Shown here in pieces: positions 1-64,000 of a stretch of DNA of 64,000 nt (position 1 is the first letter of the stretch; the number at the start of each line of letters is the position of its first letter). A program made the translations under genes and the position numbers. Source of the DNA: Bacteroidota bacterium (GTDB lineage: Bacteria; Bacteroidota; Bacteroidia; Chitinophagales; Chitinophagaceae); the NCBI GenBank assembly GCA_016868455.1, contig VGGV01000004.1:1-64000 (forward strand), given 5' to 3'. Below the pieces are notes generated by a model that saw only the letters and a list, made by a program, of their open reading frames with translations, did not search any database and was not told the DNA's origin.

Positions 1-494
1 TTTTAAAGGATGAAAATGGAAAAGAGGTGGCCTTGTTCTCCGGCGATACATTATTTATTGGTGATGTGGGCCGCCCGGATCTGGCACAAAAAGTAGTTGC
101 CGATTTAACGCAGGATAAATTAGCCGGTTACCTGTTTGAGTCTCTTCGTAATAAAATAATGCCGCTGGCAGATGATATTATTGTTTACCCGGCACACGGT
201 GCAGGCAGCGCCTGTGGCAAAAACATGAGCAAAGAAACAACCGACACACTCGGCCACCAGAAGCAAACCAATTATGCATTGCGCAGCAATATGACCAAAG
301 AAGAATTTATTAAAGAGGTTACAACCGGACTTACAGCCCCGCCTGCTTACTTTCCGCTGCAACCTATTTCAAGCAACAGACCTGGTACTCTTCAACCCGA
401 AATTATTTGGAGGCCACGTCCGATTTTTCTTCGATCGAGTCTTCCAATTTCAATCTTATCGACGGAACATTATCCGCCCGGCAGGAGCGGCTGA
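1..494 (+). CDS. MBL-fold hydrolase (persulfide dioxygenase-like), 5'-partial and chimeric at its 3' end
   Basis: The frame is open from the first bases of the window, so the start lies upstream. The readable part has the C-terminal metallo-beta-lactamase signatures of the ETHE1/persulfide-dioxygenase family, which oxidises glutathione or other persulfides: GDTLFIGDVGRPDLAQK, then YPAHGAGSACGKNMS, then QTNYALR and APPAYFPL. In full-length bacterial relatives APPAYFPL is followed by a linker and one or two rhodanese domains. Here family similarity stops at about base 360, and the remaining 44 codons look like an arbitrary reading of foreign DNA up to the stop at 492-494. The protein therefore lacks any rhodanese domain. 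The break coincides with the start of similarity to a YARHG protein in another frame. It could be a natural deletion junction or an assembly chimera at a contig end. Confidence 0.75.
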   Translation, partial: LKDENGKEVALFSGDTLFIGDVGRPDLAQKVVADLTQDKLAGYLFESLRNKIMPLADDIIVYPAHGAGSACGKNMSKETTDTLGHQKQTNYALRSNMTKEEFIKEVTTGLTAPPAYFPLQPISSNRPGTLQPEIIWRPRPIFLRSSLPISILSTEHYPPGRSG

Positions 495-859
495 CGGCGA
501 TCGTTCGATCTTATTTTCAGGATATTGCCGATCGAACCTTTGATGCCGCCAAATACTTTTCATCCACGATATCCGTATATATCAAGCGGCAGAATCTTAG
601 TCCTTGGGAGGTTAACGAATTGATGACCGAGGGTTATTCGGAATATCTCAATCCGGAATACAGTTTTGTCGATCCGATCGAATTTACGCTGACCCGGCAT
701 CTGGACGGGGTGGACTTTATCACCTTCCCTGTTTTCTTCCGTTCTTTTTTTGTTTCAATGGCACAGGCACTGCAACAGTGGGTGGCTGTGCTTTTCCTGG
801 TAGCAGGTATGGGTTTTTTGCACTTTGGATTACGGCAAGTCATTATTTCTTACATTTAA
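407..859 (+). pseudogene. YARHG-domain protein, C-terminal fragment, truncated at both ends
   Basis: Reading this frame back to about base 356 gives AATYFKQQTWYS followed by SIESSNFNLI. This matches the second half of a YARHG domain, an extracellular domain usually written as YARHG, then YFxxxxWY, then an IExxNIxLI end. The first half, with the YARHG motif itself, is absent. The next ~90 residues (SARQERLTAIVRSYF, then YIKRQNLSPWEVNELM, then FPVFFRSF) look like the C-terminal domain that follows YARHG in some Bacteroidota lipoproteins. From about base 745 the frame turns into an unrelated hydrophobic run and stops at 857-859. There is no credible start codon of its own (TTG at 407). The stretch 410-690 is unusually rich in GATCG, unlike its neighbours, which suggests a different source. 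Confidence 0.55.
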
Positions 860-1000
860 GGTGGCTATAGCCGCAGTATCTGGATATCCTGGTTTGTAAG
901 GTATGATCCTGACTGGAAGGAACACCAGCCGGAAGATGTTTCGGAAAGACTAAACCCTGATCAGGCAAATAACTGGTAAAATAAGCCCGCCTTCGCTAAA
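745..1000 (+). other. unidentified remnant between the YARHG fragment and tRNA-Ser
   Basis: No intact gene is visible here. In the frame of the preceding fragment, a 40-codon open stretch follows the stop at 857-859. It includes SIWISWFVRYDPDWKEH and ends ANNW at a TAA near 979. It looks like a real protein C-terminus, but I cannot place it in a family. A hydrophobic run precedes it. Together they are probably the end of a third gene joined to the YARHG fragment at about base 745. Confidence 0.35.
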
Positions 1001-1020
1001 CCTGCCTGTCGGCAGACAGG
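1001..1020. repeat. short palindrome, CCTGCC/GGCAGG family
   Basis: The sequence CCTGCCTGTCGGCAGACAGG is a near-perfect inverted repeat. It lies just beyond the 3' end of tRNA-Ser (minus strand) and is flanked by CGCCTTCGCTAAA and GCTACGGCAGG, which extend the symmetry. Related copies occur at 15838, 20333, 36995, 38208, 43457 and 63327. Their dispersal and variation make them REP-like mobile or selfish palindromes rather than ordinary terminators. Confidence 0.7.
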
Positions 1021-1037
1021 GCTACGGCAGGTGAAAG

Positions 1038-1124
1038 CGGAGACCGAGGGATTCGAACCCTCGATACGGTTTCCCGTATACACACTTTCCAGGCGTGCCT
1101 CTTCAACCACTCGAGCAGGTCTCC
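1038..1124 (-). tRNA. tRNA-Ser (anticodon GGA)
   Basis: On the minus strand the 87-nt sequence starts GGAGACC and ends GGTCTCC plus a G discriminator, giving a perfect 7-bp acceptor stem. The T arm carries GGTTCGAATCC. The anticodon loop reads CTGGAAA, with anticodon GGA decoding UCC and UCU. A long variable arm (GTGTATACGGGAAACCGTATC) marks a class II serine tRNA. CCA is not encoded. It lies between tatD and the fragment mosaic, on the same strand as tatD. Confidence 0.95.
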
Positions 1125-1153
1125 AAAAGGTTGCAAAAATACTTTTTAAGTAC

Positions 1154-1918
1154 TCAGATTTCGAATATTTTTTTTGCATTTGCTGATGTAATAGCAGCTA
1201 CTTCCTGCTTGTCTATTTTTTTAATCTGGCTGAGTTTTTCTGCCACATACTTCAGGTAAGAAGGCTCATTCCTTTTTCCCCGGAAGGGAACAGGGGCCAG
1301 ATAAGGTGCATCGGTTTCGAGTACAACATATTCAAGCGAAACCTGCTCCATCACTTTATCAAGTCCCGCATTTTTAAAAGTAATCACACCCCCGATGCCC
1401 AGATAAAGACCTAGATCAATTATTCGCTTTGCCTGAGCCGCATCACCGGAAAAACAATGAAACACCCCCCCGAGTTTCCCCTTTTGATGCTCCGCTATTA
1501 CAGTGATGCACTCATCCGTTGCATTCCGGGAATGGATGGATGCAGGTATATTAAAATGCATGGCCCATTCTATCTGTTCATGAAAAGCTGTGTATTGCTG
1601 CTCAGTAAAAGTTTTGTCCCAGTAAAAATCAAGCCCAATTTCACCGACAGCTATAAAGGGTCTTTTTTCAAGCCAGCCAAGGACCACTTTCAGTTCATCC
1701 AGGTAATTCTTTTTTACCGAGCAAGGGTGTAATCCCATCATAGCAACAATAGCGGGATTATTATTTTCAAGAGCAAACAATAACTCATGAGTTTCTGTGT
1801 CAATAGCCGGGAGCAAAAATTTGTTAACCCCGTCTTTTTCAGCTCTTTCCAATACATCAGCTATATCGGATGCAAAATCTGGCAGATAAATATGGGTATG
1901 TGTGTCGATCAGATGCAT
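1154..1918 (-). CDS. tatD: TatD family metal-dependent hydrolase (DNase)
   Basis: A 254-residue protein of normal family length. TatD-type enzymes are TIM-barrel amidohydrolase-superfamily nucleases with 3'-5' DNase activity, acting in the cytoplasm in DNA repair or turnover. Visible metal-site and family motifs are DTHTH at residues 5-9, GEIGLD at 92-97, the histidine of IHSR near 129, HCFSG at 154-158 and ETDAPYLAP at 201-209. The ATG at 1918 puts DTHTH at the expected distance from the N-terminus. The gene is followed on the same strand by tRNA-Ser, 29 bases away, and faces a rightward lipoprotein gene upstream. The family is certain. The exact physiological substrate is not shown by the sequence. 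Confidence 0.93.
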   Translation of the reverse strand: MHLIDTHTHIYLPDFASDIADVLERAEKDGVNKFLLPAIDTETHELLFALENNNPAIVAMMGLHPCSVKKNYLDELKVVLGWLEKRPFIAVGEIGLDFYWDKTFTEQQYTAFHEQIEWAMHFNIPASIHSRNATDECITVIAEHQKGKLGGVFHCFSGDAAQAKRIIDLGLYLGIGGVITFKNAGLDKVMEQVSLEYVVLETDAPYLAPVPFRGKRNEPSYLKYVAEKLSQIKKIDKQEVAAITSANAKKIFEI

Positions 1919-2023
1919 GGAAATAATTGATTATGAGGGCAAAACTCTGTAAAAAATTTTAAGAAACCCTTAAACTTTCATCAATAATTGCCATCTTAAA
2001 GTCGTAATTTAACCAACCCTAAA

Positions 2024-2953
2024 ATGCATTTTATGAAATACTGGTTCAGTTTTTCCAAACTGGCAGTTTTTGCCATTATTTTCAGCCTTGCAGTTTTTGT
2101 TTCTTGCAGCAAAGAAAAGAGCCAAAGCGGAACAGATGCGCAGGAGGAAGAGATATCTAAAACATCCGGGGAAGCGGATGCCGAAGCAGAATCCACTTAT
2201 AATGAATTTTTCGATGATGTAATGGGAGTTAATAATGAAGTGGGTGTAGCCGGATCAGGTGTATTTTTTGGAAAACCTGACAGCCTGAGTCCTGTGCCCC
2301 GCTGCTTTACCATTACCATCACTCATCCTGCAGGCACACCCTTCCCGGCCAGGGTTGTTATTGATTTCGGTACTGCCGGATGTCCGGGGCCCGATGGCCG
2401 CATCCGCAGAGGAAAAATCATTACTGAATATACGAACCGCCTCACGGTTCCCGGGGCAATGGCCACTACCACCTTCGACAGGTTTTTTGTGGATGCCATC
2501 AACGTAGATGGTACGCATAAAATCAGCAATATTTCGGGCACACCGATTCCGCCTGCCAACATTGCCCGTAAATACAAAGTGGAAGTAATCAATGGCAAGC
2601 TTACAAAGCCCAATGGCGATTTTGTGGAATGGAACAGCACAAGAACAATTACACAAATTGAAGGTCTGATTACACCTGACTACCCCAGGGATGATGTTTT
2701 TAAAATTGAAGGGGCTGCACACGGAAAGGTTAAGCGGGGCACCCTGCTTGTCCGCTGGGAATCAGCGATTACAGAGCCCTTGATCCGGCGTTTTACCTGC
2801 CGCTGGATTGTAAAGGGACGTATCAGAATTGTAAGAGCAACCCTGCCTGCCAACAGTCCCTGGGTAGCCGTGCTTGATTTTGGCCCCGGCACCTGCGATA
2901 ATCAGGCAACCATTACCATTAACGGGATTACCCGCCAAATTACTTTGCCGTAA
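2024..2953 (+). CDS. lipoprotein of unknown function
   Basis: 309 residues. The N-terminus is a hydrophobic signal (KLAVFAIIFSLAVFVSC) with a lipobox cysteine followed by SKEK, so it should be a lipid-anchored envelope protein. An acidic Glu/Asp/Ser-rich linker follows, to about residue 60. The rest appears to contain two related beta-rich halves: one around PRCFTITITHPAG and VIDFGTAGCPGPDGRIRRG, the other around RRFTCRWIVKGRIRI and LDFGPGTC. These suggest an internal duplication with paired cysteines. I do not recognise a named family; similar proteins occur in Bacteroidota. The start could also be the ATG three codons later (2033). It is a single-gene unit with its own terminator at 3007-3040. 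Confidence 0.75.
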   Translation: MHFMKYWFSFSKLAVFAIIFSLAVFVSCSKEKSQSGTDAQEEEISKTSGEADAEAESTYNEFFDDVMGVNNEVGVAGSGVFFGKPDSLSPVPRCFTITITHPAGTPFPARVVIDFGTAGCPGPDGRIRRGKIITEYTNRLTVPGAMATTTFDRFFVDAINVDGTHKISNISGTPIPPANIARKYKVEVINGKLTKPNGDFVEWNSTRTITQIEGLITPDYPRDDVFKIEGAAHGKVKRGTLLVRWESAITEPLIRRFTCRWIVKGRIRIVRATLPANSPWVAVLDFGPGTCDNQATITINGITRQITLP

Positions 2954-3006
2954 TTAAAAAATTATTATACCTTTAAACCAGTTTTCATAGGGTACGGATT
3001 AAAAAC

Positions 3007-3040
3007 GGGCCAGGGTTTCTACCCAGGCCCTAACTTTTTT
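3007..3040 (+). terminator. rho-independent terminator after the lipoprotein gene
   Basis: A GGGCCAGGGT/ACCCAGGCCC-type stem with a short TTTCT loop is followed by TAACTTTTTTCTT. It sits 54 bases after the stop codon of the rightward lipoprotein gene and before the convergent deacetylase gene. Confidence 0.75.
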
Positions 3041-3092
3041 CTTCTGTTTATACGGAGATCCGATAACCTCTGGCATTTATCAAATTGTCCCA

Positions 3093-3797
3093 TTACCCTA
3101 TTTTTGCGAATTGATAACCCAGACGGCTGTAATATTCCAGTAATCTGGGCAGGCAGTAGCGCATGCGGTCCCAGGCCTTTTCACTTTCATGCAATACAAC
3201 AATATCCCCATCTGTAATTTTGCTTTTCATTCTTTGGTAGCACTTCTCCGGTGAAAGGTCCGGCACCCAGTCTCCTGCCAGAATATTCCACATAACAATA
3301 ATCAATGGCCTGTCAGCAACGCTGCCATTACAGAGTTTACGGATCTGCTGCCTTGTAATTCTTCCATAAGGCGGCCTGAAAAGGTCAGATTGTATGTGAA
3401 CAGCAGCATTTTCCACATCCTTGAGATACGTAATATCATCTGTCTTCCACCCGTTGATGTGATTCTGGGTATGATTGCCCACGGCATGTCCTTCCTGAAT
3501 ATATCGGCAGTACAGTTCAGGATATTTCATCACATGATCACCTATGCAGAAAAAAGTGGCTTTGGCATTATATCTTTTCAGCTCTTCAAGCACAAAAGGC
3601 GTAATAGCGGGATGGGGGCCATCATCAAATGTGAGGTAAAGCGTCTTTGCCTCCGCCGCCATATCCCACAAGCAACCCGGATAAAGTTTCTTCAGCCACC
3701 AGGGCGTCTTTATCAGGAAACGGTCCTTTTTAAAAAAAGAAATAAGGGCATCCTTCTTTGCTTTCTGGTAATGTGGCGCTATGAATGTCATCAGCAC
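3093..3797 (-). CDS. polysaccharide deacetylase (NodB-type, carbohydrate esterase 4)
   Basis: 234 residues. CE4 enzymes remove N-acetyl groups from chitin, peptidoglycan or related polysaccharides using a divalent metal. All five NodB-fold motifs are visible: TFDDGPHP near residue 56 (catalytic and metal Asp), NHTQNH at 108-113 (metal His pair), RPPYGR at 141-146, the WNILAGDW segment near 170 and VVLHES near 200 (catalytic His). There is no clear signal peptide, so the site of action is uncertain. The start is not well fixed: ATG at 3797 or 3791, with the conserved part beginning around TPWWLKKLYPG. It is divergent from gltX, with about 110 bases between them. The fold is certain and the substrate unknown. 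Confidence 0.9.
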   Translation of the reverse strand: MLMTFIAPHYQKAKKDALISFFKKDRFLIKTPWWLKKLYPGCLWDMAAEAKTLYLTFDDGPHPAITPFVLEELKRYNAKATFFCIGDHVMKYPELYCRYIQEGHAVGNHTQNHINGWKTDDITYLKDVENAAVHIQSDLFRPPYGRITRQQIRKLCNGSVADRPLIIVMWNILAGDWVPDLSPEKCYQRMKSKITDGDIVVLHESEKAWDRMRYCLPRLLEYYSRLGYQFAKIG

Positions 3798-3870
3798 AAA
3801 GATACTTATGCTGATGTTGTGGGGATAACTGCCATTTTGCAGGCAAACTTAAATAATTTGAATCATTATT

Positions 3871-3889
3871 CCCCATTAGGGGTTGGGGG
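3871..3889. repeat. CCCC...GGGG hairpin upstream of gltX
   Basis: CCCCATTAGGGG followed by TTGGGGG forms a small hairpin directly before the gltX -7 box. It resembles a shortened member of the G-rich palindrome family found in leuS and ileS. The assignment is weak because the element is short. Confidence 0.35.
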
Positions 3890-3892
3890 TTT

Positions 3893-3900
3893 TATCTTTG
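3893..3900 (+). promoter_or_regulatory. putative -7 box of gltX (TATCTTTG)
   Basis: This is a perfect match to the Bacteroidota -7 consensus TAnnTTTG. It ends 7 bases before the gltX ATG, which implies an extremely short or absent leader. I see no convincing -33 element at the expected spacing. Confidence 0.5.
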
Positions 3901-3907
3901 CCGCTTT

Positions 3908-5428
3908 ATGAACAAACGAGTAAGAGTACGCTTTGCCCCCAGCCCGACAGGCGGTTTGCACCTGGGCGGAGTAAGAACAGTTTTATACAACTATTTATTT
4001 GCGAAGAAACATGACGGCGATTTTATTTTAAGGATTGAAGACACTGACCAAAGTCGCTTTGTACCCGGGGCGGAGGAATATATTTTCAACTGCCTGAAAT
4101 GGGCGGGGTTGGAACCGGATGAAAGCCCGGTACCTGGTGGCATCTATGGCCCCTACCGCCAGAGCGAAAGAAAAGAACTGTACAGCAAATATGCTGACCA
4201 ACTGGTAATGGATGGCCATGCTTATTATGCATTTGATACACCGGAAGCACTGGAGAAAATGCGGTATGACTATAAAACAGAGCAAAATCCTTCTCCGCAG
4301 TATGATCATTCCCTCCGGATGAAAATGCGAAATTCATTGACCCTGTCTGCAGATGAAACACACCAACTATTAGCCGCAGGTATAAAACATGTGATCCGTA
4401 TAAAAATGCCCGAACATGAAACGTTGAGTTTTACAGACATAATCAGGGGTGAAGTCAGTTTTGATTCTTCCTTTGTGGATGATAAAGTGTTGCTCAAAGC
4501 CGACGGAATGCCCACCTATCACCTGGCTGTGGTGGTGGATGATTATTTAATGAAAATAAGCCATGTTTTCCGGGGGGAGGAGTGGTTGCCTTCTGTTCCT
4601 GTTCATATTTTGCTCTGGAAATATTTGTTTGGCCTGGAAAATATGCCGCTTTGGGCGCATTTTCCATTGATACTGGGGCCAAATGGCAAGTTGAGTAAAA
4701 GAGACGGTGCCAAATATGGTTTCCCGGTCTTTGCTATGAGTTGGACTGATCCGAAAACCGGTGAAACGGTGGAAGGTTTTAAGGAAAAGGGATTTCTGCC
4801 GGAAGCTTTTATCAATTTTCTTGCCTTGTTGGGCTGGAATGACGGAACTGAACAGGAGATTTTTTCCAGACAAGAACTGATTGAAAAATTTTCAATAGAA
4901 AGGGTACACAGCGCCGGGGCGAAATTTGATTATGAAAAAGCGAAGTGGTTCAATCATGAATGGATAAAGCTGTCGGAAGTCAGCAGTCTGAAGCCGGAAA
5001 TCAGGAGTTTGCTTTCGGAAAAGGGTATTACAGATATTGACGATGCGTTACTCGGAAAAGTAATCGGTTTAGTAAAAGACCGTTGCACATTACTTTCAGA
5101 TTTTATGCCGCAATCTTCTTTTTTCTTTAAAGCGCCGCAAACATGGGATGCCGATGCAGTAAAATCAAAATGGAATGAACAGAAAAAAGAGTTTTTCAAG
5201 CAGCTTATCAGAAATTATTCCGATACTACTGCATGGCAGGCCCCGGTACTGGAAGAAAATTTTCAAACTACTGCTGTGGCTAATCAGCTTAAACCGGGAG
5301 AGTTGCAACTGCCATTTCGCATTATGCTGGTAGGTGGCAAATTCGGGCCGCCGGTGTTTCAGATTGCAGAATTGCTGGGGAAAAATGAAACAACCTCCCG
5401 GATAAAAAATGCCCTTGAGGTGTTTTGA
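3908..5428 (+). CDS. gltX: glutamate--tRNA ligase
   Basis: 506 residues, the normal length for bacterial GluRS. It charges tRNA-Glu with glutamate in the cytoplasm. The class I signature appears as PSPTGGLHLGG at residues 11-21, followed by the family sequence RIEDTDQ. The KMSKS counterpart is KLSKRDG starting near residue 261. The C-terminal anticodon-binding region ends FQIAELLGKNETTSRIKNAL, typical of the family. The ATG at 3908 is directly preceded by a -7 box, so the start is well supported. Around residues 355-375 the stretch SEVSSLKPEIRSLLSEKG is coded by GAAGTC/GGAAATC-like simple sequence. It could be an old decayed repeat insert, but this is speculative. Confidence 0.97.
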   Translation: MNKRVRVRFAPSPTGGLHLGGVRTVLYNYLFAKKHDGDFILRIEDTDQSRFVPGAEEYIFNCLKWAGLEPDESPVPGGIYGPYRQSERKELYSKYADQLVMDGHAYYAFDTPEALEKMRYDYKTEQNPSPQYDHSLRMKMRNSLTLSADETHQLLAAGIKHVIRIKMPEHETLSFTDIIRGEVSFDSSFVDDKVLLKADGMPTYHLAVVVDDYLMKISHVFRGEEWLPSVPVHILLWKYLFGLENMPLWAHFPLILGPNGKLSKRDGAKYGFPVFAMSWTDPKTGETVEGFKEKGFLPEAFINFLALLGWNDGTEQEIFSRQELIEKFSIERVHSAGAKFDYEKAKWFNHEWIKLSEVSSLKPEIRSLLSEKGITDIDDALLGKVIGLVKDRCTLLSDFMPQSSFFFKAPQTWDADAVKSKWNEQKKEFFKQLIRNYSDTTAWQAPVLEENFQTTAVANQLKPGELQLPFRIMLVGGKFGPPVFQIAELLGKNETTSRIKNALEVF

Positions 5429-5457
5429 CATCCGCATTTTGCTTTTAATTCTTTAAA

Positions 5458-6999
5458 ATGATTCAGTCAACTGCCCCATCCAAATCGGTTATTGCTTTCT
5501 TAGCACTTATAAAATTTCTTATTCCGTTTTTGCTTATTCATCCTTCATTTGAATTGCAGCGTGACGAATATCTTTACTATCAGCAGGGGCTGCATTTTGA
5601 CTTTGGCTATCTTGAGAACCCGCCATTACTTTCCTAGCTGGGTATGATCTCTTCATGGTTTGGCGGTTCAGTATTCTGGATAAAATTCTGGCCGGCATTA
5701 TTTGGTTCATTAACGCTTATCGTTACTTGCTTAATAGCTGCTGAGTTTGGCGGCAATCGGTTTGCACAATTTGTTGCAGGTCTTGCTATCATTACCGGCG
5801 CCTTTTTAAGGGTTCATGCATTATTTCAACCCAACATACTTGATTTCTTTTTCTGGACACTCTCCATTTATTTTCTTGTCCGTTTTTTAAATTCCGGCCG
5901 GAGTAAATTTATTTTTCTTTTCGCACTGGCCCTTGCAATGGGCTTCTTAAGCAAATATTCTGTTGTGTTCCTCGCAGCCAGTCTTGTTTTCTCATTGCTC
6001 ATAACTAAGCACCGGGCAATTTTTGCAAAGAAAAAAACTTACATAGCCCTATTGTTTGCAATGTTGATCATACTGCCAAATGTATGGTGGCAATACAATC
6101 ATAAATGGCCGCTGGTAAATCACATGAAAGAACTCCGGGAAACCCAATTACAGTTTCTAAACCCGGTTGATTTTATCAAGGACCAGTTGTTATTTTTAAT
6201 CCCTGTTGTATTTGTCTGGATAACCGGGCTGGTATGGTTATTCAAAAACAGGCAATGGCGGTTTCTTTTCTTCACCTATTTTTTCGTTATCCTTTTATTA
6301 TTACTTGGCCGGGGTAAAAGTTATTACTCCCTCGGTATTTATCCTGCATTGCTTGCTGCAGGTGCGGTTACAATGGAAAAATGGTCTGCAGCAAAACAAT
6401 GGTTACGGTATGCCATGGTAGTATTGATCCTAACTATTACTCTTCCTTTTCTTTCTTTGCTGCTTCCGGTGTGGAAGCCTGATAAACTGGCTGCTTTTTA
6501 TAAAAAATATGATATTGCAAAAACCGGTTTGCTTACATGGGAAGACGGGCAGGAGCATAGTTTACCGATGGATTTTGCCGATATGCTGGGATGGAAGGAG
6601 TTGACGGAGAAAGCTGAGGTTTTTTACCATAGCCTTCCTGATACAACCGTATCCAATACTATTATTTATTGCCGGAATTATGGACAGGCAGGAGCATTAA
6701 AGTATTATGGAGAAGATGAATGGTTTAAGGCATCAACAATTACTGACAATGGAAGTTTTCTTTTATGGATACCAGGCAGGCTTGGGTTCAGAAACCTTCT
6801 TTTTATTGGAAACAGAATGCCGGATAAAGATGATGAAGTGTTTCAGCATTTTGAAAAAGCAACTGTAATTGATTCTGTTACCAATAAATTTTCACGCCAA
6901 TACAGGGATAAAAATATTTTCTTTGAAAATATTGATTCTGCCGGCCTGCAACTGACAAGAAAAATTGCAGAAGACATGAAGGCAGAGTTTAAACGATGA
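5458..6999 (+). pseudogene. GT39-type dolichyl-phosphate-mannose-like glycosyltransferase, interrupted by one in-frame TAG
   Basis: Reading from the ATG at 5458 gives a 513-codon membrane glycosyltransferase of the ArnT/PMT-like family. These transfer a sugar from a polyprenyl-phosphate donor across the membrane. The N-terminal loop has the characteristic LQRDEYLYY acidic motif and YLENPPLLS. At 5635-5637 a TAG stands where relatives have tryptophan (PPLLSWLG), consistent with TGG to TAG. The frame then continues without damage through at least eight hydrophobic segments (FWPALFGSLTLIVTCL and others) to TGA at 6997-6999. A restart could begin only at the ATG at 5644, losing the catalytic loop. 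It is therefore either a fresh nonsense mutation or a base-call error. gltX ends 29 bases upstream. Confidence 0.85.
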
Positions 7000-7042
7000 T
7001 GCTTTCCCCGCATTACTGTATTTTCGCAAAACAAATTTGTAA

Positions 7043-7450
7043 ATGAGCAGACCCATCCGTGTTTTAGTAGCCAAAGTAGGATTAGATGGCCATGACCGGG
7101 GTGCCAAGGTGATTGCCACAGCACTCAGAGATGCAGGCATGGAAGTTATTTATACCGGCCTGCGCCAAACACCTGAAATGGTAGTGAATGCAGCATTGCA
7201 GGAAGATGCGGATGCAATCGGTATCAGCAGCCTTTCAGGCGCTCATATGACCGTTTTCGCCAAAGTAATAGCGCTAATGAAAGAAAAAGGAATGAAGGAT
7301 GTGCTGCTTACCGGCGGCGGCATCATTCCCGAAGATGATATGAAGACCTTAAACGAAATGGGGGTTGGAAAATTATTTGCCCCGGGCACACCTACTGCAG
7401 AGATCACCGGTTATATCAAAACCTGGGTAAAGCAAAACAGAAACTTTTAA
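7043..7450 (+). CDS. cobalamin-binding small subunit of methylmalonyl-CoA mutase type
   Basis: 135 residues, matching the stand-alone B12-binding domain found at the C-terminus of methylmalonyl-CoA mutase. The domain binds adenosylcobalamin for the succinyl-CoA/methylmalonyl-CoA isomerisation. The B12 motif DGHDRG is at residues 15-20 and supplies the lower axial histidine. ISSLSGAH and [12 protein letters not shown] complete the Rossmann-like cobalamin site. The catalytic large subunit is not in the window. The next gene, an enoyl-CoA hydratase, begins 10 bases downstream, which suggests a two-gene acyl-CoA operon. The methylmalonyl-CoA epimerase at 22236 fits the same propionate route. Confidence 0.92.
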
Positions 7451-7460
7451 TAAGATCAGT

Positions 7461-8237
7461 ATGTACCAAACCCTGCTTGCTTCGCTTGAAGATCATATTC
7501 TCACCATCACCATCAACCGGCCGGATAAGCTGAATGCGCTGAATAAAGATGTTTTCACAGACTTGAATAAAGTGCTGGATGAAATTGAAAGCAACCCGGA
7601 CATCAGGTCAGTAATCATCACCGGGGCAGGCCCTAAAGCATTTGTGGCTGGAGCTGATGTTTCTGAATTCAACGCACTGAACAAAGAACAGGCTATGGCG
7701 CTTGCCAAAAGAGGACAGGATACTTTTGCAAGAATTGAAAACTCTTCCAAACCCATTGTTGCGGCTGTTAACGGTTTTGCTTTAGGCGGTGGTTGTGAAC
7801 TGGCCATGAGTTGTCATTTCCGTGTGGCATCTGAAAATGCAAAATTCGGTCAGCCGGAAGTGAACCTGGGTTTGATACCCGGCTATGGCGGCACACAACG
7901 GCTTGTTCAGTTGGTTGGAAAAGGCAAAGCCATGGAACTGCTCATGAGTGCGCATATGATAGATGCAAACGAAGCAAAACAACTGGGTTTGGTTAATTAC
8001 GTAACAACGGCTGAAACATTACTGGACCATACTAAAAAAATCCTGGAAATCATCAATTCAAAAGCTCTGTCAGCCGTGGCCGGCTGCATTAAAGCAGCCA
8101 ATGCAGTATTTGATGAAACCAGCAATGGCTATGCCCTGGAAATACAGGTATTCGGGAACTGTTTTGATACAGATGATATGAAAGAAGGCGTGGCCGCCTT
8201 CCTCGAAAAAAGAAAGGCTAATTTTAAAGGAATATAA
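7461..8237 (+). CDS. enoyl-CoA hydratase/isomerase (crotonase family)
   Basis: 258 residues, standard crotonase length. The family adds water across 2-enoyl-CoA or isomerises such substrates in fatty-acid or amino-acid breakdown. The oxyanion-hole segments AGADVSEF (near residue 66) and NGFALGGGCELAMSC (near 105) are visible. FGQPEVNLGLIPGYGGTQRL carries the glutamates and glycines expected of a true hydratase. It is placed 10 bases after the B12-binding mutase subunit, so the two are probably co-transcribed and act in acyl-CoA catabolism. Which acyl chain is used cannot be told. Confidence 0.93.
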   Translation: MYQTLLASLEDHILTITINRPDKLNALNKDVFTDLNKVLDEIESNPDIRSVIITGAGPKAFVAGADVSEFNALNKEQAMALAKRGQDTFARIENSSKPIVAAVNGFALGGGCELAMSCHFRVASENAKFGQPEVNLGLIPGYGGTQRLVQLVGKGKAMELLMSAHMIDANEAKQLGLVNYVTTAETLLDHTKKILEIINSKALSAVAGCIKAANAVFDETSNGYALEIQVFGNCFDTDDMKEGVAAFLEKRKANFKGI

Positions 8238-8262
8238 ACTTCAGGTTCTTTGAAGTACTTTC
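8238..8262. terminator. possible weak terminator between convergent genes
   Basis: ACTTCA and TGAAGT form a short stem around GGTTCTT, followed by ACTTTCTGTTTTAT. It lies between the stop codons of the hydratase (+) and fucosidase (-) genes. The stem is AT-rich and weak. Confidence 0.35.
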
Positions 8263-8269
8263 TGTTTTA

Positions 8270-9685
8270 TCATTTCTCCAGCAGCTTTTCGTCTATCAGG
8301 TAGGCTGTAACCCCAATTACATTATCAACCCCCTTGGCATCTTCGAGGTAAACAGTGAATGATGTAACTGAAGTGGTCTTAAAAGTAAGTATTCTTTTTC
8401 TTCCGACACTGGTGCCGTTTATTTCTTTTACCGGTTTTTTGCCGTTGTACACCACAATCCTGAACCTGCGGATGGTTTGACCCAGATGAATGGCTTCCCG
8501 TAAAATGATACAGTTCATTTTTTCCGCACGGGGCAGTTCCACAATAAAATTCTGGAGGTTTACAGCATAAGCCTGGTTTTCTTTGTCCATTGACCGCAGT
8601 TTTATATCCTGCTCCGTAAGTTCCCTGCGGGTGAATTGGTAAAAGGTATTAGCTGATAGCAGGTTGTTTTCAAAACTCTCATCTCTGAGTTTCTTAAACC
8701 CGGCCAGTGATGCTGAATCGTTTTCATGGATAAACCCCCTTGCATCCGGCGGAACATTCAGCAATAGATTAGCACCCCTTCCAACAGATTTCAGATAAAT
8801 GTCAAATAACTGCTGCGGTGTTTTTACCCGGGCATTCTCGCTTTCCCGCCAAAACCATCCCGGCCTGATGCTTACATCACATTCGGCACCCATCCAGTGT
8901 TGTCCATCATAATTTCCATGATTTAATGTATCAGCCGGCGGAGCGCCAATGCCTCTTTTAAATCCGGCCGTATCCAGGAAATTCCAGTTTGGATCTCCCG
9001 CAAACCCGTTTTCATTGCCCACCCAGCGGATATCGGGGCCAATATCGCTGAATACAACTGTTTTGGGGGAGAATTGTTTCACGGTATTTTCAAAACGCTT
9101 CCAGTCATACACCTGTTTTTTACCGTTGGGGCCTTCGCCGTTGGCGCCGTCCCACCACATTTCCCATACGGGTCCGTAGTTCTGAAAAATTTCTTTCATC
9201 ATGTTCACAAAAACCGTGTTGTACTTCTCCGTTCCGTAATCAGGATGATTTCGGTCCCATGGCGAGAGGTACACTCCAAATTTCAACCCGAATTCTTTAC
9301 AGGCCTGTGATAGTTCTTTCAGCACATCGCCTTTACCATTCTTCCATTTGCTCTCCCTTACTGTATGTTTCGAATATTTGCTGGGCCAGAGGCAAAACCC
9401 GTCATGATGTTTGGCGGTAATGATGATGCCCTTCGCCCCTGACTGTTTTGCGATGCGGCACCATTGCCGGCAGTCCAGTGCTGCAGGGTTAAAAATATCT
9501 TCGGGTTCTGTTCCTTCCCCCCACTCTTTTCCTGTAAACGTATTGGGCCCAAAATGCATGAAAAGGTAATATTCGGTTTCATGCCAGTCCAACTGCTTTT
9601 TTGAGGGAACAGGCAGGTCGTTGTAATCCTGTGCAGCAAGGGTTATCCCTGATAACAAACCAATGACAAGGCTTAATTTCTTCAT
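8270..9685 (-). CDS. alpha-L-fucosidase (glycoside hydrolase family 29), secreted
   Basis: 471 residues from the ATG at 9685. I chose this start because MKKLSLVIGLLSGITLAAQ is a clean signal peptide and because a longer reading would overlap the preceding gene. GH29 enzymes release terminal L-fucose by a retaining mechanism. Family features are WHETEYYLFMHFG, GAKGIIITAKHHDGFCLWPS, the nucleophile region VWEMWWDGANG (first Asp after WW) and LLLNVPPDARG. The last ~110 residues form a beta-rich domain of F5/8-type character. It is likely periplasmic or outer-membrane associated. The start lies 10 bases after an AlkP-like gene on the same strand, suggesting a small glycan-degradation or sulfate/phosphate-removal unit. 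Confidence 0.93.
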   Translation of the reverse strand: MKKLSLVIGLLSGITLAAQDYNDLPVPSKKQLDWHETEYYLFMHFGPNTFTGKEWGEGTEPEDIFNPAALDCRQWCRIAKQSGAKGIIITAKHHDGFCLWPSKYSKHTVRESKWKNGKGDVLKELSQACKEFGLKFGVYLSPWDRNHPDYGTEKYNTVFVNMMKEIFQNYGPVWEMWWDGANGEGPNGKKQVYDWKRFENTVKQFSPKTVVFSDIGPDIRWVGNENGFAGDPNWNFLDTAGFKRGIGAPPADTLNHGNYDGQHWMGAECDVSIRPGWFWRESENARVKTPQQLFDIYLKSVGRGANLLLNVPPDARGFIHENDSASLAGFKKLRDESFENNLLSANTFYQFTRRELTEQDIKLRSMDKENQAYAVNLQNFIVELPRAEKMNCIILREAIHLGQTIRRFRIVVYNGKKPVKEINGTSVGRKRILTFKTTSVTSFTVYLEDAKGVDNVIGVTAYLIDEKLLEK

Positions 9686-9695
9686 GAGTTCATGA

Positions 9696-10805
9696 TCATT
9701 TTTTCTCCCGATAAATACCGGGATTAAAAACATAAAGTACAGCTTCAGCCACCGGATGAGCTGTTTTATATGTATAACCCATCAGCCGGGCAATGGTTTG
9801 AGCAAATTGTTTTTGATAAAGCTGCATTTTCCCCCTGACTTCTCCCCTCACGGGGGTATCGGGACCCATTACAGCAAACCACATTTGATGTGAGTCTGCT
9901 ATTTTGTTATTATGGCTTGTCCACTCATCCTTAATCGCATCTCCTCTTCCATGATCGGTGGTGATAAATAAGGTAGTTTTATTTTTATACTGCGGGTCTT
10001 TCTGCACAAATTCCCATATCTCTTTTATCCAGGCATCCACCTGATGACAAGCATCCAGGTAAGAACGGTATTTACCCGCATGCGCCCATTCATCTGTTTC
10101 ACCATATGCGATATACAAGACCCTGGGCTTTCTTGTTTTAAGCCACTCCATGGCTGCATGATGGGTAAATACATCGAAGCATTCGTCTTCATGCCAGGGC
10201 CGGTATGAATCTTGTAACAACCGGTTGAGCACTCTTTCATTGGAAGTAGGGGCTTTACCGCCGGTTGGTTTAAACCCGCAAATAACCGGAATACCACTTC
10301 TTTCCTCATTTAATATTCTGTCAAACGCCTCCCATGCTCCAAAGACGGCCACCTTCTCTTTTAGTTTTGACTGATTATTCAAAAACTCCAGCACGGTAAC
10401 ATGCGGGTTGGGAGGATAATTGTTACTGTTTATGGCTGTATCAGCGTAGCCTGTGAAAATTTCACTGTACCCCGGGTAGCTAAACCAGTAGGGATTGGCA
10501 TTATCAACCCTGCAGCCCTCATCCCTGTTGCCTAATACCTGCCCTTTTGCCGCAACTGTTTCCCATAGAAAAGGCATCAGTTTCTTTCGTCTTTCGGTTA
10601 CATCATTGACCCAGTACTTATCGAAAAGGTAGCTGCTGTCGTCCTCATGATAATTCTTATTATTGGCAATAGCCGTATCAATTCCCCTGAACACTTCCTG
10701 CCAGCGCAGGCCATCGGTAGTAATAATAATGATATTCTGCGTTTGCTGCTGGGCGGATATAATACAGCAAATAAGTAAAGCCGGCAGCCCTGTAATTCTT
10801 TTCAT
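9696..10805 (-). CDS. alkaline-phosphatase-superfamily protein (phosphodiesterase/sulfatase-like), secreted
   Basis: 369 residues with the signal peptide MKRITGLPALLICCIISAQ. The alkaline-phosphatase superfamily metal and nucleophile motifs are recognisable: TTDGLRWQEVF early (metal Asp and candidate nucleophile region), YGETDEWAHAGKY (metal Asp and His) and FITTDHGRG (metal Asp/His). The last is typical of type I phosphodiesterases, nucleotide pyrophosphatases and related Bacteroidota enzymes. The exact ester cleaved (phosphate diester, phosphonate or sulfate) cannot be assigned. The gene precedes the GH29 fucosidase on the same strand with a 10-base gap, so the two are probably transcribed together and may act on the same external glycan. 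Confidence 0.85.
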   Translation of the reverse strand: MKRITGLPALLICCIISAQQQTQNIIIITTDGLRWQEVFRGIDTAIANNKNYHEDDSSYLFDKYWVNDVTERRKKLMPFLWETVAAKGQVLGNRDEGCRVDNANPYWFSYPGYSEIFTGYADTAINSNNYPPNPHVTVLEFLNNQSKLKEKVAVFGAWEAFDRILNEERSGIPVICGFKPTGGKAPTSNERVLNRLLQDSYRPWHEDECFDVFTHHAAMEWLKTRKPRVLYIAYGETDEWAHAGKYRSYLDACHQVDAWIKEIWEFVQKDPQYKNKTTLFITTDHGRGDAIKDEWTSHNNKIADSHQMWFAVMGPDTPVRGEVRGKMQLYQKQFAQTIARLMGYTYKTAHPVAEAVLYVFNPGIYREKK

Positions 10806-10976
10806 GTAAAAAAATTAGCCTGTCTCAAAAAATTCAATTCAGGTTTTGCAAAGGAAAAAGATGAGGATGGGAAAAGAGGCGGCATCGCCTCAAACCAAAG
10901 CCATTATAATGCAATTTAACACCGGAACGCCAACTTTTAAAAAAGAAAAGTCATTTATCTGTTTTCCTGATTGACC

Positions 10977-10984
10977 TACCTTTG
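10977..10984 (+). promoter_or_regulatory. putative -7 box of fumC (TACCTTTG)
   Basis: This matches TAnnTTTG, 58 bases before the fumC ATG. It is immediately followed by an inverted repeat (10989-11012), so a transcript from here would begin with a hairpin. Confidence 0.45.
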
Positions 10985-10988
10985 CCAC

Positions 10989-11012
10989 GCCTGCTTCAAA
11001 CCTTTGGCAGGC
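10989..11012. repeat. imperfect GCCTGC/GCAGGC palindrome in the fumC leader
   Basis: GCCTGC and GCAGGC are separated by TTCAAACCTTTG. It is the loosest member of the CCTGCC palindrome family and lies just after the putative -7 box and before the fumC start. Confidence 0.45.
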
Positions 11013-11042
11013 AGTTGTCTATATTTAATAAAAAGGCTGATT

Positions 11043-12440
11043 ATGGAATACAGGACCGAAAAAGATACCATGGGCGAGGTTAAAGTGCCCGCCGATGCTT
11101 ATTATGGCGCCCAAACACAGCGAAGTATTGATAACTTCCAAATAGCGCAGGACATTAACCGGATGCCCAAAGAAATAATAAAGGCCTTTGCCTATCTGAA
11201 AAAAGCGGCTGCCATTACCAATTATGAGGCCGGTGTACTTCCCAAAAACAAGGGTGTGCTGATTAGCAAAGTATGCGATGAAATCCTCAAAGGTCAGCTC
11301 GACGAATATTTTCCCCTGGTAGTATGGCAAACCGGAAGCGGTACACAAAGCAACATGAACGTAAACGAGGTCATTGCCTATCGTGGCCATGTTCTGAAGG
11401 GCGGAAAGCTAACTGATAAAGAAAAATTTCTTCATCCCAATGATGATGTAAATAAATCTCAGTCATCCAATGACACTTTCCCCACAGCCATGCATATCGC
11501 TGCTTATAAAATACTGGTGGAAACCACTATTCCCGGTATTAAAAAATTAAGGGATACGCTGGTCAGGAAGAGCAAAAAGTATAGGAAGGTGGTAAAAATC
11601 GGCCGCACCCATTTTATGGATGCAACGCCGCTTACCCTGGGACAGGAGTTCAGCGGGTATGTATCGCAACTTGATCATGGATTAAAAGCCATTAAAAATT
11701 CGCTGTCTCATCTCAGTGAGCTGGCCCTTGGCGGCACAGCGGTGGGAACAGGCATCAATACCCCGCCGGGTTATTCAGAAAACGTTGCAAAACATATTGC
11801 CAGTCTTACGGGGCTTCCTTTTGTAACTGCTGAAAACAAATTTGAATCCCTGGCGGCGCATGATGCCATTGTGGAAGCACATGGCGCTTTAAAAACCGTA
11901 GCTGTCAGTCTGATGAAAATTGCCAATGACATCCGCATGCTCTCATCCGGGCCAAGAAGCGGTATTGGTGAAATCTTCATTCCGGACAATGAACCCGGCT
12001 CCTCCATCATGCCGGGAAAAGTAAACCCCACCCAATGTGAAGCCCTGACCATGATTGCTGCACAGGTGCTGGGCAATGATGTGGCAATAAATGTGGGTGG
12101 CGCCACCGGCCATTTTGAATTAAATGTGTTCAAACCGGTGATGATATACAATTTCCTGCACAGCGCCCGGCTGATTGGCGACGGCTGTGTTTCCTTTAAT
12201 GATAAATGCGCCGAGGGTATAGCGCCTATTGAAGAAAATATCCGGAAGCATGTTCAGAATTCGCTGATGCTGGTTACCGCACTCAATACCAAAATTGGCT
12301 ATTACAAAGCGGCTGAGATTGCTCAAAAGGCCCATAAACAGGGCATTACCCTGAAAGAAATGGCTGTAAAACTGGGATATGTAACGCCAGAACAATTTGA
12401 CGAGTGGGTAAAGCCGGAAAAGATGGTTGGAAAACTTTGA
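11043..12440 (+). CDS. fumC: class II fumarate hydratase
   Basis: 465 residues from the ATG at 11043. [19 protein letters not shown] is the usual N-terminus of this family, so an upstream in-frame ATG at 10971 is rejected; it lies across the promoter and palindrome. The iron-free enzyme interconverts fumarate and L-malate in the TCA cycle. The active-site signature [15 protein letters not shown] is present, with NVNEVIA and the [11 protein letters not shown] substrate loop upstream. Length and ends are normal. It is a single gene flanked by intergenic regions on both sides. Confidence 0.96.
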
Positions 12441-12580
12441 GCAAATAAGTTATCGTAAAATTACTATCGTAAAAAACCGGTATCAATTTTTTTAACCGTA
12501 AACCTTGCAATCCCGTTATTTTGATATTATCTTAACATTGTCTTTAATCCAACCTTTTGATAACCTAAAAAATCCTGACC

Positions 12581-12802
12581 ATGAAAAGTAACGACCAACC
12601 ACCACTTTACTTTTCTAAACCCGCTGAAGAGCATCCACCACCTGCCAAAAAGCAGCCAGAGCAATCCCCGTATTTAAAAGCCATTTTGTCCGGCGATGTT
12701 CAACGGACCGGCCGGATAGTACGCATGGCTATTTCTGACCGGCTGGCAGCTATCCGCTATATAAGGGAAAGCAGATGGCGGCATAATTTTTTCCGCGGCT
12801 GA
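12581..12802 (+). CDS. small basic protein of unknown function
   Basis: 73 residues. The N-terminal half is rich in proline, lysine and glutamate (PAEEHPPPAKKQPEQ). The C-terminal half is arginine-rich and likely helical (GRIVRMAISDRLAAIRYI), ending RWRHNFFRG. There is no signal peptide or membrane segment. I do not recognise a family. Support for its being real comes from an isolated ATG after a plausible AT-rich leader, its codon use, and a strong terminator 45 bases after the stop. It could bind nucleic acid, but nothing shows that. Confidence 0.6.
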   Translation: MKSNDQPPLYFSKPAEEHPPPAKKQPEQSPYLKAILSGDVQRTGRIVRMAISDRLAAIRYIRESRWRHNFFRG

Positions 12803-12846
12803 ACAATTTGTTTATCCGTTTAAACCCTGAGCATAACTAAAAACAA

Positions 12847-12862
12847 GGCCCCCGGAAGGGGG
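12847..12862. terminator. terminator between the small protein gene and lspA
   Basis: GGCCCCC and GGGGGCTT form a tight GC stem with a GGAA loop, followed by TTTGCATTTAAT. It lies between the convergent small gene (+) and lspA (-). Confidence 0.7.
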
Positions 12863-12889
12863 CTTTGCATTTAATAACTTAGCCGGTTT

Positions 12890-13600
12890 TTAAAGCACCT
12901 GTACCTTATCGTTTACTTCGGAACTGGTTTCCACTACCGGGTGTGATTCCCGGGGTTTTACTTTCTTAAAAAATTTTTTCTGAAATAGCAGCAGGGTGAT
13001 AACCCCAATGGAGATAGAAGCGTCGGCTATATTGAAAATGGCGCTGAAGAATTCAAACTCGTCCCCGCCTACAAACGGAAACCATGAGGGGTAATGCCCT
13101 TTAAACAAAGGGAAATAAAACATATCCACCACACTGCCATGCAGGAAAGGGGAATAACCATTTGAAGAAAATTCAGCAACCCCTGAGTACTGCAGGTAGT
13201 TGCTGATGGCAGGGTCATAGGTAAGGCCTTTATCAAAGATCATCCCGTAGAACATACTGTCAATCAGATTGCCCAAAGCGCCGACATAAATCAGGGAAGC
13301 GCAAATAATAAAGCCCCTTTTATACTGCTGCTTTACAATCCTGCCCAGATACCAGGTGCCAAATATTACTGCCGCAAGGCGGAAAAGGGTAAGTATTATT
13401 TTGCCGGTTTCATTACCGAATTTCCAGCCCCAGGCCATCCCGGGGTTTTCAATAAAGTGAAGACGAAACCAGTCCATCCCGAAAACCCGCAACACTTCAC
13501 CGGTGGGATAGGTCGTTTTTATCCAGATCTTCAGCGCCTGGTCAGCAATGATGATCGCAGATATGATCAGTACAACATGCCTCAGCTTCAGTGTTTTCAT
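12890..13600 (-). CDS. lspA: lipoprotein signal peptidase (signal peptidase II)
   Basis: 236 residues with four hydrophobic segments. The enzyme cleaves the signal peptide of lipidated prolipoproteins in the inner membrane. The catalytic aspartates are in GSVVDMFYFP (D159) and FNIADASIS (D193). ENPGMAWGW near residue 51 and GNLIDSMFYG near 111 are further family motifs. It is longer than E. coli LspA because of a loop around residues 120-155 and a charged tail, as is common in Bacteroidota. It ends a leftward run gldF-gldG-terC-murF/alr-lspA. A -7 box right before the ATG suggests it also has its own start site. Confidence 0.95.
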   Translation of the reverse strand: MKTLKLRHVVLIISAIIIADQALKIWIKTTYPTGEVLRVFGMDWFRLHFIENPGMAWGWKFGNETGKIILTLFRLAAVIFGTWYLGRIVKQQYKRGFIICASLIYVGALGNLIDSMFYGMIFDKGLTYDPAISNYLQYSGVAEFSSNGYSPFLHGSVVDMFYFPLFKGHYPSWFPFVGGDEFEFFSAIFNIADASISIGVITLLLFQKKFFKKVKPRESHPVVETSSEVNDKVQVL

Positions 13601-13608
13601 ACTATCTG

Positions 13609-13616
13609 CAAATATA
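13609..13616 (-). promoter_or_regulatory. putative -7 box of lspA (TATATTTG)
   Basis: On the minus strand TATATTTG is followed by CAGATAGT and then the lspA ATG, an 8-base gap. It matches the Bacteroidota -7 consensus and implies a nearly leaderless transcript. Confidence 0.5.
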
Positions 13617-13656
13617 CAGTTTTAGCCCCGCCGACTTCCCGGGCGGATGTTAAACA

Positions 13657-16173
13657 TTATTCTTCGTAATACACTCTTCTTACCCTCTGTGAAATACCTG
13701 TCATAATTTCATAAGGAATGGTTGCTGCCCTTTCTGCCAGTTCCTGCACAGGCAATTGCTTTCCGAAAATCATTACTTCATCACCTTCTTCAACGCCAGG
13801 TATATCCGTAATGTCTACCATGAACATATCCATACAAATTGTTCCAATTACAGTTGCCCTCTTTCCTTTTATCCGAACCTGTCCAACACCGCTGCCCAGT
13901 CTGCGGGGGTATCCATCTGCATAACCCAAACGGATGGTGGCGATCCGTGAATCTCTTTTTACAACACCTCTTCTGTTGTAGCTAACACTCTCTCCGGCCT
14001 TAATTTGTTTTATTTGAGCTACACTTGATTTCAGCGTAGCCACGGTATGTAAATTGATCCGATGACTACCGGATTTATCAGAACCGGTGCTGTCAATTCC
14101 ATATAAACCAATTCCCAGCCTCACCAGATCCAGTTGCAAATGCGGATGACGGAGAACTGCCGCTGAATTGGAAATATGGCGGAGCAAAGTAAACCCCGTC
14201 TTGTTTTGCAGTTCACCGGCCGCCTGCTGAAAAAGTTCAAACTGTTGCTGCGTAAATGCATCATTCACTTTTTCCTCACCGGCAACAAGGTGGGTGAAAA
14301 CAGATTGCACTTTAAAAGATGAAGTGGACCGCAGTGCTGCAGCCAAACGGCCGATTTCGCTTACAGCAAAACCAAGCCGGTTCATCCCGGTTTCTATTTC
14401 TATATGTACAGGATACTGAAGCCTTCCTTCCTGTTGTAAAAAAGTATCAAAAGATTGAAGTAAGACAAATGAATAGAGTTCAGGTTCCAGATTATATTCA
14501 ACCATTTTTTCAAAAGCATTTTCATCCGGGTTCATTACCATTACCGGAACAGTGATACCGGCTTTGCGAAGTTCTACCCCCTCATCTGCATAAGCCACGC
14601 CGAGATAATCCACTTTGTGATACTGTAAAATGCTTGCGATCTCAGCCCCTCCGCTGCCATAGGCAAAAGCCTTTACCATAGCCATAATTTTGGTTGAAGG
14701 CCTTAATATCTTCTGGTACTCTTTCAGATTATGTGCAATCGCAGAAAGATTTATCTCCAGCACTGTCCGGTGAGCTTTCAGTTCGAGCAACTGAACAATT
14801 TTTTCAAATTCAAATGCCCGGGCCCCTTTTACCAGTATGGCTTCTTCTTTAAAATGTGAAAACCGGAATTCATCAATGAATTGCTCTGTACTGCGGTAAA
14901 AAATTATATCTGTCCCCTCCGGGTGCGGCAGGTGCCGGACAAGATGAGTCGAAATTTTTTCACCGATACCAATTATTCTGTTCACCCGGTGTCTCTGCAA
15001 TTTTTGAGCGACCTGCCCGTACAGTTCGTCATCCGGTAATGAGCTTTGCAAAAAATCAGACAGGATCGCCGTTTTCATATTGCCGACGCTTTGCTGTTCA
15101 AGAAAATTCAGGGCTATTTCAAGCGAACTGATATCAGTACTGTAACTGTCATTGATGATGGTACAATGATTTATTCCCTTCTTCAGCTCCAGCCGCATAT
15201 TCACGGGGTGAAGCCCTTTCATTTTTTGAGCGATGCTGCCGGCAACCACGCCCAGGTAAAGCATCGTACAGGAGCAGGTAATGGCGTTTTCAACAGATGC
15301 CTGGTCCGTAAACGGAATTTTAAATTCTATGTCTTCAGAACGAAACTGCAATTTAATAAACGTTTCACCGGGCTGCTGAGAAATATGTTTTACAACAAAA
15401 GAGTGCTTCTCATCTTTTCCCCAGGTTAATACCTGAATTTTTTCTCCCAGCATTTCTATTACATCTTCTCTTCCCCGCAAATCTTCTTCTCTTCCGATCA
15501 CCGCTTCACAGTTGCGAAACAGGATTGCTTTCTCCCTGAATTTATGCTCTGCATCTATAAAACCCTCGCTGTGCGCTTCACCGATATTGGTAAGTATCCC
15601 GATTGTGGGATGAATGATCTTTTCCAGCCGCGGCATCTCTCCCTGTTCTGATATACCGGCCTCAAATATTCCCAGCGTATGCTGTTCATTCATTTGCCAA
15701 ACACTCAGGGGAACGCCAATTTGTGAATTATAGCTTTTAGGGCTGCGCACAACCTTATACTCCTCATGCAACAATTGATACAGCCATTCTTTCACTATCG
15801 TTTTTCCATTGCTGCCGGTAATGCCGATTACCGGAACCTGCCTGCCGTCAGGCAAGACAGAAAATTGCTGCCGGTGATATGCAGTTAATGCCTGCAGGGC
15901 CACCAGTGTATCATACACATTCAGAAAAACTGCTTCAGGACAAACGGCAGTATCAACCGGTTCACTGATCACAAAAGCCCTTACTCCTTTTTTATATAAC
16001 TCGGGGATGAACTGGTGCCCGTCACGCCTCGGTCCCTTTAAGGCAAAAAAAACAGATGTGCCCGGTGCGGATACTTTACGGCTGTCAAGCAGTATGTTTT
16101 CAATAACAGCTTCAGATGCTGTTTTGGTATCTGCATCAATGATCCGGGCAATATCGCTGATGGTATACTTCAA
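13657..16173 (-). CDS. murF-alr: bifunctional MurF ligase / alanine racemase
   Basis: 838 residues, a fusion known from Bacteroidota. The first ~455 residues are MurF, which adds D-Ala-D-Ala to UDP-MurNAc-tripeptide; its ATP loop GITGSNGKT is at 117-125. The rest is a PLP-dependent alanine racemase that supplies D-alanine. Its pyridoxal lysine is K501 in MVKAFAYGSG, and GICMDMFMVD-type sequence occurs near the end (GTICMDMFMVDITD). Both cytoplasmic steps feed peptidoglycan synthesis. Directly before the ATP loop, the residues LPDGRQ (107-112) are coded by a CCTGCC-family palindrome. Relatives run straight from the histidine/glutamine-rich helix into IPVIGITG. The terC gene ends 6 bases upstream. 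Confidence 0.95.
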   Translation of the reverse strand: MKYTISDIARIIDADTKTASEAVIENILLDSRKVSAPGTSVFFALKGPRRDGHQFIPELYKKGVRAFVISEPVDTAVCPEAVFLNVYDTLVALQALTAYHRQQFSVLPDGRQVPVIGITGSNGKTIVKEWLYQLLHEEYKVVRSPKSYNSQIGVPLSVWQMNEQHTLGIFEAGISEQGEMPRLEKIIHPTIGILTNIGEAHSEGFIDAEHKFREKAILFRNCEAVIGREEDLRGREDVIEMLGEKIQVLTWGKDEKHSFVVKHISQQPGETFIKLQFRSEDIEFKIPFTDQASVENAITCSCTMLYLGVVAGSIAQKMKGLHPVNMRLELKKGINHCTIINDSYSTDISSLEIALNFLEQQSVGNMKTAILSDFLQSSLPDDELYGQVAQKLQRHRVNRIIGIGEKISTHLVRHLPHPEGTDIIFYRSTEQFIDEFRFSHFKEEAILVKGARAFEFEKIVQLLELKAHRTVLEINLSAIAHNLKEYQKILRPSTKIMAMVKAFAYGSGGAEIASILQYHKVDYLGVAYADEGVELRKAGITVPVMVMNPDENAFEKMVEYNLEPELYSFVLLQSFDTFLQQEGRLQYPVHIEIETGMNRLGFAVSEIGRLAAALRSTSSFKVQSVFTHLVAGEEKVNDAFTQQQFELFQQAAGELQNKTGFTLLRHISNSAAVLRHPHLQLDLVRLGIGLYGIDSTGSDKSGSHRINLHTVATLKSSVAQIKQIKAGESVSYNRRGVVKRDSRIATIRLGYADGYPRRLGSGVGQVRIKGKRATVIGTICMDMFMVDITDIPGVEEGDEVMIFGKQLPVQELAERAATIPYEIMTGISQRVRRVYYEE
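15838..15860. repeat. CCTGCC-family palindrome inside murF, read in frame as LPDGRQ
   Basis: CCTGCCTGCCGTCAGGCAAGAC lies within the MurF coding region 5 codons before the P-loop. In the coding direction it adds LPDGRQ without breaking the frame. It is related to the intergenic copies at 1001, 38208 and 63327. Confidence 0.7.
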
Positions 16174-16179
16174 ACTTTG

Positions 16180-17175
16180 TTAACGGATACTTTCATCGGT
16201 TATATCTTCCGGTTCACCTTTCTTTTCAACAAAAATTGAGTAGAAAATAGAGCCGGTTAAACAGGTGAGAATAACTCCGAGAGAAATGAAAACCTGCGTC
16301 TGCTTATCAACCACCGGATCTATCCAGTGGGCTGCCAGCATTTTCAGTCCGATAAACACCAGCACAATGGCAATACCCTGCTGCAGGTAATCAAATTTAC
16401 TGACGGCGCCCCGCAATAAAAAGAACAGGGACCTTAAGCCCAGCACTGCAAAAACATTGGAAGTATAGATCACCATTCTTGCAGTAGGCTCATAGCCGGG
16501 GGTTTTGGTATCTACAATACCCATTACGGCCGGTATGGAATCCAGGGCAAAAACAAGGTCAACAGCCGCCAGCATTATGACCACTACAAATAAAGTAGTA
16601 TAGGCCGGCCTCCCATTCTCCACTACCCGGTATTTGCCATCCCCGTCATGCGGTACCAGCGGAAGGAATTTTTTCATGAACCTGTAAATTTTGCTTTCAC
16701 GAGGGTCAAACTCCTCATCATCACTCGCCGTAAACATTTTGTAACCGGTATACACCAGGAAGACGCCGAAGATGTACAATATCCAGTGAAATTTCTCCAC
16801 CAGCACCACTCCCACCGTAATAAAAATAACCCGGAAGATGATGGCCATCATGATACCGATCAGCAGCACCCTTCCATAATGTTTCTCCTTTACGGAGAAG
16901 GCTGAAAAAATCAGTATGAATACAAAGATATTGTCAACACTGAGGCTCCACTCCATCAGGTAGGCGCTCAGGTATTCCAGTGCCGGTTTCTGACCGTTCT
17001 CGATCCACATAAAAACAAAAAACGACAGGGCAAGCCCCACCCAGAAAAAGGTTTGGTTTAATGCCTGCCGGATGGTGATCTTCTGGTTTTTTTTACTTAA
17101 CAATCCCAGGTCGGCTACCAGCGAGGCAGCTAAGATGGTTCCAAAAACCAGGTAGGTAATCTGATCCCTTGTCAT
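16180..17175 (-). CDS. TerC family integral membrane protein
   Basis: 331 residues with about nine hydrophobic segments. The family motifs are WSLSVDNIFVFILIF (acidic residue in a membrane helix) and LVFALDSIPAVMGI. TerC/Alx proteins act in tellurite resistance and, more generally, in manganese or calcium export, including metal loading of exported enzymes. The charged stretch around FDPRESKIYRFMKKF is the usual central loop. It lies between gldG and murF/alr on the same strand with short gaps, so it is probably co-transcribed. The substrate in this organism is not shown by the sequence. Confidence 0.92.
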   Translation of the reverse strand: MTRDQITYLVFGTILAASLVADLGLLSKKNQKITIRQALNQTFFWVGLALSFFVFMWIENGQKPALEYLSAYLMEWSLSVDNIFVFILIFSAFSVKEKHYGRVLLIGIMMAIIFRVIFITVGVVLVEKFHWILYIFGVFLVYTGYKMFTASDDEEFDPRESKIYRFMKKFLPLVPHDGDGKYRVVENGRPAYTTLFVVVIMLAAVDLVFALDSIPAVMGIVDTKTPGYEPTARMVIYTSNVFAVLGLRSLFFLLRGAVSKFDYLQQGIAIVLVFIGLKMLAAHWIDPVVDKQTQVFISLGVILTCLTGSIFYSIFVEKKGEPEDITDESIR

Positions 17176-17197
17176 GAAGTGTTTTGAAGATAGTGTG

Positions 17198-17205
17198 CAA
17201 AGATA
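17198..17205 (-). promoter_or_regulatory. putative -7 box of terC (TATCTTTG)
   Basis: On the minus strand TATCTTTG lies 22 bases before the terC ATG, between gldG and terC. It could start an internal transcript for terC-murF/alr-lspA. Confidence 0.45.
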
Positions 17206-17234
17206 ACCGGGAAATGCCAGAGCCTGTAACAGCG

Positions 17235-18971
17235 TTACGCTGCATATTTTCTCTTTCTGATCTCCTGGTAAAACCAGCCAAAAACCACCAGCAGCAATAC
17301 CGGCAAGGCAATATTGATGAGCTGCCAGGTGGTTTGTTGTTCTTTCACTTTTTGTCCATCCAGCAAGCGGAGAACTATGTCTTTATTTCTTGTTTCAATA
17401 ATACCCGGTTTATTCACCAGGTATTCCAGGCAGTTGAGCAAAAAATCACGGTTGGCAAACTGGTATTCAAACTGAGAGCCAACTGTGTAAAAATTTTGAC
17501 CCATTGGTAACGGTCCTTCTTGTGGTGAAACATCATTCAGCACCATATCACCATCAGCCGCTACGATAATTTTTCCATATCCATTGCCCTCGGGTAAAAA
17601 ACTACTTCCGGCAGCGGCAAGGCTGTCCAGTTGGGAACGGGAGGCCCTGTTTCGGTACAGCGATGTGAACTTACCCTCCAGCAACATAGCTACAGGGATA
17701 TCCCTTTTATTAAACTTGATATCTTTCGGAACATTTTTATTCTCATTCAGACTAATCAGGGCTGGAGTGCTGATAATCCGGGAGTCTGCAGAACTGGAAA
17801 ACAGAACTGTTTTATTTACCCCTGGCGTGGCTATGGTATCAATCGAATTCACAAACCGTCCTGAAACAAGACCAATATTTTTATTGATCGTATGATTTCC
17901 CTTTGATTCGAATAAAGGATAATAGTTCCATTTCAAAAATTCAAACTGGGGATTTTGCATATCGCCACCTACCACAAAAGGCATATAATCACACTGCAGA
18001 TCCATTACAAGATCAGTATTTATGCGAACACCATAGCGAAACAGCTGGTCTGTAAGATTCAGGTTGCGATCAAAAGCTACTGTTTCCTTTATACTGCGCA
18101 GGCTATCTTGCTCAGCAATCAGGTTATCAATAAAGCAAAGCAGTTTTCCTCCCCGCATCAGGTATTGATCAATCTTTAGTTTTTCTTGTTCAGAAAATTG
18201 GAGTGTAGGTTTAACGATCATAAATACGTCTATCCTTCCTTTATCATTGATATCCGTAGATAGTTTACTATGCTTATTAAGATCGAAAACACCAAGCTGG
18301 TAGTCATTTTTCAGTGCATCCTGAATGCCATACGTATTCGCATCAACCGGCTCTCCGTTTCCTATGGAATAGGCCACATGTGGCTTCTCTGTCGTAATTA
18401 ACCCGTCTAAAGCTTTTGCAAACTGGTACTCCATTAATGCCTCAGCACTGTTCATTTCAACAGGAGTGATCATTCTCTTCCCGCCGGAATACAGATTAAC
18501 AAGAGTTTGTTTGCCCTTATAACGCATCAGTGCAACAGGATATACTCTTTTATTTTCCTGCCCTTCGGCTACCTGCACAGTAAGATTGATTGCATTGGCG
18601 CCCAGGCCAATCAGTGTATCCTCATAAGTTCTGCCGGGTGTATCAGGTATTTCTTCCTGTGGTGAAATAAATCTGTAATGTAGCTTAGCACCATTCCTGT
18701 CTTTCATCAATTGCAAAAACTCATTGGTGCTATTGGCCAGTTTCTTAAATCCGGCAGGAAACTGACCTTTCAAAAACACATCTATCTGCACATCATCCTC
18801 CAGGTTCTTCAGCAGATCTTTGGTGGCTTTACTAAGTGTATATCTTTTTTCCTTGGTCAGGTCAACCCGTAGCTGCAGAAAGGAAGCCAGGAGGTTTACT
18901 GCAAGCACCAGCACCAGCAGCATGACCCACCCGTACTTTGAAACAACTATTTTATTCAACAGCTTTTTCAT
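17235..18971 (-). CDS. gldG: gliding-motility ABC transporter auxiliary protein GldG
   Basis: 578 residues. An N-terminal membrane anchor (WVMLLVLVLAVNLLASFL) is followed by LRVDLTKEKRYTLSKATK, the typical opening of GldG and related ABC-2-associated proteins. A long periplasmic part with a GATase-like fold follows (HVAYSIGNGEP; KLLCFIDNLIAEQDSL), and a C-terminal membrane helix comes before the basic tail. GldG works with GldF and the ATPase GldA in the ABC system needed for gliding in Flavobacterium. gldF ends one base upstream; gldA is not in this window. The presence of gldFG does not prove that the organism glides. Confidence 0.93.
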   Translation of the reverse strand: MKKLLNKIVVSKYGWVMLLVLVLAVNLLASFLQLRVDLTKEKRYTLSKATKDLLKNLEDDVQIDVFLKGQFPAGFKKLANSTNEFLQLMKDRNGAKLHYRFISPQEEIPDTPGRTYEDTLIGLGANAINLTVQVAEGQENKRVYPVALMRYKGKQTLVNLYSGGKRMITPVEMNSAEALMEYQFAKALDGLITTEKPHVAYSIGNGEPVDANTYGIQDALKNDYQLGVFDLNKHSKLSTDINDKGRIDVFMIVKPTLQFSEQEKLKIDQYLMRGGKLLCFIDNLIAEQDSLRSIKETVAFDRNLNLTDQLFRYGVRINTDLVMDLQCDYMPFVVGGDMQNPQFEFLKWNYYPLFESKGNHTINKNIGLVSGRFVNSIDTIATPGVNKTVLFSSSADSRIISTPALISLNENKNVPKDIKFNKRDIPVAMLLEGKFTSLYRNRASRSQLDSLAAAGSSFLPEGNGYGKIIVAADGDMVLNDVSPQEGPLPMGQNFYTVGSQFEYQFANRDFLLNCLEYLVNKPGIIETRNKDIVLRLLDGQKVKEQQTTWQLINIALPVLLLVVFGWFYQEIRKRKYAA

Positions 18972-18972
18972 A

Positions 18973-19698
18973 TTACCGCTTAAGCAGGTTCCTGCTGGTT
19001 ATAACCAGGAATAAAAAAATCAGTGATAAAAAATAAACAATGTCCCTTGCATCAATCAATCCGCGGCTGATGCTCCGGTAATGAAAATCAATCCCGGCCA
19101 TCTCCACATAATAATCCGTTCCGTTGCTGAGCGCCGGCAGTTTACTGATGGCATTGAAGCCATAGTACAACAGGGCGCAGCCCAGCAAACCCGAAATAAA
19201 GGCGATCACTGCATTATTGGTAAAGCTGCTGCAGCAAATACAAATCGCCGTAAATACAGCAGCAAGAAAGAATAATCCGGTATAAGCCCCGATGGTGGCC
19301 CCCATGTCAATACCCTGGCCGGCTGAAAGCCTTTGCATCGAAATAATGTAAACAACAGTGGGAAGCAGGGCAATGAACACTACGATCAGGCTGCCCAGGT
19401 ATTTTCCCCATACAATCTGCCCGCGGCTGAGCGGCCGGGTTTGAAGTATCTCAAATGTGCCTGTTTTAAATTCCTCTGCAAAGCTGCGCATGGTAATAGC
19501 AGGAATCAGCAGCAGTAAAACCCAGGGGGCCAGTTGAAAGAACCGGTCGAGTGTGGCATAACCAAATTCAAAAATATTGTCCCGGAAGAAGAAAAGCATC
19601 AGCCCGTTCACTAAAAGGAAAACGATAATGGCAATATAACCGGTAAGGCTGCTGAAAAACTGGCGGAGTTCTTTTTTACAAACGGACCACATAGGCAT
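18973..19698 (-). CDS. gldF: gliding-motility ABC transporter permease GldF
   Basis: About 241 residues from the ATG at 19698 (19692 is equally possible). The true N-terminus should be near WSVCKKELRQFFSSLTGYIAI, the usual start of ABC-2-type permeases of this family; an upstream in-frame ATG at 19734 is less likely. Six hydrophobic segments are visible, with the conserved AITMRSFAEEFKTGTFEILQTRPL between helices 2 and 3. It forms the membrane channel partner of GldG, whose start codon follows one base after the stop. An iscA-operon terminator separates it from the genes upstream. Confidence 0.92.
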   Translation of the reverse strand: MPMWSVCKKELRQFFSSLTGYIAIIVFLLVNGLMLFFFRDNIFEFGYATLDRFFQLAPWVLLLLIPAITMRSFAEEFKTGTFEILQTRPLSRGQIVWGKYLGSLIVVFIALLPTVVYIISMQRLSAGQGIDMGATIGAYTGLFFLAAVFTAICICCSSFTNNAVIAFISGLLGCALLYYGFNAISKLPALSNGTDYYVEMAGIDFHYRSISRGLIDARDIVYFLSLIFLFLVITSRNLLKR

Positions 19699-19820
19699 GG
19701 ACAATGGTGCAAAATAAGTAATAAACAGGTACAAGGCTCAACAATCAGGGCACAAGAGAATCCTAAAGTACAGGACTCATTACACTACCCCGGCCCACAT
19801 TCTGAAGAAATTTCTCATAA

Positions 19821-19850
19821 AAAATCCTTCCGCAAATACGAAAGGATTTT
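19821..19850 (-). terminator. terminator of the isc genes
   Basis: AAAATCCTT and AAGGATTTT form a stem. On the minus strand it is followed by TTTTTTATGAG. It lies 33 bases after the iscA stop. Confidence 0.8.
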
Positions 19851-19882
19851 CTATTGTCAAGTTCGGGGTAAAACAGGTATTG

Positions 19883-20287
19883 TTAAACCGCAAAGCTCTC
19901 CCCGCATCCGCAGGTGCGGCTGGCATTGGGGTTACTGAAATAAAAACCTTTGCCGTTAAGGCCATCAGAAAAATCAAGTGTGGTGTTAACGAGGTAAAGA
20001 AAACTTTTCAGGTCAGTAACCACTTTTACACCATTATCTTCAAACACCTGGTCCATGGGTTTCTGTTCATTGTCAAAATCAAGCTTATAGCTAAGACCGG
20101 AACATCCGCCACCCACTACCCCCACCCTTAAAAAATAAGAAGGGTCATTGGCAATGCCTGCATCAGCCATCAGCTGCTGCACTTTAGCCTTTGCCTTATC
20201 GCTGATGTAAATTGAATTGGCCTCCCCGCCTCCGCCAGCTGGCGGAGGGTTCTGGGTTTCTGATAGTATAGCGTTTTCTTTACCCAT
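19883..20287 (-). CDS. iscA: A-type iron-sulfur cluster carrier (IscA/ErpA-like)
   Basis: 134 residues. A-type carriers accept Fe-S clusters from the scaffold and deliver them to target enzymes. The three cluster-binding cysteines are visible: C62 in GGGCSGLSY, then C126 and C128 in RTCGCGESF. The family core starts at residue 26 (IYISDKAKAKVQQLM). The first 25 residues are odd: NPPPAGGGGEA (13-23) is encoded by a perfect CCTCCGCC/GGCGGAGG palindrome, so a mobile palindrome appears to have been absorbed into the N-terminal tail. It is last in iscS-iscU-iscA, followed by a terminator at 19821-19850. Confidence 0.93.
   Translation of the reverse strand: MGKENAILSETQNPPPAGGGGEANSIYISDKAKAKVQQLMADAGIANDPSYFLRVGVVGGGCSGLSYKLDFDNEQKPMDQVFEDNGVKVVTDLKSFLYLVNTTLDFSDGLNGKGFYFSNPNASRTCGCGESFAV
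20229..20248. repeat. palindrome inside iscA, read in frame
   Basis: CCTCCGCCAGCTGGCGGAGG is a perfect 20-base palindrome next to GGCCTCCCCG. It is read as PPPAGGGGEA in the IscA N-terminal tail. The flanking GAGGCC and the GGEA peptide tie it to the G-rich family in leuS and ileS. Confidence 0.75.
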
Positions 20288-20315
20288 TAGTAAATTCTGT
20301 TCTTTAGGATTCTAA

Positions 20316-20366
20316 AGCTCCTCTTTCGGAGGGCCTGCCTGCCGGACAGGCAGGGTTAGGGGAGGC
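20316..20366. repeat. composite palindrome cluster between iscU and iscA
   Basis: CCTCTTTCGGAGG is followed by GCCTGCCTGCCGGACAGGCAGG and then GGTTAGGGGAGGCC. Two palindrome families are nested here. The outer edge touches the iscU stop codon, so the TAG at 20367-20369 abuts the element's first bases. It could affect iscU-iscA mRNA processing. Confidence 0.7.
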
Positions 20367-20786
20367 CTAATGCACCACTCCTTCTTCAAACTTCAGCTCC
20401 GGCATACCGTTCTTTTTGCGGTAATCATTTATCGCTGCTTTGATAGCATCTTCTGCCAGCACGGAGCAGTGAATTTTTACCGGGGGCAGGTTCAGCTCTT
20501 CTACTATTTCCATATTGTCAATCTTCACTGCATCGTCAATACTTTTGCCTTTCAGCCACTCGGTAGAAAGTGAAGAAGAAGCAATGGCTGAGCCGCAGCC
20601 AAAGGTTTTAAATTTGGCCTCTTTAATTACGCCGGTCGCTTCATCCACTTCAATCTGCAGGCGCATAACATCGCCGCACTCAGGTGCGCCTACCAGACCG
20701 GTGCCCACATTTTGTTTGCTTTTATCCAGTGTTCCCACATTTTTGGGATTCTGGTAGTGGTCGATTACTTTTTCACTGTATGCCAT
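20367..20786 (-). CDS. iscU: iron-sulfur cluster scaffold IscU
   Basis: 139 residues. IscU receives sulfur from IscS and assembles [2Fe-2S] and [4Fe-4S] clusters. The three ligand cysteines are C37 in GAPECGDVM (with the conserved Asp two residues on), C64 in FGCGSAIASSS and C107 in IHCSVLAEDAI. The chaperone-recognition LPPVK motif is present (residues 100-104). The stop is TAG, directly against the palindrome cluster 20316-20366. It is 103 bases downstream of iscS; the gap is AT-rich. No hscA/hscB or ferredoxin gene follows. Confidence 0.96.
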   Translation of the reverse strand: MAYSEKVIDHYQNPKNVGTLDKSKQNVGTGLVGAPECGDVMRLQIEVDEATGVIKEAKFKTFGCGSAIASSSLSTEWLKGKSIDDAVKIDNMEIVEELNLPPVKIHCSVLAEDAIKAAINDYRKKNGMPELKFEEGVVH

Positions 20787-20889
20787 AATAATAAATTTAT
20801 AATGTAAACTTTTAAATATTAAATATAAAACTGCGACCTGTTAAATAAACCCTTTACATTTATCATTTTTCATCTTGCGTTTTACATTT

Positions 20890-22107
20890 TTAGTGATGCG
20901 CCCATTCAATAGTGTTCAGATCAATTCCTTCCTTATACATCTCCCAAAGCGGACTCATCTCCCTCAATTTATTCGCCGTATTCGTTACCTGTTCTATTGT
21001 ATAATCAATCTGCTCTTCGGTAGTAAACCTGCCCAGCCCGAATCGCAGCGAACTATGTGCCAGGTCATCCCCCAGCCCCAGCGCCTTCAGCACATAGGAT
21101 GGCTCCAGCGATGCTGAGGTACAGGCCGAGCCCGATGAAACGGCAATATTTTTATTAAAGCCCATCATCAGCCCTTCACCTTCCACATATTTGAAAGAAA
21201 TATTGGTTACATGCGGCAGCCGGTGCCCTTTATCCCCGTTCAGGTAGGCCTCTTCAATAGTAAGCAGGGTATTTTCAAGTTTATCCCTCAGTTTGCTGAG
21301 CCGGGCCGACTCTTCAGTCATTTCATACATGCACAGTTCACAGGCCTTGCCAAAGCCCACAATACCCGGCACATTCAGCGTACCGCTTCTCATTCCCCGC
21401 TCATGACCGCCGCCATCCAATTGAGCAGTTACTTTCACACGGGGGGTTTTGCGGCGCACATATAAAGCGCCCACGCCTTTTGGACCATACATTTTGTGTG
21501 CAGTAAAGGCCATCAGGTCTATGCCGTCTTTATTTACATCCACGGGTATTTTTCCAACCGCCTGTGTGGCATCGCTGAACACAAGCACCCCGTGCTTTTT
21601 AGCAATGGCGCTGATTTCCTTCACCGGCATCACCGTGCCAATTTCATTATTGGCATACATTATGGCGATCAGGATGGTGGTAGGTTTGATGGCTGCTTCC
21701 ACATCGGCAGGATCCACCAGCCCGTTATCTTTCACTTTCAGATAGGTTACCTCTCCGCCTTCTTTTTCTATATGCTTGCAGGTATCCAGTACTGCCTTAT
21801 GCTCGATATTGCAGGTTATGATATGATTGCCCTTGCTGGCATACATTTCAAACACCCCTTTTATAGCAAGGTTATCGGCTTCAGTGGCGCCGGAAGTAAA
21901 GATGATCTCTTTGGGGTCCGCGCCCACCAGCCTGGCCACCTGCTCCCGGGCATAGTCAACAGCCTCTTCGGCCTGCCAGCCAAAAGGATGGTTACGGCTG
22001 GCTGCATTGCCGAAACTATTGGTGAAATAAGGCAGCATGGTTTCCACCACCCTCGGATCGCAGGGTGTGGTGGCATTATGGTCTAAATAAATGGGAAATT
22101 GCAGCAT
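20890..22107 (-). CDS. iscS: cysteine desulfurase IscS
   Basis: 405 residues. The PLP enzyme converts cysteine to alanine and an enzyme persulfide that feeds Fe-S cluster and thio-cofactor synthesis. The substrate region [14 protein letters not shown] opens the protein. The pyridoxal lysine is K205 in [11 protein letters not shown]. The mobile catalytic cysteine is C329 in [10 protein letters not shown], whose long loop is of the IscS rather than SufS type. It is the first gene of iscS-iscU-iscA. The leader upstream is short, and the next gene in the other direction (epimerase) begins 128 bases away. Confidence 0.96.
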
Positions 22108-22235
22108 AGTTCACTTTCCTCGCTGTTTTTGTTTCTGTAAACACGAAATTAGCTCAAAATGTTCTGAATGAAAGGGCCAATTTGACCTGGCCGGCTGATT
22201 TTCCGGCTTTCGGAAAGTCGTTATCTTACATCTTT

Positions 22236-22637
22236 ATGCAAAAAATAGAACATATCGGCATCGCCGTTAAAAACCTTGAGGAAGCCATACCCCGGTTTGA
22301 AAAGCTGCTGAATACTCCCTGCTATAAAACCGAAACCGTTGAAACGGAAAAAGTGAACACCGCCTTTTTTCAAACAGGGCCCAATAAGGTGGAACTGCTG
22401 GAAAGCACTGTGCCCGACGGCATCATTGCCCGATTCATTGAAAAAAAGGGCGAAGGCCTGCACCATATCGCTTTTGAAGTGGCGGACATTGATGCTGCAA
22501 TGGAACGGCTGAAACAGGAAGGCTTTGTACTGCTAAATGATAAACCAAAAGAAGGGGCCGACAACAAGCTTATCTGCTTTCTGCACCCCAAACATACCAA
22601 CAGTACGCTGATAGAACTTTGTATGGAAAAACCATGA
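22236..22637 (+). CDS. mce: methylmalonyl-CoA epimerase
   Basis: 133 residues from the ATG at 22236, whose MQKIEHIGIAVKNLEEAIP is the exact family N-terminus; an in-frame ATG at 22182 is rejected. The VOC-fold enzyme interconverts (2R)- and (2S)-methylmalonyl-CoA. Metal ligands are the histidine in EHIGIAV, the glutamate/histidine segment GLHHIAFEV, and the glutamate in STLIELCM at the end. Together with the B12-binding mutase subunit at 7043 it indicates a propionate or succinate-methylmalonyl route. It is divergent from iscS. Confidence 0.94.
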   Translation: MQKIEHIGIAVKNLEEAIPRFEKLLNTPCYKTETVETEKVNTAFFQTGPNKVELLESTVPDGIIARFIEKKGEGLHHIAFEVADIDAAMERLKQEGFVLLNDKPKEGADNKLICFLHPKHTNSTLIELCMEKP

Positions 22638-22650
22638 TCCGGCCCCGGCC

Positions 22651-23208
22651 CTATTCGTCTGTTTTCATCTTCTTATCAAACTCCTTCTGCATTTCATTTT
22701 CCTTCAGCTTCATGTTGTTTTTCCGGGCAAAGGCTTTCTGGGCATTTTGAAACCGGGCATCGTAGCCCTTTTCCTCTTCCCCTACTTTCCTTACAATATC
22801 CTGAATTCTTTCCTCTGTTTCAGTTAATGTTCCGTCCTGCTCACTCCGGAGGTGAAGGATATCCCGGTAATCCCTGTCGAACATTTTTTGATAAAACCCA
22901 AAAAGGCTTGCTGCTGCATCCCGCAGCGAAGAGTCGCCTTTATACGGCGGCATCCCTTTTATTTCAGTGATCATCGCACCTGTTTGCCTTACATATTTAT
23001 CCAGCAGCCGCTCGGCTGAATCCAAATCGCTCTGCGCTGCTTCCACCAAGGTCATGATGTTCCGCATCAGGGTGGTCTGACGGGAAACAATATAATCGTT
23101 GTACTCTACGGCTGATTTGTAGGTAATACCGTTGGCGCCTTTGGCAGGTTTGCTTTTACAGGAACCGGTGACGGATGCAAGGGCCAGAATAACAAGCAGG
23201 CATCTCAT
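22651..23208 (-). CDS. lipoprotein of unknown function
   Basis: 185 residues. The signal MRCLLVILALASVTGSC ends in a lipobox cysteine near residue 17, so it should be a lipid-anchored envelope protein. The mature part is almost wholly helical and charged: YKSAVEYNDYIVSRQTTLM, then a region rich in Glu, Lys and Gln ending KEFDKKMKTDE. The EYNDYIV opening recalls surface lipoproteins grouped as LIC11966-like, but I am not certain. The stop codon is TAG. It converges with the epimerase gene, with 13 bases between the stops. Confidence 0.75.
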   Translation of the reverse strand: MRCLLVILALASVTGSCKSKPAKGANGITYKSAVEYNDYIVSRQTTLMRNIMTLVEAAQSDLDSAERLLDKYVRQTGAMITEIKGMPPYKGDSSLRDAAASLFGFYQKMFDRDYRDILHLRSEQDGTLTETEERIQDIVRKVGEEEKGYDARFQNAQKAFARKNNMKLKENEMQKEFDKKMKTDE

Positions 23209-23334
23209 AGCAGGGTTTTTAGTTTTTCAAATGTAACGATGTAATTGATACAGGAAAAACCTGCCGCATCTTTTTACCGTAAGTAGGGGCAGGCCCGGCG
23301 GGCCAATATTCATTAACCGGCTAAATAATTGTTT

Positions 23335-23769
23335 ATGAAAAAGAGATTTTATGTTTTCCTTCCCCTATTCCTGCTGCTGGTGGCAGCACGGCAGGTACAG
23401 GCACAGGAATCACTTTACAAAAGGCTGGGTGGTTATGATGCCATTGCAGCCGTAACGGATGATTTTATCAGCAAACTGGCCACTCATAAAGATCTGTCCC
23501 GTTTTTTTACCGGCGCCGGTGATGACAGCAAAAAAAGCATGCGCCAGCATATAGTGGATATGCTTTGCAATGTGAGCGGCGAGCCCTGTGTATATATGGG
23601 CCGCTCTATGAAAGACGCCCACAAAGGATTAAAAATTTCGGAAAACGACTGGAACATTACTGCCGGGTTGCTGGTTGAAACGCTGAACAAATTCAAAGTG
23701 CCGAAAAAAGAACAGGATGAATTGCTGGCGATTGTAAGCTCAGTAAAAAAAGATATTGTGGAGATGTGA
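23335..23769 (+). CDS. group 1 truncated haemoglobin with a signal peptide
   Basis: 144 residues from the ATG at 23335. Residues 1-24 (KKRFYVFLPLFLLLVAARQVQA) are a signal peptide. The globin domain begins ESLYKRLGGYDAIAAVTDDF, the standard start of the group 1 2-on-2 globins. The proximal haem histidine is H96 in MKDAHKGLKIS, and DLCN-like loop residues (DMLCNVSGEPCVYMGR) match the family. Such globins bind O2, CO or NO; an export signal is unusual, since most are cytoplasmic. Two cysteines (C78, C85) could form a disulfide in the periplasm. It is a single gene ending at a strong terminator. Confidence 0.9.
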   Translation: MKKRFYVFLPLFLLLVAARQVQAQESLYKRLGGYDAIAAVTDDFISKLATHKDLSRFFTGAGDDSKKSMRQHIVDMLCNVSGEPCVYMGRSMKDAHKGLKISENDWNITAGLLVETLNKFKVPKKEQDELLAIVSSVKKDIVEM

Positions 23770-23772
23770 AGA

Positions 23773-23792
23773 GGGGGCCCGGCCCCTTTTTT
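23773..23792 (+). terminator. terminator after the truncated globin gene
   Basis: GGGGGCCCGGCCCC followed by TTTTTTAT directly after the stop codon. It lies between the convergent globin gene and rnc. Confidence 0.7.
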
Positions 23793-23795
23793 ATA

Positions 23796-24545
23796 TTATG
23801 ATACTGTTTCGTCACCAGCCGAATCGGTGGTGGCAATGCCCAGGCGCTCTACCGCCACCTGGGCTGCAATTTGTGAAGCATCTTTCTTATTAAAGGCCCT
23901 TCCCTCACCGATCATTTCCCCGTCAAGCACAGCTGCCACTGTAAATAAACGGCGGCCGTTCTCCAGTTTTTCATTCAGCGTTTCAAACTCCAGCAGGCGG
24001 CCGTTTTTGTTTGCCCAGCCATAGAGTTTGTTTTTATGATTGATCTCAAGATTCTCCAGGTCATCCATGAACATATGCGGCATAAGGATGCATTCCATTA
24101 CCCATTTGGCCGTTTTTTTATAGCCCTGGTCAAGATAAATAGCCCCCACCAGCGCTTCAAGGGTATTGCCAAATATCTGGCTCGCTTTTAATGAGCCGTC
24201 CATTTTGTTGTACAGGGTAATTTTTTTAAGCCCCATGCGGACAGCAATTTCATTGAGCTGCTGCCGGTTTACCATTTTGCTGCGCATTTCGGTAAGAAAC
24301 CCCTCCTCCCGGTAAGGATATCTTTTAAAAAGATAATCGGCAATCAGGGCGCTGAGCACGGCATCACCCAGGTATTCCAGCCTTTCATTGTTTTCATCGG
24401 CCTTTTCTCTTACGGAACGGTGCGTAAGGGCTGTTTTGTAGAGGGAAAGATTGCCTGGTTTATAGCCCAGAATATTCTTGAGCTCTTTTTTAAAAGAGGA
24501 ACCTGAATGATCGCCTGAAAAGAATTTAAAAAAATCCACGGCCAT
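23796..24545 (-). CDS. rnc: ribonuclease III
   Basis: 249 residues. The enzyme cuts double-stranded RNA in rRNA and mRNA processing. The signature NERLEYLGDAVLSALIADYL carries the acidic catalytic residues; a second acidic site is in LEALVGAIYLDQGY. The C-terminal dsRNA-binding domain starts near residue 175 (NHKNKLYGWANKNG) and ends KKDASQIAAQVAVERLG. An N-terminal extension of ~20 residues precedes the core. It is downstream of acpP-fabF on the same strand, the common Bacteroidota order, with 74 bases after fabF. Confidence 0.96.
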   Translation of the reverse strand: MAVDFFKFFSGDHSGSSFKKELKNILGYKPGNLSLYKTALTHRSVREKADENNERLEYLGDAVLSALIADYLFKRYPYREEGFLTEMRSKMVNRQQLNEIAVRMGLKKITLYNKMDGSLKASQIFGNTLEALVGAIYLDQGYKKTAKWVMECILMPHMFMDDLENLEINHKNKLYGWANKNGRLLEFETLNEKLENGRRLFTVAAVLDGEMIGEGRAFNKKDASQIAAQVAVERLGIATTDSAGDETVS

Positions 24546-24619
24546 TAAGCTACGGAAAAGTTGACAAGTATAAAAGTTTAAAAGTTGAATGCTTCATTCC
24601 CTGACAACATATCAACCTC
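24546..24619. other. AT-rich simple sequence between rnc and fabF
   Basis: The stretch contains AAGTATAAAAGTTTAAAAGTTGAA, an AAAAGTT-type tandem. No gene or terminator is evident. It may be another simple intergenic repeat family. Confidence 0.35.
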
Positions 24620-25873
24620 TCAGCTTGTAAATTTTTTTACGATCACACAGGCATTGTGGCCGCCAAAGCCAAATGTATTGCTCAGGGCCGCCCTTACTGT
24701 ACGGTGCCGGGCCTTGTTGAAAGTAAAATTCAGCCGGGGGTCCAGTTCGGGGTCATCGGTAAAGTGATTGATAGTGGGCGGAACCACATCATGCAGCACT
24801 GCCTTGATGCTGGCTATGGCTTCAATTACACCGGCTGCTCCCAGGCAGTGACCTGTCATGGATTTAGTGGCGCTAATATTGAGTTTATAGGCATGATCGC
24901 CAAAAACCTGCGATATGGCTTTTACTTCTGCACCATCTCCAATGGGTGTTGATGTGCCGTGAGTATTGATATAATCAATTTCATCTGGTTTCATTCCGGC
25001 ATCATCCAGTGCAAGAAGCATTACATTTTTGGCGCCCAATCCTTCAGGATGCGGGGCTGTGATGTGATGTGCATCGGCAGTGGCCCCGCCACCGGCCACT
25101 TCACAATATATTTTTGCTCCTCTTGCTTTGGCATGCTCCAGTTCTTCCAGCACCAGCATGCCGGCAGCTTCCCCCATTACAAATCCGTCCCTGTCTTTAT
25201 CATAGGGACGGCTGGCGGTTTTAGGATCATCATTTCTTTCACTCATCGCCTTCATAGCATTGAACCCGCCAACACCGGCTTCGATGATAACAGCCTCACT
25301 CCCGCCGGTAAGTATGATGCTGGCCTTGTTCAGCCGGATGAGGTTATAGGCTTCTATAAGGGCATTGGTACTGCTGGCGCAGGCGCTTACCACGGCAAAA
25401 TTGGGCCCCCGCAGGTTATGCCGCATGCTGATTTGTCCTGCGGCAATATCCAGTATCATCTTGGGAATGAAAAAAGGGTTGAACCTTGGTGTGCCATCAC
25501 CCCGGGCAAAATCAATTACTTCATTTTGAAAAGTAATCAGGCCGCCGATGCCGCTGGCAAATACAACTCCTACCCGGTCGGGGTCTATATGATCTTTCGT
25601 AAAGCCGGCATCTGCCATGGCCTGGTCGCTTACCACAAGGGCAAACTGGGTAAAACGGTCAATTTTTCTGGCTTCTTTTCTATCAAGAAACTGTACAGGA
25701 TCAAAACCTTTTACCTCGCAGGCGAATTTTGTCCTGAATTTGGAAGCATCAAACAGCGTAATCATATCAGCGCCTGATACACCGGTTACCAGGCCATTCC
25801 AGTATTCTTCAACGGTATGACCCAACGGCGTAATGGCGCCCATGCCTGTAACTACTACCCGTTTTAACTCCAT
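24620..25873 (-). CDS. fabF: beta-ketoacyl-ACP synthase II
   Basis: 417 residues. The condensing enzyme extends acyl-ACP with malonyl-ACP in fatty-acid synthesis. The catalytic triad is C165 in VSACASSTNAL, the histidine in NTHGTSTPIGD and the histidine in KSMTGHCLGAAG. Length and ends are canonical (MELKRVVVTGMGAITPLG). It lies downstream of acpP, its carrier protein, separated by a 273-base gap that contains a terminator-like hairpin, so acpP may be expressed at a higher level than fabF. Confidence 0.97.
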   Translation of the reverse strand: MELKRVVVTGMGAITPLGHTVEEYWNGLVTGVSGADMITLFDASKFRTKFACEVKGFDPVQFLDRKEARKIDRFTQFALVVSDQAMADAGFTKDHIDPDRVGVVFASGIGGLITFQNEVIDFARGDGTPRFNPFFIPKMILDIAAGQISMRHNLRGPNFAVVSACASSTNALIEAYNLIRLNKASIILTGGSEAVIIEAGVGGFNAMKAMSERNDDPKTASRPYDKDRDGFVMGEAAGMLVLEELEHAKARGAKIYCEVAGGGATADAHHITAPHPEGLGAKNVMLLALDDAGMKPDEIDYINTHGTSTPIGDGAEVKAISQVFGDHAYKLNISATKSMTGHCLGAAGVIEAIASIKAVLHDVVPPTINHFTDDPELDPRLNFTFNKARHRTVRAALSNTFGFGGHNACVIVKKFTS

Positions 25874-26040
25874 AATTGAAGAATATTAGGTTCCTCAAAA
25901 CAACTTGTAATTTTTCATGCCGAAAATACACAACATAGGCATGAAAAATTACATCAAAGGTTCCTCCTGGCAAAAATTTCAAATAATATTTACAGCAGAA
26001 ATATACAATCTGTTTTTACAAAGACGGGGCCGGAATTAAA

Positions 26041-26075
26041 AACCGCCTTTGCTGTAGTAACAGTTAAAGGCGGTT
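26041..26075 (-). terminator. terminator or attenuator between acpP and fabF
   Basis: AACCGCCTTT and AAAGGCGGTT form a 10-bp stem. On the minus strand it is followed by TTTTTAATT. It follows the acpP stop by 72 bases and precedes fabF, so it probably makes a short abundant acpP transcript. Confidence 0.75.
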
Positions 26076-26146
26076 ATCGATGTTTTTATTTTCCCGCAGG
26101 GCGGGACAGGCGTCCCTGTTTATTCCACACTGCGAAACGATCATTT

Positions 26147-26383
26147 TTACTTTGCATGCTCTTCCAGGTAAGAAACAGCCTGACCCACAGTTGTAATGGT
26201 CTCGGCCTGCTCATCCGGGATAGAAATATTGAATTCTTTTTCGAATTCCATAATCAGTTCAACCGTATCCAGTGAATCGGCACCCAGGTCGTTGGTGAAA
26301 GAGGCTTCGTTGGTTACTTCGGCTTCATCAACGCCCAGCTTATCAACGATAATTTTCTTTACTCTTGATGCAATGTCTGACAT
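26147..26383 (-). CDS. acpP: acyl carrier protein
   Basis: 78 residues, acidic, canonical length. The phosphopantetheine attachment serine is S37 in [14 protein letters not shown]. It carries growing acyl chains for the fatty-acid synthase enzymes, including FabF encoded next. Its own -7 box lies 26 bases upstream, and a terminator follows the gene. Confidence 0.97.
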
Positions 26384-26408
26384 GTTCTTAAGTTTTGTTT
26401 ATTGGGTG

Positions 26409-26416
26409 CAAAAATA
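26409..26416 (-). promoter_or_regulatory. putative -7 box of acpP (TATTTTTG)
   Basis: The minus strand reads TATTTTTG followed by CACCC, 25 bases before the acpP ATG. It matches TAnnTTTG. Confidence 0.5.
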
Positions 26417-26594
26417 TACTTTTTGAATTAATCGCCATCTTTATCAATCTTTTTTCCGCAATCGCCCCAACTGGCTGAGAACGAGAGTATAGCCCTTTAT
26501 GCAAGTGCCTGCAAGAAGACAAAATAACGGTAAAAACGGTTGGCGGAATTATAAGTTCTTTGTATTTTGAACGGGTTACAATCTCATCCCGGTT

Positions 26595-27023
26595 ATGGCC
26601 CTGAAAATAATTGACCATGGTACTCCTGAATACCAGCAGATGGTAAAACTGCGGGATGATATTCTGCGCAAGCCGCTTGGCCTCAGCTTTACACCGCAGG
26701 AACTGGAAAGAGAAAAAAATAATATGCTTATCGGCGCCTTTGAGGATGAACAGATGCTGGGCTGCTGTATGCTGGTGGAAGAAAATCCGCAAACAGTCCG
26801 CTTACGCCAGATGGCGGTGTTGAACGACCTGCAGGGAAAAGGTATTGGCAGGGCACTGATGAACTTTGCCGAAAACCTAGCCAGAGACAGGGGTTATAAA
26901 ATTCTTTCCATGCATGCCCGGAAGAATTCAATAGGTTTTTATGAAAAAATGGGCTATAAAGTTACCAGTGATGAATTTATTGAGATAACCATCCCGCATT
27001 ATGTAATGGAAAAACAGCTTTAA
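26595..27023 (+). CDS. GNAT family N-acetyltransferase
   Basis: 142 residues. The acetyl-CoA-binding motif A is visible as LRQMAVLNDLQGKGIGRALM near residues 73-92. It is followed by the usual ENLARDRGYKILSMHAR and NSIGFYEKMGYKV. The N-terminal half (YQQMVKLRDDILRKPLGLSF) resembles the ElaA/YjcF-type acetyltransferases. The acceptor is unknown. It converges with the YcxB-like gene, 4 bases between the ends. Confidence 0.9.
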   Translation: MALKIIDHGTPEYQQMVKLRDDILRKPLGLSFTPQELEREKNNMLIGAFEDEQMLGCCMLVEENPQTVRLRQMAVLNDLQGKGIGRALMNFAENLARDRGYKILSMHARKNSIGFYEKMGYKVTSDEFIEITIPHYVMEKQL

Positions 27024-27027
27024 GGGA

Positions 27028-27507
27028 TTATCCTTTCTTCACTTTGCTTTTTATCAGCATTCTTAATGCATGCACTTCATCGCTGTCTTGGCATCCGCTT
27101 TTGGGAACCAGGAAAAAGGAGCGGTTATCAAAATAAAGGTGAAAGAAATGGGGGCTTTCCATATAGTGTTTCAGCGATGACCAGGGCCATCGCTTCGAGC
27201 CCTTTTCATGCCGTAAGGTAAAGGAGTCTTCATCAAAGTCCATGCTGAACTCATGTTTAAATGTAACAGCCCGGCGGTAAACCATACCCGGCAGCACAAA
27301 CCAGAAACTGATCATCAGCACCACCCATAAAAACGAGCCGGTAAGAAAAGCCAGCGGCGTTACTTTTTGAAAAGCATACAGGATGATTGACGCAATGGCA
27401 AACACATTCACCAGGATAAGCATAATCCGGATCTCCGGCCGGCTGATGAAATGATACCGCAGGGCCTGCAGCACTTTGGGTTTTGCGTATCCGAAAGAGA
27501 TAGTCAT
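27028..27507 (-). CDS. YcxB-like membrane protein
   Basis: 159 residues. Two adjacent hydrophobic segments (IMLILVNVFAIASIILYAF and FLTGSFLWVVLMISFWFVL) are followed by a PH-like soluble part with WPWSSLKHYMESPHFFHLYF and FFLVPKSG, the pattern of the YcxB C-terminal domain. Function is unknown. It starts 25 bases after the PhoD-like gene on the same strand, so the two may be co-transcribed. Confidence 0.7.
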   Translation of the reverse strand: MTISFGYAKPKVLQALRYHFISRPEIRIMLILVNVFAIASIILYAFQKVTPLAFLTGSFLWVVLMISFWFVLPGMVYRRAVTFKHEFSMDFDEDSFTLRHEKGSKRWPWSSLKHYMESPHFFHLYFDNRSFFLVPKSGCQDSDEVHALRMLIKSKVKKG

Positions 27508-27532
27508 TGACAGGTATATATGAAAGTTAAGG

Positions 27533-28870
27533 CTACGGTGCTTTTAATTCCTTTTCATTAACCGACCATTCAGCCAGCTTTTCTCCTTTCACGCCAAAAT
27601 ATTCTACCGTAAGCTTCCGGTCGTTCCGGGGCCCGCTGAAGGAAAACTTTGCATAGTTCTGCTGCTGGTCTATCCCCAGCACCCGGTAAGGATTATTCTT
27701 TTCGGCATTGCCGAAAACATGGGTGCCTGAAGTAAGGGGCGAAACTGTAATATCGTATAGAGAATATGTACCGGGCCTGTCCACTTTAATGATTTCGCTG
27801 TGGTGCCGGTCGCCGGTTAGAAACACCACGCCATTGATCTTGTATTCCTTCAAAAAATTCATCAGTTCATCGTATTCAGCCGGGAATTCCCACCATTTGT
27901 CAAACGGGGAAACGGGATTAAGTACCTGGCTGCCCACTGTTATTATTTTAAAAACGGCATTGCTGTACAACAAGGAATTTTTCAGCCATTCCATTTGTTG
28001 TTTCCCCAGCATTCTCTTTTCCGGGTTTGGTTTTCCGTCTACCGAATCTTTCATCCTGTCGGCGCTGCGCCACCAACGGTCGTCGGTTAAAAACAAATCC
28101 ACATCGCCCCAGCTTGTCATGGTATAAGTGCCCTGCCCGTTTTCACCATAGGATGGATTGCACCAGTATTTTTTCCAAATTTCCCGGCTGGTTTCTTTTA
28201 AGATATAATTCTTGCCAATATCATTGGGGCCATAATCATGATCGTCCCAGATGGCAAACTGGGGCATGGCTTTTAAAAAATTCTGCATAACAGGAACAGC
28301 CCTGTCGTGACTGGCCCTGTACCATAAGCCCCATTCACTGTAATAATCTACATCACGGGTATACCAGGCATCACCGAGCCAGAGCATAAAAGCTGCCTTC
28401 TCTTTGGCCATTGGTTCAAAGATGGAAGAATCTTTACCATAGGGGGTGCCCGGCCTGTCGAAAACCGGTTCGTTGAAATAAGAGCAGGAACCGGTGAGGA
28501 AATTAAAATCCGGTGCTGGCTTTCTCCATTGCCAGAGGTCTTTGGTGGTAAACTCGCCACCATTAGAAGTTGGCTTACCGTTAAGTAATATTTTGTACTG
28601 ATAAGTTGTATTAAAATCAAGTCCTCCGATGGTGAATTGAATGGGATTAAACTCATTTCCCAATGCACCTTTGTAAACCACTGTTTTTGATTTTGCTTCG
28701 TCTCTCTTATTGTATTGCAAGGAAACTGTTTTTACTTCAGGAGAAACTTCTACCCACACTTTTGCATCCCTTAACTCTACCGGGCCCAGCATAGGGCCGG
28801 AAATAATGCGGGGCTGGGCTGCAATAACTGTCGCGAATAATAAAGATCCGGCAAGCAGAAGATTTTTCAT
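27533..28870 (-). CDS. PhoD-like alkaline phosphatase/phosphodiesterase, secreted
   Basis: 445 residues with signal peptide MKNLLLAGSLLFATVIAAQ. An N-terminal fibronectin-like domain (residues ~20-110) precedes the metallophosphatase core. Metal-binding signatures are FLTGSCSYF, FMLWLGDAWYTRDVDYYSEWG, FAIWDDHDYGPNDIG and GVVFLTGDRHHSE. PhoD-type enzymes release phosphate from mono- or diesters outside the cytoplasm. The stop codon is TAG. No pho box is recognisable. The exact substrate is uncertain. Confidence 0.9.
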   Translation of the reverse strand: MKNLLLAGSLLFATVIAAQPRIISGPMLGPVELRDAKVWVEVSPEVKTVSLQYNKRDEAKSKTVVYKGALGNEFNPIQFTIGGLDFNTTYQYKILLNGKPTSNGGEFTTKDLWQWRKPAPDFNFLTGSCSYFNEPVFDRPGTPYGKDSSIFEPMAKEKAAFMLWLGDAWYTRDVDYYSEWGLWYRASHDRAVPVMQNFLKAMPQFAIWDDHDYGPNDIGKNYILKETSREIWKKYWCNPSYGENGQGTYTMTSWGDVDLFLTDDRWWRSADRMKDSVDGKPNPEKRMLGKQQMEWLKNSLLYSNAVFKIITVGSQVLNPVSPFDKWWEFPAEYDELMNFLKEYKINGVVFLTGDRHHSEIIKVDRPGTYSLYDITVSPLTSGTHVFGNAEKNNPYRVLGIDQQQNYAKFSFSGPRNDRKLTVEYFGVKGEKLAEWSVNEKELKAP

Positions 28871-28909
28871 ACTTCAAATTTTGGTTGCACAAAATAAGGC
28901 CAAAAAGAA

Positions 28910-28935
28910 AAAGCCCCGCTTTTGGCAGGGCTTTC
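28910..28935 (-). terminator. terminator of the collagen-like lipoprotein gene
   Basis: AAAGCCCC and GGGCTTT flank GCTTTTGGCA. On the minus strand the stem is followed by TTCTTTTTGG. It is 16 bases after the stop of the gene at 28952. Confidence 0.75.
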
Positions 28936-28951
28936 TTTGGAGAGAAAATTA

Positions 28952-29644
28952 TTATTGAGGGATGCTCAGCAAAGAACAAACCTGCTGGTAAGTCATTGCT
29001 TTCAATTGGCTCTCGGTATAAACCTGGCCATTGATCTCACATGCTTTTTCAGCAGTGCGACCGCCTGCCACCCCTCCGGGGATAAGTACATATCTATGTG
29101 CATTAGATCCGCCAAATGTACCAGGATCACCAACACCATTGCTATTAAAAAACCGGATTGTAATCGTTCCAACTGTAGTGGTGTATTGCATGTGTTGGGT
29201 TCCGCCTCCTCCGGCAATTGATTCAACGAGTGGTAGTTGGTAAGTTGTATTTGCAACACCTACAAAGCGAACAAATACTAAAACTACACCCTGATCGATC
29301 ATTGTCTGAGTGGCGCCTGGAGCCGTAATCAGATATCTTCTTTGATCTATTCCAAAAACGGTTTGTAAAGCACCCCAGTTACCTGTCACAAAATTTGTCC
29401 AGGGTGAATAAATAACATTTGCTGTGCCGGCCGGGCCTTGGGGGCCTTGGGGGCCAACAGGACCAGCAGGACCTGTGGGACCTGTGGGACCGGTAGGACC
29501 AGCAGGACCGATGGGACCTTGTACTCCAGTTGGGCCTTGTGCACCGGTAGCGCCGGTGGGGCCTTCGGGGCCTTCTTTTGTACAACTAACGGCTAAAAAA
29601 GTTATAGCTAAAGCTAAAAGGGAAAGGAGTTGGAACTTTCTCAT
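28952..29644 (-). CDS. collagen-like (Gly-X-Y) repeat lipoprotein
   Basis: 230 residues. A lipoprotein signal ([16 protein letters not shown]) ends at a lipobox cysteine. Residues from about 25 to 75 form 17 consecutive Gly-X-Y triplets, mostly GPT, GPA and GPQ, able to make a collagen-like triple helix that would hold the globular C-terminal domain as a trimer at the cell surface. The remaining ~155 residues (from [16 protein letters not shown]) are beta-rich and of unknown fold. The C-terminal segment [20 protein letters not shown] is a small helical tail. Length of the triplet tract may vary between strains, because its DNA is repetitive (29424-29580). Confidence 0.85.
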
Positions 29645-29893
29645 AAAAGTTTGATTTGGCTGTTAATTAGTTTCGGTTTAAAAATAAAGGGAATTTCCCT
29701 TTCCACCAAAGAGATTTTAAAGGTAAAGGAAAAATAATCAAATCGCTATAACCTGTGCAAAAAAATCGGGCATGGACGGGTAAGCCTGAACGGCTACCGT
29801 GTACTACGAAGCTTAGGCTATATTTTTTAATCAGACCAGGTGAATTTTAGCGTATCGAAGGTGATTTTGCCTCTTGGCATGGGAGCGTAGTAG
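29645..29893. other. intergenic region without a recognised gene
   Basis: About 250 AT-rich bases separate the divergent lipoprotein and beta-barrel genes. I see no gene, tRNA or strong hairpin; promoters for both flanking genes must lie here. Confidence 0.5.
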
Positions 29894-29901
29894 TATATTT
29901 G
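29894..29901 (+). promoter_or_regulatory. putative -7 box of the beta-barrel gene (TATATTTG)
   Basis: A perfect TAnnTTTG match 22 bases before the ATG at 29924. A TTG at 29874-29876 could serve as the -33 element. Confidence 0.5.
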
Positions 29902-29923
29902 TTGCCTGACCAAACATTCAATT

Positions 29924-30673
29924 ATGTCCTGTATCAGGTATTTTTTTGCCTTCGCCCTGTTTATTTCTGCTACTGCCGGCAGGGCCCAATTTGCCCGTGG
30001 CGATAAAATGGCGGGGGCCAGTGTAGGTTCTGTAATCTATAATTCCGGCAGTTCAGACATATCGGTTGACCAGATAGGCAATAACAAGTCAAAGATCACC
30101 AGTTATAATTTGGCCATCAATCCAACTTTGGGTTGGTTTATCACGGAAAATACGGCTGTCGGGGCAACGCTGAACATTAATCCAACAGGTAACAAAACCA
30201 CTTATGAGCAAAATGGCACCACGTACCAAAGCGATAAATCCAATAGTTTTAATATTGGCCTTGGCGGCTTTGTACGGCATTATTTCAGCCATTCCGCTTC
30301 ATTAATGCCCTTTGGCCAGTTTGGTTTTAACCTGGGTATAAGCAACCTGAAAACAGAGGGGTTTTTTTATGGGGGCAGCGGCCCTGCTGCTTATAAAATC
30401 TCCTATGACGGTAGTTCAAGCGGAGGCTTTTTTGCCAACGCCAGCCTGCAGGCAGGGGCCACCAAAATGATGGGGGAAAATGCCGGGCTGGATTTTTTCA
30501 TTGGCTACATATATGGATATAATAAAAATACATTTGATAAAACTACCCTTCGGGATAATGGAAACGACGGTACTATTGATGAAAGGGGTGTAAATAAAAC
30601 AACTACCAAATACACCAACCATGGTTTCTTCCTGGGAGTTGGATTCCAGGTTTTCCTGAGAAAAAAGAAATAA
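29924..30673 (+). CDS. outer-membrane beta-barrel protein
   Basis: 249 residues with signal peptide (YFFAFALFISATAGRAQ). The mature part alternates glycine- and aromatic-rich strands typical of small 8-10-stranded barrels (NPTLGWFITENTAVGATLNI; GLGGFVRHYF; GFFLGVGFQVFL). The last strand ends in phenylalanine/leucine before a short KKK tail. A hydrophilic loop around NDGTIDERGVNKTTTKY is probably external. It resembles the OmpW/Omp25-like porin fold family annotated in Bacteroidota. Function is unknown. Confidence 0.8.
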   Translation: MSCIRYFFAFALFISATAGRAQFARGDKMAGASVGSVIYNSGSSDISVDQIGNNKSKITSYNLAINPTLGWFITENTAVGATLNINPTGNKTTYEQNGTTYQSDKSNSFNIGLGGFVRHYFSHSASLMPFGQFGFNLGISNLKTEGFFYGGSGPAAYKISYDGSSSGGFFANASLQAGATKMMGENAGLDFFIGYIYGYNKNTFDKTTLRDNGNDGTIDERGVNKTTTKYTNHGFFLGVGFQVFLRKKK

Positions 30674-30691
30674 TCTTCTGGCATAAAAAAG

Positions 30692-30713
30692 ACCCCGGCT
30701 CATTGGCCGGGGT
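30692..30713 (-). terminator. terminator of the ileS-dksA-like operon
   Basis: ACCCCGGC and GCCGGGGT with loop TCATTG. On the minus strand it is followed by CTTTTTTATGCC. It lies 26 bases after the dksA-like stop. Confidence 0.8.
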
Positions 30714-30739
30714 GACATTCATTTGATTGGGGCTTCTGT

Positions 30740-31585
30740 TTATTTATTCATCATTTGCTTGGCCTCAATACTCAGCGTGGCGTGGGGCACCGCCCTTAGC
30801 CTTGCCTTGTCAATCAGTTTACCGGTTACCCGGCAAATGCCATAGGTTTTATTTTCAATCCGCATCATGGCTTTTTCAAGGTGATCAATAAAGGTGATCT
30901 GGCGGCTGGCCATCTGGCTCAGTTGCTCCCTTTCCATGCTTACGCTTCCGTCTTCCATGGTCATGTAGCGGGCCTCATCCATATCACCTCCTTCATCCTT
31001 ACGGGTTATAAGCCCCTGCAAATAGGTCAGTTCTTTTTTGGCGGCATCCAGTTTTCTCTGAATAATTTCCCTGAATTCAGCCAGGTCAGCATCCGAGTAC
31101 CGCATGGTTGGCCCTTCTGATTGTAAACCCGCCTTGGATGCATCCAGGATAGACCGGGTAAACTCCGGTTCATACTTTACAGAGCTTTTTGTAGAGGTTT
31201 TGGGTATTACTATTTTGGATGGCTTAGGCGGTTCTTTTTTTATCACAGGCTGTACTTTAGGTTTTATTGAAACCAAAGATTTGGGGTCAACGCCACCAGG
31301 TTTTTTGACAACGGGCTTCGGAGCCTCATGTTTAGGCGCCGGGGCTGGTTTACTAACCTGCTTGGGTGCTGGCTTTGCAGCAGTTTTTGGTGCCGGTTTA
31401 GCTGGTTTCTTAGGGGCGGGCTTGGCGGCCTTTTTAGCGGCCTGCTTGGGTTTGGGTGCGGGTTTCTTCACAGCTTTCTTTGCTGCCGGTTTTTTAGCGG
31501 CAGGCTTTTTTTTAGGGGCGGGTTTGGCTGCCCCGCCTTTTGGGCGGGCAGGCTTTTTAGGAGCCGGTTTCTTCTTGATAGCCAT
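30740..31585 (-). CDS. TraR/DksA-like protein with a lysine/proline/alanine-rich N-terminal tail
   Basis: 281 residues. The first ~110 are a basic low-complexity tail of KPAPKKPA-type repeats, reminiscent of histone H1. The C-terminal ~120 residues are DksA-like: a coiled-coil hairpin (FREIIQRKLDAAKKELTYLQ) and the globular part MMRIENKTYGICRVTGKLI then RLRAVPHATLSIEAK. DksA proteins bind the RNA polymerase secondary channel. Three of the four zinc cysteines are replaced (only C in GICRVTG remains), so zinc is probably not bound. It starts 4 bases after ileS and shares its transcript. The tail may bind DNA or RNA; that is inference. Confidence 0.85.
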   Translation of the reverse strand: MAIKKKPAPKKPARPKGGAAKPAPKKKPAAKKPAAKKAVKKPAPKPKQAAKKAAKPAPKKPAKPAPKTAAKPAPKQVSKPAPAPKHEAPKPVVKKPGGVDPKSLVSIKPKVQPVIKKEPPKPSKIVIPKTSTKSSVKYEPEFTRSILDASKAGLQSEGPTMRYSDADLAEFREIIQRKLDAAKKELTYLQGLITRKDEGGDMDEARYMTMEDGSVSMEREQLSQMASRQITFIDHLEKAMMRIENKTYGICRVTGKLIDKARLRAVPHATLSIEAKQMMNK

Positions 31586-31589
31586 AGTT

Positions 31590-34500
31590 TTACCCTTTTT
31601 TTAAAACAATCACATTTAGCGAAACATCGTTGATTTCTACCCCGATAGCATCCCGATTGTTATCGGGAGGGGCCGTTCCGTCCTGTATTTCATCCCGATA
31701 GCTATCGGGAACAAACTCCAGCGTATCCGCCAGAATTTCGGCGCAAATATAGTCTTTATACAATGCCAAAGAATCTTTTAGTGTGTTAGCATTATAAACC
31801 TTAACATCCACCCTGTCCGTCAGTTCAAAGCCGCTGTCTTTCCGGATTTTCTGAATCCGGTTCACAAACTCCCGGGCATTGCCTTCGGCTTCCAGCTCGG
31901 GGGTTACGGTAATGTCAAGCGCCGCGGTCAGGCTGCCTTTGGTGGCCACCGTCCACCCCGGAATATCCTCGCTGCTGATCTCTACTTCAGAAGCCTGTAA
32001 TATTACAGGTTCGCCATCAAGCAGCAAACTATATTGTCCTTCTTTTTCAAACCGGGCTATATCTTCCTGTGTAAATTGGGCCAGTGCGGCTGATACCGCC
32101 TTCATTTTTGGTCCCAATTTTTTACCAAGAGCCACAAAATTGGGTTTGATCTTTTTGCTGATAAAGGTATTGTCCGGGTTCAGGTATTCAATCTCTTTTA
32201 CATTTACTTCGGCCTTTATTAAATCTTCCACTTTTTGCAGCTGTTCTTTCATGAAAGGGTTCAAAACCGGGATCAGCACTTTCTGCAACGGCTGGCGAAC
32301 TTTAATATTTACCTTTTTGCGAAGCGATAATATCAATGAAGAGGCATCCTGTGCCAGTTGCATTCTTTCTTCTAAGGACACATCAATAGCCACTGTATCA
32401 GCAACCGGGTAATCGGCATGATGAGCTGATTCCACCCTATGTCTTCCCGTCACGGCATTCAGATTTTGGAAAAGACTATCGCTGAAGAATGGAGAGATGG
32501 GGGCAATCAGCCTTGTCAATGTTTCTAAACATTCGTACAAAGTCTGATAAGCGCATATTTTATCCTGCTCATATTCCCCTTTCCAAAAACGTCGGCGGCA
32601 GAGGCGCACATACCAATTGCTCAAATGTTCGTCCACAAAATCTTCAATTACACGGCCGGCCTGGGTGGGCTCATAATCGTCCATGTACTCGTTGGCTTTC
32701 TTTACCACTGTGTTGAGTGAAGAGAGAATCCAACGGTCAATTTCAGGTCTTTGCCGCAAAGGGATATAAGCTTCTTTAAAAGCAAAACCATCCACATTGG
32801 CATACAGGGCGAAGAACTGATAAGTATTATATAACGTTCCGAAGAATTTACGCTGCACTTCTTTAATACCATCCAGGTCAAACTTCATATTATCCCAAGG
32901 TGAAGCATTGGTGATAAGGTACCATCTTGTGGCATCGGCACCGAAAGTTTCAATCGTTTTGAATGGGTCCACCACATTGCCCAGGCGCTTGCTCATCTTA
33001 TTGCCGTTCTTATCCAGCACTAATCCGTTTGAAACACAAGTCTTGTAAGCCACCGAATCAAAAACCAGTGCAGCAATGGCATGCAGGGTATAAAACCATC
33101 CTCTTGTCTGGTCAACGCCTTCGGCGATGAAGTCAGCGGGAAATGAGGCCCCCTCCAAACCTCCCCTCAGGGGGGAGGCTTCCGAAGCTGCATGATATTT
33201 GAAAAAGTTTTCAGCACTCAGCGTACCAAACTTATTTGAACTGCTATCCGGGAGGCCCCATTGGGCATAAGGCATGGCGCCGCTGTCAAACCAAACATCT
33301 ATCAGGTCGGGTACCCGTTTCATCGGTTTGCCTGAGGCACTTACCAATGTGATCTCATCTACATACGGTTTATGCAGATCAAGAATGCCTTCATGCAGAT
33401 AGTGTTTGTTTGTTTCTCCTCCCAAAACTTCTGCAGCCTTTCGTATTTCAGCATTCAGTTCTTCAATACTGCCTATACATTTTTCTTCTTCCCCATCTTC
33501 CGTTTTCCAGATTGGAAGCGGAGTGCCCCAATACCTTGAACGGCTCAGGTTCCAGTCCACCATATTTTCCAGCCAGTTGCCAAAGCGGCCATCACCGGTG
33601 CTTTTGGGTTTCCAGTTGATGGTTTTATTTAATTCCACCATCCTGTCCTTGATAGCCGTGGTTTTGATGAACCAGGCATCCAGCGGGTAGTATAAAACAG
33701 GTTTATCCGTTCTCCAGCAATGCGGGTAGCTGTGTTCGTATTTCTCAACTTTAAAAGCCCGGTTTTCTTTCTTAAGTTTTACAGCTATGTCAACATTCAC
33801 ATCAACATAGTTTTTCTGATCTTTGTAATTTTTTACATAGCGGTTGCTGAATTCGCCAAGGCCATCCACAAACTTTCCTTCCCTGTCCACCATGGTGAGG
33901 ATTCCGATATTGTATTTTCTGCCAATCTTAAAGTCATCGGCTCCAAAGGCTGGCGCCGTGTGAACGATGCCTGTACCGTCTTCAGTAGTCACAAAGTCGC
34001 CCACCAGCACACGGAAAGGTTTTGCTCCGGAAGTTATTTCTTCAATGACTTTGGGTGAGTTGGCTTCAAAAGGGAGAAGTTGTTCATATTCGCAGCCTTC
34101 AATTTCTGAGCCTTTGAATTCAGCCAATATTTTCCAGGGAGTGGCCCCCCTGCCCCCCGAAGGGGGGTTCTTAGAACCCTCACTTTGAGGGTCGTTCATT
34201 TGAGACAGATAATTCTCAAAATTTCCGTTTTCTCCTTCTGCTTTAAAATATTTACCTGTCAGCGTTTTTGCTAAAACAACATTAATCTCATGGTGCAAAT
34301 AGGGGTTGAATGTTTTTACCAGCACATAATCAATATTTCCGCCAACAGTCAAGCCAAGATTAGAAGGTAATGTCCACGGCGTTGTCGTCCATGCTAAAAA
34401 GAAAACTTCTTGTGCCTTGTCTCTTGTGCCTTGTGCCTTTTCCGCTGCATCAAATAAAAATTGGCTTTTCTCGTTCTTTACCGCCTTAAACATAGCTACG

Positions 34501-35129
34501 GCAGAAGTATCCTTCACATCCTTATAGGTTCCCGGCTGGTTCAGCTCATGCGAACTTAATCCTGTTCCCGCTGCCGGTGAGTAAGGTTGGATGCTTACAC
34601 TTTCATACAGCAATCCTTTTTTATACAGCTCACTCAACAGCCACCAAACCGTTTCAATGTATTCGTTTTTGTAAGTGATGTACGGGTCATTCAAATCAAC
34701 CCAGTAACCCATCTTGCGGGTAATTTCATCCCACTTGTCTTTATACCGTAATACCGCTTCCCGGCATCCCTTATTATAGTCTTCAACAGAGATCTTTTTG
34801 CCAATATCTTCTTTGGTTATCCCTAACTCTTTTTCTACGCCCAGTTCAATCGGAAGGCCATGTGTATCCCAGCCGCCTTTTCTCTTTACCTGGAATCCTT
34901 TCATGGTTTTGTAGCGGCAAACCAAATCCTTCAGCGTTCTTGAAATAACATGGTGAATCCCGGGCATGCCATTGGCGCTGGGCGGGCCTTCATAAAACAC
35001 AAAGGGTGTGGCGCCATCCCGAAGAGAGACACTTTTTTCAAATGCCTGTGTCTCCGACCATTTGGTCAATATTTCCTGTTCAAAAGCCGGAAGATCCAGT
35101 CCAGTGAATTCTCTGTATTTAGTGATCAT
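31590..35129 (-). CDS. ileS: isoleucine--tRNA ligase, enlarged by in-frame repeat inserts
   Basis: 1179 residues from the ATG at 35129 (MITKYREFTGLDLPAFEQ). The class I motifs are PSANGMPGIHH (HIGH) and NKMSKRLGN (KMSKS); the editing domain has GTGIVHTAPAFG. It charges tRNA-Ile. Four or five stretches are foreign to the family and coded by repeats: KAQGTRDKAQE (~230-240), a tract with PPSGGRGAT (~312-329), EASPLRGGLEGAS (~649-661) and a C-terminal tract with PDSYRDE and APPDNNRDAIG (~1139-1164). All keep the frame and lie in surface-loop positions, so the enzyme should still work. A dksA-like gene follows after 4 bases. Confidence 0.96.
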   Translation of the reverse strand: MITKYREFTGLDLPAFEQEILTKWSETQAFEKSVSLRDGATPFVFYEGPPSANGMPGIHHVISRTLKDLVCRYKTMKGFQVKRKGGWDTHGLPIELGVEKELGITKEDIGKKISVEDYNKGCREAVLRYKDKWDEITRKMGYWVDLNDPYITYKNEYIETVWWLLSELYKKGLLYESVSIQPYSPAAGTGLSSHELNQPGTYKDVKDTSAVAMFKAVKNEKSQFLFDAAEKAQGTRDKAQEVFFLAWTTTPWTLPSNLGLTVGGNIDYVLVKTFNPYLHHEINVVLAKTLTGKYFKAEGENGNFENYLSQMNDPQSEGSKNPPSGGRGATPWKILAEFKGSEIEGCEYEQLLPFEANSPKVIEEITSGAKPFRVLVGDFVTTEDGTGIVHTAPAFGADDFKIGRKYNIGILTMVDREGKFVDGLGEFSNRYVKNYKDQKNYVDVNVDIAVKLKKENRAFKVEKYEHSYPHCWRTDKPVLYYPLDAWFIKTTAIKDRMVELNKTINWKPKSTGDGRFGNWLENMVDWNLSRSRYWGTPLPIWKTEDGEEEKCIGSIEELNAEIRKAAEVLGGETNKHYLHEGILDLHKPYVDEITLVSASGKPMKRVPDLIDVWFDSGAMPYAQWGLPDSSSNKFGTLSAENFFKYHAASEASPLRGGLEGASFPADFIAEGVDQTRGWFYTLHAIAALVFDSVAYKTCVSNGLVLDKNGNKMSKRLGNVVDPFKTIETFGADATRWYLITNASPWDNMKFDLDGIKEVQRKFFGTLYNTYQFFALYANVDGFAFKEAYIPLRQRPEIDRWILSSLNTVVKKANEYMDDYEPTQAGRVIEDFVDEHLSNWYVRLCRRRFWKGEYEQDKICAYQTLYECLETLTRLIAPISPFFSDSLFQNLNAVTGRHRVESAHHADYPVADTVAIDVSLEERMQLAQDASSLILSLRKKVNIKVRQPLQKVLIPVLNPFMKEQLQKVEDLIKAEVNVKEIEYLNPDNTFISKKIKPNFVALGKKLGPKMKAVSAALAQFTQEDIARFEKEGQYSLLLDGEPVILQASEVEISSEDIPGWTVATKGSLTAALDITVTPELEAEGNAREFVNRIQKIRKDSGFELTDRVDVKVYNANTLKDSLALYKDYICAEILADTLEFVPDSYRDEIQDGTAPPDNNRDAIGVEINDVSLNVIVLKKG
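31639..31712. repeat. two CCCGATAGC/GCTATCGGG palindromes inside the ileS 3' end
   Basis: CCCGATAGCATCCCGATTGTTATCGGGAG-type sequence (31639-31672) and CATCCCGATAGCTATCGGGA (31691-31710) are copies of one palindrome. Both are read in frame near the IleRS C-terminus. A related copy is at 36966 in the TonB receptor. Confidence 0.75.
33146..33183. repeat. G-rich palindrome inside ileS
   Basis: GGCCCCCTCCAAACC followed by TCCCCTCAGGGGGGAGGC. In the coding direction it reads EASPLRGGLEGAS, directly before FPADFIAEGVDQTRG where relatives have no such sequence. Confidence 0.8.
34143..34194. repeat. double hairpin repeat inside ileS
   Basis: CCCCCCGAAGGGGGG and ACCCTCACTTTGAGGGT lie next to each other. 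In the coding direction the segment reads DPQSEGSKNPPSGGRGATP, between a variable linker and WKILAEFKG of the editing domain. Confidence 0.8.
34409..34441. repeat. GGCACAAG simple repeat inside ileS
   Basis: In the coding direction AAGGCACAAGGCACAAG then AGACAAGGCACAAGAAG gives KAQGTRDKAQE just before the conserved FFLAWTTTPWTLPSN. It is a direct-repeat family, not a palindrome. Confidence 0.7.
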
Positions 35130-35161
35130 GTTAGGTCTTTTCCGCCCGATTTTTAAGTCGG

Positions 35162-35169
35162 CAAAGCTA
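35162..35169 (-). promoter_or_regulatory. putative -7 box of ileS (TAGCTTTG)
   Basis: On the minus strand TAGCTTTG lies 32 bases before the ATG at 35129, which supports the shorter ileS start over any start upstream of it. Confidence 0.5.
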
Positions 35170-35323
35170 CGAAAAACAAAGGGTGTTATAGAATAATAAA
35201 GAGGCTGTCTCAAAAGGATAGTCAGTTTGAGTTTATTGAAGGCTCACAATTTGATTGCCAATATTTCGACAAGCTGACTAAAGTCATACAGAAAATAAAT
35301 ATATTTTGAAAGTAAAATTGATT

Positions 35324-37567
35324 TTAAAATTTTGCACCCACACTAATAAAGAAAGTTCTTCCATCAGCAGGCAAAGCGCCGGGGCCAGGATACCCTCCCG
35401 CACGGCGGCTAAAATATTTTTCATCCAACAGGTTGTTGATGCCGGCTTTGATGTTCAGCCCTTTTGAAAATTTATATGTTGCGGTGATATCTGTTATTGA
35501 ATAAGCGGGAATCAATCCATTGTTTCCAGTGGCAGTTGGTATAACAGTATTGTTTGCATCACTGAATGTTTCACTGACATAACTAAGCTGTGCTGTCAGC
35601 AAAAATGATTTATAACCGGCTGTAATCCCGGCACGAAAAATATGCTCAGGGGCATTCTCCACTTTTTTCCCTTTGGTGGCTGCGTCTTTATGGTCGCTGC
35701 TGTAACGGGCATGAGTAAATCCGTAAGAGCCAAACAATATCAAATCAGCGGTAGTATTTTTTGTAAAAGCTCTCCATGGATTGAATTCGATATAGCTTTC
35801 AATTCCTTTACTGGTACTGTTGCCCACATTTGTAATCAATCTGTAAGATGGTGTGCCAGCCACTGTGATGGTACCCACACGATTATTATATTGAAGATAA
35901 AAACCGCTTACATCATACTGCAGCCAGCTTTTCACTTTGCCACGGTAACCAAAGTCAATATTATATCCCTGTGCATCTTTCAGTTCCGGGTCCACCACAT
36001 CTGTAGTGGGCGGCGCCTGCAGGTTGGCAAACTGGATAGGACGGTAAGCCTGGGTTATGTTTCCGTACAATTCTGTTTTGCCAATATGATATTCGGCTCC
36101 TATCCCTGCCAGCAGAAAACTTCTGCTGCGTTTAATATTCTGTAATAAAATTTCTCCACCTCCGGAAGTATAGCCATTGCGGCCGGATGCAGACGCTTTC
36201 AGCCATTCATATCGTATACCCGGAATGATGATGAGTTTTTTGCTGATCCGGAAAATATTTTCAATAAATATGGCGGCATTCTTTGAAATAAATTCAATAT
36301 CCCGTGGGTAATTACCGGATATGGTCATGTCATACCCTGTTCCGGTGGTTCCTTTACCGTCCGCAAACCGATAGGTGCTGCCAGTATATAAACGAATTCC
36401 ACCGGAAATTGTATTATTCATTTTTAAGAACTGGTAATCGGTAATGATCCGGCTTTCCAGTCCATAATTTCTGTATTTATCTGCATTCAGCAACCGGTTA
36501 TTATAGTTCATTGCCGACGGGTTGATGCTATCCCTTATCAGAATTGACTGGGTAAAACCAACGCTGTTGCGGTTGCCAATAGTAGCAAACAATTTTGTGT
36601 TCCATCTGGTAGAATTATTGATAGTATAGTTTGCGATTAATGCCGGTGTTGTCCAGGTAATATCAAACCAGTTGCGGCTGCGGAAACTTTGCTGTGGATT
36701 TTGTTCGGCCTGTACGTCTGTTAATCCTCCCGGCTGCTGGCTGCGGATATGCGAACGCATCAGTTCAGCTGTAAGCGAAAATTTCGGTGTGAAATAATAT
36801 GTAACCGTCCCGTACCCAGAATTTGTAAAATACCTGCTGTTTTGCCTCCAGCCATCTCCATTGCGGTGGTCAAAAAAAGAATAGTAATGCCACTTCCCTG
36901 TTTTACCGCCAATAGCATTGTATGAATTAAACAGGGAATTGCTGCCAATAGTTTGCTGTGTTTCAACCCCGATAGCAATCGGGGCAAATTTCTTCCCTGC
37001 GTGGCCGGCAGGCGGGTTTATCTCACTGCCATTCCGTAAGATATAATTCACCAGCCCTCCAAACTGCGGGCCGTATTGCAATGAACCCTGCCCTCTTACC
37101 ACTTCAATTCTTTGTACGGCCTGCAGTTGCGGGTTATAATAGGCTTCGGGATATCCAAACGGATCAGCCGCTATATCATACCCATTCTGCCGGATATTGA
37201 ATTCCCAGCTTCGGTTGGGGCTCAGCCCCCTTGCTGCAATTCCGATCTGGATGCCGCTTGGATCACTTTCCCAGATATGAATACCCGGCACTTTCGCCAT
37301 CACCTGGCGCATGGTGTTGGTCACCACATTGCCCTGCACATTGTCCAATACGATGAGTGCATTTTTCTTACCTGCATAGATAGAAGTGCCGACCACTTCG
37401 GGCATTTGCTGGTAATCACTTTTGCTGTTGCGGCCAACAACTGTTACATCCGGCAGGTATTTATGAGCGGGGTTGAGGGAATCGTCATGAAAAATTTTCG
37501 TTGAATCCTGCGCTTGTATTTCAATGACTGTAATCAATCCAGCCAGCGCCATTAATCTTCTCAGCAT
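35324..37567 (-). CDS. TonB-dependent outer-membrane receptor (FecA-like)
   Basis: 747 residues from the ATG at 37567, which gives the signal peptide MLRRLMALAGLITVIEIQAQ; an upstream extension would run through a terminator. The plug domain starts near PDVTVVGRNSKSD and includes VVTNTMRQVMAKVPGIHIWE and IEVVRGQGSLQYGPQFGG, a pattern seen in ferric-citrate receptors. The beta-barrel ends RTFFISVGAKF with a terminal phenylalanine. It likely imports an iron chelate using TonB energy. In the region after the plug, PPAGHAGKKFAPIAIG is coded by two repeat families (36966-37016) and is absent from relatives. No Fur box is recognised. Confidence 0.92.
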   Translation of the reverse strand: MLRRLMALAGLITVIEIQAQDSTKIFHDDSLNPAHKYLPDVTVVGRNSKSDYQQMPEVVGTSIYAGKKNALIVLDNVQGNVVTNTMRQVMAKVPGIHIWESDPSGIQIGIAARGLSPNRSWEFNIRQNGYDIAADPFGYPEAYYNPQLQAVQRIEVVRGQGSLQYGPQFGGLVNYILRNGSEINPPAGHAGKKFAPIAIGVETQQTIGSNSLFNSYNAIGGKTGKWHYYSFFDHRNGDGWRQNSRYFTNSGYGTVTYYFTPKFSLTAELMRSHIRSQQPGGLTDVQAEQNPQQSFRSRNWFDITWTTPALIANYTINNSTRWNTKLFATIGNRNSVGFTQSILIRDSINPSAMNYNNRLLNADKYRNYGLESRIITDYQFLKMNNTISGGIRLYTGSTYRFADGKGTTGTGYDMTISGNYPRDIEFISKNAAIFIENIFRISKKLIIIPGIRYEWLKASASGRNGYTSGGGEILLQNIKRSRSFLLAGIGAEYHIGKTELYGNITQAYRPIQFANLQAPPTTDVVDPELKDAQGYNIDFGYRGKVKSWLQYDVSGFYLQYNNRVGTITVAGTPSYRLITNVGNSTSKGIESYIEFNPWRAFTKNTTADLILFGSYGFTHARYSSDHKDAATKGKKVENAPEHIFRAGITAGYKSFLLTAQLSYVSETFSDANNTVIPTATGNNGLIPAYSITDITATYKFSKGLNIKAGINNLLDEKYFSRRAGGYPGPGALPADGRTFFISVGAKF
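36966..37016. repeat. two palindromes inside the TonB receptor gene
   Basis: ACCCCGATAGCAATCGGGG and CCCTGCGTGGCCGGCAGGCGGG lie 10 bases apart. They are read in frame as part of NPPAGHAGKKFAPIAIGVE between the plug and the first barrel strands. Confidence 0.7.
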
Positions 37568-37645
37568 ATCCGGTTTTTCTGCAAAGGTGGTTGCAGGCAA
37601 CAAGCATAAAATGCCGTTTCGGGAAAAGGGTTTACGGAAAAAGAA

Positions 37646-37672
37646 AAAGCTGTTCAATAATGAACAGCTTTT
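37646..37672 (-). terminator. terminator of the DUF4920 gene
   Basis: AAAGCTGTTCA and TGAACAGCTTT form a stem. On the minus strand it is followed by TTCTTTTTC. It lies 23 bases after the stop of the gene at 37695 and before the TonB receptor start. Confidence 0.8.
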
Positions 37673-37694
37673 CAAAAAGATTTGTTTTGTTTTA

Positions 37695-38171
37695 TTACTC
37701 CACCACCACAATCCCTTTGGCCATTACCCTAATCTCTTTTTGGGGTTCCTTTATGGCATCAATTTCTTCTTTTGATTTACCGGCATCCTCTGCATAATGT
37801 TTCAGTTCGGCCACAGAAGTGGTCCTGAACTTCATCTCGCCGTCAATAACAACCGTTTTACCTTTAGCGGCAAGAGGCAGGAAAAATCCATAATCTTTCA
37901 TTTTTACCGTAGCCGTTTCACCATTGCCAAGGTCAAGTTTTACCCAGCATCCCTTTTTTTCGCATACTTCCACAACCCTGGCTTTAATCTTGCCATCAAC
38001 CTCCTCTTTTCCGCCGCTGAGTTTTGCCATCGCATCACTGATTGGCATTGCTCCTTCGGGGTTTACTTTTTCTCCATACCATTCGCCGGGTTTGGCATCA
38101 CCTTCAGGGGGCTGGGCATTGGCCAGAAAAGCAAAGAAGGCCAGAAAGAGGGTAAACAATACTTTTTTCAT
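37695..38171 (-). CDS. DUF4920 domain protein, exported
   Basis: 158 residues with signal peptide MKKVLFTLFLAFFAFLANAQ. The mature part has the DUF4920 pattern: a small OB-like beta domain with KARVVEVCEKKGCWVKLDL (a CxxxxC pair), MKDYGFFLPL and FRTTSVAELKHYAEDAGKS. Function is unknown; the cysteine pair could bind a metal or form a disulfide. Its -7 box (38228-38235) is followed at once by a palindrome in the leader. The neighbours are a di-haem peroxidase gene upstream and a TonB receptor downstream. Confidence 0.85.
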   Translation of the reverse strand: MKKVLFTLFLAFFAFLANAQPPEGDAKPGEWYGEKVNPEGAMPISDAMAKLSGGKEEVDGKIKARVVEVCEKKGCWVKLDLGNGETATVKMKDYGFFLPLAAKGKTVVIDGEMKFRTTSVAELKHYAEDAGKSKEEIDAIKEPQKEIRVMAKGIVVVE

Positions 38172-38207
38172 GATTATCTTTTTTGGTTATTTTAAATCTT
38201 TGAACCG

Positions 38208-38227
38208 CCTGCCTGTTGGCAGACAGG
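38208..38227. repeat. CCTGCC-family palindrome in the leader of the DUF4920 gene
   Basis: CCTGCCTGTTGGCAGACAGG lies directly downstream (minus strand) of TATCTTTG. It would form a hairpin at or near the 5' end of the mRNA. Confidence 0.7.
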
Positions 38228-38235
38228 CAAAGATA
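38228..38235 (-). promoter_or_regulatory. putative -7 box of the DUF4920 gene (TATCTTTG)
   Basis: A perfect TAnnTTTG match on the minus strand, 56 bases before the ATG at 38171, immediately followed by a palindrome. Confidence 0.5.
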
Positions 38236-38257
38236 GTTGTTCAGGCAAAACAGTTGC

Positions 38258-39315
38258 TTACTCTGGTAGTACTGGTTTTTCAAATTCCGCAGGTGGGGCA
38301 GATATTGCTTTCAAAAAAGAAAGCAGGTCTTTTTGTTCTTTTGAACCCAGCCCCAGGCTTCGGATCAGGGGCGAGGCCTCTTCGGGCGGGTATCTGGCCG
38401 TGCTGTAGCGGCTTATAATTAGCTCAAGGCTGTTCATTTTGCCATTGTGCATCCAGGGGCCGGTGCGTGCCACATCCCGCAACGAAGGAGTTTTAAATTT
38501 TCGCAGGTCCTCCTCTTTATGCGTTACCTTATAAAGCCCGTCATCATCGTACATGAATGTGATGTTATTTCTGTGAAACTGGTTATCTGTGAACAACGGC
38601 CCGTGATGGCAATTCATGCACCTCGCCTGGGTACGGAATAAATGAAGGCCGCGGAGTTCACTGTTTGATAGTGCTTTTCTGTCACCTTCAAGAAATTCAT
38701 CAAACCTGCTTTTGCGGCTTATCACCGTTTTTTCAAAAATGGCAATAGCTTCCGTCATCCTGTCCGGGTTTATCCCTTCATCGCCATAGGCTTTTTTAAA
38801 CAGCTCACGGTATCCTTTTATTCTGCGAAGTTTCATCATCACTTCCGGCATCTCGCTGTGCATTTCTGTTTCGCTGATGATGGGTGCAAAAGCCTGGTCC
38901 TGCAAATCCCTTGCACGTCCATCCCAAAAAAGTTTTTTATAAACCCAGCTGTTTTGAATGGTGGGGGCATTCCTTTTTGTGACAGCGCCTCCATGCCCTT
39001 CCGATTTTTCTTTTCCATCCGTCCAGTTCATTTCCGGCTGGTGGCAGGTAGCGCAGCTTATTTTTCCTGAACCGCTGAGCCTTGTATCAAAAAATAAAGC
39101 CTTGCCCAGTTCAATGATATGCCTCAGCGAGTTCTTTTGTTTTTCAACTGGGCTTTCGGGCAATACACCGAGCTCAGTCCACTGAACACTTTCATCCACC
39201 AAAGGTTTTGGCCGTTGCGAGGACGGGCGGGAATAGATATCACGAAGACTTTTTTACGGTAAGAAAAAGATAAAACGCTAATAACAAGAAGGGACAGTAC
39301 TGCCAGCTTATTCAT
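38258..39315 (-). CDS. di-haem cytochrome c peroxidase (MauG/CcpA-like), frameshifted near its 5' end
   Basis: The enzyme reduces H2O2 (or acts as a MauG-like oxidase) in the periplasm using two c-type haems. The two haem-binding sites are CATCHQ and CMNCHHG; FDTRLSGSGKISCATCH and the final DLLSFLKAISAP are family sequence. The intact frame can be followed only up to about 39250 (SLRDIYSRPSSQRPKP). The signal peptide MNKLAVLSLLVISVLSFSYRKK is in another frame from an ATG at 39315. A run of six T (A on the coding strand) at 39250-39255 separates them; seven would restore one frame. A real homopolymer mutation or a sequencing error are both possible. Confidence 0.85.
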
Positions 39316-39323
39316 AAGCAAAT

Positions 39324-40268
39324 TTATGCCCTGAATAAAAGCTCACATGGTTTTAAACCTGTATGTTTCTTAAACGCTGTGGAGAAATGGGAGATAGAGG
39401 AATAGCCCAGCAGTATGGATACCTCTGTTACGCTTAAACCTTTTTCATAGAGCAGGTACTTTGCATGTTCCATCCGCTGGCTTTGATAAAAGTCAAATAC
39501 GGTGGTGCCAAATAACTCCTTGAACCCTTTTTTCAGGTAGCATTCGTTGATAGCCACTTTGCGGCTGAGTTCTTTAATAGTGACCGGCTCGCCGATATGC
39601 TGAATGAGTATCTCCCTGGCCTTTACAATCTTTTCCCGGTCAGCTTCATTGGCCAGAAACTTGCAGTTTACCACATCAATCTCTTTTTCGCCCAGCATAC
39701 AATCAAGGCTGTAAAGCAGCAGCATCTGGGTTTGCGCATTGATGTAGATATTTTCCAGGGTATCTGTATAGGTGTGGTTCAGCACACCTTCCAGTACCAT
39801 CCTTGTCTTGCCGCAAAGCGGCAGTATTTTGGTAAATGAAGACCGGTGCTTAAAGTTCAGGATATCATCCGTAAGAACCGTATTTCCTTTTCTGGGTTTT
39901 ACAAACTGGCCCAGGTGCATGGGGGAAAACCTGAAGCTCACCACATCCACACTGTCCACTCTTTCCACACAGCTTTTGGAGGCCCCGAACTGGCACATGT
40001 CGCATTCTGTATCCTTTTTACGGCAATACACATTGCCGCTTACACAAAAACGCAGCTCCAGGTAATTGGCAGAAGGTTCGTTTTTGGTGTAATGATAAAC
40101 CATCATACCCGTGTCCTCAATATTCCATTGGGGGTTACGCCGGTAACGGTGAATGGTATAGTGCACCGAGCCCGGTATCTGCTGCTGTCTTTCCTGCAGC
40201 AGGTGCATTTCTCCCTGCATCAGATTCTGTTTATAAGACAGTGATAATATATCCGGGGGGGTATACAT
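39324..40268 (-). CDS. AraC family transcriptional regulator with an N-terminal cysteine cluster
   Basis: 314 residues. The C-terminal ~100 residues are the double helix-turn-helix: PVTIKELSRKVAINECYLKK, then FDFYQSQRMEHAKYLLYEKG and LGYSSISHFSTAFKKHTGLKP. The N-terminal sensor half is not a standard cupin. It carries five cysteines at 75, 82, 89, 92 and 100 (VYCRKKDTECDMC and SKSC), suggesting a metal, cluster or redox sensor. The regulator is divergent from lpxA and followed by the cytochrome c peroxidase gene. The target genes are not evident. An ATG at 40220 (MQGEMHLL) is an alternative start. Confidence 0.85.
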   Translation of the reverse strand: MYTPPDILSLSYKQNLMQGEMHLLQERQQQIPGSVHYTIHRYRRNPQWNIEDTGMMVYHYTKNEPSANYLELRFCVSGNVYCRKKDTECDMCQFGASKSCVERVDSVDVVSFRFSPMHLGQFVKPRKGNTVLTDDILNFKHRSSFTKILPLCGKTRMVLEGVLNHTYTDTLENIYINAQTQMLLLYSLDCMLGEKEIDVVNCKFLANEADREKIVKAREILIQHIGEPVTIKELSRKVAINECYLKKGFKELFGTTVFDFYQSQRMEHAKYLLYEKGLSVTEVSILLGYSSISHFSTAFKKHTGLKPCELLFRA

Positions 40269-40388
40269 TTAAACAGCAAATTTACATCTTTCAGATCAAT
40301 ATTAATGTTGTAACGCCAAAGTTGCTCGTTTGGCCTTCATTTTTAACAGCGTATGCTGAAAAAAACTTCCATTTTTGGCGGCAAGGGC

Positions 40389-40396
40389 TAACTTTG
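40389..40396 (+). promoter_or_regulatory. putative -7 box of lpxA (TAACTTTG)
   Basis: A perfect TAnnTTTG match 78 bases before the lpxA ATG. The palindrome 40396-40433 begins at its last base. Confidence 0.5.
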
Positions 40397-40433
40397 CCCA
40401 CCTTCGTCCTGAAAATTCAGGACTACGGTGGGC
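40396..40433. repeat. long palindrome in the lpxA leader
   Basis: GCCCACCTTCGTCCTGAA and TTCAGGACTACGGTGGGC form a nearly perfect 18-bp stem with almost no loop. It starts at the -7 box, so it would be the 5' end of the lpxA mRNA. Confidence 0.8.
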
Positions 40434-40474
40434 AAGCCTGCAAGGTTTTTAAAACCAGTGTACATAATAGAATA

Positions 40475-41281
40475 ATGATCCACCCGCATACTTATATTCA
40501 TCCAAATGCGAAGCTGGTGACCAATGTAAAGGTTGACCCGTTTACCGTCATTCACCAGGACGTGGAGATTGGCGACGGAACCTGGATCGGATCTAACGTA
40601 ACGATTATGGAAGGTGCCCGGATCGGGAAGAACTGCCGCATTTTTCCCGGAGCGGTAATAGCAGCCATACCGCAGGACTTGAAATTCCACGGAGAGTATT
40701 CTACTGTTGTTATCGGGGATAATACCACCATCCGGGAATTTGTAACGGTAAACAGGGGTACGGCCGACCGGGAAAAGACCGTAATCGGTAAAAACTGCCT
40801 GATCATGGCCTATTCTCATTTTGCACATGACTGTATTGTGGGTGATAACGTAATTGTAAGTAATAATACACAGGTAGCCGGGCATGTCATCATTGGCGAA
40901 TGGGCCATACTGGCCGGTATGTGCGCTGTACACCAGTTTGTAAAGATTGGCGCCCATTCATTTATTGCGGGCGGATCGCTGGTCAGCAAAGATGTGCCCC
41001 CGTATATCAAAGCCGGCCGTACGCCGTTAAGTTATGCCGGTGTGAATTCTATCGGGCTTAAGCGCCGGGGCTTTAGTGTGGAACGCATCAATCATATCCT
41101 TGACATTTACCGGGTATTGTACAACAAAGGCATGAACACCAGCCAGGCCATTGAATATATTGAAGAAGAAATGCCTGCCACGGATGAACGGGATGAGATC
41201 GTAACTTTTGTGCGGGAAAGCGGCCGCGGCATCATCAAACGCTTCACTAAAGGAAACCATGATGACGATTTCCCTGTCTGA
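40475..41281 (+). CDS. lpxA: acyl-ACP--UDP-N-acetylglucosamine O-acyltransferase
   Basis: 268 residues from the ATG at 40475 (MIHPHTYIHPNAKL), the normal N-terminus; longer readings cross the palindrome and promoter. LpxA transfers a hydroxyacyl chain to UDP-GlcNAc, the first step of lipid A. The hexapeptide left-handed beta-helix repeats are obvious (VEIGDGTWIGSNVTI and so on). The catalytic histidine is H118 in AYSHFAHDC. The C-terminal helical domain begins at SIGLKRRGFS. The usual lpxD/lpxC-fabZ neighbours are absent. Its last 23 bases overlap the next ABC ATPase gene. Confidence 0.94.
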   Translation: MIHPHTYIHPNAKLVTNVKVDPFTVIHQDVEIGDGTWIGSNVTIMEGARIGKNCRIFPGAVIAAIPQDLKFHGEYSTVVIGDNTTIREFVTVNRGTADREKTVIGKNCLIMAYSHFAHDCIVGDNVIVSNNTQVAGHVIIGEWAILAGMCAVHQFVKIGAHSFIAGGSLVSKDVPPYIKAGRTPLSYAGVNSIGLKRRGFSVERINHILDIYRVLYNKGMNTSQAIEYIEEEMPATDERDEIVTFVRESGRGIIKRFTKGNHDDDFPV

Positions 41282-41885
41282 CGCAGGAAAGCGGTACAAC
41301 CGTGACTGGATCTTCCGCCATTTCAATTACAGTTTTGAATCAGGGAAATCTTATGCTATTACGGGTCCTAACGGCAGTGGAAAAAGCACATTGCTGCAGG
41401 CCATCGGCGGCTCCCTGCTGCTGAATGAAGGAAAAATAGATTATACCATCGGAGCAAAACCTTGTTCCGCAGAAAACGCCTACCGACATGTTTCCATCTG
41501 CGCGCCTTACCTGGAACTGATCGAAGAGATGAGTGTGAAGGAATTTCTGGATTTTCACCATGGCTTCAAACCCTTCCTTCCGGGAATTACTGATGATTTT
41601 ATTATCAGAACAATCGGCCTTGAGAAAGCGGTAAAGAAGCAAATACGGTATTATTCCTCAGGCATGAAGCAGCGGGTAAAACTGGCCCAGTGTATCTTTT
41701 CCGATACAGCATTGGTATTGCTGGATGAGCCCTGCACCAACCTGGACAGTACCGGTATCCGCCTTTACCATGATCTGATCAATCGTTATTGCCAGAACAG
41801 GCTGGTGGTTGTCAGCAGTAACGACGAGGTGGAATATGGCTGGTGCAAGGCTGTTCTGAATATCAGTGATTATAAATCCAACTGA
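41259..41885 (+). CDS. ABC transporter ATP-binding protein
   Basis: 208 residues from the ATG at 41259 (a second ATG follows at once), inside the end of lpxA. Walker A is GPNGSGKS at residues 36-43, the signature motif is YSSGMKQRVKLAQ and Walker B is LVLLDEP. It is a short ATPase of the kind paired with ABC-2 permeases. The Q-loop and H-loop regions are weak (the switch position reads VSSNDE rather than a histidine). No permease gene is adjacent. Translational coupling with lpxA suggests an envelope role, but that is inference. Confidence 0.88.
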   Translation: MMTISLSDAGKRYNRDWIFRHFNYSFESGKSYAITGPNGSGKSTLLQAIGGSLLLNEGKIDYTIGAKPCSAENAYRHVSICAPYLELIEEMSVKEFLDFHHGFKPFLPGITDDFIIRTIGLEKAVKKQIRYYSSGMKQRVKLAQCIFSDTALVLLDEPCTNLDSTGIRLYHDLINRYCQNRLVVVSSNDEVEYGWCKAVLNISDYKSN

Positions 41886-41895
41886 TGTCTGCTGA

Positions 41896-42170
41896 TTACT
41901 TAGATAACACTTCCATTGCACAATTCTTGCCGATCTCCATCAATCCCTGCTGATCCTTGTTGGCTTCGGACTCCGACTTGTAATTCTTGAAAGTTTTTTC
42001 TGCAGAGCAATCGCAGATCTTGTCCATCTGATCGTTGGAAAAAAGTTCTGCCGTCTCTTTATCCTTTTTCAATTCTTTCATGCAATCGTCATACACATAC
42101 TTTTTAGACCAGTTGTTTTTGCCACAGGCCACCAGGAAGATGACGAGGAGCAGGGGATGTACTTTTTCAT
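41896..42170 (-). CDS. small cysteine-containing lipoprotein, start frameshifted
   Basis: The readable frame encodes 78 residues, ACGKNNWSKKYVYDDCMKEL and on to NCAMEVLSK, with helical charged character and five further-spaced cysteines. Upstream, the codons LLLVIFLVACG make a perfect lipobox, but the only ATG (42170, MKK) is one base out of frame across a run of five A. Six would give MKKVHPLLLVIFLVACG. So either the run was miscounted or the gene has lost its start. Family unknown; similar small proteins with a CMKEL segment occur in Bacteroidota. It lies between the ABC ATPase (convergent) and ald. Confidence 0.6.
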
Positions 42171-42227
42171 ATTATTTGATTTGGGTAAAAAATTGGTTTC
42201 CTGCTCCTAGTTGAATGCATTGCCATC

Positions 42228-43442
42228 TTACCGCTGGCTTGCAATCAGCAAATTCAAATCGGTATATTTTAAATCAAAGCGCTGGCTCAGGTAAAAATTC
42301 GTCAGCGCCCCTTTGAAGAGGTAAATGCCATGCCGCAGGTGCAGGTTGTGCCAAACCAGGTTTTCGAACCCGCCATCTTCCCCGGCTTCTAATAACAAAG
42401 GCATGATGACATTGCTGATGGCCTGAGAAGCCGTTCGGGCAAAACCTGAAGGAATATTCGGCACACAATAATGTATCACCCCGTACTTCATAAATATGGG
42501 ATGCTCATGCGATGTGATTTCTGAGGTTTCAAAACAACCGCCCCGGTCAATACTCACATCAATAATAACAGAACCCGGACGCATATTGCTGACCATTTCT
42601 TCCGTCACCACCATCGGTGTTCTTCCTGTTTCACTTCCCAAAGCGCCTACTGCCACTTCGCAGGTCTTTAATTGCTTGGCCAGCATTCGTGGTTCTATTA
42701 CTGAAGTCCACATCCGCTGGCCTATATTATTCTGTAATCTTTTGAGGCGGTATACATTATTGTCAAACACTTTTACCGAAGCGCCCAGTGCAAGGGCTGC
42801 CCTTGCAGCATACTCTCCTACAATACCGGCACCGATGATAATAACCTTGGTGGGGGCAATCCCGGAAATACCACCCAGCAGCACCCCCTTGCCATGATTG
42901 GATGAGCTAAGATACTGGGCGGCGATCAGCATTACCGCACTCCCTGCAATTTCACTCATACTGCGTACTATGGGGTAGGAATCGCTGTCGTCTTTCAGGT
43001 TCTCGAAAGATATAGCGGTAATTTTCTTCTCCATCATTTTCTCCAGTATGGAAGCTTTCAGTACCGCAAGATGTATAGGCGAAATAATGATCTGGTTAAG
43101 CTGCAGCAGATCCAGGTCTTCCTCGATGACCGGCGCACTTTTTACAAGTATAGGAGCTTTAAATACGTCTTGCCGGGTGTACACAATTTTGGCGCCTGCT
43201 TCGCTGTAATCTTTATCCCTGAAATGAGAGGCTTCGCCTGCATTGTGTTCAATCACTACCTGGTGTCCATTGCTGATGAGCACACTTACGGCGTCTGGTG
43301 TAAGCGCCACCCTGTTTTCCTGAAAGGCTATTTCCTTGGGGATACCAATCATCATGCCCTGTGTTTTGGGCTTAATATCCAGTGTTTCTTCTAATGTTTC
43401 ATAACTGAAAGAAGTGCTGATTATTGGTTTTTGCTGGCTCAT
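42228..43442 (-). CDS. ald: alanine dehydrogenase
   Basis: 404 residues. It catalyses L-alanine + NAD+ + H2O to pyruvate + NH4+. The family opening MIGIPKEIAFQENRVALTPDA starts near residue 31, after an N-terminal extension of ~30 residues that is common in Bacteroidota enzymes. The NAD-binding glycines are in KVIIIGAGIVGEYAARAA. The catalytic region includes SEIAGSAVM and PNIPSGFARTAS. The spacing to tsaE is 139 bases and contains a palindrome (43457-43486). Confidence 0.93.
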   Translation of the reverse strand: MSQQKPIISTSFSYETLEETLDIKPKTQGMMIGIPKEIAFQENRVALTPDAVSVLISNGHQVVIEHNAGEASHFRDKDYSEAGAKIVYTRQDVFKAPILVKSAPVIEEDLDLLQLNQIIISPIHLAVLKASILEKMMEKKITAISFENLKDDSDSYPIVRSMSEIAGSAVMLIAAQYLSSSNHGKGVLLGGISGIAPTKVIIIGAGIVGEYAARAALALGASVKVFDNNVYRLKRLQNNIGQRMWTSVIEPRMLAKQLKTCEVAVGALGSETGRTPMVVTEEMVSNMRPGSVIIDVSIDRGGCFETSEITSHEHPIFMKYGVIHYCVPNIPSGFARTASQAISNVIMPLLLEAGEDGGFENLVWHNLHLRHGIYLFKGALTNFYLSQRFDLKYTDLNLLIASQR

Positions 43443-43456
43443 TGGCTGGGTTCTGG

Positions 43457-43486
43457 CTTGCCTGCCGAAGCTTAAGCGCAGGCAGG
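43457..43486. repeat. CCTGCC-family palindrome upstream of ald
   Basis: CTTGCCTGCCGAAGCTT and AAGCGCAGGCAGG form an inverted repeat with AAGCTT at its centre. It lies 15 bases before the ald start, so it falls in the leader of the mRNA. Confidence 0.7.
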
Positions 43487-43581
43487 TTGCCGGATTCTTG
43501 TTACTGGTGCTTCAAAACCGGGAGTGCTTCTCTGTACATTCAATTCCTTGGATCATAATGATGCCCGGTCTTCAAATGTAA

Positions 43582-44007
43582 CTAATTATCGCCGATTTTA
43601 ATACGCCTTTCCCCATCCCCTGTTATTTCAATAAACACATGCATGGTATCCCCCGGAAATATTCCCGGCGCTTTTTCCGGCCATTCGGCCAGACAGATGT
43701 TGCCGCTGTATAATACATCCTCAATGCCGGCCCTGATTGCCTCTTCTTCGTTCTTAATTCTATACAGATCGAGGTGGAAAAGGGGTTTCCGGGTTCCTTC
43801 GCAGCAGTATTCATACTCATTTACAAGTGAAAAGGTAGGGCTGCCCACCACATCTTTAACCCCTTTTGCATCACACAATGCATGTATAAAGGTGGTTTTA
43901 CCCGCCCCCATCTGACCATGAAAAGCAAAAACAGTTTTTCCCTCCATGGCTTTCCAGCATTCTTTTGCAACCACGTTGATAGTATCCAGGAAAAACACCC
44001 ATTCCAT
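43582..44007 (-). CDS. tsaE: tRNA threonylcarbamoyladenosine biosynthesis ATPase TsaE
   Basis: 141 residues, normal length. It works with TsaB and TsaD to place the t6A modification at position 37 of ANN-decoding tRNAs. The P-loop is GQMGAGKT at residues 31-38, and the conserved VGSPTFSLVNEYE (about 54-66) and FHLDLYRI follow. AEWPEKAPGIFPGD is the C-terminal family motif. It is upstream of ald on the same strand. Confidence 0.95.
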   Translation of the reverse strand: MEWVFFLDTINVVAKECWKAMEGKTVFAFHGQMGAGKTTFIHALCDAKGVKDVVGSPTFSLVNEYEYCCEGTRKPLFHLDLYRIKNEEEAIRAGIEDVLYSGNICLAEWPEKAPGIFPGDTMHVFIEITGDGERRIKIGDN

Positions 44008-44085
44008 GCAGCAAATTTAGCAGTAAACTGAAACGATGTTGTAAACTTATTCCTTTGACCGAAAGCAGGACTATACCGCCTGCGG

Positions 44086-44093
44086 TAACTTTG
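44086..44093 (+). promoter_or_regulatory. putative -7 box of the P-type ATPase gene (TAACTTTG)
   Basis: A perfect TAnnTTTG match only 4 bases before the ATG at 44098. A transcript starting at the usual distance would be leaderless. Confidence 0.5.
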
Positions 44094-44097
44094 CAAT

Positions 44098-46239
44098 ATG
44101 GAACAAGTACAATGGAAAGTGGAAGGGATGGATTGCAACACCTGCGCCCTTAACATTCATAAATACTTAGAAAAACAGGGCTTGAAGAATGTAAAAGTGA
44201 ACTATGCCACAGGTGATGTGATCTTTGATGCCAAAAAGGATTTTGCCGAAGAAAAAATAGCAACCGGAATTACAGACCTTGGATATAAGGTAATGAACAT
44301 AACTGCCGTAAACAATCTTAAATCTGAAATTTTAACCCGCAAACCCTTCCTTACAACCCATTTACAGCGTTTTTGGTTTTGTTTTCCATTCACCGCCCTG
44401 CTGATGTTGCATATAATACCCGGAATACACCACAGCAAGAATTTCAGCTGGTTGATGAACCACTGGGTGCAACTGGGCCTTACCATTCCCGTTTACCTGG
44501 TGGGTATGAGTTTTTTTGGCAAAAGCGCCCTGAAAAGCATTCGAAATGGTATGCCCAATATGAATGTACTGATCGCCCTGGGCGCCACTGCAGCCTTTGT
44601 GTACAGCCTCTATGGCTCCCTTACCGGCCAGGCAGAAAAATATATGTTCTTTGAAACGGCAGCCACCATTATTACACTTGTTTTCCTGGGCAATTACCTT
44701 GAAGACGCCTCTATTTCATCCACACAGCGGGAACTGAATAAACTGGCCAAATCACAGAAAGTAATGGCCAATATGATCGCTTTTGATAACGAGCATAAAG
44801 AACAAATTTTCCCGGTTGAAAATACAATGCTGCGTGTTGGCGACCTTATCCTGATAAAAAACGGGGAACAGGTACCCATAGATTGTAAAATTCTTTGGGG
44901 GGATGTACATGTCAGCGAAGCTATCATCACGGGTGAAAGTGCCCCGGTTCATAAAAAAGCAAAGGACAAACTTATTGGGGGCAGTATGATCACTGACGGA
45001 ACGGTAAAAGCCCAGGTAACCGCGGTGGGAAAGGATACCGTTTTATCCGGCATTATCAATATGGTAAAGCAGGCACAGGGAGAGAAGCCCCCGGTGCAGC
45101 AGCTGGCTGACAGGATCAGCGCTGTTTTTATTCCCGTAGTAATCGTAATTGCCGTTGTTACATTAGTTGTCAGCTGGATAATTTTAAAAGACTTTACTCC
45201 GGCGCTGATGCGCAGCATTGCCGTTTTGGTAATTGCCTGCCCCTGTGCCATGGGACTGGCCACACCGGCAGCCATTGCGGTAGGACTTGGCCGTGCAGCC
45301 AGAACCGGCATTTTGTTCCGAAATGCCACCAGCCTGGAAACATTCAAGAACATCAGGCAGGTGGTATTTGACAAAACAGGAACACTTACCACAGGAAGGT
45401 TTGAGGTTTATGGTTTCAGGTTTATGGTTAGCGAAGAGTCTGACTTCAGAAAGATTGCTTACAGTTTAGAAAAATACTCAAATCACCCTATTGCGAAGTG
45501 CGTATCAGAAACCTGGAAAACAACAGAGGAAATCCGCTGGAAAAAAATTGAAGAAATAAAAGGCCTTGGTATGAAAGCAGAAGATACAGAAGGCAATACA
45601 TTCATGGCCGGTTCATTCAAAGCAGCTGAGAAATTAACAAAAGACGATTCGCATAATGTTTATATCACCCGAAACAATGAACTGATTGGCTGGATCGATG
45701 TAAAGGATCAGATAAGGCCTGAAGCAAAACTGGTTATTGATTACCTGCACAGTAAAAACATTAAAACCATTCTGCTCAGCGGCGACCGGCTGGCTAAATG
45801 CAACGAGCTGGCTGCCGTGCTTGGTATGGATACAGTGATTGCTGAACAAACCCCTGAACAAAAACTCGCCAAAATTGATGAACTGAACAAAGAAGCCCCC
45901 ACTGCCATGGTAGGCGATGGCATTAATGATGCGCCGGCGCTGGCAAAAGCAACTATTGGTGTTTCCATGAATGAGGCCTCGCAAATTGCCGTTCAGTCAG
46001 CACAGGTGATTTTAATGAACCATGGGTTAAAGAACCTGCCCACAGCACTGGGCCTGGGAAAGCATACCTATATCACCATCAAACAAAACCTTTTTTGGGC
46101 TTTTGCCTATAACATTGTTGCTATTCCTGTAGCGGCACTCGGTTTCCTTACTCCTACATTTGGCGCCCTGGTCATGGGGCTGAGTGATGTGGTGCTGGCA
46201 TTCAACTCTGTCCGTTTGTTTGTGAAAAAGGTGGTGTAA
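44098..46239 (+). CDS. copA: copper-translocating P-type ATPase (P1B)
   Basis: 713 residues. The inner-membrane pump exports Cu+ (or related ions) with ATP. An N-terminal heavy-metal domain carries GMDCNTC (C13, C16). The membrane metal site is CPC at 381-383 (VIACPCAMGLATP), the phosphorylated aspartate is D425 in DKTGTLTTG, and GDGINDAPALA is the hinge motif. The HP motif of the P1B family is seen as SNHPIAK. Between DKTGT and the HP motif, EVYGFRFMVSEESD is coded by a GGTTTATGGTT direct repeat (45404-45429), an in-frame insert. recQ starts 15 bases after the stop. Confidence 0.94.
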   Translation: MEQVQWKVEGMDCNTCALNIHKYLEKQGLKNVKVNYATGDVIFDAKKDFAEEKIATGITDLGYKVMNITAVNNLKSEILTRKPFLTTHLQRFWFCFPFTALLMLHIIPGIHHSKNFSWLMNHWVQLGLTIPVYLVGMSFFGKSALKSIRNGMPNMNVLIALGATAAFVYSLYGSLTGQAEKYMFFETAATIITLVFLGNYLEDASISSTQRELNKLAKSQKVMANMIAFDNEHKEQIFPVENTMLRVGDLILIKNGEQVPIDCKILWGDVHVSEAIITGESAPVHKKAKDKLIGGSMITDGTVKAQVTAVGKDTVLSGIINMVKQAQGEKPPVQQLADRISAVFIPVVIVIAVVTLVVSWIILKDFTPALMRSIAVLVIACPCAMGLATPAAIAVGLGRAARTGILFRNATSLETFKNIRQVVFDKTGTLTTGRFEVYGFRFMVSEESDFRKIAYSLEKYSNHPIAKCVSETWKTTEEIRWKKIEEIKGLGMKAEDTEGNTFMAGSFKAAEKLTKDDSHNVYITRNNELIGWIDVKDQIRPEAKLVIDYLHSKNIKTILLSGDRLAKCNELAAVLGMDTVIAEQTPEQKLAKIDELNKEAPTAMVGDGINDAPALAKATIGVSMNEASQIAVQSAQVILMNHGLKNLPTALGLGKHTYITIKQNLFWAFAYNIVAIPVAALGFLTPTFGALVMGLSDVVLAFNSVRLFVKKVV
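45404..45429. repeat. GGTTTATGGTTTC direct repeat inside copA
   Basis: AGGTTTATGGTTTC followed by AGGTTTATGGTTA. It is read as YGFRFMV, 10 codons after the phosphorylation motif, where relatives are shorter. Confidence 0.6.
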
Positions 46240-46253
46240 ATTCACCCGGATTA

Positions 46254-48158
46254 ATGACGGACATACATTCCATATTAAAACAATACTGGGGTTATAACAC
46301 ATTCCGTCCACTGCAGGAAGATATTCTTGCTGCTGTTCTGGATGGAAAAGATGTTCTGGCGCTGATGCCCACAGGCGGAGGTAAATCATTGTGCTACCAG
46401 GTGCCTGCCTTGATGAAAGATGGTCTTTGCCTTGTTATATCCCCCCTGATAGCGCTGATGAAAGACCAGGTGGAGAATCTCCGCAGAAAAAATATTACTG
46501 CATTCGCCATTTACTCCGGCATGAGCCGTAAAGAAGTCATTAATACATTCAAAGTAGCGGCTGAGAGTAATTGCAAGTTCCTGTATGTTTCACCGGAAAG
46601 ACTGGAAACATCCCTGTTCAAAGAATATTTACCCGGTCTGAATATTAACCTGGTGGCGGTTGACGAAGCGCATTGTATTTCCCAGTGGGGTTATGATTTC
46701 CGGCCGCCTTATCTGCGGATCGCCGCATTAAGGAAAGAGTTGCCAGGCATTCCGCTTTTAGCGCTTACTGCTTCCGCCACACCTGATGTACAGACTGATA
46801 TTTGTGAAAAACTTGAATTCAGTGGCCCCCGCATTTTCCGGCAGTCCTTTGAACGGCCTAATCTTTCCTTCAGCATATTCAGGACAGATTCAAAAATCAA
46901 TAAGGTCATCGAAATATTGCAGAAAGTACCCGGATCGTCCATTATTTATTGCAGGAGCCGCAAACGGGCAAAAGAGATCAGCGAACTGCTGAAACTGCAG
47001 CAAATTTCCGCCGATTATTACCATGCAGGCCTGCCACAGGAAGAACGGAGCAGGAAACAGGAAGAGTGGGTCAGCAATAAGACAAGGGTGATTGTGTGTA
47101 CCAATGCCTTTGGTATGGGCATTGACAAACCTGATGTAAGAACAGTGATCCATGCTGATGTGCCTGATTGCGTTGAAAATTATTACCAGGAGGCCGGCCG
47201 TGCTGGCCGGGATGGAAAGACCGCATATGCCGTTTTGCTGTATGATGACCGTGACCTTCATGAACTGGAAGGAATGGCAGCCCTCCGCTTTCCCTCGCTG
47301 GATGAAATAAGGAATATTTACCAGGCTGTTGCTAATTATTTACAGTTGCCGGCAGAGGCAGGTGAAGGGCAATATTTTGATTTTGATATTGCAGATTTTC
47401 TGAAAAAGTTCAGGCTGCAAAGCCATACGGCACTTTATTCTCTTAAAGCGCTGGAGCAGGATGGCTGGCTGGCGTTTAATGAACAGGTTTTTCTGCCTTC
47501 TTCAGTAGTTTTTACAACGGATAAAGAGTATTTATACCGGTTCGAAAAAGAACATCCGCAGCTTGAGCCAGTAATAAAAACCCTGCTCAGGGCCTACGAG
47601 GGCATTTTTGATTATCCTTCTCCCATTTCAGAAAAAGTGATGGGGGCCTTGCTGAAAAAAGAACCGGAAGAAATAAAAAAACAATTGCAACAGTTGCGCC
47701 AGGCCGGTATAATTGAATACCAGCCTCAGAAAGACAGCCCTCAGCTACTGCTGCTGCGGCCAAGAACCAGGGCGGAAAACCTTGTGATTAACATGGCGCA
47801 GTACAGCCGGCGGAAGGAAAGTTTTCAAAAACGCATGAAGCAGATGGTGGAATATGTAAAAGAAGATATTCAGTGCCGCAGCCGTATACTTGGCCGGTAT
47901 TTTGGAGATACAGAAATAAAAGACTGCGGCATTTGCGATAATTGCCTGAAACAAAAGGCTGTAAAACTAACCCGGGAAGAATTTGAAACCCTGCAGCACC
48001 GCATTATCAACATGATTAAATATGAAAACTTTCATTGCAAAGACCTGCTGCAGAAACTAAACGGGGTAAAAAAAGAAAAGGCCTGGAAAGTGCTTCATTT
48101 TCTGCAGGCTGAAAATAAAATTGAAGTGGATAAAAGCGGTTGGGTAAAATTGCCGTAA
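46254..48158 (+). CDS. recQ: RecQ family ATP-dependent DNA helicase
   Basis: 634 residues. The 3'-5' helicase acts in recombination and replication restart. Motif 0 is YWGYNTFRPLQEDIL, Walker A is MPTGGGKS at 38-45, and the DEAH box is in VAVDEAHCISQWGYDFRP near residue 136. Motifs V and VI are FGMGIDKPDVR and YYQEAGRAGRDG. The zinc cysteines are in CRSRILGRYF and KDCGICDNC (about 541-564). No HRDC domain is visible at the C-terminus. It starts 15 bases after copA, so probably co-transcribed, and converges with the broken epimerase gene with no bases between the stop codons. Confidence 0.94.
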   Translation: MTDIHSILKQYWGYNTFRPLQEDILAAVLDGKDVLALMPTGGGKSLCYQVPALMKDGLCLVISPLIALMKDQVENLRRKNITAFAIYSGMSRKEVINTFKVAAESNCKFLYVSPERLETSLFKEYLPGLNINLVAVDEAHCISQWGYDFRPPYLRIAALRKELPGIPLLALTASATPDVQTDICEKLEFSGPRIFRQSFERPNLSFSIFRTDSKINKVIEILQKVPGSSIIYCRSRKRAKEISELLKLQQISADYYHAGLPQEERSRKQEEWVSNKTRVIVCTNAFGMGIDKPDVRTVIHADVPDCVENYYQEAGRAGRDGKTAYAVLLYDDRDLHELEGMAALRFPSLDEIRNIYQAVANYLQLPAEAGEGQYFDFDIADFLKKFRLQSHTALYSLKALEQDGWLAFNEQVFLPSSVVFTTDKEYLYRFEKEHPQLEPVIKTLLRAYEGIFDYPSPISEKVMGALLKKEPEEIKKQLQQLRQAGIIEYQPQKDSPQLLLLRPRTRAENLVINMAQYSRRKESFQKRMKQMVEYVKEDIQCRSRILGRYFGDTEIKDCGICDNCLKQKAVKLTREEFETLQHRIINMIKYENFHCKDLLQKLNGVKKEKAWKVLHFLQAENKIEVDKSGWVKLP

Positions 48159-48801
48159 TCAGTTTTTCTTTATAGCCCCGATTTCGATAATGCTCATTTT
48201 TTCTGCCGGTGATTCAATAGCTTTCAGCAGCGTCCTTATCATTTGGTCAATTGTTACCAATCCTTTTGCCCTTGCCTGTTTTCGCCACGATGGTACCCAT
48301 TCGGCAATAGCATAACCGGGCCAGAATAATACCGGCCACCAGTGCCCCGGCCCTAATACATACCAGGGGCGGATAAATGTGCAATTCAGATTTTTACTTC
48401 AACAATACTCCTCTCCTTCTTTTCTTACAGCCTGGTAACCCGCCATTATTTTAGAAGGCGACATAGCAACGCTGACATAAATGAATTTTGAAGCACCGGC
48501 CATAGCGGCGGCATCGGCTGAGGCTTTTACACTTACCAAATCTATTTCCCGGAATGCCTTGCTTTTTGGGTGACGGGTGCGGTACCCCTAGCAACTGAAC
48601 AAACACGGCACCTCCCGGAATATTTTTTTCAAATAAGGTTGCGTCAAAAGGATTGGCAACAACTGTTTCAACGCCGGCCGGAATTTTTCCTTCACTTCCT
48701 TTTCTTACCAGCGCTTTTACCTGGTATTTTCTTTCAAGCAAACGTTTAATCAGCCGCTTGCCCATGTAGCCGGTACCCCCGGTAATAAAAACTGTCTGCA
48801 T
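48159..48801 (-). pseudogene. NAD(P)-binding (NmrA/SDR-like) protein, frameshifted and with a TGA
   Basis: The start MQTVFITGGTGYMGKRLIKRL has the NAD(P) motif GGTGYMGKR. The frame breaks at a run of five T (A on the coding strand) at 48563-48567; four would read PSPKSKAFREIDL and continue in the second frame as VSVKASADAAAMAGASKFIY. That frame then meets TGA at 48399-48401, where relatives have an arginine or similar codon. It resumes SKNLNCTFIRPWYVLGPGHW and ends IIEIGAIKKN before TGA at 48159. With both lesions removed it would be a ~213-residue oxidoreductase or epimerase. Either it has decayed, or the consensus is wrong here. Confidence 0.85.
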
Positions 48802-48854
48802 AGTAGAATATGCCTTACAGATACGAAGAGATTACAGAGAACGATTGATGAAAA

Positions 48855-50410
48855 TTAAAAAAGGGATGTCCTTCTCCTGCTCCTTCCGCCGAGCCCCGAT
48901 ATTCCCAGAAGGCTGCGCACAATGGTATTACCGGCTGTTCTCGTCATACTTTTTACAACAGGATCGTCGAAAAAACCTTTTTCTTTTTTAGTCGTCGTCT
49001 TTCTTTCTTCTTTCTCCCCTGTCTCCTTTTGTTTTTCTTGCTCTTCCTTCTTAGCTGCCTGTTCTAATTTTTCAGTCAGTATTTCATGGGCGCTCTGGCT
49101 GTCCACGGGTCTATTATATTTACCGGCAATTTTTGATTTGCTGATCAACCCATCTAATTCCTCAGCGGTTAAAATATCCATCCGGCTTTGCGGCGGCCGC
49201 ATCATACAATGCACTAATGGTGTGGGAATACCTTTTTCATTCAGCATGGTTACCAGAGCCTCTCCGATTCCGAGCTGAGTAATTAAATCTTCCGTTCTGT
49301 AAAATTCTGTTTCCGGGTAATTCTCTGCGGTTTGCTTAATTACTTTTCTGTCGGCAGCTGTAAAGGTCCTCAGGGCACGTTGCACTTTTAAACCCAGTTG
49401 CGCCAATACCAAAGAAGGTACATCCATGGGGCTTTGCGTACAAAAGAAAATACCGATGCCTTTGGAGCGGATCAGCTTGATGATGGTTTCTATCTGCTGC
49501 TGCAGGGCATCGCTGGCTTCCTGGAAAATAAGGTGTGCTTCGTCAATGAACATTACCAGTTTGGGTTTATCCAGGTCACCTTCTTCAGGGCAGGAAGCAT
49601 ACAGTTCAGCCAGCAACTGCAGCATGAAGGTTGAAAACAGCTTTGGCCTGTCCTGCAGATCCGTTACACGAAGTATGGAGATCATGCCCCGGCCGTCATC
49701 ACTGATGCGCATCAGGTCATCCACATCAAAACTGGTTTCACCAAAAAACAGATCGGCCCTCTGCTGCTGCAGTTCAATTACTTTTCTCAGTATCGTTCCG
49801 GTAGAGGTAGTGGAAATCTTTCCATATTCCTTTTCGAGCTCCGCTTTTCCCTCATCACTTACATATTGCAGTACTTTGATAAAATCCTTCAGATCAAGTA
49901 GTGGCAGTTTGCTGTCGTTGCAGTATTTAAAGATCATAGCTACAAAACCGCCCTAGGTATCGTTGAGCCCCAAAATTTTTGAAAGCAGTACGGGGCCAAA
50001 CTCACTTACCGTTGCCCGCAGTCTTGCCCCTTTTTCATGGCTCAGTGTAAGCAGTTCTGCGGGGTATGCCGAAGGTTTGAACTCGATTGTAAGTTTCTGG
50101 CAACGTTCGGTTATTTTATCATTTGTGGTTCCTGCGGCGGCTATGCCACTCAGGTCTCCTTTGATGGCCATCATTATCACCGGTACACGGGCATCACCTA
50201 AACCTTCGCAAGCATTTGCAATGTTTTCGTTTTACCGGTTCTGGTGGCGCCTGCCACCAGTCCGTGACGGTTCATTGTTTTTAATGGGATCAGTATGTCT
50301 GCACCGGGAACCACATTTCCATCCAGCATACCACCGCCTATTTTAAATGTCTCTCCCTTAAAGGTGTAGCCTGCTTTTACTGCTTCCAGAAATTTAGCTG
50401 AGTCCGTCAT
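48855..50410 (-). pseudogene. HerA-like ATPase (DUF853), with one frameshift and one TAG
   Basis: Reading right to left: MTDSAKFLEAVKAGYTFKG, then the P-loop GATRTGKT (residues 54-61), then KTLQMLAK. The frame breaks near 50206 (one G missing; GCGGAAGG would fit). It continues as EGLGDARVPVIMMAIKGDLSG to KILGLNDT, where TAG at 49953-49955 replaces a probable glutamine. The rest (YCNDSKLPLLDLKDF on, with FIDEAHLIFQEA as the second ATPase motif) is intact to the stop at 48855. DUF853 proteins are HerA/FtsK-like ATPases of unknown role. A serine/lysine/glutamate-rich tail (EEQEKQKETGEKEERK) precedes the C-terminus. Confidence 0.85.
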
Positions 50411-50450
50411 TGTTGGATATTTTTTCGAAAGATAACCGAAATTGCATTAC

Positions 50451-50822
50451 CTATAGTTCCTCCTCCCGCTCCAGCATCAGGATGGCACTTTGCGGAACGA
50501 TAAAGTATTTTTCATTTTCATACATCACTTCGGTGGCCCCGCTCAGCAAAAAGATCGCCAGGTCGCCTTCCCTGGCCTGCAGTGGTACATATTTTACTTT
50601 TTCTTCCTCGCTTTTCCAGGGTTCTTCTTCCACCGGTATCGGAATGGCATAACCTGGCCCTGTTTTTATTACATATCCCTGCTGCACTTTTTCCTTTTCC
50701 TGAACACCCGGTGGCAGGTACAGCCCGCTGGCCGTACGTTCATCCGGCCGGGTGGGTTTTATCAGCAACCGGTCGCCGATAACAATCAGTTTTTTCAGTC
50801 GGTTGTCGTTGGTGATGTGCAT
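50451..50822 (-). CDS. GroES-like co-chaperonin variant
   Basis: 123 residues, longer than the usual 95. The GroES beta-barrel core is seen in IVIGDRLLIKPTRPDERTASGLYLP and the final KYFIVPQSAILMLE. About 25 residues (YAIPIPVEEEPWKSEEEKV) are inserted in the middle. The typical GGIVLP mobile loop that contacts GroEL reads ASGLYLPPGVQEKE here. No groEL gene is adjacent, so it may not serve GroEL. It is the co-chaperonin GroES family by sequence, and the function is open. Confidence 0.8.
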   Translation of the reverse strand: MHITNDNRLKKLIVIGDRLLIKPTRPDERTASGLYLPPGVQEKEKVQQGYVIKTGPGYAIPIPVEEEPWKSEEEKVKYVPLQAREGDLAIFLLSGATEVMYENEKYFIVPQSAILMLEREEEL

Positions 50823-50963
50823 GGTACAGTTTTTTATTACCTAAGGTAAAAGTAAAAAGCCAAATGCCTGAATCAGCGGCGTTTTAACAAAAAATTGAAC
50901 CCCGGCATTTTAACCGCAGGAATGCTTTAACTTTATTTGTCAACAATATAAAACCACCAGACA

Positions 50964-51662
50964 ATGGATACAAAGAAACCCAAAATTCTCCTTTGCGAAG
51001 ATGATCCCAACCTCGGAAGTGTACTGAAGAATTACCTTGAACTGAACGACTATGACGTAACCCTGGAAAGAGACGGGCGCCTGGGTCTCGCCGCTTTTCA
51101 GCGGGAAAAATTTGAACTCTGCCTGCTGGATGTGATGATGCCCAATATGGACGGCTTTACACTGGCAGAAGAAATACGGGATGTAGACCCCGATATCCCT
51201 TTGTTTTTCCTGAGTGCAAAGACCATGAAGGAAGATGTGATACAGGGCTACAAGCTTGGCGCTGATGACTACATCACCAAACCTTTTGACAGTGAAGTGC
51301 TGTTGCTGAAAATAAAAGCCATTCTGAAACGTAACGAAGAAATAAATAAAGAAGCCGAAAACAAGGAGTATGACCTGGCCAGTTATCATTTCAATCCCAA
51401 ACTGCGCCAGCTTAGCCATGATGGCATCACCCAAACACTTTCGCCCAAAGAAAATGAATTGCTGAAAATGCTGGCCGAGCACCTCAATGATCTGCTGCCA
51501 CGGGAACAGGCTTTAAAGAAGATCTGGGGCAGCGATACCTACTTCAACGGCCGCAGTATGGATGTATATATAGCCAAACTGCGCAAGTACCTGAAAGATG
51601 ATACGAAGATTGAGATTGTGAACATACATGGCAATGGTTTCCGCCTGGTAGTGCAGCAGTAA
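50964..51662 (+). CDS. OmpR-family response regulator
   Basis: 232 residues. The receiver domain has the acidic pair EDD at 12-14, the phosphorylated aspartate D56 in LLDVMMPNMDG and the conserved lysine in YITKPFDSEVL. The C-terminal winged helix is seen in SHDGITQTLSPKENELLKMLAEHLND and DVYIAKLRKYLKDD. No histidine kinase gene is next to it in the window, so its signal is unknown. It is a single gene with a terminator at 51693-51716. Confidence 0.93.
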   Translation: MDTKKPKILLCEDDPNLGSVLKNYLELNDYDVTLERDGRLGLAAFQREKFELCLLDVMMPNMDGFTLAEEIRDVDPDIPLFFLSAKTMKEDVIQGYKLGADDYITKPFDSEVLLLKIKAILKRNEEINKEAENKEYDLASYHFNPKLRQLSHDGITQTLSPKENELLKMLAEHLNDLLPREQALKKIWGSDTYFNGRSMDVYIAKLRKYLKDDTKIEIVNIHGNGFRLVVQQ

Positions 51663-51692
51663 GTAATTCCGAAATAAGACTGAAAACTATTG

Positions 51693-51716
51693 AAGCTGTT
51701 CAGAATTGAACAGCTT
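51693..51716. terminator. bidirectional terminator between the response regulator and ruvB
   Basis: AAGCTGTTCA and TGAACAGCTT form a stem with T-rich sequence on both sides. It lies between the convergent genes; the arms resemble those at 37646-37672. Confidence 0.75.
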
Positions 51717-51723
51717 TATTATT

Positions 51724-52752
51724 TCAGGTAAATAAAGTTCCGGGAGAATCGGGTTTCTTTTTTCCGAGGTGCGCATAGGCTTTTGCAGTTACCTCCCTCC
51801 CCCTGGGTGTACGCTGCAGAAAACCTTCCTGTATCAGGAAAGGTTCATATACTTCCTCCAGTGTTCCCGATTCTTCTCCCACGGCGGTGGCAATAGTGGT
51901 GATGCCCACCGGGCCGCCTTTGAATTTATCAATGATGGTAACCAGTATTTTGTTATCCATATCATCCAGGCCGTGTTCATCCACATTCAACGCTTGTAAG
52001 GCATGCTGGGTGATGCCGAAATCAATCCGGCCGTCATTCAATACCTGGGCAAAGTCCCTCACCCTTCTGAGCAGCCCATTGGCAATGCGGGGGGTGCCCC
52101 TGCTGCGCCGGCTTATTTCGTCCACTGCTTCACCGGAAATTTTTGTCCCCAGTATTCCCGCAGAACGCTGAATGATCTTATTCAGCACAGCGGAAGTGTA
52201 ATATTCAAGTCTTGATTTGATAGCAAATCTTGAAAGCAATGGCGCTGTAAGCAAACCGCTGCGGGTAGTGGCTCCTATGAGAGTAAAGGGGTTCAGGTTT
52301 ATTTGTATGCTCCGGGCATTGGGGCCGCTGTCAATCATGATATCAATCCGGTAATCCTCCATTGCCGCATACAGGTACTCTTCCACCACTGTACTCAGCC
52401 GGTGTATCTCATCAATGAACAGCACATCATTGGCTTCCAGACTGGTAAGCAAACCGGCCAGGTCGCCGGGTTTTTCAATTACCGGGCCTGATGTTTCTTT
52501 GATGTTTACGCCTAATTCATTGGCAACAATCCGGGATAAAGTTGTTTTACCTAAACCCGGAGGGCCATGAAATAATACATGATCCAGTGCCTCCCCCCTG
52601 ATTTTCGCAGCTTTGATAAAAATGCGCAGGTTTTCAATGATCTGCTCCTGTCCGGCAAAATCGCCGATAACCGCCGGCCGGATAGAATTTTCAAATGCCA
52701 GATCCGCAGCAGCCAGGTTTGCTTTTTCACTGTTCAGGTTGGGATTGGACAT
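51724..52752 (-). CDS. ruvB: Holliday junction branch-migration helicase RuvB
   Basis: 342 residues. RuvB is the hexameric AAA+ motor that drives branch migration with RuvA. Walker A is GPPGLGKT at residues 63-70, Walker B is FIDEIHRLS, and the arginine-finger sensor region is [17 protein letters not shown]. The C-terminal winged helix ends [21 protein letters not shown]. It is divergent from the F420-type reductase gene, with about 57 bases between them. Confidence 0.97.
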
Positions 52753-52809
52753 GAACTTTTTTATTGAATATTTGTAAAGCTAAATCATTAATCAGTAAAA
52801 CATACAGCC

Positions 52810-53457
52810 ATGAAGATAGGGGTTATTGGTTCAGGCATTGTAGGCCGGGTACGGGCTTCGGCGTTTTTATAGGAAGGTCACAGCGTTATTCTGGGAACAA
52901 GAAACCTGTCAAAAGATGAAGTGATAAAATGGCAGCAGGAAAACCCGAGTGGCCTGCTTGGTTCTTTCCAGAAAACAGCCCAGTTTGGTGAAATCATTGT
53001 GCTGGCTATTGGCGGCCTGGTGGCCGAAGACGCCATCAGCCTGGCCGGAAAGGAACATTTCTTTGAAAAAATTGTAATTGACGCCACAAATCCTATTGCC
53101 GCTGTTCCTCCTGATAATGGTGTATTAAAATTTTTCACCACGCTGGAAGATTCATTGATGGAACGGATACAGCGTTTGGTGCCCGATGCAAAAGTTGTGA
53201 AATCTTTCAGCTGTGTAGGCAATGCATTTATGTACAAGCCGCAGTTTCCGGGTGGCACCCCTACTATGTTTATCTGCGGAAATGATGAAGGCGCCAAAAA
53301 ATCAATAACCGGAATTCTTTCTTCTTTTGGCTGGGAAACAGAAGACATGGGCGGAGCAGTAGCTGCCCGTGCCATTGAGCCGCTGTGTATTCTTTGGTGT
53401 ATCCCGGGTTTTATCCGCAACCAGTGGAGCCATGCGTTTAAGCTGTTAAAAATGTAA
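52810..53457 (+). pseudogene. F420H2:NADP-reductase-like protein, interrupted by one TAG
   Basis: From the ATG at 52810 the frame reads MKIGVIGSGIVGRVRASAFL. TAG follows at 52870-52872 where relatives have lysine or similar (FLKEGH). The rest is clean: EGHSVILGTRNLSKDEVIKW, IIVLAIGG, VIDATNPIA and the C-terminal GGAVAARAIEPLCILW, to the TAA at 53455-53457. The first glycine-rich motif (GSGIVG) binds the dinucleotide. Loss of the first 20 codons would remove it, so a restart product would not bind NADP. It would be 215 residues with the TAG removed. It could also be a base-call error. Confidence 0.85.
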
Positions 53458-53462
53458 TTTTT

Positions 53463-54197
53463 TTAATGGCTGATGTATTGGTTCATCTGCAGGATGAGGT
53501 CAGGATCAGGGCTGTTGGCAAGCCATTGCTCCCGTTCTGAAAATTTACAGACTCCGGGATAATCGCCTTCCCATTCCCCGATATCAAGAATAACCTGGAA
53601 ATGCAGGTGTGGAGGCCAGCCAACGTTTTCGGCGGGGATGCCAAATTCTGCAAATACCTCGCCTGCTTCAATACGGTTGCCTTCCCGCAGATTTTTTATT
53701 GAGTTAAGGCTAAGGTGCCCATAGAGGGTATAAAAAGTATAATGCTCCAGTTGATGAGTGAGAATGACAGTGGGACCATAATCACCCGGCCTGTCATTAT
53801 ATGCAAAGCTGTGAACAATGCCATCAAGCGGCGCCATAACCGGTGTAAGCGGTTTTCCCCAAATATCTGTTCCGATATGAAGCCGCCTGGGTTCTTCATT
53901 TTCGACTGAACCGTCAAACACCCGGCTGAAACGATAAACAGTACGGTGTTCAGCATATCCGCCGATGCCATACCGGGCCCCTGCATGATTAAGGGTTTGG
54001 TTGATGTAGTTTACAAAAGCAGACGTATCATTCAGCAGTTCATCTGTCAGGTCCCGGTTGGCTTTGGTAAAATCCATACGTATCAGCCTGTCTTTTCCCT
54101 TATCAAAAGGGACTACAGGATGCAGCAAGTACCGGTTAGAGAGGATAATATCTTCAAAAAGTAAATCAGGCATATCTGTTATAAAGTTACAATCCAT
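53463..54197 (-). CDS. M23 family metallopeptidase (LytM-type)
   Basis: 244 residues. The zinc site is HIGTDIWGK (His, Asp) and HLHFQ. The lysostaphin-type fold is further seen in GIVHSFAYNDRPGDYGPTVI and YTLYGHLSLNSIKNLREG. Such enzymes cut peptide cross-bridges in peptidoglycan; some family members have lost activity. There is no signal peptide, so it either stays in the cytoplasm or the start is incomplete. Its stop faces the broken reductase gene. Confidence 0.88.
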   Translation of the reverse strand: MDCNFITDMPDLLFEDIILSNRYLLHPVVPFDKGKDRLIRMDFTKANRDLTDELLNDTSAFVNYINQTLNHAGARYGIGGYAEHRTVYRFSRVFDGSVENEEPRRLHIGTDIWGKPLTPVMAPLDGIVHSFAYNDRPGDYGPTVILTHQLEHYTFYTLYGHLSLNSIKNLREGNRIEAGEVFAEFGIPAENVGWPPHLHFQVILDIGEWEGDYPGVCKFSEREQWLANSPDPDLILQMNQYISH

Positions 54198-54200
54198 AAA

Positions 54201-54228
54201 AAAAGCCCCGCTAATCTGGCGGGGCTTT
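54201..54228 (-). terminator. terminator of the large T9SS gene
   Basis: AAAGCCCCGC and GCGGGGCTTT with loop TAATCTG. On the minus strand it is followed by TTTTATGG. It lies 20 bases after the stop of the giant gene. Confidence 0.85.
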
Positions 54229-54248
54229 GAGCTTTGTATGCAAAATAC

Positions 54249-57200
54249 TTATTGTCTTTGAATCACTACGGGGAAGGTCTTCTCATTGGTCCTGATGCCG
54301 TCATCATAGAAGAACTTAACCATGTAGATTCCTGAAGGCAGATGGCTGAGGTCAATCGGCACCACCCTGCCATAGATCAGCCCGCTGAAGGTTTGCCTGT
54401 GCAGCAGCTGGCCTGCAGTATTATAAACATTCATGCCAAGGTAATTATACAGCACACTGTTGATGCGGATATTGAAGCGTCCGAGATTCGGGTTCGGGAA
54501 CAGTATCACGGCGTTTTCATCCAGTTGCCTGATCCTTTCCGGACAATCTTCCACACGGGCTACTACAGTACCGGTTGAAGTGCAACCTGCAGCATTTACA
54601 TAAGTGTAAGTAAGTGTGTAAGTTCCCACTGCCGTTGCAGATGGCACGAAATTGAAGCCTGATACACCAATACCACTCCAGGTACCGCCTACCGGTGTGG
54701 CCGACAGGTTCACCAGTGAGTCGCTGAGGCAAATTCTTGAAGGCAGTGGCGCAATAGTAACCGGTGTCCGGGCATTAACCGTAAGAACAGCTGCCGAAGA
54801 AGTAATGCTCTGGCCGCAACTGTTAGTAACAATAATGCGGTAGCGGTTGCCATTTTGAGCGGTAGATGTCGGATTTATCGTAAGGGTTGTTGTAGAGGAA
54901 CCTCCGGTTGTAAGGTTATTCCAGGTAAATCCGCCATCCGTACTTTCCTGCCATTGGAAGATGTTTGGCGCAGGCACACCTCCTACAGTAACAGAGAAGG
55001 TAGCTGCATTCGGTGCACATACTGTACTGTTGGCCGGTTGTGTTGTAATAGTCGGAGTGGTAGCCACTACCAGTATTACCGCATTGGATGTAACCGAAGG
55101 CGGACAGGCTCCGCTGACAATTACCCGGAACTGATGCCCATTCTGGCTGGTAGATACATTAAGGATAGTCAGGTTTGCCGTGGTGGTACCGGCATACTGC
55201 AATCCGTTGGATATGTTGCTCCAGCTTCCGCCATTATTGGTACTGAGCTGCCATTGATAAGTAAGCGCCGTACCTGTTGCCGTAACTGAGTAATTCACAT
55301 TAAAGTTGGGACATACCGGCGCAGCTAGTGCAGCCGGTTGTACTGTTATAGCCGGCCGTTGATTCACAACAATAGTCACAGGAACTGTATTGGAGCACCC
55401 GGCAATGGTACTGCTGGCAATATAAGTGGTAGTTGCTGCAGGTCTTGCCCAAACAGTGTATTCAGGTGTACCAGCATAAGGTATGGTAGCCGCTGCATCG
55501 GTAAACAGGTTGGTAGTCGGACTGAATACCACCCTTTGCGGTACATTGAAAGTAATGCTCCAGGCTGCAATAAACCCGGCATTATTCAATGCATCATCCA
55601 CCACATACAGGTTCCAGCCACCATTGGCATTACCGGTAAAGCTTGATAAGGTAGTAGATACAGGTGTACCGCCCGGCCCTGGTGCGGGCCAGTTATCACC
55701 TGCGCCGAAATTGGTAGGCTGGTAAGTACCACTTGGGTTAAATGCAGCATCAGCAAGGGTAGTTGCAGCCGCATCATCAAACACAAATGTCTCACCTGTG
55801 GCCGGCGTAGTTCCGCCTGCATCCGACATCAGTATTACCGATTGTCCGGTAGGCGATACGAGTACTATATCCACGTCATCCGGCAGCTGGTGAGAGAAGC
55901 TGGTTATTGTGACCGACCTAACAGTAACGCCGCTGGTAACAAGTCCTGATATGTTGATAGTACCCGGATAAGGAGAAGCAATACCGGTAGTGGTTCCGCC
56001 GGCCGGGATATGAATGTTGGTTGCCCCTGTATTGAACGTTTGGGGAGCACCGGGCACAGCCCGAGCATCAATACGAACGATATCATTGGTACAAATAACA
56101 ACGGGAGCCGGCAATACAAATGAAATCCCTAACCCTGCTTGCAATGATGTAGAGTTGCAGGAATACTGTGTGAACAAAGTGGTAGGTGTTGGACCACCTT
56201 GTACCCCGACAGATGCGCTGGCTCCGGGAGAACCGGTAATGGTTCCATATATATAATCAACCCGTTGCTGGCCTTCAAATAACCGGACCACAAAATTGAC
56301 TGATCCCGTACCAGAGAAATATTGCGCTCTCCACTCAATATTAAATATCCTGTTGGGAGCAACTCCGGATACAGATGTAAAAATTCCATCTCCGGCCTGC
56401 AATGTCCATAAATCATCCCACATCGGCATGAAGACCACACCTCCCTGTCCATTAAATGTTCCAGTAGGAAGCGGACAGGTATTGAAAAATGCAGCATTGC
56501 CACCGCCGGTAAATTGAATATTACCGTTACTTGAAACTGTTACACTGTTATACACAGTACCATATGCGTTATATGGGAATGGCAAAGCCAGCGGCGCCGT
56601 TACATCATCTCCCTGGCTGCCGGGAACGAGTACTGCACCCGGAACAATTGCATTTCCTGTTGAAATAGAGTACACATAGTTGGTGCCCGGAGGCGCCGGA
56701 GGTGTTGGACCTGGTGTGGTGGTCAGCGTAATAATCGGGGTTTGGTTCACCGTCATGATAATGTTACTGCTGACGGTACAGCCAATCGGGTCTGTTGAGG
56801 TAAGCACATATGTATGCACACCGGACGGTATTGCCGTTACAGTAAAGCTTACATTAGAGCTCCTGGCGCCTGAAACAACAGGTGCCCCGATTGAACCAGG
56901 GCCTGTCAGCGTATGCGTATAGTTTCCGGCAAGGGTAGCTGTACCACTTACTGTACCGGAAATCACCGTTGCGCCCGGTGAACAGGCCACATTAGGTGTT
57001 GCCAGTAGGTTGGAGTGTACCAGGTTGCTGACATTTACCGGGAACTCAACTGTGTTGCCGGTACCGCCACCAGAATTGGTACATGTAACCGATACGATGA
57101 AATACTGGCTGGTAGTCGTGGTAAATATATAGGAAACATTGGTGGCGCCGGGAATAGCAGTGTAAGGGCCCCCCGGAGTGAAGGAAGACCTCCACTGGTA

Positions 57201-58919
57201 AGTGATGCCATTGGCAATTGTATTGCCGGCCAGCGTTAAGGTAACAGATGTACCGGGGCAATAAGGACCGGATGAACCGGTGATGGCGCCCGGTGATGGA
57301 ACTCCAACACAAGGAGGACAGGTTCGGGTAATTGTAAATGTGCCTTGCTGGCTGGCAAAGCCATGCACCAGTACAAAATAACGGGTACCTGATACGGTGG
57401 GGAATGTTACTTGTGAACGGAGGCCGCAGAAATCATCATTGCCGCCCACACAAACCAGCGCCCCGCAGGTACCTGAATAAACGGAAATTTTGGTGTCATA
57501 TGAAGCGGCAACACAGGTATTGACAGTTTCAATTCCGCCTGAACCGATAAAGGTGTACCAAACTCCCGCAGTTGTTATAGAAGTGCCGCAGAAAGGAGCC
57601 GCATCAATAGAAGCGCCAATAGTGGTACCATTTAATGACTGACCACAATTAAGGTTCAATGCCTGGGAGCAGTTATCGTTAACCGGCTGGCAGGCTATAT
57701 TCAATGTAAAAGGTCCTGTGGCGCCTGCAAATCCATGCACTCGTATGTAATAAGTAACGGCTGCCGTAGTAGCCCAGGTAAACTGAGACTGTAGTCCGCA
57801 GAAGTCATCGTTGCCACCTACACAAACCAGCGCCCCGCAGGTGCCGGTATATACATCTACCTTGGTATCATAACCTGAACCGCAAAGGATTGCTGTAATA
57901 TTAGCGCCGGTTCCTACCACAGTATACCATACATCAGGGGCAATGCTGGTGCCAGCGCAACTTGTAGGGGGACCATCAACGGTTGCCGTATTGGTGTTGC
58001 CTGTAACTGTTTGTCCGCAAATAAGGGGGATAGCATTGACACAGTCGTCATTGGGGGGATTCAACGGCGTATAAATACCCAACGTTTGGACCTGGGTGAC
58101 TCCGGGATATGCCCCAACTAAAACACTGCTGCCGTTAAGCGTATCTATAATACGCAGTTGCGGCTGAAATGCAGTGGCATTAAAAGCAGCCCAGTAATAT
58201 TGTTTGTCACTTAAATCAAAATGAGCATCCTGCCCGAAGTTGGCATTAAAACCAACCGGTCCGATAGAAGTTGGCACCCCGGTGGTTTTGTTCCAGCGGA
58301 AAAGCTGGTCGTTCACAATATCCACACCGAATAAAGAACCGCCCGGGGCTGCATTAATCATAATTACACCAGGCGAAACAGTGGTGGGTCCGCCAACGGC
58401 GGTACAAACCCCGGTAGTGATGTTAACCGTATATAGCTGAGACTGTGTAATACTGGTAGAAACACCATACATGGTATTGGTTGTTCTGTCCCATGTCATA
58501 CCCGTAAAATTGGTATGAATGAGACCGGTAAGGTTAACGATGTTTGTTCTTGCGCCTGTTACCGTATCTACCCTGTATAAAGTAAAAGGAGCTGACTGGT
58601 CAACAACATACAACTCATTGGTGGTGGTAACCCATGCTGATGCGCCGGGAAACCCAAAAGGTACTGCAGCACCAATTGCTGTCATCGTTACAGGTGCATC
58701 GAGGGTTTGCCGTCTAAGTTGAAAAGTACCCGGACCCCCGGTATAACAAAATGCCCGGCTGGCCGGATTGGCAACATCAGGGTGAATCGTTTCGTTTTGC
58801 GACTTTGAGGCTCCTGCCGGCACTTGGCCTAATGAATGCTCCCCTTGCTGGGCAATTGCCTTGTTTAGATTAAAAACAAAGGCCGATAATGCGAGAAGAC
58901 ATACGTATAACTTTCTCAT
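54249..58919 (-). CDS. very large secreted multidomain protein with T9SS sorting domain
   Basis: 1556 residues from the ATG at 58919, with signal peptide RKLYVCLLALSAFVFNLNKA. Domains in order: a DUF4394-like propeller (PFTLYRVDTVTGARTN), two near-identical PPC-like domains with GALVCVGGNDDFCG (from ~290), Ig-like repeats, a region with SVTVSSNGNIQFTGGG like nidogen/beta-sandwich proteins, a proprotein-convertase P-domain-like part (SFSHQLPDDVDIVLVSPTG), further Ig-like domains (TYQWQLSTNNGGSW; FQWQESTDGGFTWNN), and the T9SS type A C-terminal domain (ILFPNPNLGRFNIRI; LPSGIYMVKFFYDDG). It is probably exported through the outer membrane by the type IX system and kept at the cell surface as an adhesin-like scaffold. 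No catalytic domain is seen. It is divergent from 59061. Confidence 0.9.
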   Translation of the reverse strand: MRKLYVCLLALSAFVFNLNKAIAQQGEHSLGQVPAGASKSQNETIHPDVANPASRAFCYTGGPGTFQLRRQTLDAPVTMTAIGAAVPFGFPGASAWVTTTNELYVVDQSAPFTLYRVDTVTGARTNIVNLTGLIHTNFTGMTWDRTTNTMYGVSTSITQSQLYTVNITTGVCTAVGGPTTVSPGVIMINAAPGGSLFGVDIVNDQLFRWNKTTGVPTSIGPVGFNANFGQDAHFDLSDKQYYWAAFNATAFQPQLRIIDTLNGSSVLVGAYPGVTQVQTLGIYTPLNPPNDDCVNAIPLICGQTVTGNTNTATVDGPPTSCAGTSIAPDVWYTVVGTGANITAILCGSGYDTKVDVYTGTCGALVCVGGNDDFCGLQSQFTWATTAAVTYYIRVHGFAGATGPFTLNIACQPVNDNCSQALNLNCGQSLNGTTIGASIDAAPFCGTSITTAGVWYTFIGSGGIETVNTCVAASYDTKISVYSGTCGALVCVGGNDDFCGLRSQVTFPTVSGTRYFVLVHGFASQQGTFTITRTCPPCVGVPSPGAITGSSGPYCPGTSVTLTLAGNTIANGITYQWRSSFTPGGPYTAIPGATNVSYIFTTTTSQYFIVSVTCTNSGGGTGNTVEFPVNVSNLVHSNLLATPNVACSPGATVISGTVSGTATLAGNYTHTLTGPGSIGAPVVSGARSSNVSFTVTAIPSGVHTYVLTSTDPIGCTVSSNIIMTVNQTPIITLTTTPGPTPPAPPGTNYVYSISTGNAIVPGAVLVPGSQGDDVTAPLALPFPYNAYGTVYNSVTVSSNGNIQFTGGGNAAFFNTCPLPTGTFNGQGGVVFMPMWDDLWTLQAGDGIFTSVSGVAPNRIFNIEWRAQYFSGTGSVNFVVRLFEGQQRVDYIYGTITGSPGASASVGVQGGPTPTTLFTQYSCNSTSLQAGLGISFVLPAPVVICTNDIVRIDARAVPGAPQTFNTGATNIHIPAGGTTTGIASPYPGTINISGLVTSGVTVRSVTITSFSHQLPDDVDIVLVSPTGQSVILMSDAGGTTPATGETFVFDDAAATTLADAAFNPSGTYQPTNFGAGDNWPAPGPGGTPVSTTLSSFTGNANGGWNLYVVDDALNNAGFIAAWSITFNVPQRVVFSPTTNLFTDAAATIPYAGTPEYTVWARPAATTTYIASSTIAGCSNTVPVTIVVNQRPAITVQPAALAAPVCPNFNVNYSVTATGTALTYQWQLSTNNGGSWSNISNGLQYAGTTTANLTILNVSTSQNGHQFRVIVSGACPPSVTSNAVILVVATTPTITTQPANSTVCAPNAATFSVTVGGVPAPNIFQWQESTDGGFTWNNLTTGGSSTTTLTINPTSTAQNGNRYRIIVTNSCGQSITSSAAVLTVNARTPVTIAPLPSRICLSDSLVNLSATPVGGTWSGIGVSGFNFVPSATAVGTYTLTYTYVNAAGCTSTGTVVARVEDCPERIRQLDENAVILFPNPNLGRFNIRINSVLYNYLGMNVYNTAGQLLHRQTFSGLIYGRVVPIDLSHLPSGIYMVKFFYDDGIRTNEKTFPVVIQRQ
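57416..57850. repeat. tandem domain duplication inside the T9SS gene
   Basis: The stretch near 57420-57475 and the one near 57795-57850 share long runs such as ACACAAACCAGCGCCCCGCAG. Both encode GTCGALVCVGGNDDFCG. It is a recent duplication of a PPC-like domain of about 125 residues. Confidence 0.75.
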
Positions 58920-59060
58920 ACAGTCTGGTTTGGTTAGATTACAGATTACCCCGAAGAGGGATTTGTGGTGAAAGTTAGGATTTTTTTTTACTGTGGCAAC
59001 TTTTAGTGGCAAAATATTCCTTACTTAAACCCGTTAGTATGAATAAATTGTCGCTACTGC

Positions 59061-60146
59061 ATGAAAAGACCCCTCTGCCCCGGTTCGGGGCTATTGATCC
59101 TCCCGATAAGCCTGTTATTTGCTGTGCCGATGTCCGCCCAAATGATAACAGGTGTGTGGAAGGGTAAAATTAACCGGCAAAAGGTGGAAATCAAGATCAT
59201 TCAGAAAGGCGACAGCCTGCTGGGGACCTCCTATTATTACGAATCGTCCAATAATTACCGCCGCTACGGCATCAAAGGATATTTTGATGAAACAACGAAT
59301 GCAGCCGTTTGGTGGGATGATCTGTTACTGGCCGAAAAATCAGGGAAATTCAGTATCTCAATCCCTGGTAAAATCCCCATGCTTGCAAGAACGGATTTTA
59401 ACTGTCCCGGTGGCGGAAAAATGATGTTGGATGGAAAAGCAGCCATGAAAGAAGATGAAACGAACATGAAAGGCGATGTTCATTTGGTAAAAAGCGCTGC
59501 TTCTGATTTTGAAGATGAGTGGGATTTTGTGATTGAAAATTACACCGTAGGCGCCAATGATCCGGAAATTATTGACAGCATTGCCTCCATGGTGCTGATA
59601 CCGGTTTCAGGAGGGTACGATGAAAAACCAACCGGAACAGAAAAAGATGATGTGGTAACGATTATTGTTCCGCCGCCCCCCAAAACCAATGAGAATCCTG
59701 AACAAAAACCGTCGTCTGTATCAGAAAAGCCTCCGCCGGAGGCAAAAACATCTGAACCGGTAAAGACCCCGGATATTGAGAAAAAATTTACAGCAAGACA
59801 AAAAGTATTTATAAAAGAAATACCCATCAGCGGCGATTCCATTGAACTGCGTTTCTATGATAATGCTGAAATTGACGGCGACTCCATTTCTCTTTTCCTG
59901 AATGATAAACTGGTCTTTCTGCATATCCGGCTTACGGCCAGCGCCTATATTATCAAACTGCCGGTAAAAGATTTGCAAGTAACAAATGAGCTGGTCATGG
60001 TGGCCGAAAACCTGGGCGCTATTCCCCCGAATACTGCTTATATGGTTGCCATCGTTAATGATCAGCGGTATGATGCCTATTTATCCAGCAGCGAGGGAAG
60101 CAGTGCCATGATAAGGCTGGTAAAGAACCCTGCCAAACTCCCCTGA
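59061..60146 (+). CDS. exported protein of unknown function with a proline-rich linker
   Basis: 361 residues with a signal peptide (LLILPISLLFAVPMSAQ). The first half is beta-rich and opens MITGVWKGKINRQKVEIKII, like lipocalin-type small-molecule sandwich proteins. A linker of proline, glutamate and lysine (about residues 210-250) follows. The C-terminal ~110 residues are a separate beta-domain (SGDSIELRFYDNAEIDGDSI; AYIIKLPVKDLQVTNE) that occurs in other exported Bacteroidota proteins. There is no T9SS tail. Function is not recognised. It is divergent from the giant T9SS gene, 141 bases apart. Confidence 0.75.
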   Translation: MKRPLCPGSGLLILPISLLFAVPMSAQMITGVWKGKINRQKVEIKIIQKGDSLLGTSYYYESSNNYRRYGIKGYFDETTNAAVWWDDLLLAEKSGKFSISIPGKIPMLARTDFNCPGGGKMMLDGKAAMKEDETNMKGDVHLVKSAASDFEDEWDFVIENYTVGANDPEIIDSIASMVLIPVSGGYDEKPTGTEKDDVVTIIVPPPPKTNENPEQKPSSVSEKPPPEAKTSEPVKTPDIEKKFTARQKVFIKEIPISGDSIELRFYDNAEIDGDSISLFLNDKLVFLHIRLTASAYIIKLPVKDLQVTNELVMVAENLGAIPPNTAYMVAIVNDQRYDAYLSSSEGSSAMIRLVKNPAKLP

Positions 60147-60181
60147 TGAAAAACGGGAAAATTATCCGGAGTTAAAAATCA

Positions 60182-63100
60182 TCACACCACCACGTTAATC
60201 ATTTTGTTTTTAACATAAATGATTTTTTTGGGGGGGTTGCCCTCCAGCCATTTTTGCACGGTGGCATTTTTTAAAACGATTTCTTCCACCTGCTGTTGCG
60301 TTGCATCAAGCGCAATGGTGAGTTCAGTTCTTGTCTTACCATTGATGGCTACCGGATAGGCCTTGCTGGTTTCTTTGATATATTTTTCTTCCCACTTCGG
60401 GAATGAGGCATCAATAATGGTCGTGGTGTTTCCAAGAGCATGCCACAACTCCTCAGCAATATGGGGGGCATAGGGTGCCAAAAGAATAAGCAGGGGTTCA
60501 AGGATTTCTTTCTTGTGACATTTTAAGTCAATGAGTTCATTTACACAGATCATAAAAGTGCTGACGCCGGTGTTGAAGCTGAATCGTTCGGTATCTTCTT
60601 CAATCTTTTTGATTGTTTTGTGCAGTATTTTAAGTTCGGTGTCGCTGGGGGTCTCGTTTGTCCATACGGCCTCCCCCTGACCTCCTCCGGAGGAGGGGGA
60701 ATTAGTCTCCTTAAAAAACAATCTCCATAATTTTTTCAGGAAACGATGAACGCCTTCAATACCCTTGGTATCCCAGGGTTTGCTCATTTCCACCGGGCCG
60801 AGAAACATTTCATACATGCGGAAGGTGTCGGCGCCGTATTTGTAAACTAAATCATCGGGATTAACTGTGTTGAATTTGGATTTGGACATTTTTTCAACTT
60901 CACTTCCGCAGATATAAGCCCCTCCCTGACCCTCCCCGGTGGGGAGGGAAACAGAACCGTCTTCACAAATCAGTATTGCATCTTTGTATTCACCGTTTCT
61001 CCATTTTCTAAACTCTTCAATATTTAACTCAACGCCATCAACCATATTAACATCAATACGGATTTCTGAATAGCCCGGATCGTAGACATCATACTCGTTA
61101 ACATCGGGATAGAAATTTTCAAATACTTTATTTGCAGCTAATGCAATCTTTTTCCCATTATCTGATTCTAAGCAATCTCTCTTCAAAATGTTATATGATA
61201 AAAATAATTGCCGTTTTAAATTTTTCTTTAACTGCCCTGTTGAATCATAATCAGAAGATGAGTTAAGTCTATAAACAAACCTGCTATTCCCCTGAATCAT
61301 CCCTTGATGCACCAATCGCTTATATGGTTCATCATGTCCAATCAATCTTAAATCATACAGCACTTTCGTCCACATACGGCTGTACAATAAATGGCCGACA
61401 GCATGTTCTGTACCACCAATATATAAGTCCACCTGCCCCCAGTAATCGCTGGCTTTGCGGCTGCAGAATTCTTTATCATTATGCGGGTCCATATAGCGCA
61501 GAAAATACCAGGATGAACCGGCATATCCGGGCATGGTAGTGGCCTCCCCCCGGCCTCCCCCGAAGGAGGGGGAGTTAAGCCATTCCTCCTTGTTGCTTAA
61601 TGGTCCTTCTCCGTCTTTACCAGGCCTGATATCATCCATGTGCGGCAGCTCCAATGGTAAGATGGATTCATCCAATGCGTATGCAACTCCGTTCTTCCAT
61701 GTTATCGGAAAAGGCTCGCCCCAGTAGCGCTGACGGCTGAAAGCGGCATCCCTCATTTTATAATTCACTTTTCTTTCGCCGATGCCCATCTCGTCCATCT
61801 TGTTTAGCACCACTTCTATCGCATCCTTCATCACCATACCGTTGATGAAATCAGAATTCTCCAAAATGGCTTCTTTAGTGGGGTTAGCCTCCTCGCCGTT
61901 ATAATAACTGCCGATAATATTGGTAATGGGGATATGGAAATGCGTCGCAAATAAAAAATCCCGCTGATCGCCGCAGGGCACGGCCATAATGGCGCCGGTG
62001 CCATAGCCAATCAGCACATACCCTGAAATCCATATCGGAATTTCCCTGCCGCTGAAGGGATGGATGCAATGGGTCCCCGTAAACACCCCGCTGATCTTTT
62101 TCTCCGCCATCCGTTCCCTTTCGCTGCGGCTGTTTACATAATCAAGGTATTTTTCTACTTCGGCTCTGTGCACATCAGTGATTAGTTCTTTCACCAGTTC
62201 ATGCTCAGGGGCAATAACCATAAAGTCAACCCCGAAGATGGTATCGGGCCGGGTGGTGTAAACACGGAGTGGATGGTGAGTAGTGAGTGGTGAATGGGAT
62301 GATGATGAGCCTTTACTCACAACTGACAACTCACGACTCACTATTTTAAAATCTATTTCCGCTCCGCTGCTCTTGCCAATCCAGTTCGTCTGCATCTCTT
62401 TCATGCTTTCGCTGAAATCAACCCGGTCCAATCCATCCAGCAGGCGGTCGGCATATTCGGTAATGCGCAGGTACCACTGCCGCAGTTTCTTTTTCACTAC
62501 CGGATGACCCCCCCTTTCGCTTACACCGTTCACCACTTCGTCATTAGCCAGCACGGTACCCAACGCTTCGCACCAGTTCACTTCGCCATAGCCGCAATAA
62601 GCAAGACGGTACTGCATCAGGATACCCTGTTTTGTTTTTTCATCAAAGCCCTTCCACTCAGCGGCAGAAAATTGAATGGCATTGTCCCCGGGGCAAATAT
62701 GTCCGGTGTTCCCTTCCTGCTCAAAAGCGCTTACCAGTTTTTCAATGGATTCAGCCTTGTTGGTATTGCGGTTGTAAAAGCTTTTGTAGAGCTGCAGAAA
62801 TATCCACTGCGTCCATTTATAATATTTCGGGTCGCAGGTGCGTACTTCCCGGTCCCAGTCGTAACTGAAACCGATATTATCAAGCTGTTTCCTGAAATTA
62901 TTAATATTGCTTTCTGTCGAAATACGGGGATGAATGCCATGCTCTATAGCATATTGTTCGGCCGGCAGGCCGAAAGCATCATAACCCATCGGATGGAGTA
63001 CATTATATCCCTTCAGTCGTTTAAATCTTGAATAAATATCCGAAGCAATATAACCCAGCGGATGACCCACATGCAGCCCGGCGCCACTTGGATAGGGAAA

Positions 63101-63214
63101 CATGTCCAGTACATAATACTTCGGTCTGGGTGATTCATTGGATACCTTATATACCTTGTTTGAGCTCCACCACTCCTGGCACTTTTTTTCGATATCCCTG
63201 AAGTTGTATTCCAT
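60182..63214 (-). CDS. leuS: leucine--tRNA ligase, enlarged by five in-frame inserts
   Basis: 1010 residues; I estimate Bacteroidota relatives at about 920-940. It charges tRNA-Leu and edits mischarged tRNA. HIGH is PYPSGAGLHVGHPLGY and KMSKS is EKMSKSKFNTVNPDD. Inserts relative to family: VVSKGSSSSHSPLTTHHPL (~290-316), NSPSFGGGRGEA (~545-558), an AT-rich run of ~70 residues starting SSSDYDSTGQLKKNLKRQ (~641-713), SVSLPTGEGQGGA (~753-766) and NSPSSGGGQGEA (~836-849). All are between conserved blocks and do not disturb motifs, so the enzyme should still be active. The start ATG at 63214 is followed by EYNFRDIEKKCQEWW, the standard N-terminus. Confidence 0.96.
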   Translation of the reverse strand: MEYNFRDIEKKCQEWWSSNKVYKVSNESPRPKYYVLDMFPYPSGAGLHVGHPLGYIASDIYSRFKRLKGYNVLHPMGYDAFGLPAEQYAIEHGIHPRISTESNINNFRKQLDNIGFSYDWDREVRTCDPKYYKWTQWIFLQLYKSFYNRNTNKAESIEKLVSAFEQEGNTGHICPGDNAIQFSAAEWKGFDEKTKQGILMQYRLAYCGYGEVNWCEALGTVLANDEVVNGVSERGGHPVVKKKLRQWYLRITEYADRLLDGLDRVDFSESMKEMQTNWIGKSSGAEIDFKIVSRELSVVSKGSSSSHSPLTTHHPLRVYTTRPDTIFGVDFMVIAPEHELVKELITDVHRAEVEKYLDYVNSRSERERMAEKKISGVFTGTHCIHPFSGREIPIWISGYVLIGYGTGAIMAVPCGDQRDFLFATHFHIPITNIIGSYYNGEEANPTKEAILENSDFINGMVMKDAIEVVLNKMDEMGIGERKVNYKMRDAAFSRQRYWGEPFPITWKNGVAYALDESILPLELPHMDDIRPGKDGEGPLSNKEEWLNSPSFGGGRGEATTMPGYAGSSWYFLRYMDPHNDKEFCSRKASDYWGQVDLYIGGTEHAVGHLLYSRMWTKVLYDLRLIGHDEPYKRLVHQGMIQGNSRFVYRLNSSSDYDSTGQLKKNLKRQLFLSYNILKRDCLESDNGKKIALAANKVFENFYPDVNEYDVYDPGYSEIRIDVNMVDGVELNIEEFRKWRNGEYKDAILICEDGSVSLPTGEGQGGAYICGSEVEKMSKSKFNTVNPDDLVYKYGADTFRMYEMFLGPVEMSKPWDTKGIEGVHRFLKKLWRLFFKETNSPSSGGGQGEAVWTNETPSDTELKILHKTIKKIEEDTERFSFNTGVSTFMICVNELIDLKCHKKEILEPLLILLAPYAPHIAEELWHALGNTTTIIDASFPKWEEKYIKETSKAYPVAINGKTRTELTIALDATQQQVEEIVLKNATVQKWLEGNPPKKIIYVKNKMINVVV
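60668..60705. repeat. G-rich palindrome inside leuS, read as SPSSGGGQGEA
   Basis: CCTCCCCCTGACCTCC followed by TCCGGAGGAGGGGGA. It lies in frame between LFFKETN and VWTNE, which are contiguous in relatives. Confidence 0.85.
60916..60955. repeat. G-rich palindrome inside leuS, read as LPTGEGQGGA
   Basis: CCCCTCCCTGACCCTCCCC followed by GGTGGGGAGGG. It lies between CEDG and YICGSEVEKMSKS, right before the catalytic KMSKS loop. Confidence 0.85.
61541..61579. repeat. G-rich palindrome inside leuS, read as SPSFGGGRGEA
   Basis: GGCCTCCCCCCGGCC followed by TCCCCCGAAGGAGGGGGAG. It lies between EEWLN and TTMPGYAGSSWYF. Confidence 0.85.
62267..62343. repeat. GTGAGT/ACTCAC long inverted repeat inside leuS
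   Basis: GTGAGTAGTGAGTGGTGAATG and TTTACTCACAACTGACAAC, TCACGACTCAC form an imperfect inverted repeat. In the coding direction it reads SRELSVVSKGSS and SHSPLTTHHPLR, just before VYTTRPDTIFG of the editing domain. Confidence 0.8.
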
Positions 63215-63326
63215 AATTTATCAGCCTGCCTTTATTCTTTTTGAAACGATGTTAATGCTTACGGTATTTCTTTAACAAATATCTTAAGCTACAGATGACA
63301 ATATGAACCGGGGGCAATCGTTTAAT

Positions 63327-63345
63327 CCTGCCTACCGGCAGGCAG
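63327..63345. repeat. CCTGCC-family palindrome between leuS and ftsX
   Basis: CCTGCCTACCGGCAGGCAG is a near-perfect palindrome in the divergent promoter region, upstream of the ftsX -7 box. Confidence 0.65.
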
Positions 63346-63382
63346 CTGGGCAGCAAAAATACTGATTGTAACCCTAAACTGC

Positions 63383-63390
63383 TATTTTTG
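63383..63390 (+). promoter_or_regulatory. putative -7 box of ftsX (TATTTTTG)
   Basis: A perfect TAnnTTTG match 32 bases before the ATG at 63423. Confidence 0.5.
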
Positions 63391-63422
63391 CCTGCCATCC
63401 ATTAACCTGTAAAAGCAACTGC

Positions 63423-64000
63423 ATGTCCCGGTCCGGAAAAGCTTCAATCAAAAGGGGAAAACCTTCTTACTTCATGTCCATCCTCGGCGTTACCCTTGTG
63501 TTATTTTTATTAGGAATTATCGGCTGGCTTGTCATCAATGCCAATAAACTCGGTGATTACTTCAAAGAGAACGTAGAAGTGAGGGCCTATCTCCGCGGCG
63601 ACCTGAACCCTAAGGACAGTGCGGCGCTGATGAGTTACATCAGCTCCAAACCCTATGTAAAGTCTATCCAGTATGTTTCAAGGGAAGAGGGCAAAAAACA
63701 ATACTTGCAGGAAGAAAGCGAGGACTGGAGTAAGGTGCTGACAGAAAACCCGCTGCCCAATGCTATTTATTTCCGCATTAAAAGACAATATGTACAACTG
63801 GATGCGCTGGCCAATATCAAAAAAGACCTCGAAGCGCAAACTTATGTAAGTGATGTAAAGTATCCCGAAGCGCTGGTAGGCAAGCTGAACAAGAACATCC
63901 GTATTGTAAGTGTAATACTGCTGGTAATCGTTATCATTATTTCCCTGGTTGTGATCTTTCTTATTGATAATACCATCCGGCTGGCCATGTTCAGTAACCG
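63423..64000 (+). CDS. ftsX: cell-division ABC transporter permease FtsX, 3'-partial
   Basis: The first 192 codons of FtsX; the window ends inside the second hydrophobic segment. FtsX with FtsE controls peptidoglycan hydrolases at the division septum. A cytoplasmic basic start (SRSGKASIKRGKPSYFMSI) leads into the first membrane helix (LGVTLVLFLLGIIGWLVI). The extracellular domain follows (VRAYLRGDLNPKDSAALM; SREEGKKQYLQEESE). The second helix starts at IVSVILLVIVIIISLVVIF. The ATG at 63423 is supported by the -7 box 32 bases upstream. ftsE is not adjacent upstream. Confidence 0.93.
   Translation, partial: MSRSGKASIKRGKPSYFMSILGVTLVLFLLGIIGWLVINANKLGDYFKENVEVRAYLRGDLNPKDSAALMSYISSKPYVKSIQYVSREEGKKQYLQEESEDWSKVLTENPLPNAIYFRIKRQYVQLDALANIKKDLEAQTYVSDVKYPEALVGKLNKNIRIVSVILLVIVIIISLVVIFLIDNTIRLAMFSN

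Follow-up and report, generated by a model that had tools for sequence, protein, structure and literature searches.

Short palindromic repeats, some of them within proteins, are common in bacterial genomes, and for many of them the mover is not known. The Vsr-like homing endonucleases that occur in introns and in split inteins have a nuclease fold related to that of DUF559, are active in homing and ride on self-splicing elements; in contrast, no self-splicing element was found in the fused DUF559 loci scanned here. The closest published idea found is the ShiLan-type insertion in a phage DNA methylase gene. According to the available parts of its description, it resembles the elements described below in that the host gene is kept open, no intein or intron is detectable, the distribution is patchy and an endonuclease is encoded, but its nuclease is of the HNH type and lies out of frame (PMC11855218), whereas DUF559 is in frame here. 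The DUF559 elements further differ by their residence in cellular housekeeping genes, their palindromic inverted-repeat bounds and their many solo copies; the same parts of the ShiLan paper contain no mention of palindromes or inverted repeats, and they report a lone LAGLIDADG insert in a ShiLan-type methylase that is without a detected splicing domain and apparently vertically inherited (PMC11855218).

Rickettsia palindromic elements and intragenic REPs, the latter being already known, are likewise short palindromes within open reading frames that are translated; the excerpts of the source mention no DUF559 partner, and the REP families are tagged GTAG or CGTC (PMC3733652). REPtrons and TIR-associated tyrosine transposases share with the present elements an enzyme gene between repeats that are also found as solo families, but their enzyme is a tyrosine transposase and not a PD-(D/E)XK nuclease, and an enzyme gene residing as a domain inside host proteins is not described in these excerpts (PMC3733652). 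The Caulobacter DUF559 protein VsrA is presented, in the accessible part of the report, as Vsr-like and as the cause of the SOS response in a methyltransferase mutant (PMC12907096). Among the best matches of a literature search (titles and abstract openings, mainly from open-access journals), none was found that ties DUF559 to palindromes or in-frame inserts, and the papers containing DUF559, COG2852 or PF04480 had no title or abstract opening making this link.

Here we present an analysis of a stretch of 64,000 nucleotides (the window) from a member of the Chitinophagaceae, together with the genome that contains it and the genomes of its relatives. The reading that we consider probable, at roughly 0.6, is that the palindromes in its leuS gene are ends or non-autonomous derivatives of a homing- or transposition-like DUF559 mobile element living unspliced in genes.

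Palindromes in leuS and elsewhere in the genome

The leucyl-tRNA synthetase gene leuS (60182-63214, minus strand) encodes a LeuRS of 1010 aa and is the host gene of three palindrome inserts plus one insert of another kind. The three in-frame G/C-rich palindromes reported by the first-pass annotation were confirmed, as were their peptides as translations within LeuRS. Given by plus-strand coordinates, they are located at 60669-60706 (residue 839; a hairpin with the outer arm GCCTCCCCC, minus-strand peptide SPSSGGGQGEA, 43.2 bits), 60918-60955 (residue 757; LPTGEGQGGA, 41.6 bits) and 61542-61580 (residue 548; SPSFGGGRGEA, 39.1 bits), the bit scores being those of copies that are themselves in the training set of the covariance model described below. 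The annotation had also held that each copy is read in the one frame that is open. A common frame is indeed used by all three copies, but 3, 5 and 4 of the six frames are open in them, so that the claim of only one possible frame fails.

The fourth insert, at LeuRS residues 288-322 (62249-62353, minus strand), is a different imperfect palindrome, GTGAGT...ACTCAC, with the peptide ELSVVSKGSSSSHSPLTTHH. It represents a second type with a lower GC content, and three homologues (L056, L101 and L118) have SPLTTHH-like peptides in the same loop that somewhat resemble ELSVVSKGSSSSHSPLTTHH. Hairpins of yet another type, CAACCCCGAAGGGGTTG, unlike the leuS family, are found near two intact Y1_Tnp genes (L044 and L045, on contig C19 of G000).

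The exact gapped pattern CCTCCCC..GGGGAGG has two matches in the window, one in leuS and one in ileS, vs 0.01 expected; the remaining leuS copies are imperfect versions of it. GC-rich hairpins (stem of at least 6, GC of at least 80%) number 28 in the window vs 5-12 in five Markov-1 controls. A chance origin of the palindromes was rejected on the basis of these two comparisons.

A covariance model was built from 15 copies, comprising 13 solos (four of them from the window) and both ends of the genome's own CinA element. Applied to the whole genome (150 of 351 first-look candidates scored), it yielded 57 matches at E<=1, 36 of them below E 0.02, in which the training copies match by construction and a few places match on both strands. 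The palindrome is thus not unique to leuS. Regarding the 30 best matches, 16 lie inside open frames, as do the Rickettsia palindromic elements by their description, and 14 do not; the criterion, at least 45 open codons to either side, is a mechanical one, and chance frames may account for some of the 16. The DUF559 element in CinA contributes its two ends to these 16, of which 11 are read in one orientation and 5 in the other.

Five matches at E<0.01 are located in the window. Two of these lie in ileS, the second host gene, which encodes a class I tRNA synthetase of the isoleucyl type (31590-35213, minus strand), where related copies had been predicted: a solo palindrome at 33148-33185 (plus strand; peptide EASPLRGGLEGA; in the training set) and a weaker one at 34144-34176 (plus strand; peptide NPPSGGRGA; 20.8 bits). 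Copies had also been proposed in iscA and in the iscU-iscA gap. GC-rich hairpins from the hairpin count are indeed present in iscA, within its 5' part and ahead of the Fe-S_biosyn domain (20229-20248), and in the gap (20338-20354), but neither has a covariance-model match at E<=1, and none of the five matches in the window is at iscA.

DUF559 inserts in LeuRS, CinA and other hosts

The LeuRS loops were compared in an alignment of 109 homologues, which is partly redundant (two overlapping searches, some of the same organisms). The short form without the insert was found in 92 of 108 rows at site 757 and in 95 of 107 at site 839, where two other rows (L021 and L054) have palindrome-type peptides; site 548 is a loop of naturally variable length, short in 62 of 109 rows. 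Most homologues are therefore without the inserts. Glycine-rich loops such as IPPTGGGGALE occur at site 548 in L016, L020, L062, L077 and L094 and may be decayed palindromes. The tolerance of the loops is judged from alignment variability and not from structure, because the AlphaFold model of the window's LeuRS and 20 homologues was of low quality (mean pLDDT 54, pTM 0.30) and was left unused.

Since the segments do not occur in all homologues and the palindrome is not confined to leuS, the earlier view of a peptide-coding mobile repeat resembling Rickettsia palindromic elements is supported. That interpretation stands as far as a mobile in-frame repeat is concerned, fails regarding the single open frame, and had overlooked the connection to DUF559.

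In two of the leuS loops that have inserts in the window, that of the fourth insert (residue 296) and that of SPSFGGGRGEA (residue 548), relatives carry an in-frame element of about 500 bp that consists of a Vsr-like DUF559 gene between two inverted palindromes. In G001, a genome of the same genus, about 160 in-frame codons of DUF559 (PF04480) endonuclease interrupt LeuRS at residue 296, bounded by two palindromes encoding LPSPGGEE and SPSPQGEGRGEA; besides this one element, the same LeuRS contains three more hairpins, two of which share the outer-arm/inner-arm motif of the element ends. The residue 296 loop carries DUF559 in frame also in G012, G066, G090 and G140, the last three of which belong to another family, and the residue 548 loop does so in G015, G086, G117 and G175; the correspondence was established by alignment for G001 and by eye for the others, from flanking motifs in the case of residue 548.

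DUF559 was detected in 109 of the 198 Bacteroidota genomes searched, and at least 32 DUF559 rows among the matches listed lie within open frames that span 250 codons or more. At least 90 codons flank DUF559 on both sides in 31 of 40 large-frame loci, a count that sets aside L196 with its repeat-derived flanks. A Pfam scan of 26 hand-chosen large-frame ORFs, in which the inserts match PF04480 above cut-off, revealed host domains on both sides of DUF559 in 20: LeuRS (7), MetH (3), HsdR (3), RecG (2), a UvrD-like helicase (1), CinA (1) and type ISP or Eco57I-like restriction-modification enzymes (3). In the other six, domains were found on one side only (HsdM 2, other methylases 2, HsdR 1, M23 1). 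An intein or intron reading was rejected: Pfam detected no intein (Hint) domain in the 26 fused ORFs (E cut-offs 1e-3 or 1e-5), and no group I or II intron RNA was matched in Rfam at gathering score in eight fused loci. Chimerism of MAGs is an unlikely source of the fusions, because these are also present in the single-contig genomes G066, G080, G140, G143, G149 and G169.

The residues E, D, ExD and H, a pattern that represents the catalytic residues of the nuclease family, are invariant in 60 of 60 DUF559 domains, 40 of which are in frames of more than 250 codons. Conserved residues of active-site type are thus intact in these predicted endonucleases.

The site in CinA offers a comparison within the genus. 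Of 30 CinA loci taken from the 39 genomes, 27 allowed the loop flanked by GTAPGMxF and FxSLPGVPHEM to be read, and the other three yielded no junction; the loop contains DUF559 in six genomes, is short in 20, and holds a solo palindrome encoding PPSGGGGAL in G246. In the CinA host tree, full G248 and solo G246 are sisters (100/100), as are full G009 and empty G236 (100/97), the tree being largely poorly resolved elsewhere. To judge from sequence, full, solo and empty states of one site are present in close relatives. CinA of G009 is nearest to that of its sister G236 in most windows along the gene. In the 30 codons that precede the insert, the values of G000 (0.87) and G242 (0.82) are above that of G236 (0.80); in the 30 codons that follow it, G242 reaches 0.85 vs 0.76 for G236; at 60-90 codons after it there is a tie with G242, and the DUF559 domain itself is nearest to that of G242. 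This flank pattern may reflect the co-conversion that accompanies homing, but it comes from a single gene. Values of dN/dS were 0.05-0.16 for DUF559 within CinA in the 9 pairs, out of 15, for which dS was computable, similar to those of the host parts (0.02-0.15), with synonymous sites near saturation.

Ends, copies and distribution of the DUF559 elements

The ends of DUF559 loci were examined in a sample of 89, from which 21 duplicates or near-duplicates had been removed beforehand. The sample is not random: besides 20 small-frame loci, it contains best hits and hand-picked large-frame loci. The 84 loci with 260 bp on both sides were used. The local score of the left flank against the reverse-complemented right flank was at least 20 in 41 of the 84 (48.8%), which thus possess terminal inverted repeats as in classical TIR transposons, vs 2.6% of 1008 swapped pairs and 0 of 291 shifted ones. 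The other 43 loci score below 20, which counts against the DUF559 model. GC-rich hairpins stand on both sides in 51 of 82 loci vs 6 of 272 control windows. The 41 clear-ended elements measure 430-725 bp (median 543), and no target-site duplication of more than 2 bp was found in them, some end positions being uncertain where alignments ran into the flanks. In this they differ from classical TIR transposons, a further point against the DUF559 model.

The ends of the CinA element in the window's genome begin with AGCCTCCCCAAACCCC and AGCCCCCCTAAATCCC. Its left-end motif CCTCCCCAAACCCCTC has eight exact occurrences in that genome, one of them the element itself. The end-motif counts support shared end types, but for this one the reversed control is unusable, as it hardly differs from the motif. 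Two exact copies of CCTCCCCAAACCCCTC in G236, in which no DUF559 was detected, run against the DUF559 model.

Two copies of about 490 bp in G115 are 85.5% identical, start and end near the repeats, and have flanks that are unmatched beyond these; G203 has four related DUF559 copies that form one clade (96/94). Both cases point to movement to new sites. L136 (G004:C59) and L147 (G012:C379), from two genomes of the genus, share a free-standing DUF559 region (about 1.5 kb, 99.5% identity) and are otherwise unmatched, which possibly reflects recent transfer or an assembly effect.

Outside the Bacteroidota, 10 of 37 DUF559-bearing plasmid records were examined. The end test gave scores of 19 or more for eight of the ten, but only five stand out, because swapped pairs of plasmid flanks reach 25 and five loci exceed every such pair. 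On a Sphingomonas plasmid (L312, NZ_CP155753.1), sufB and sufC are separated by a DUF559 gene whose hairpin ends match. A Synechocystis plasmid (L311, CP101712.1) has, in this order, a short DUF1156 gene, a DUF559 gene and a hypothetical gene, an arrangement in which a DUF559 element may have interrupted a gene.

In a tree of the 60 domains, the inserts of LeuRS, CinA, MetH, RecG, M23 and UvrD fall into one clade of 22 (99/96). On the best DUF559 tree, LeuRS site 296 requires 3 label changes and site 548 requires 2. Because well-supported branches force only one change per site, a repeated invasion of these LeuRS loops by DUF559 lineages is suggested and not more than that.

The association of DUF559 with palindromes was assessed in the 39 genomes of the genus, a palindrome-rich genome being defined, with a threshold chosen afterwards, by at least three copies of CCTCYCCN{3,8}GGRGAGG. 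A DUF559 match was present in 15 of 15 palindrome-rich genomes vs 3 of 24 others (p=3e-8); with strong matches only, the counts were 14 of 15 vs 2 of 24, and among genomes of at least 2.6 Mb they were 15 of 15 vs 2 of 8 (p=3e-4). This association is partly circular, because the ends of an element count as palindromes themselves; they make up 3 of the 4 pattern hits in G008 and 2 of 21 in G001. After a worst-case correction that subtracts two ends per DUF559, 7 of 7 vs 11 of 32 remained (p=0.002); among genomes of at least 2.6 Mb the same subtraction gave 7 of 7 vs 10 of 16, which is not significant (p=0.12). The number of palindromes also tracks genome size (rho 0.66), the DUF559 matches of G246 and G237 are weak only, and DUF559 is present in G248 and G249, which have no hit to this narrow pattern; these observations weigh against the DUF559 model.

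Proposed mechanism, rival explanations and implications

Many DUF559 genes have, by the comparisons above, cognate inverted ends and reside in frame in essential proteins. In the mechanism that we propose, the full element of about 0.45-0.7 kb would be a gene for DUF559 (Vsr-like, PD-(D/E)XK) between two terminal inverted repeats, each made up of an outer arm and a G/C-rich hairpin. The nuclease would introduce cuts or nicks at hairpin or target sites; repair of the break would then copy the element in, in a homing-like manner and on occasion at a new site. An insertion within a gene would be tolerated as a translated extra domain and would persist because its ends are without stops in the frame used and are placed in tolerant loops. 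The solos in leuS would have been left by deletion between hairpin ends or by mobilization in trans. We infer that DUF559 itself is the mover of the palindromes, and likewise its nuclease activity, the copying route and the origin of the solos.

The sharing of sites and ends could also have arisen if the palindromes form a repeat family of their own that some other enzyme spreads, with DUF559 genes merely homing into palindromes already there, an explanation that we regard as unlikely though by no means negligible. It would suit the great excess of solo palindromes over DUF559 genes, which is a point against the DUF559 model in the window's genome as well (two DUF559 genes, one of them truncated, vs 36 palindrome matches at E<0.02). 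It would also suit the different DUF559 lineages that may have invaded the same LeuRS loops (the 3 and 2 label changes), the two palindromes in each of G007 and G152, in which there is no DUF559 hit, and the weakening of the genus association once the ends that belong to the elements are subtracted. However, the match between the two ends of one element is far better than that between swapped ends, which homing into existing palindromes need not yield, and all palindrome-rich genomes, as counted, carry DUF559.

Movement of the palindromes as REP elements by RAYT, a Y1 tyrosine transposase that acts in this way in many bacteria, with a secondary link to DUF559, appears improbable. In the window's genome there are two intact PF01797 proteins as well as fragments, and one RAYT domain has two palindrome matches (C19:33772-33888) at a distance of about 1.6 kb, but the hairpins adjoining both of the genome's RAYT genes differ from the palindromes (CAACCCCGAAGGGGTTG and similar), and the GTAG tag is absent from the alignment of 15 copies. 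Across the 39 genomes, PF01797 occurs in 10 of 15 palindrome-rich vs 6 of 24 other genomes (p=0.018), an association that leaves 5 of the 15 without a PF01797 match and is absent in genomes of at least 2.6 Mb (p=1). Highly improbable, in our view, is that DUF559 is a passively carried host repair or defense domain flanked by transcription or stability signals or by chance hairpins, although the available part of the VsrA report predicts a role in mismatch repair for this Caulobacter DUF559 protein (PMC12907096) and restriction-modification or methylase genes are the hosts in 11 of the 26 fusions scanned with Pfam. Such signals would not make cognate inverted pairs, nor would they sit in frame within LeuRS, CinA, MetH and RecG, and sister genomes differ in the presence of the element.

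A broader proposal goes beyond the reading of the leuS palindromes as parts of a DUF559 element and is put forward tentatively, at somewhat less than even odds: a new class of bacterial mobile element, namely a self-sufficient, palindrome-ended DUF559 cassette that would live as an unspliced extra domain in essential enzymes, reinvade the same tolerant loops in distant lineages and shed peptide-coding palindromes genome-wide. If this is true, DUF559 would be the missing mobilizer of GC-rich palindromic repeats that are widespread in Bacteroidota, Proteobacteria and Cyanobacteria. DUF559 is a concrete candidate enzyme, testable at the bench, for one class of palindromes. The apparent natural insertion of a nuclease domain, without splicing, into the working essential enzymes LeuRS, MetH, RecG and CinA is relevant to the acquisition of domains by proteins, to the annotation of genes and to homing-type drive among bacteria.
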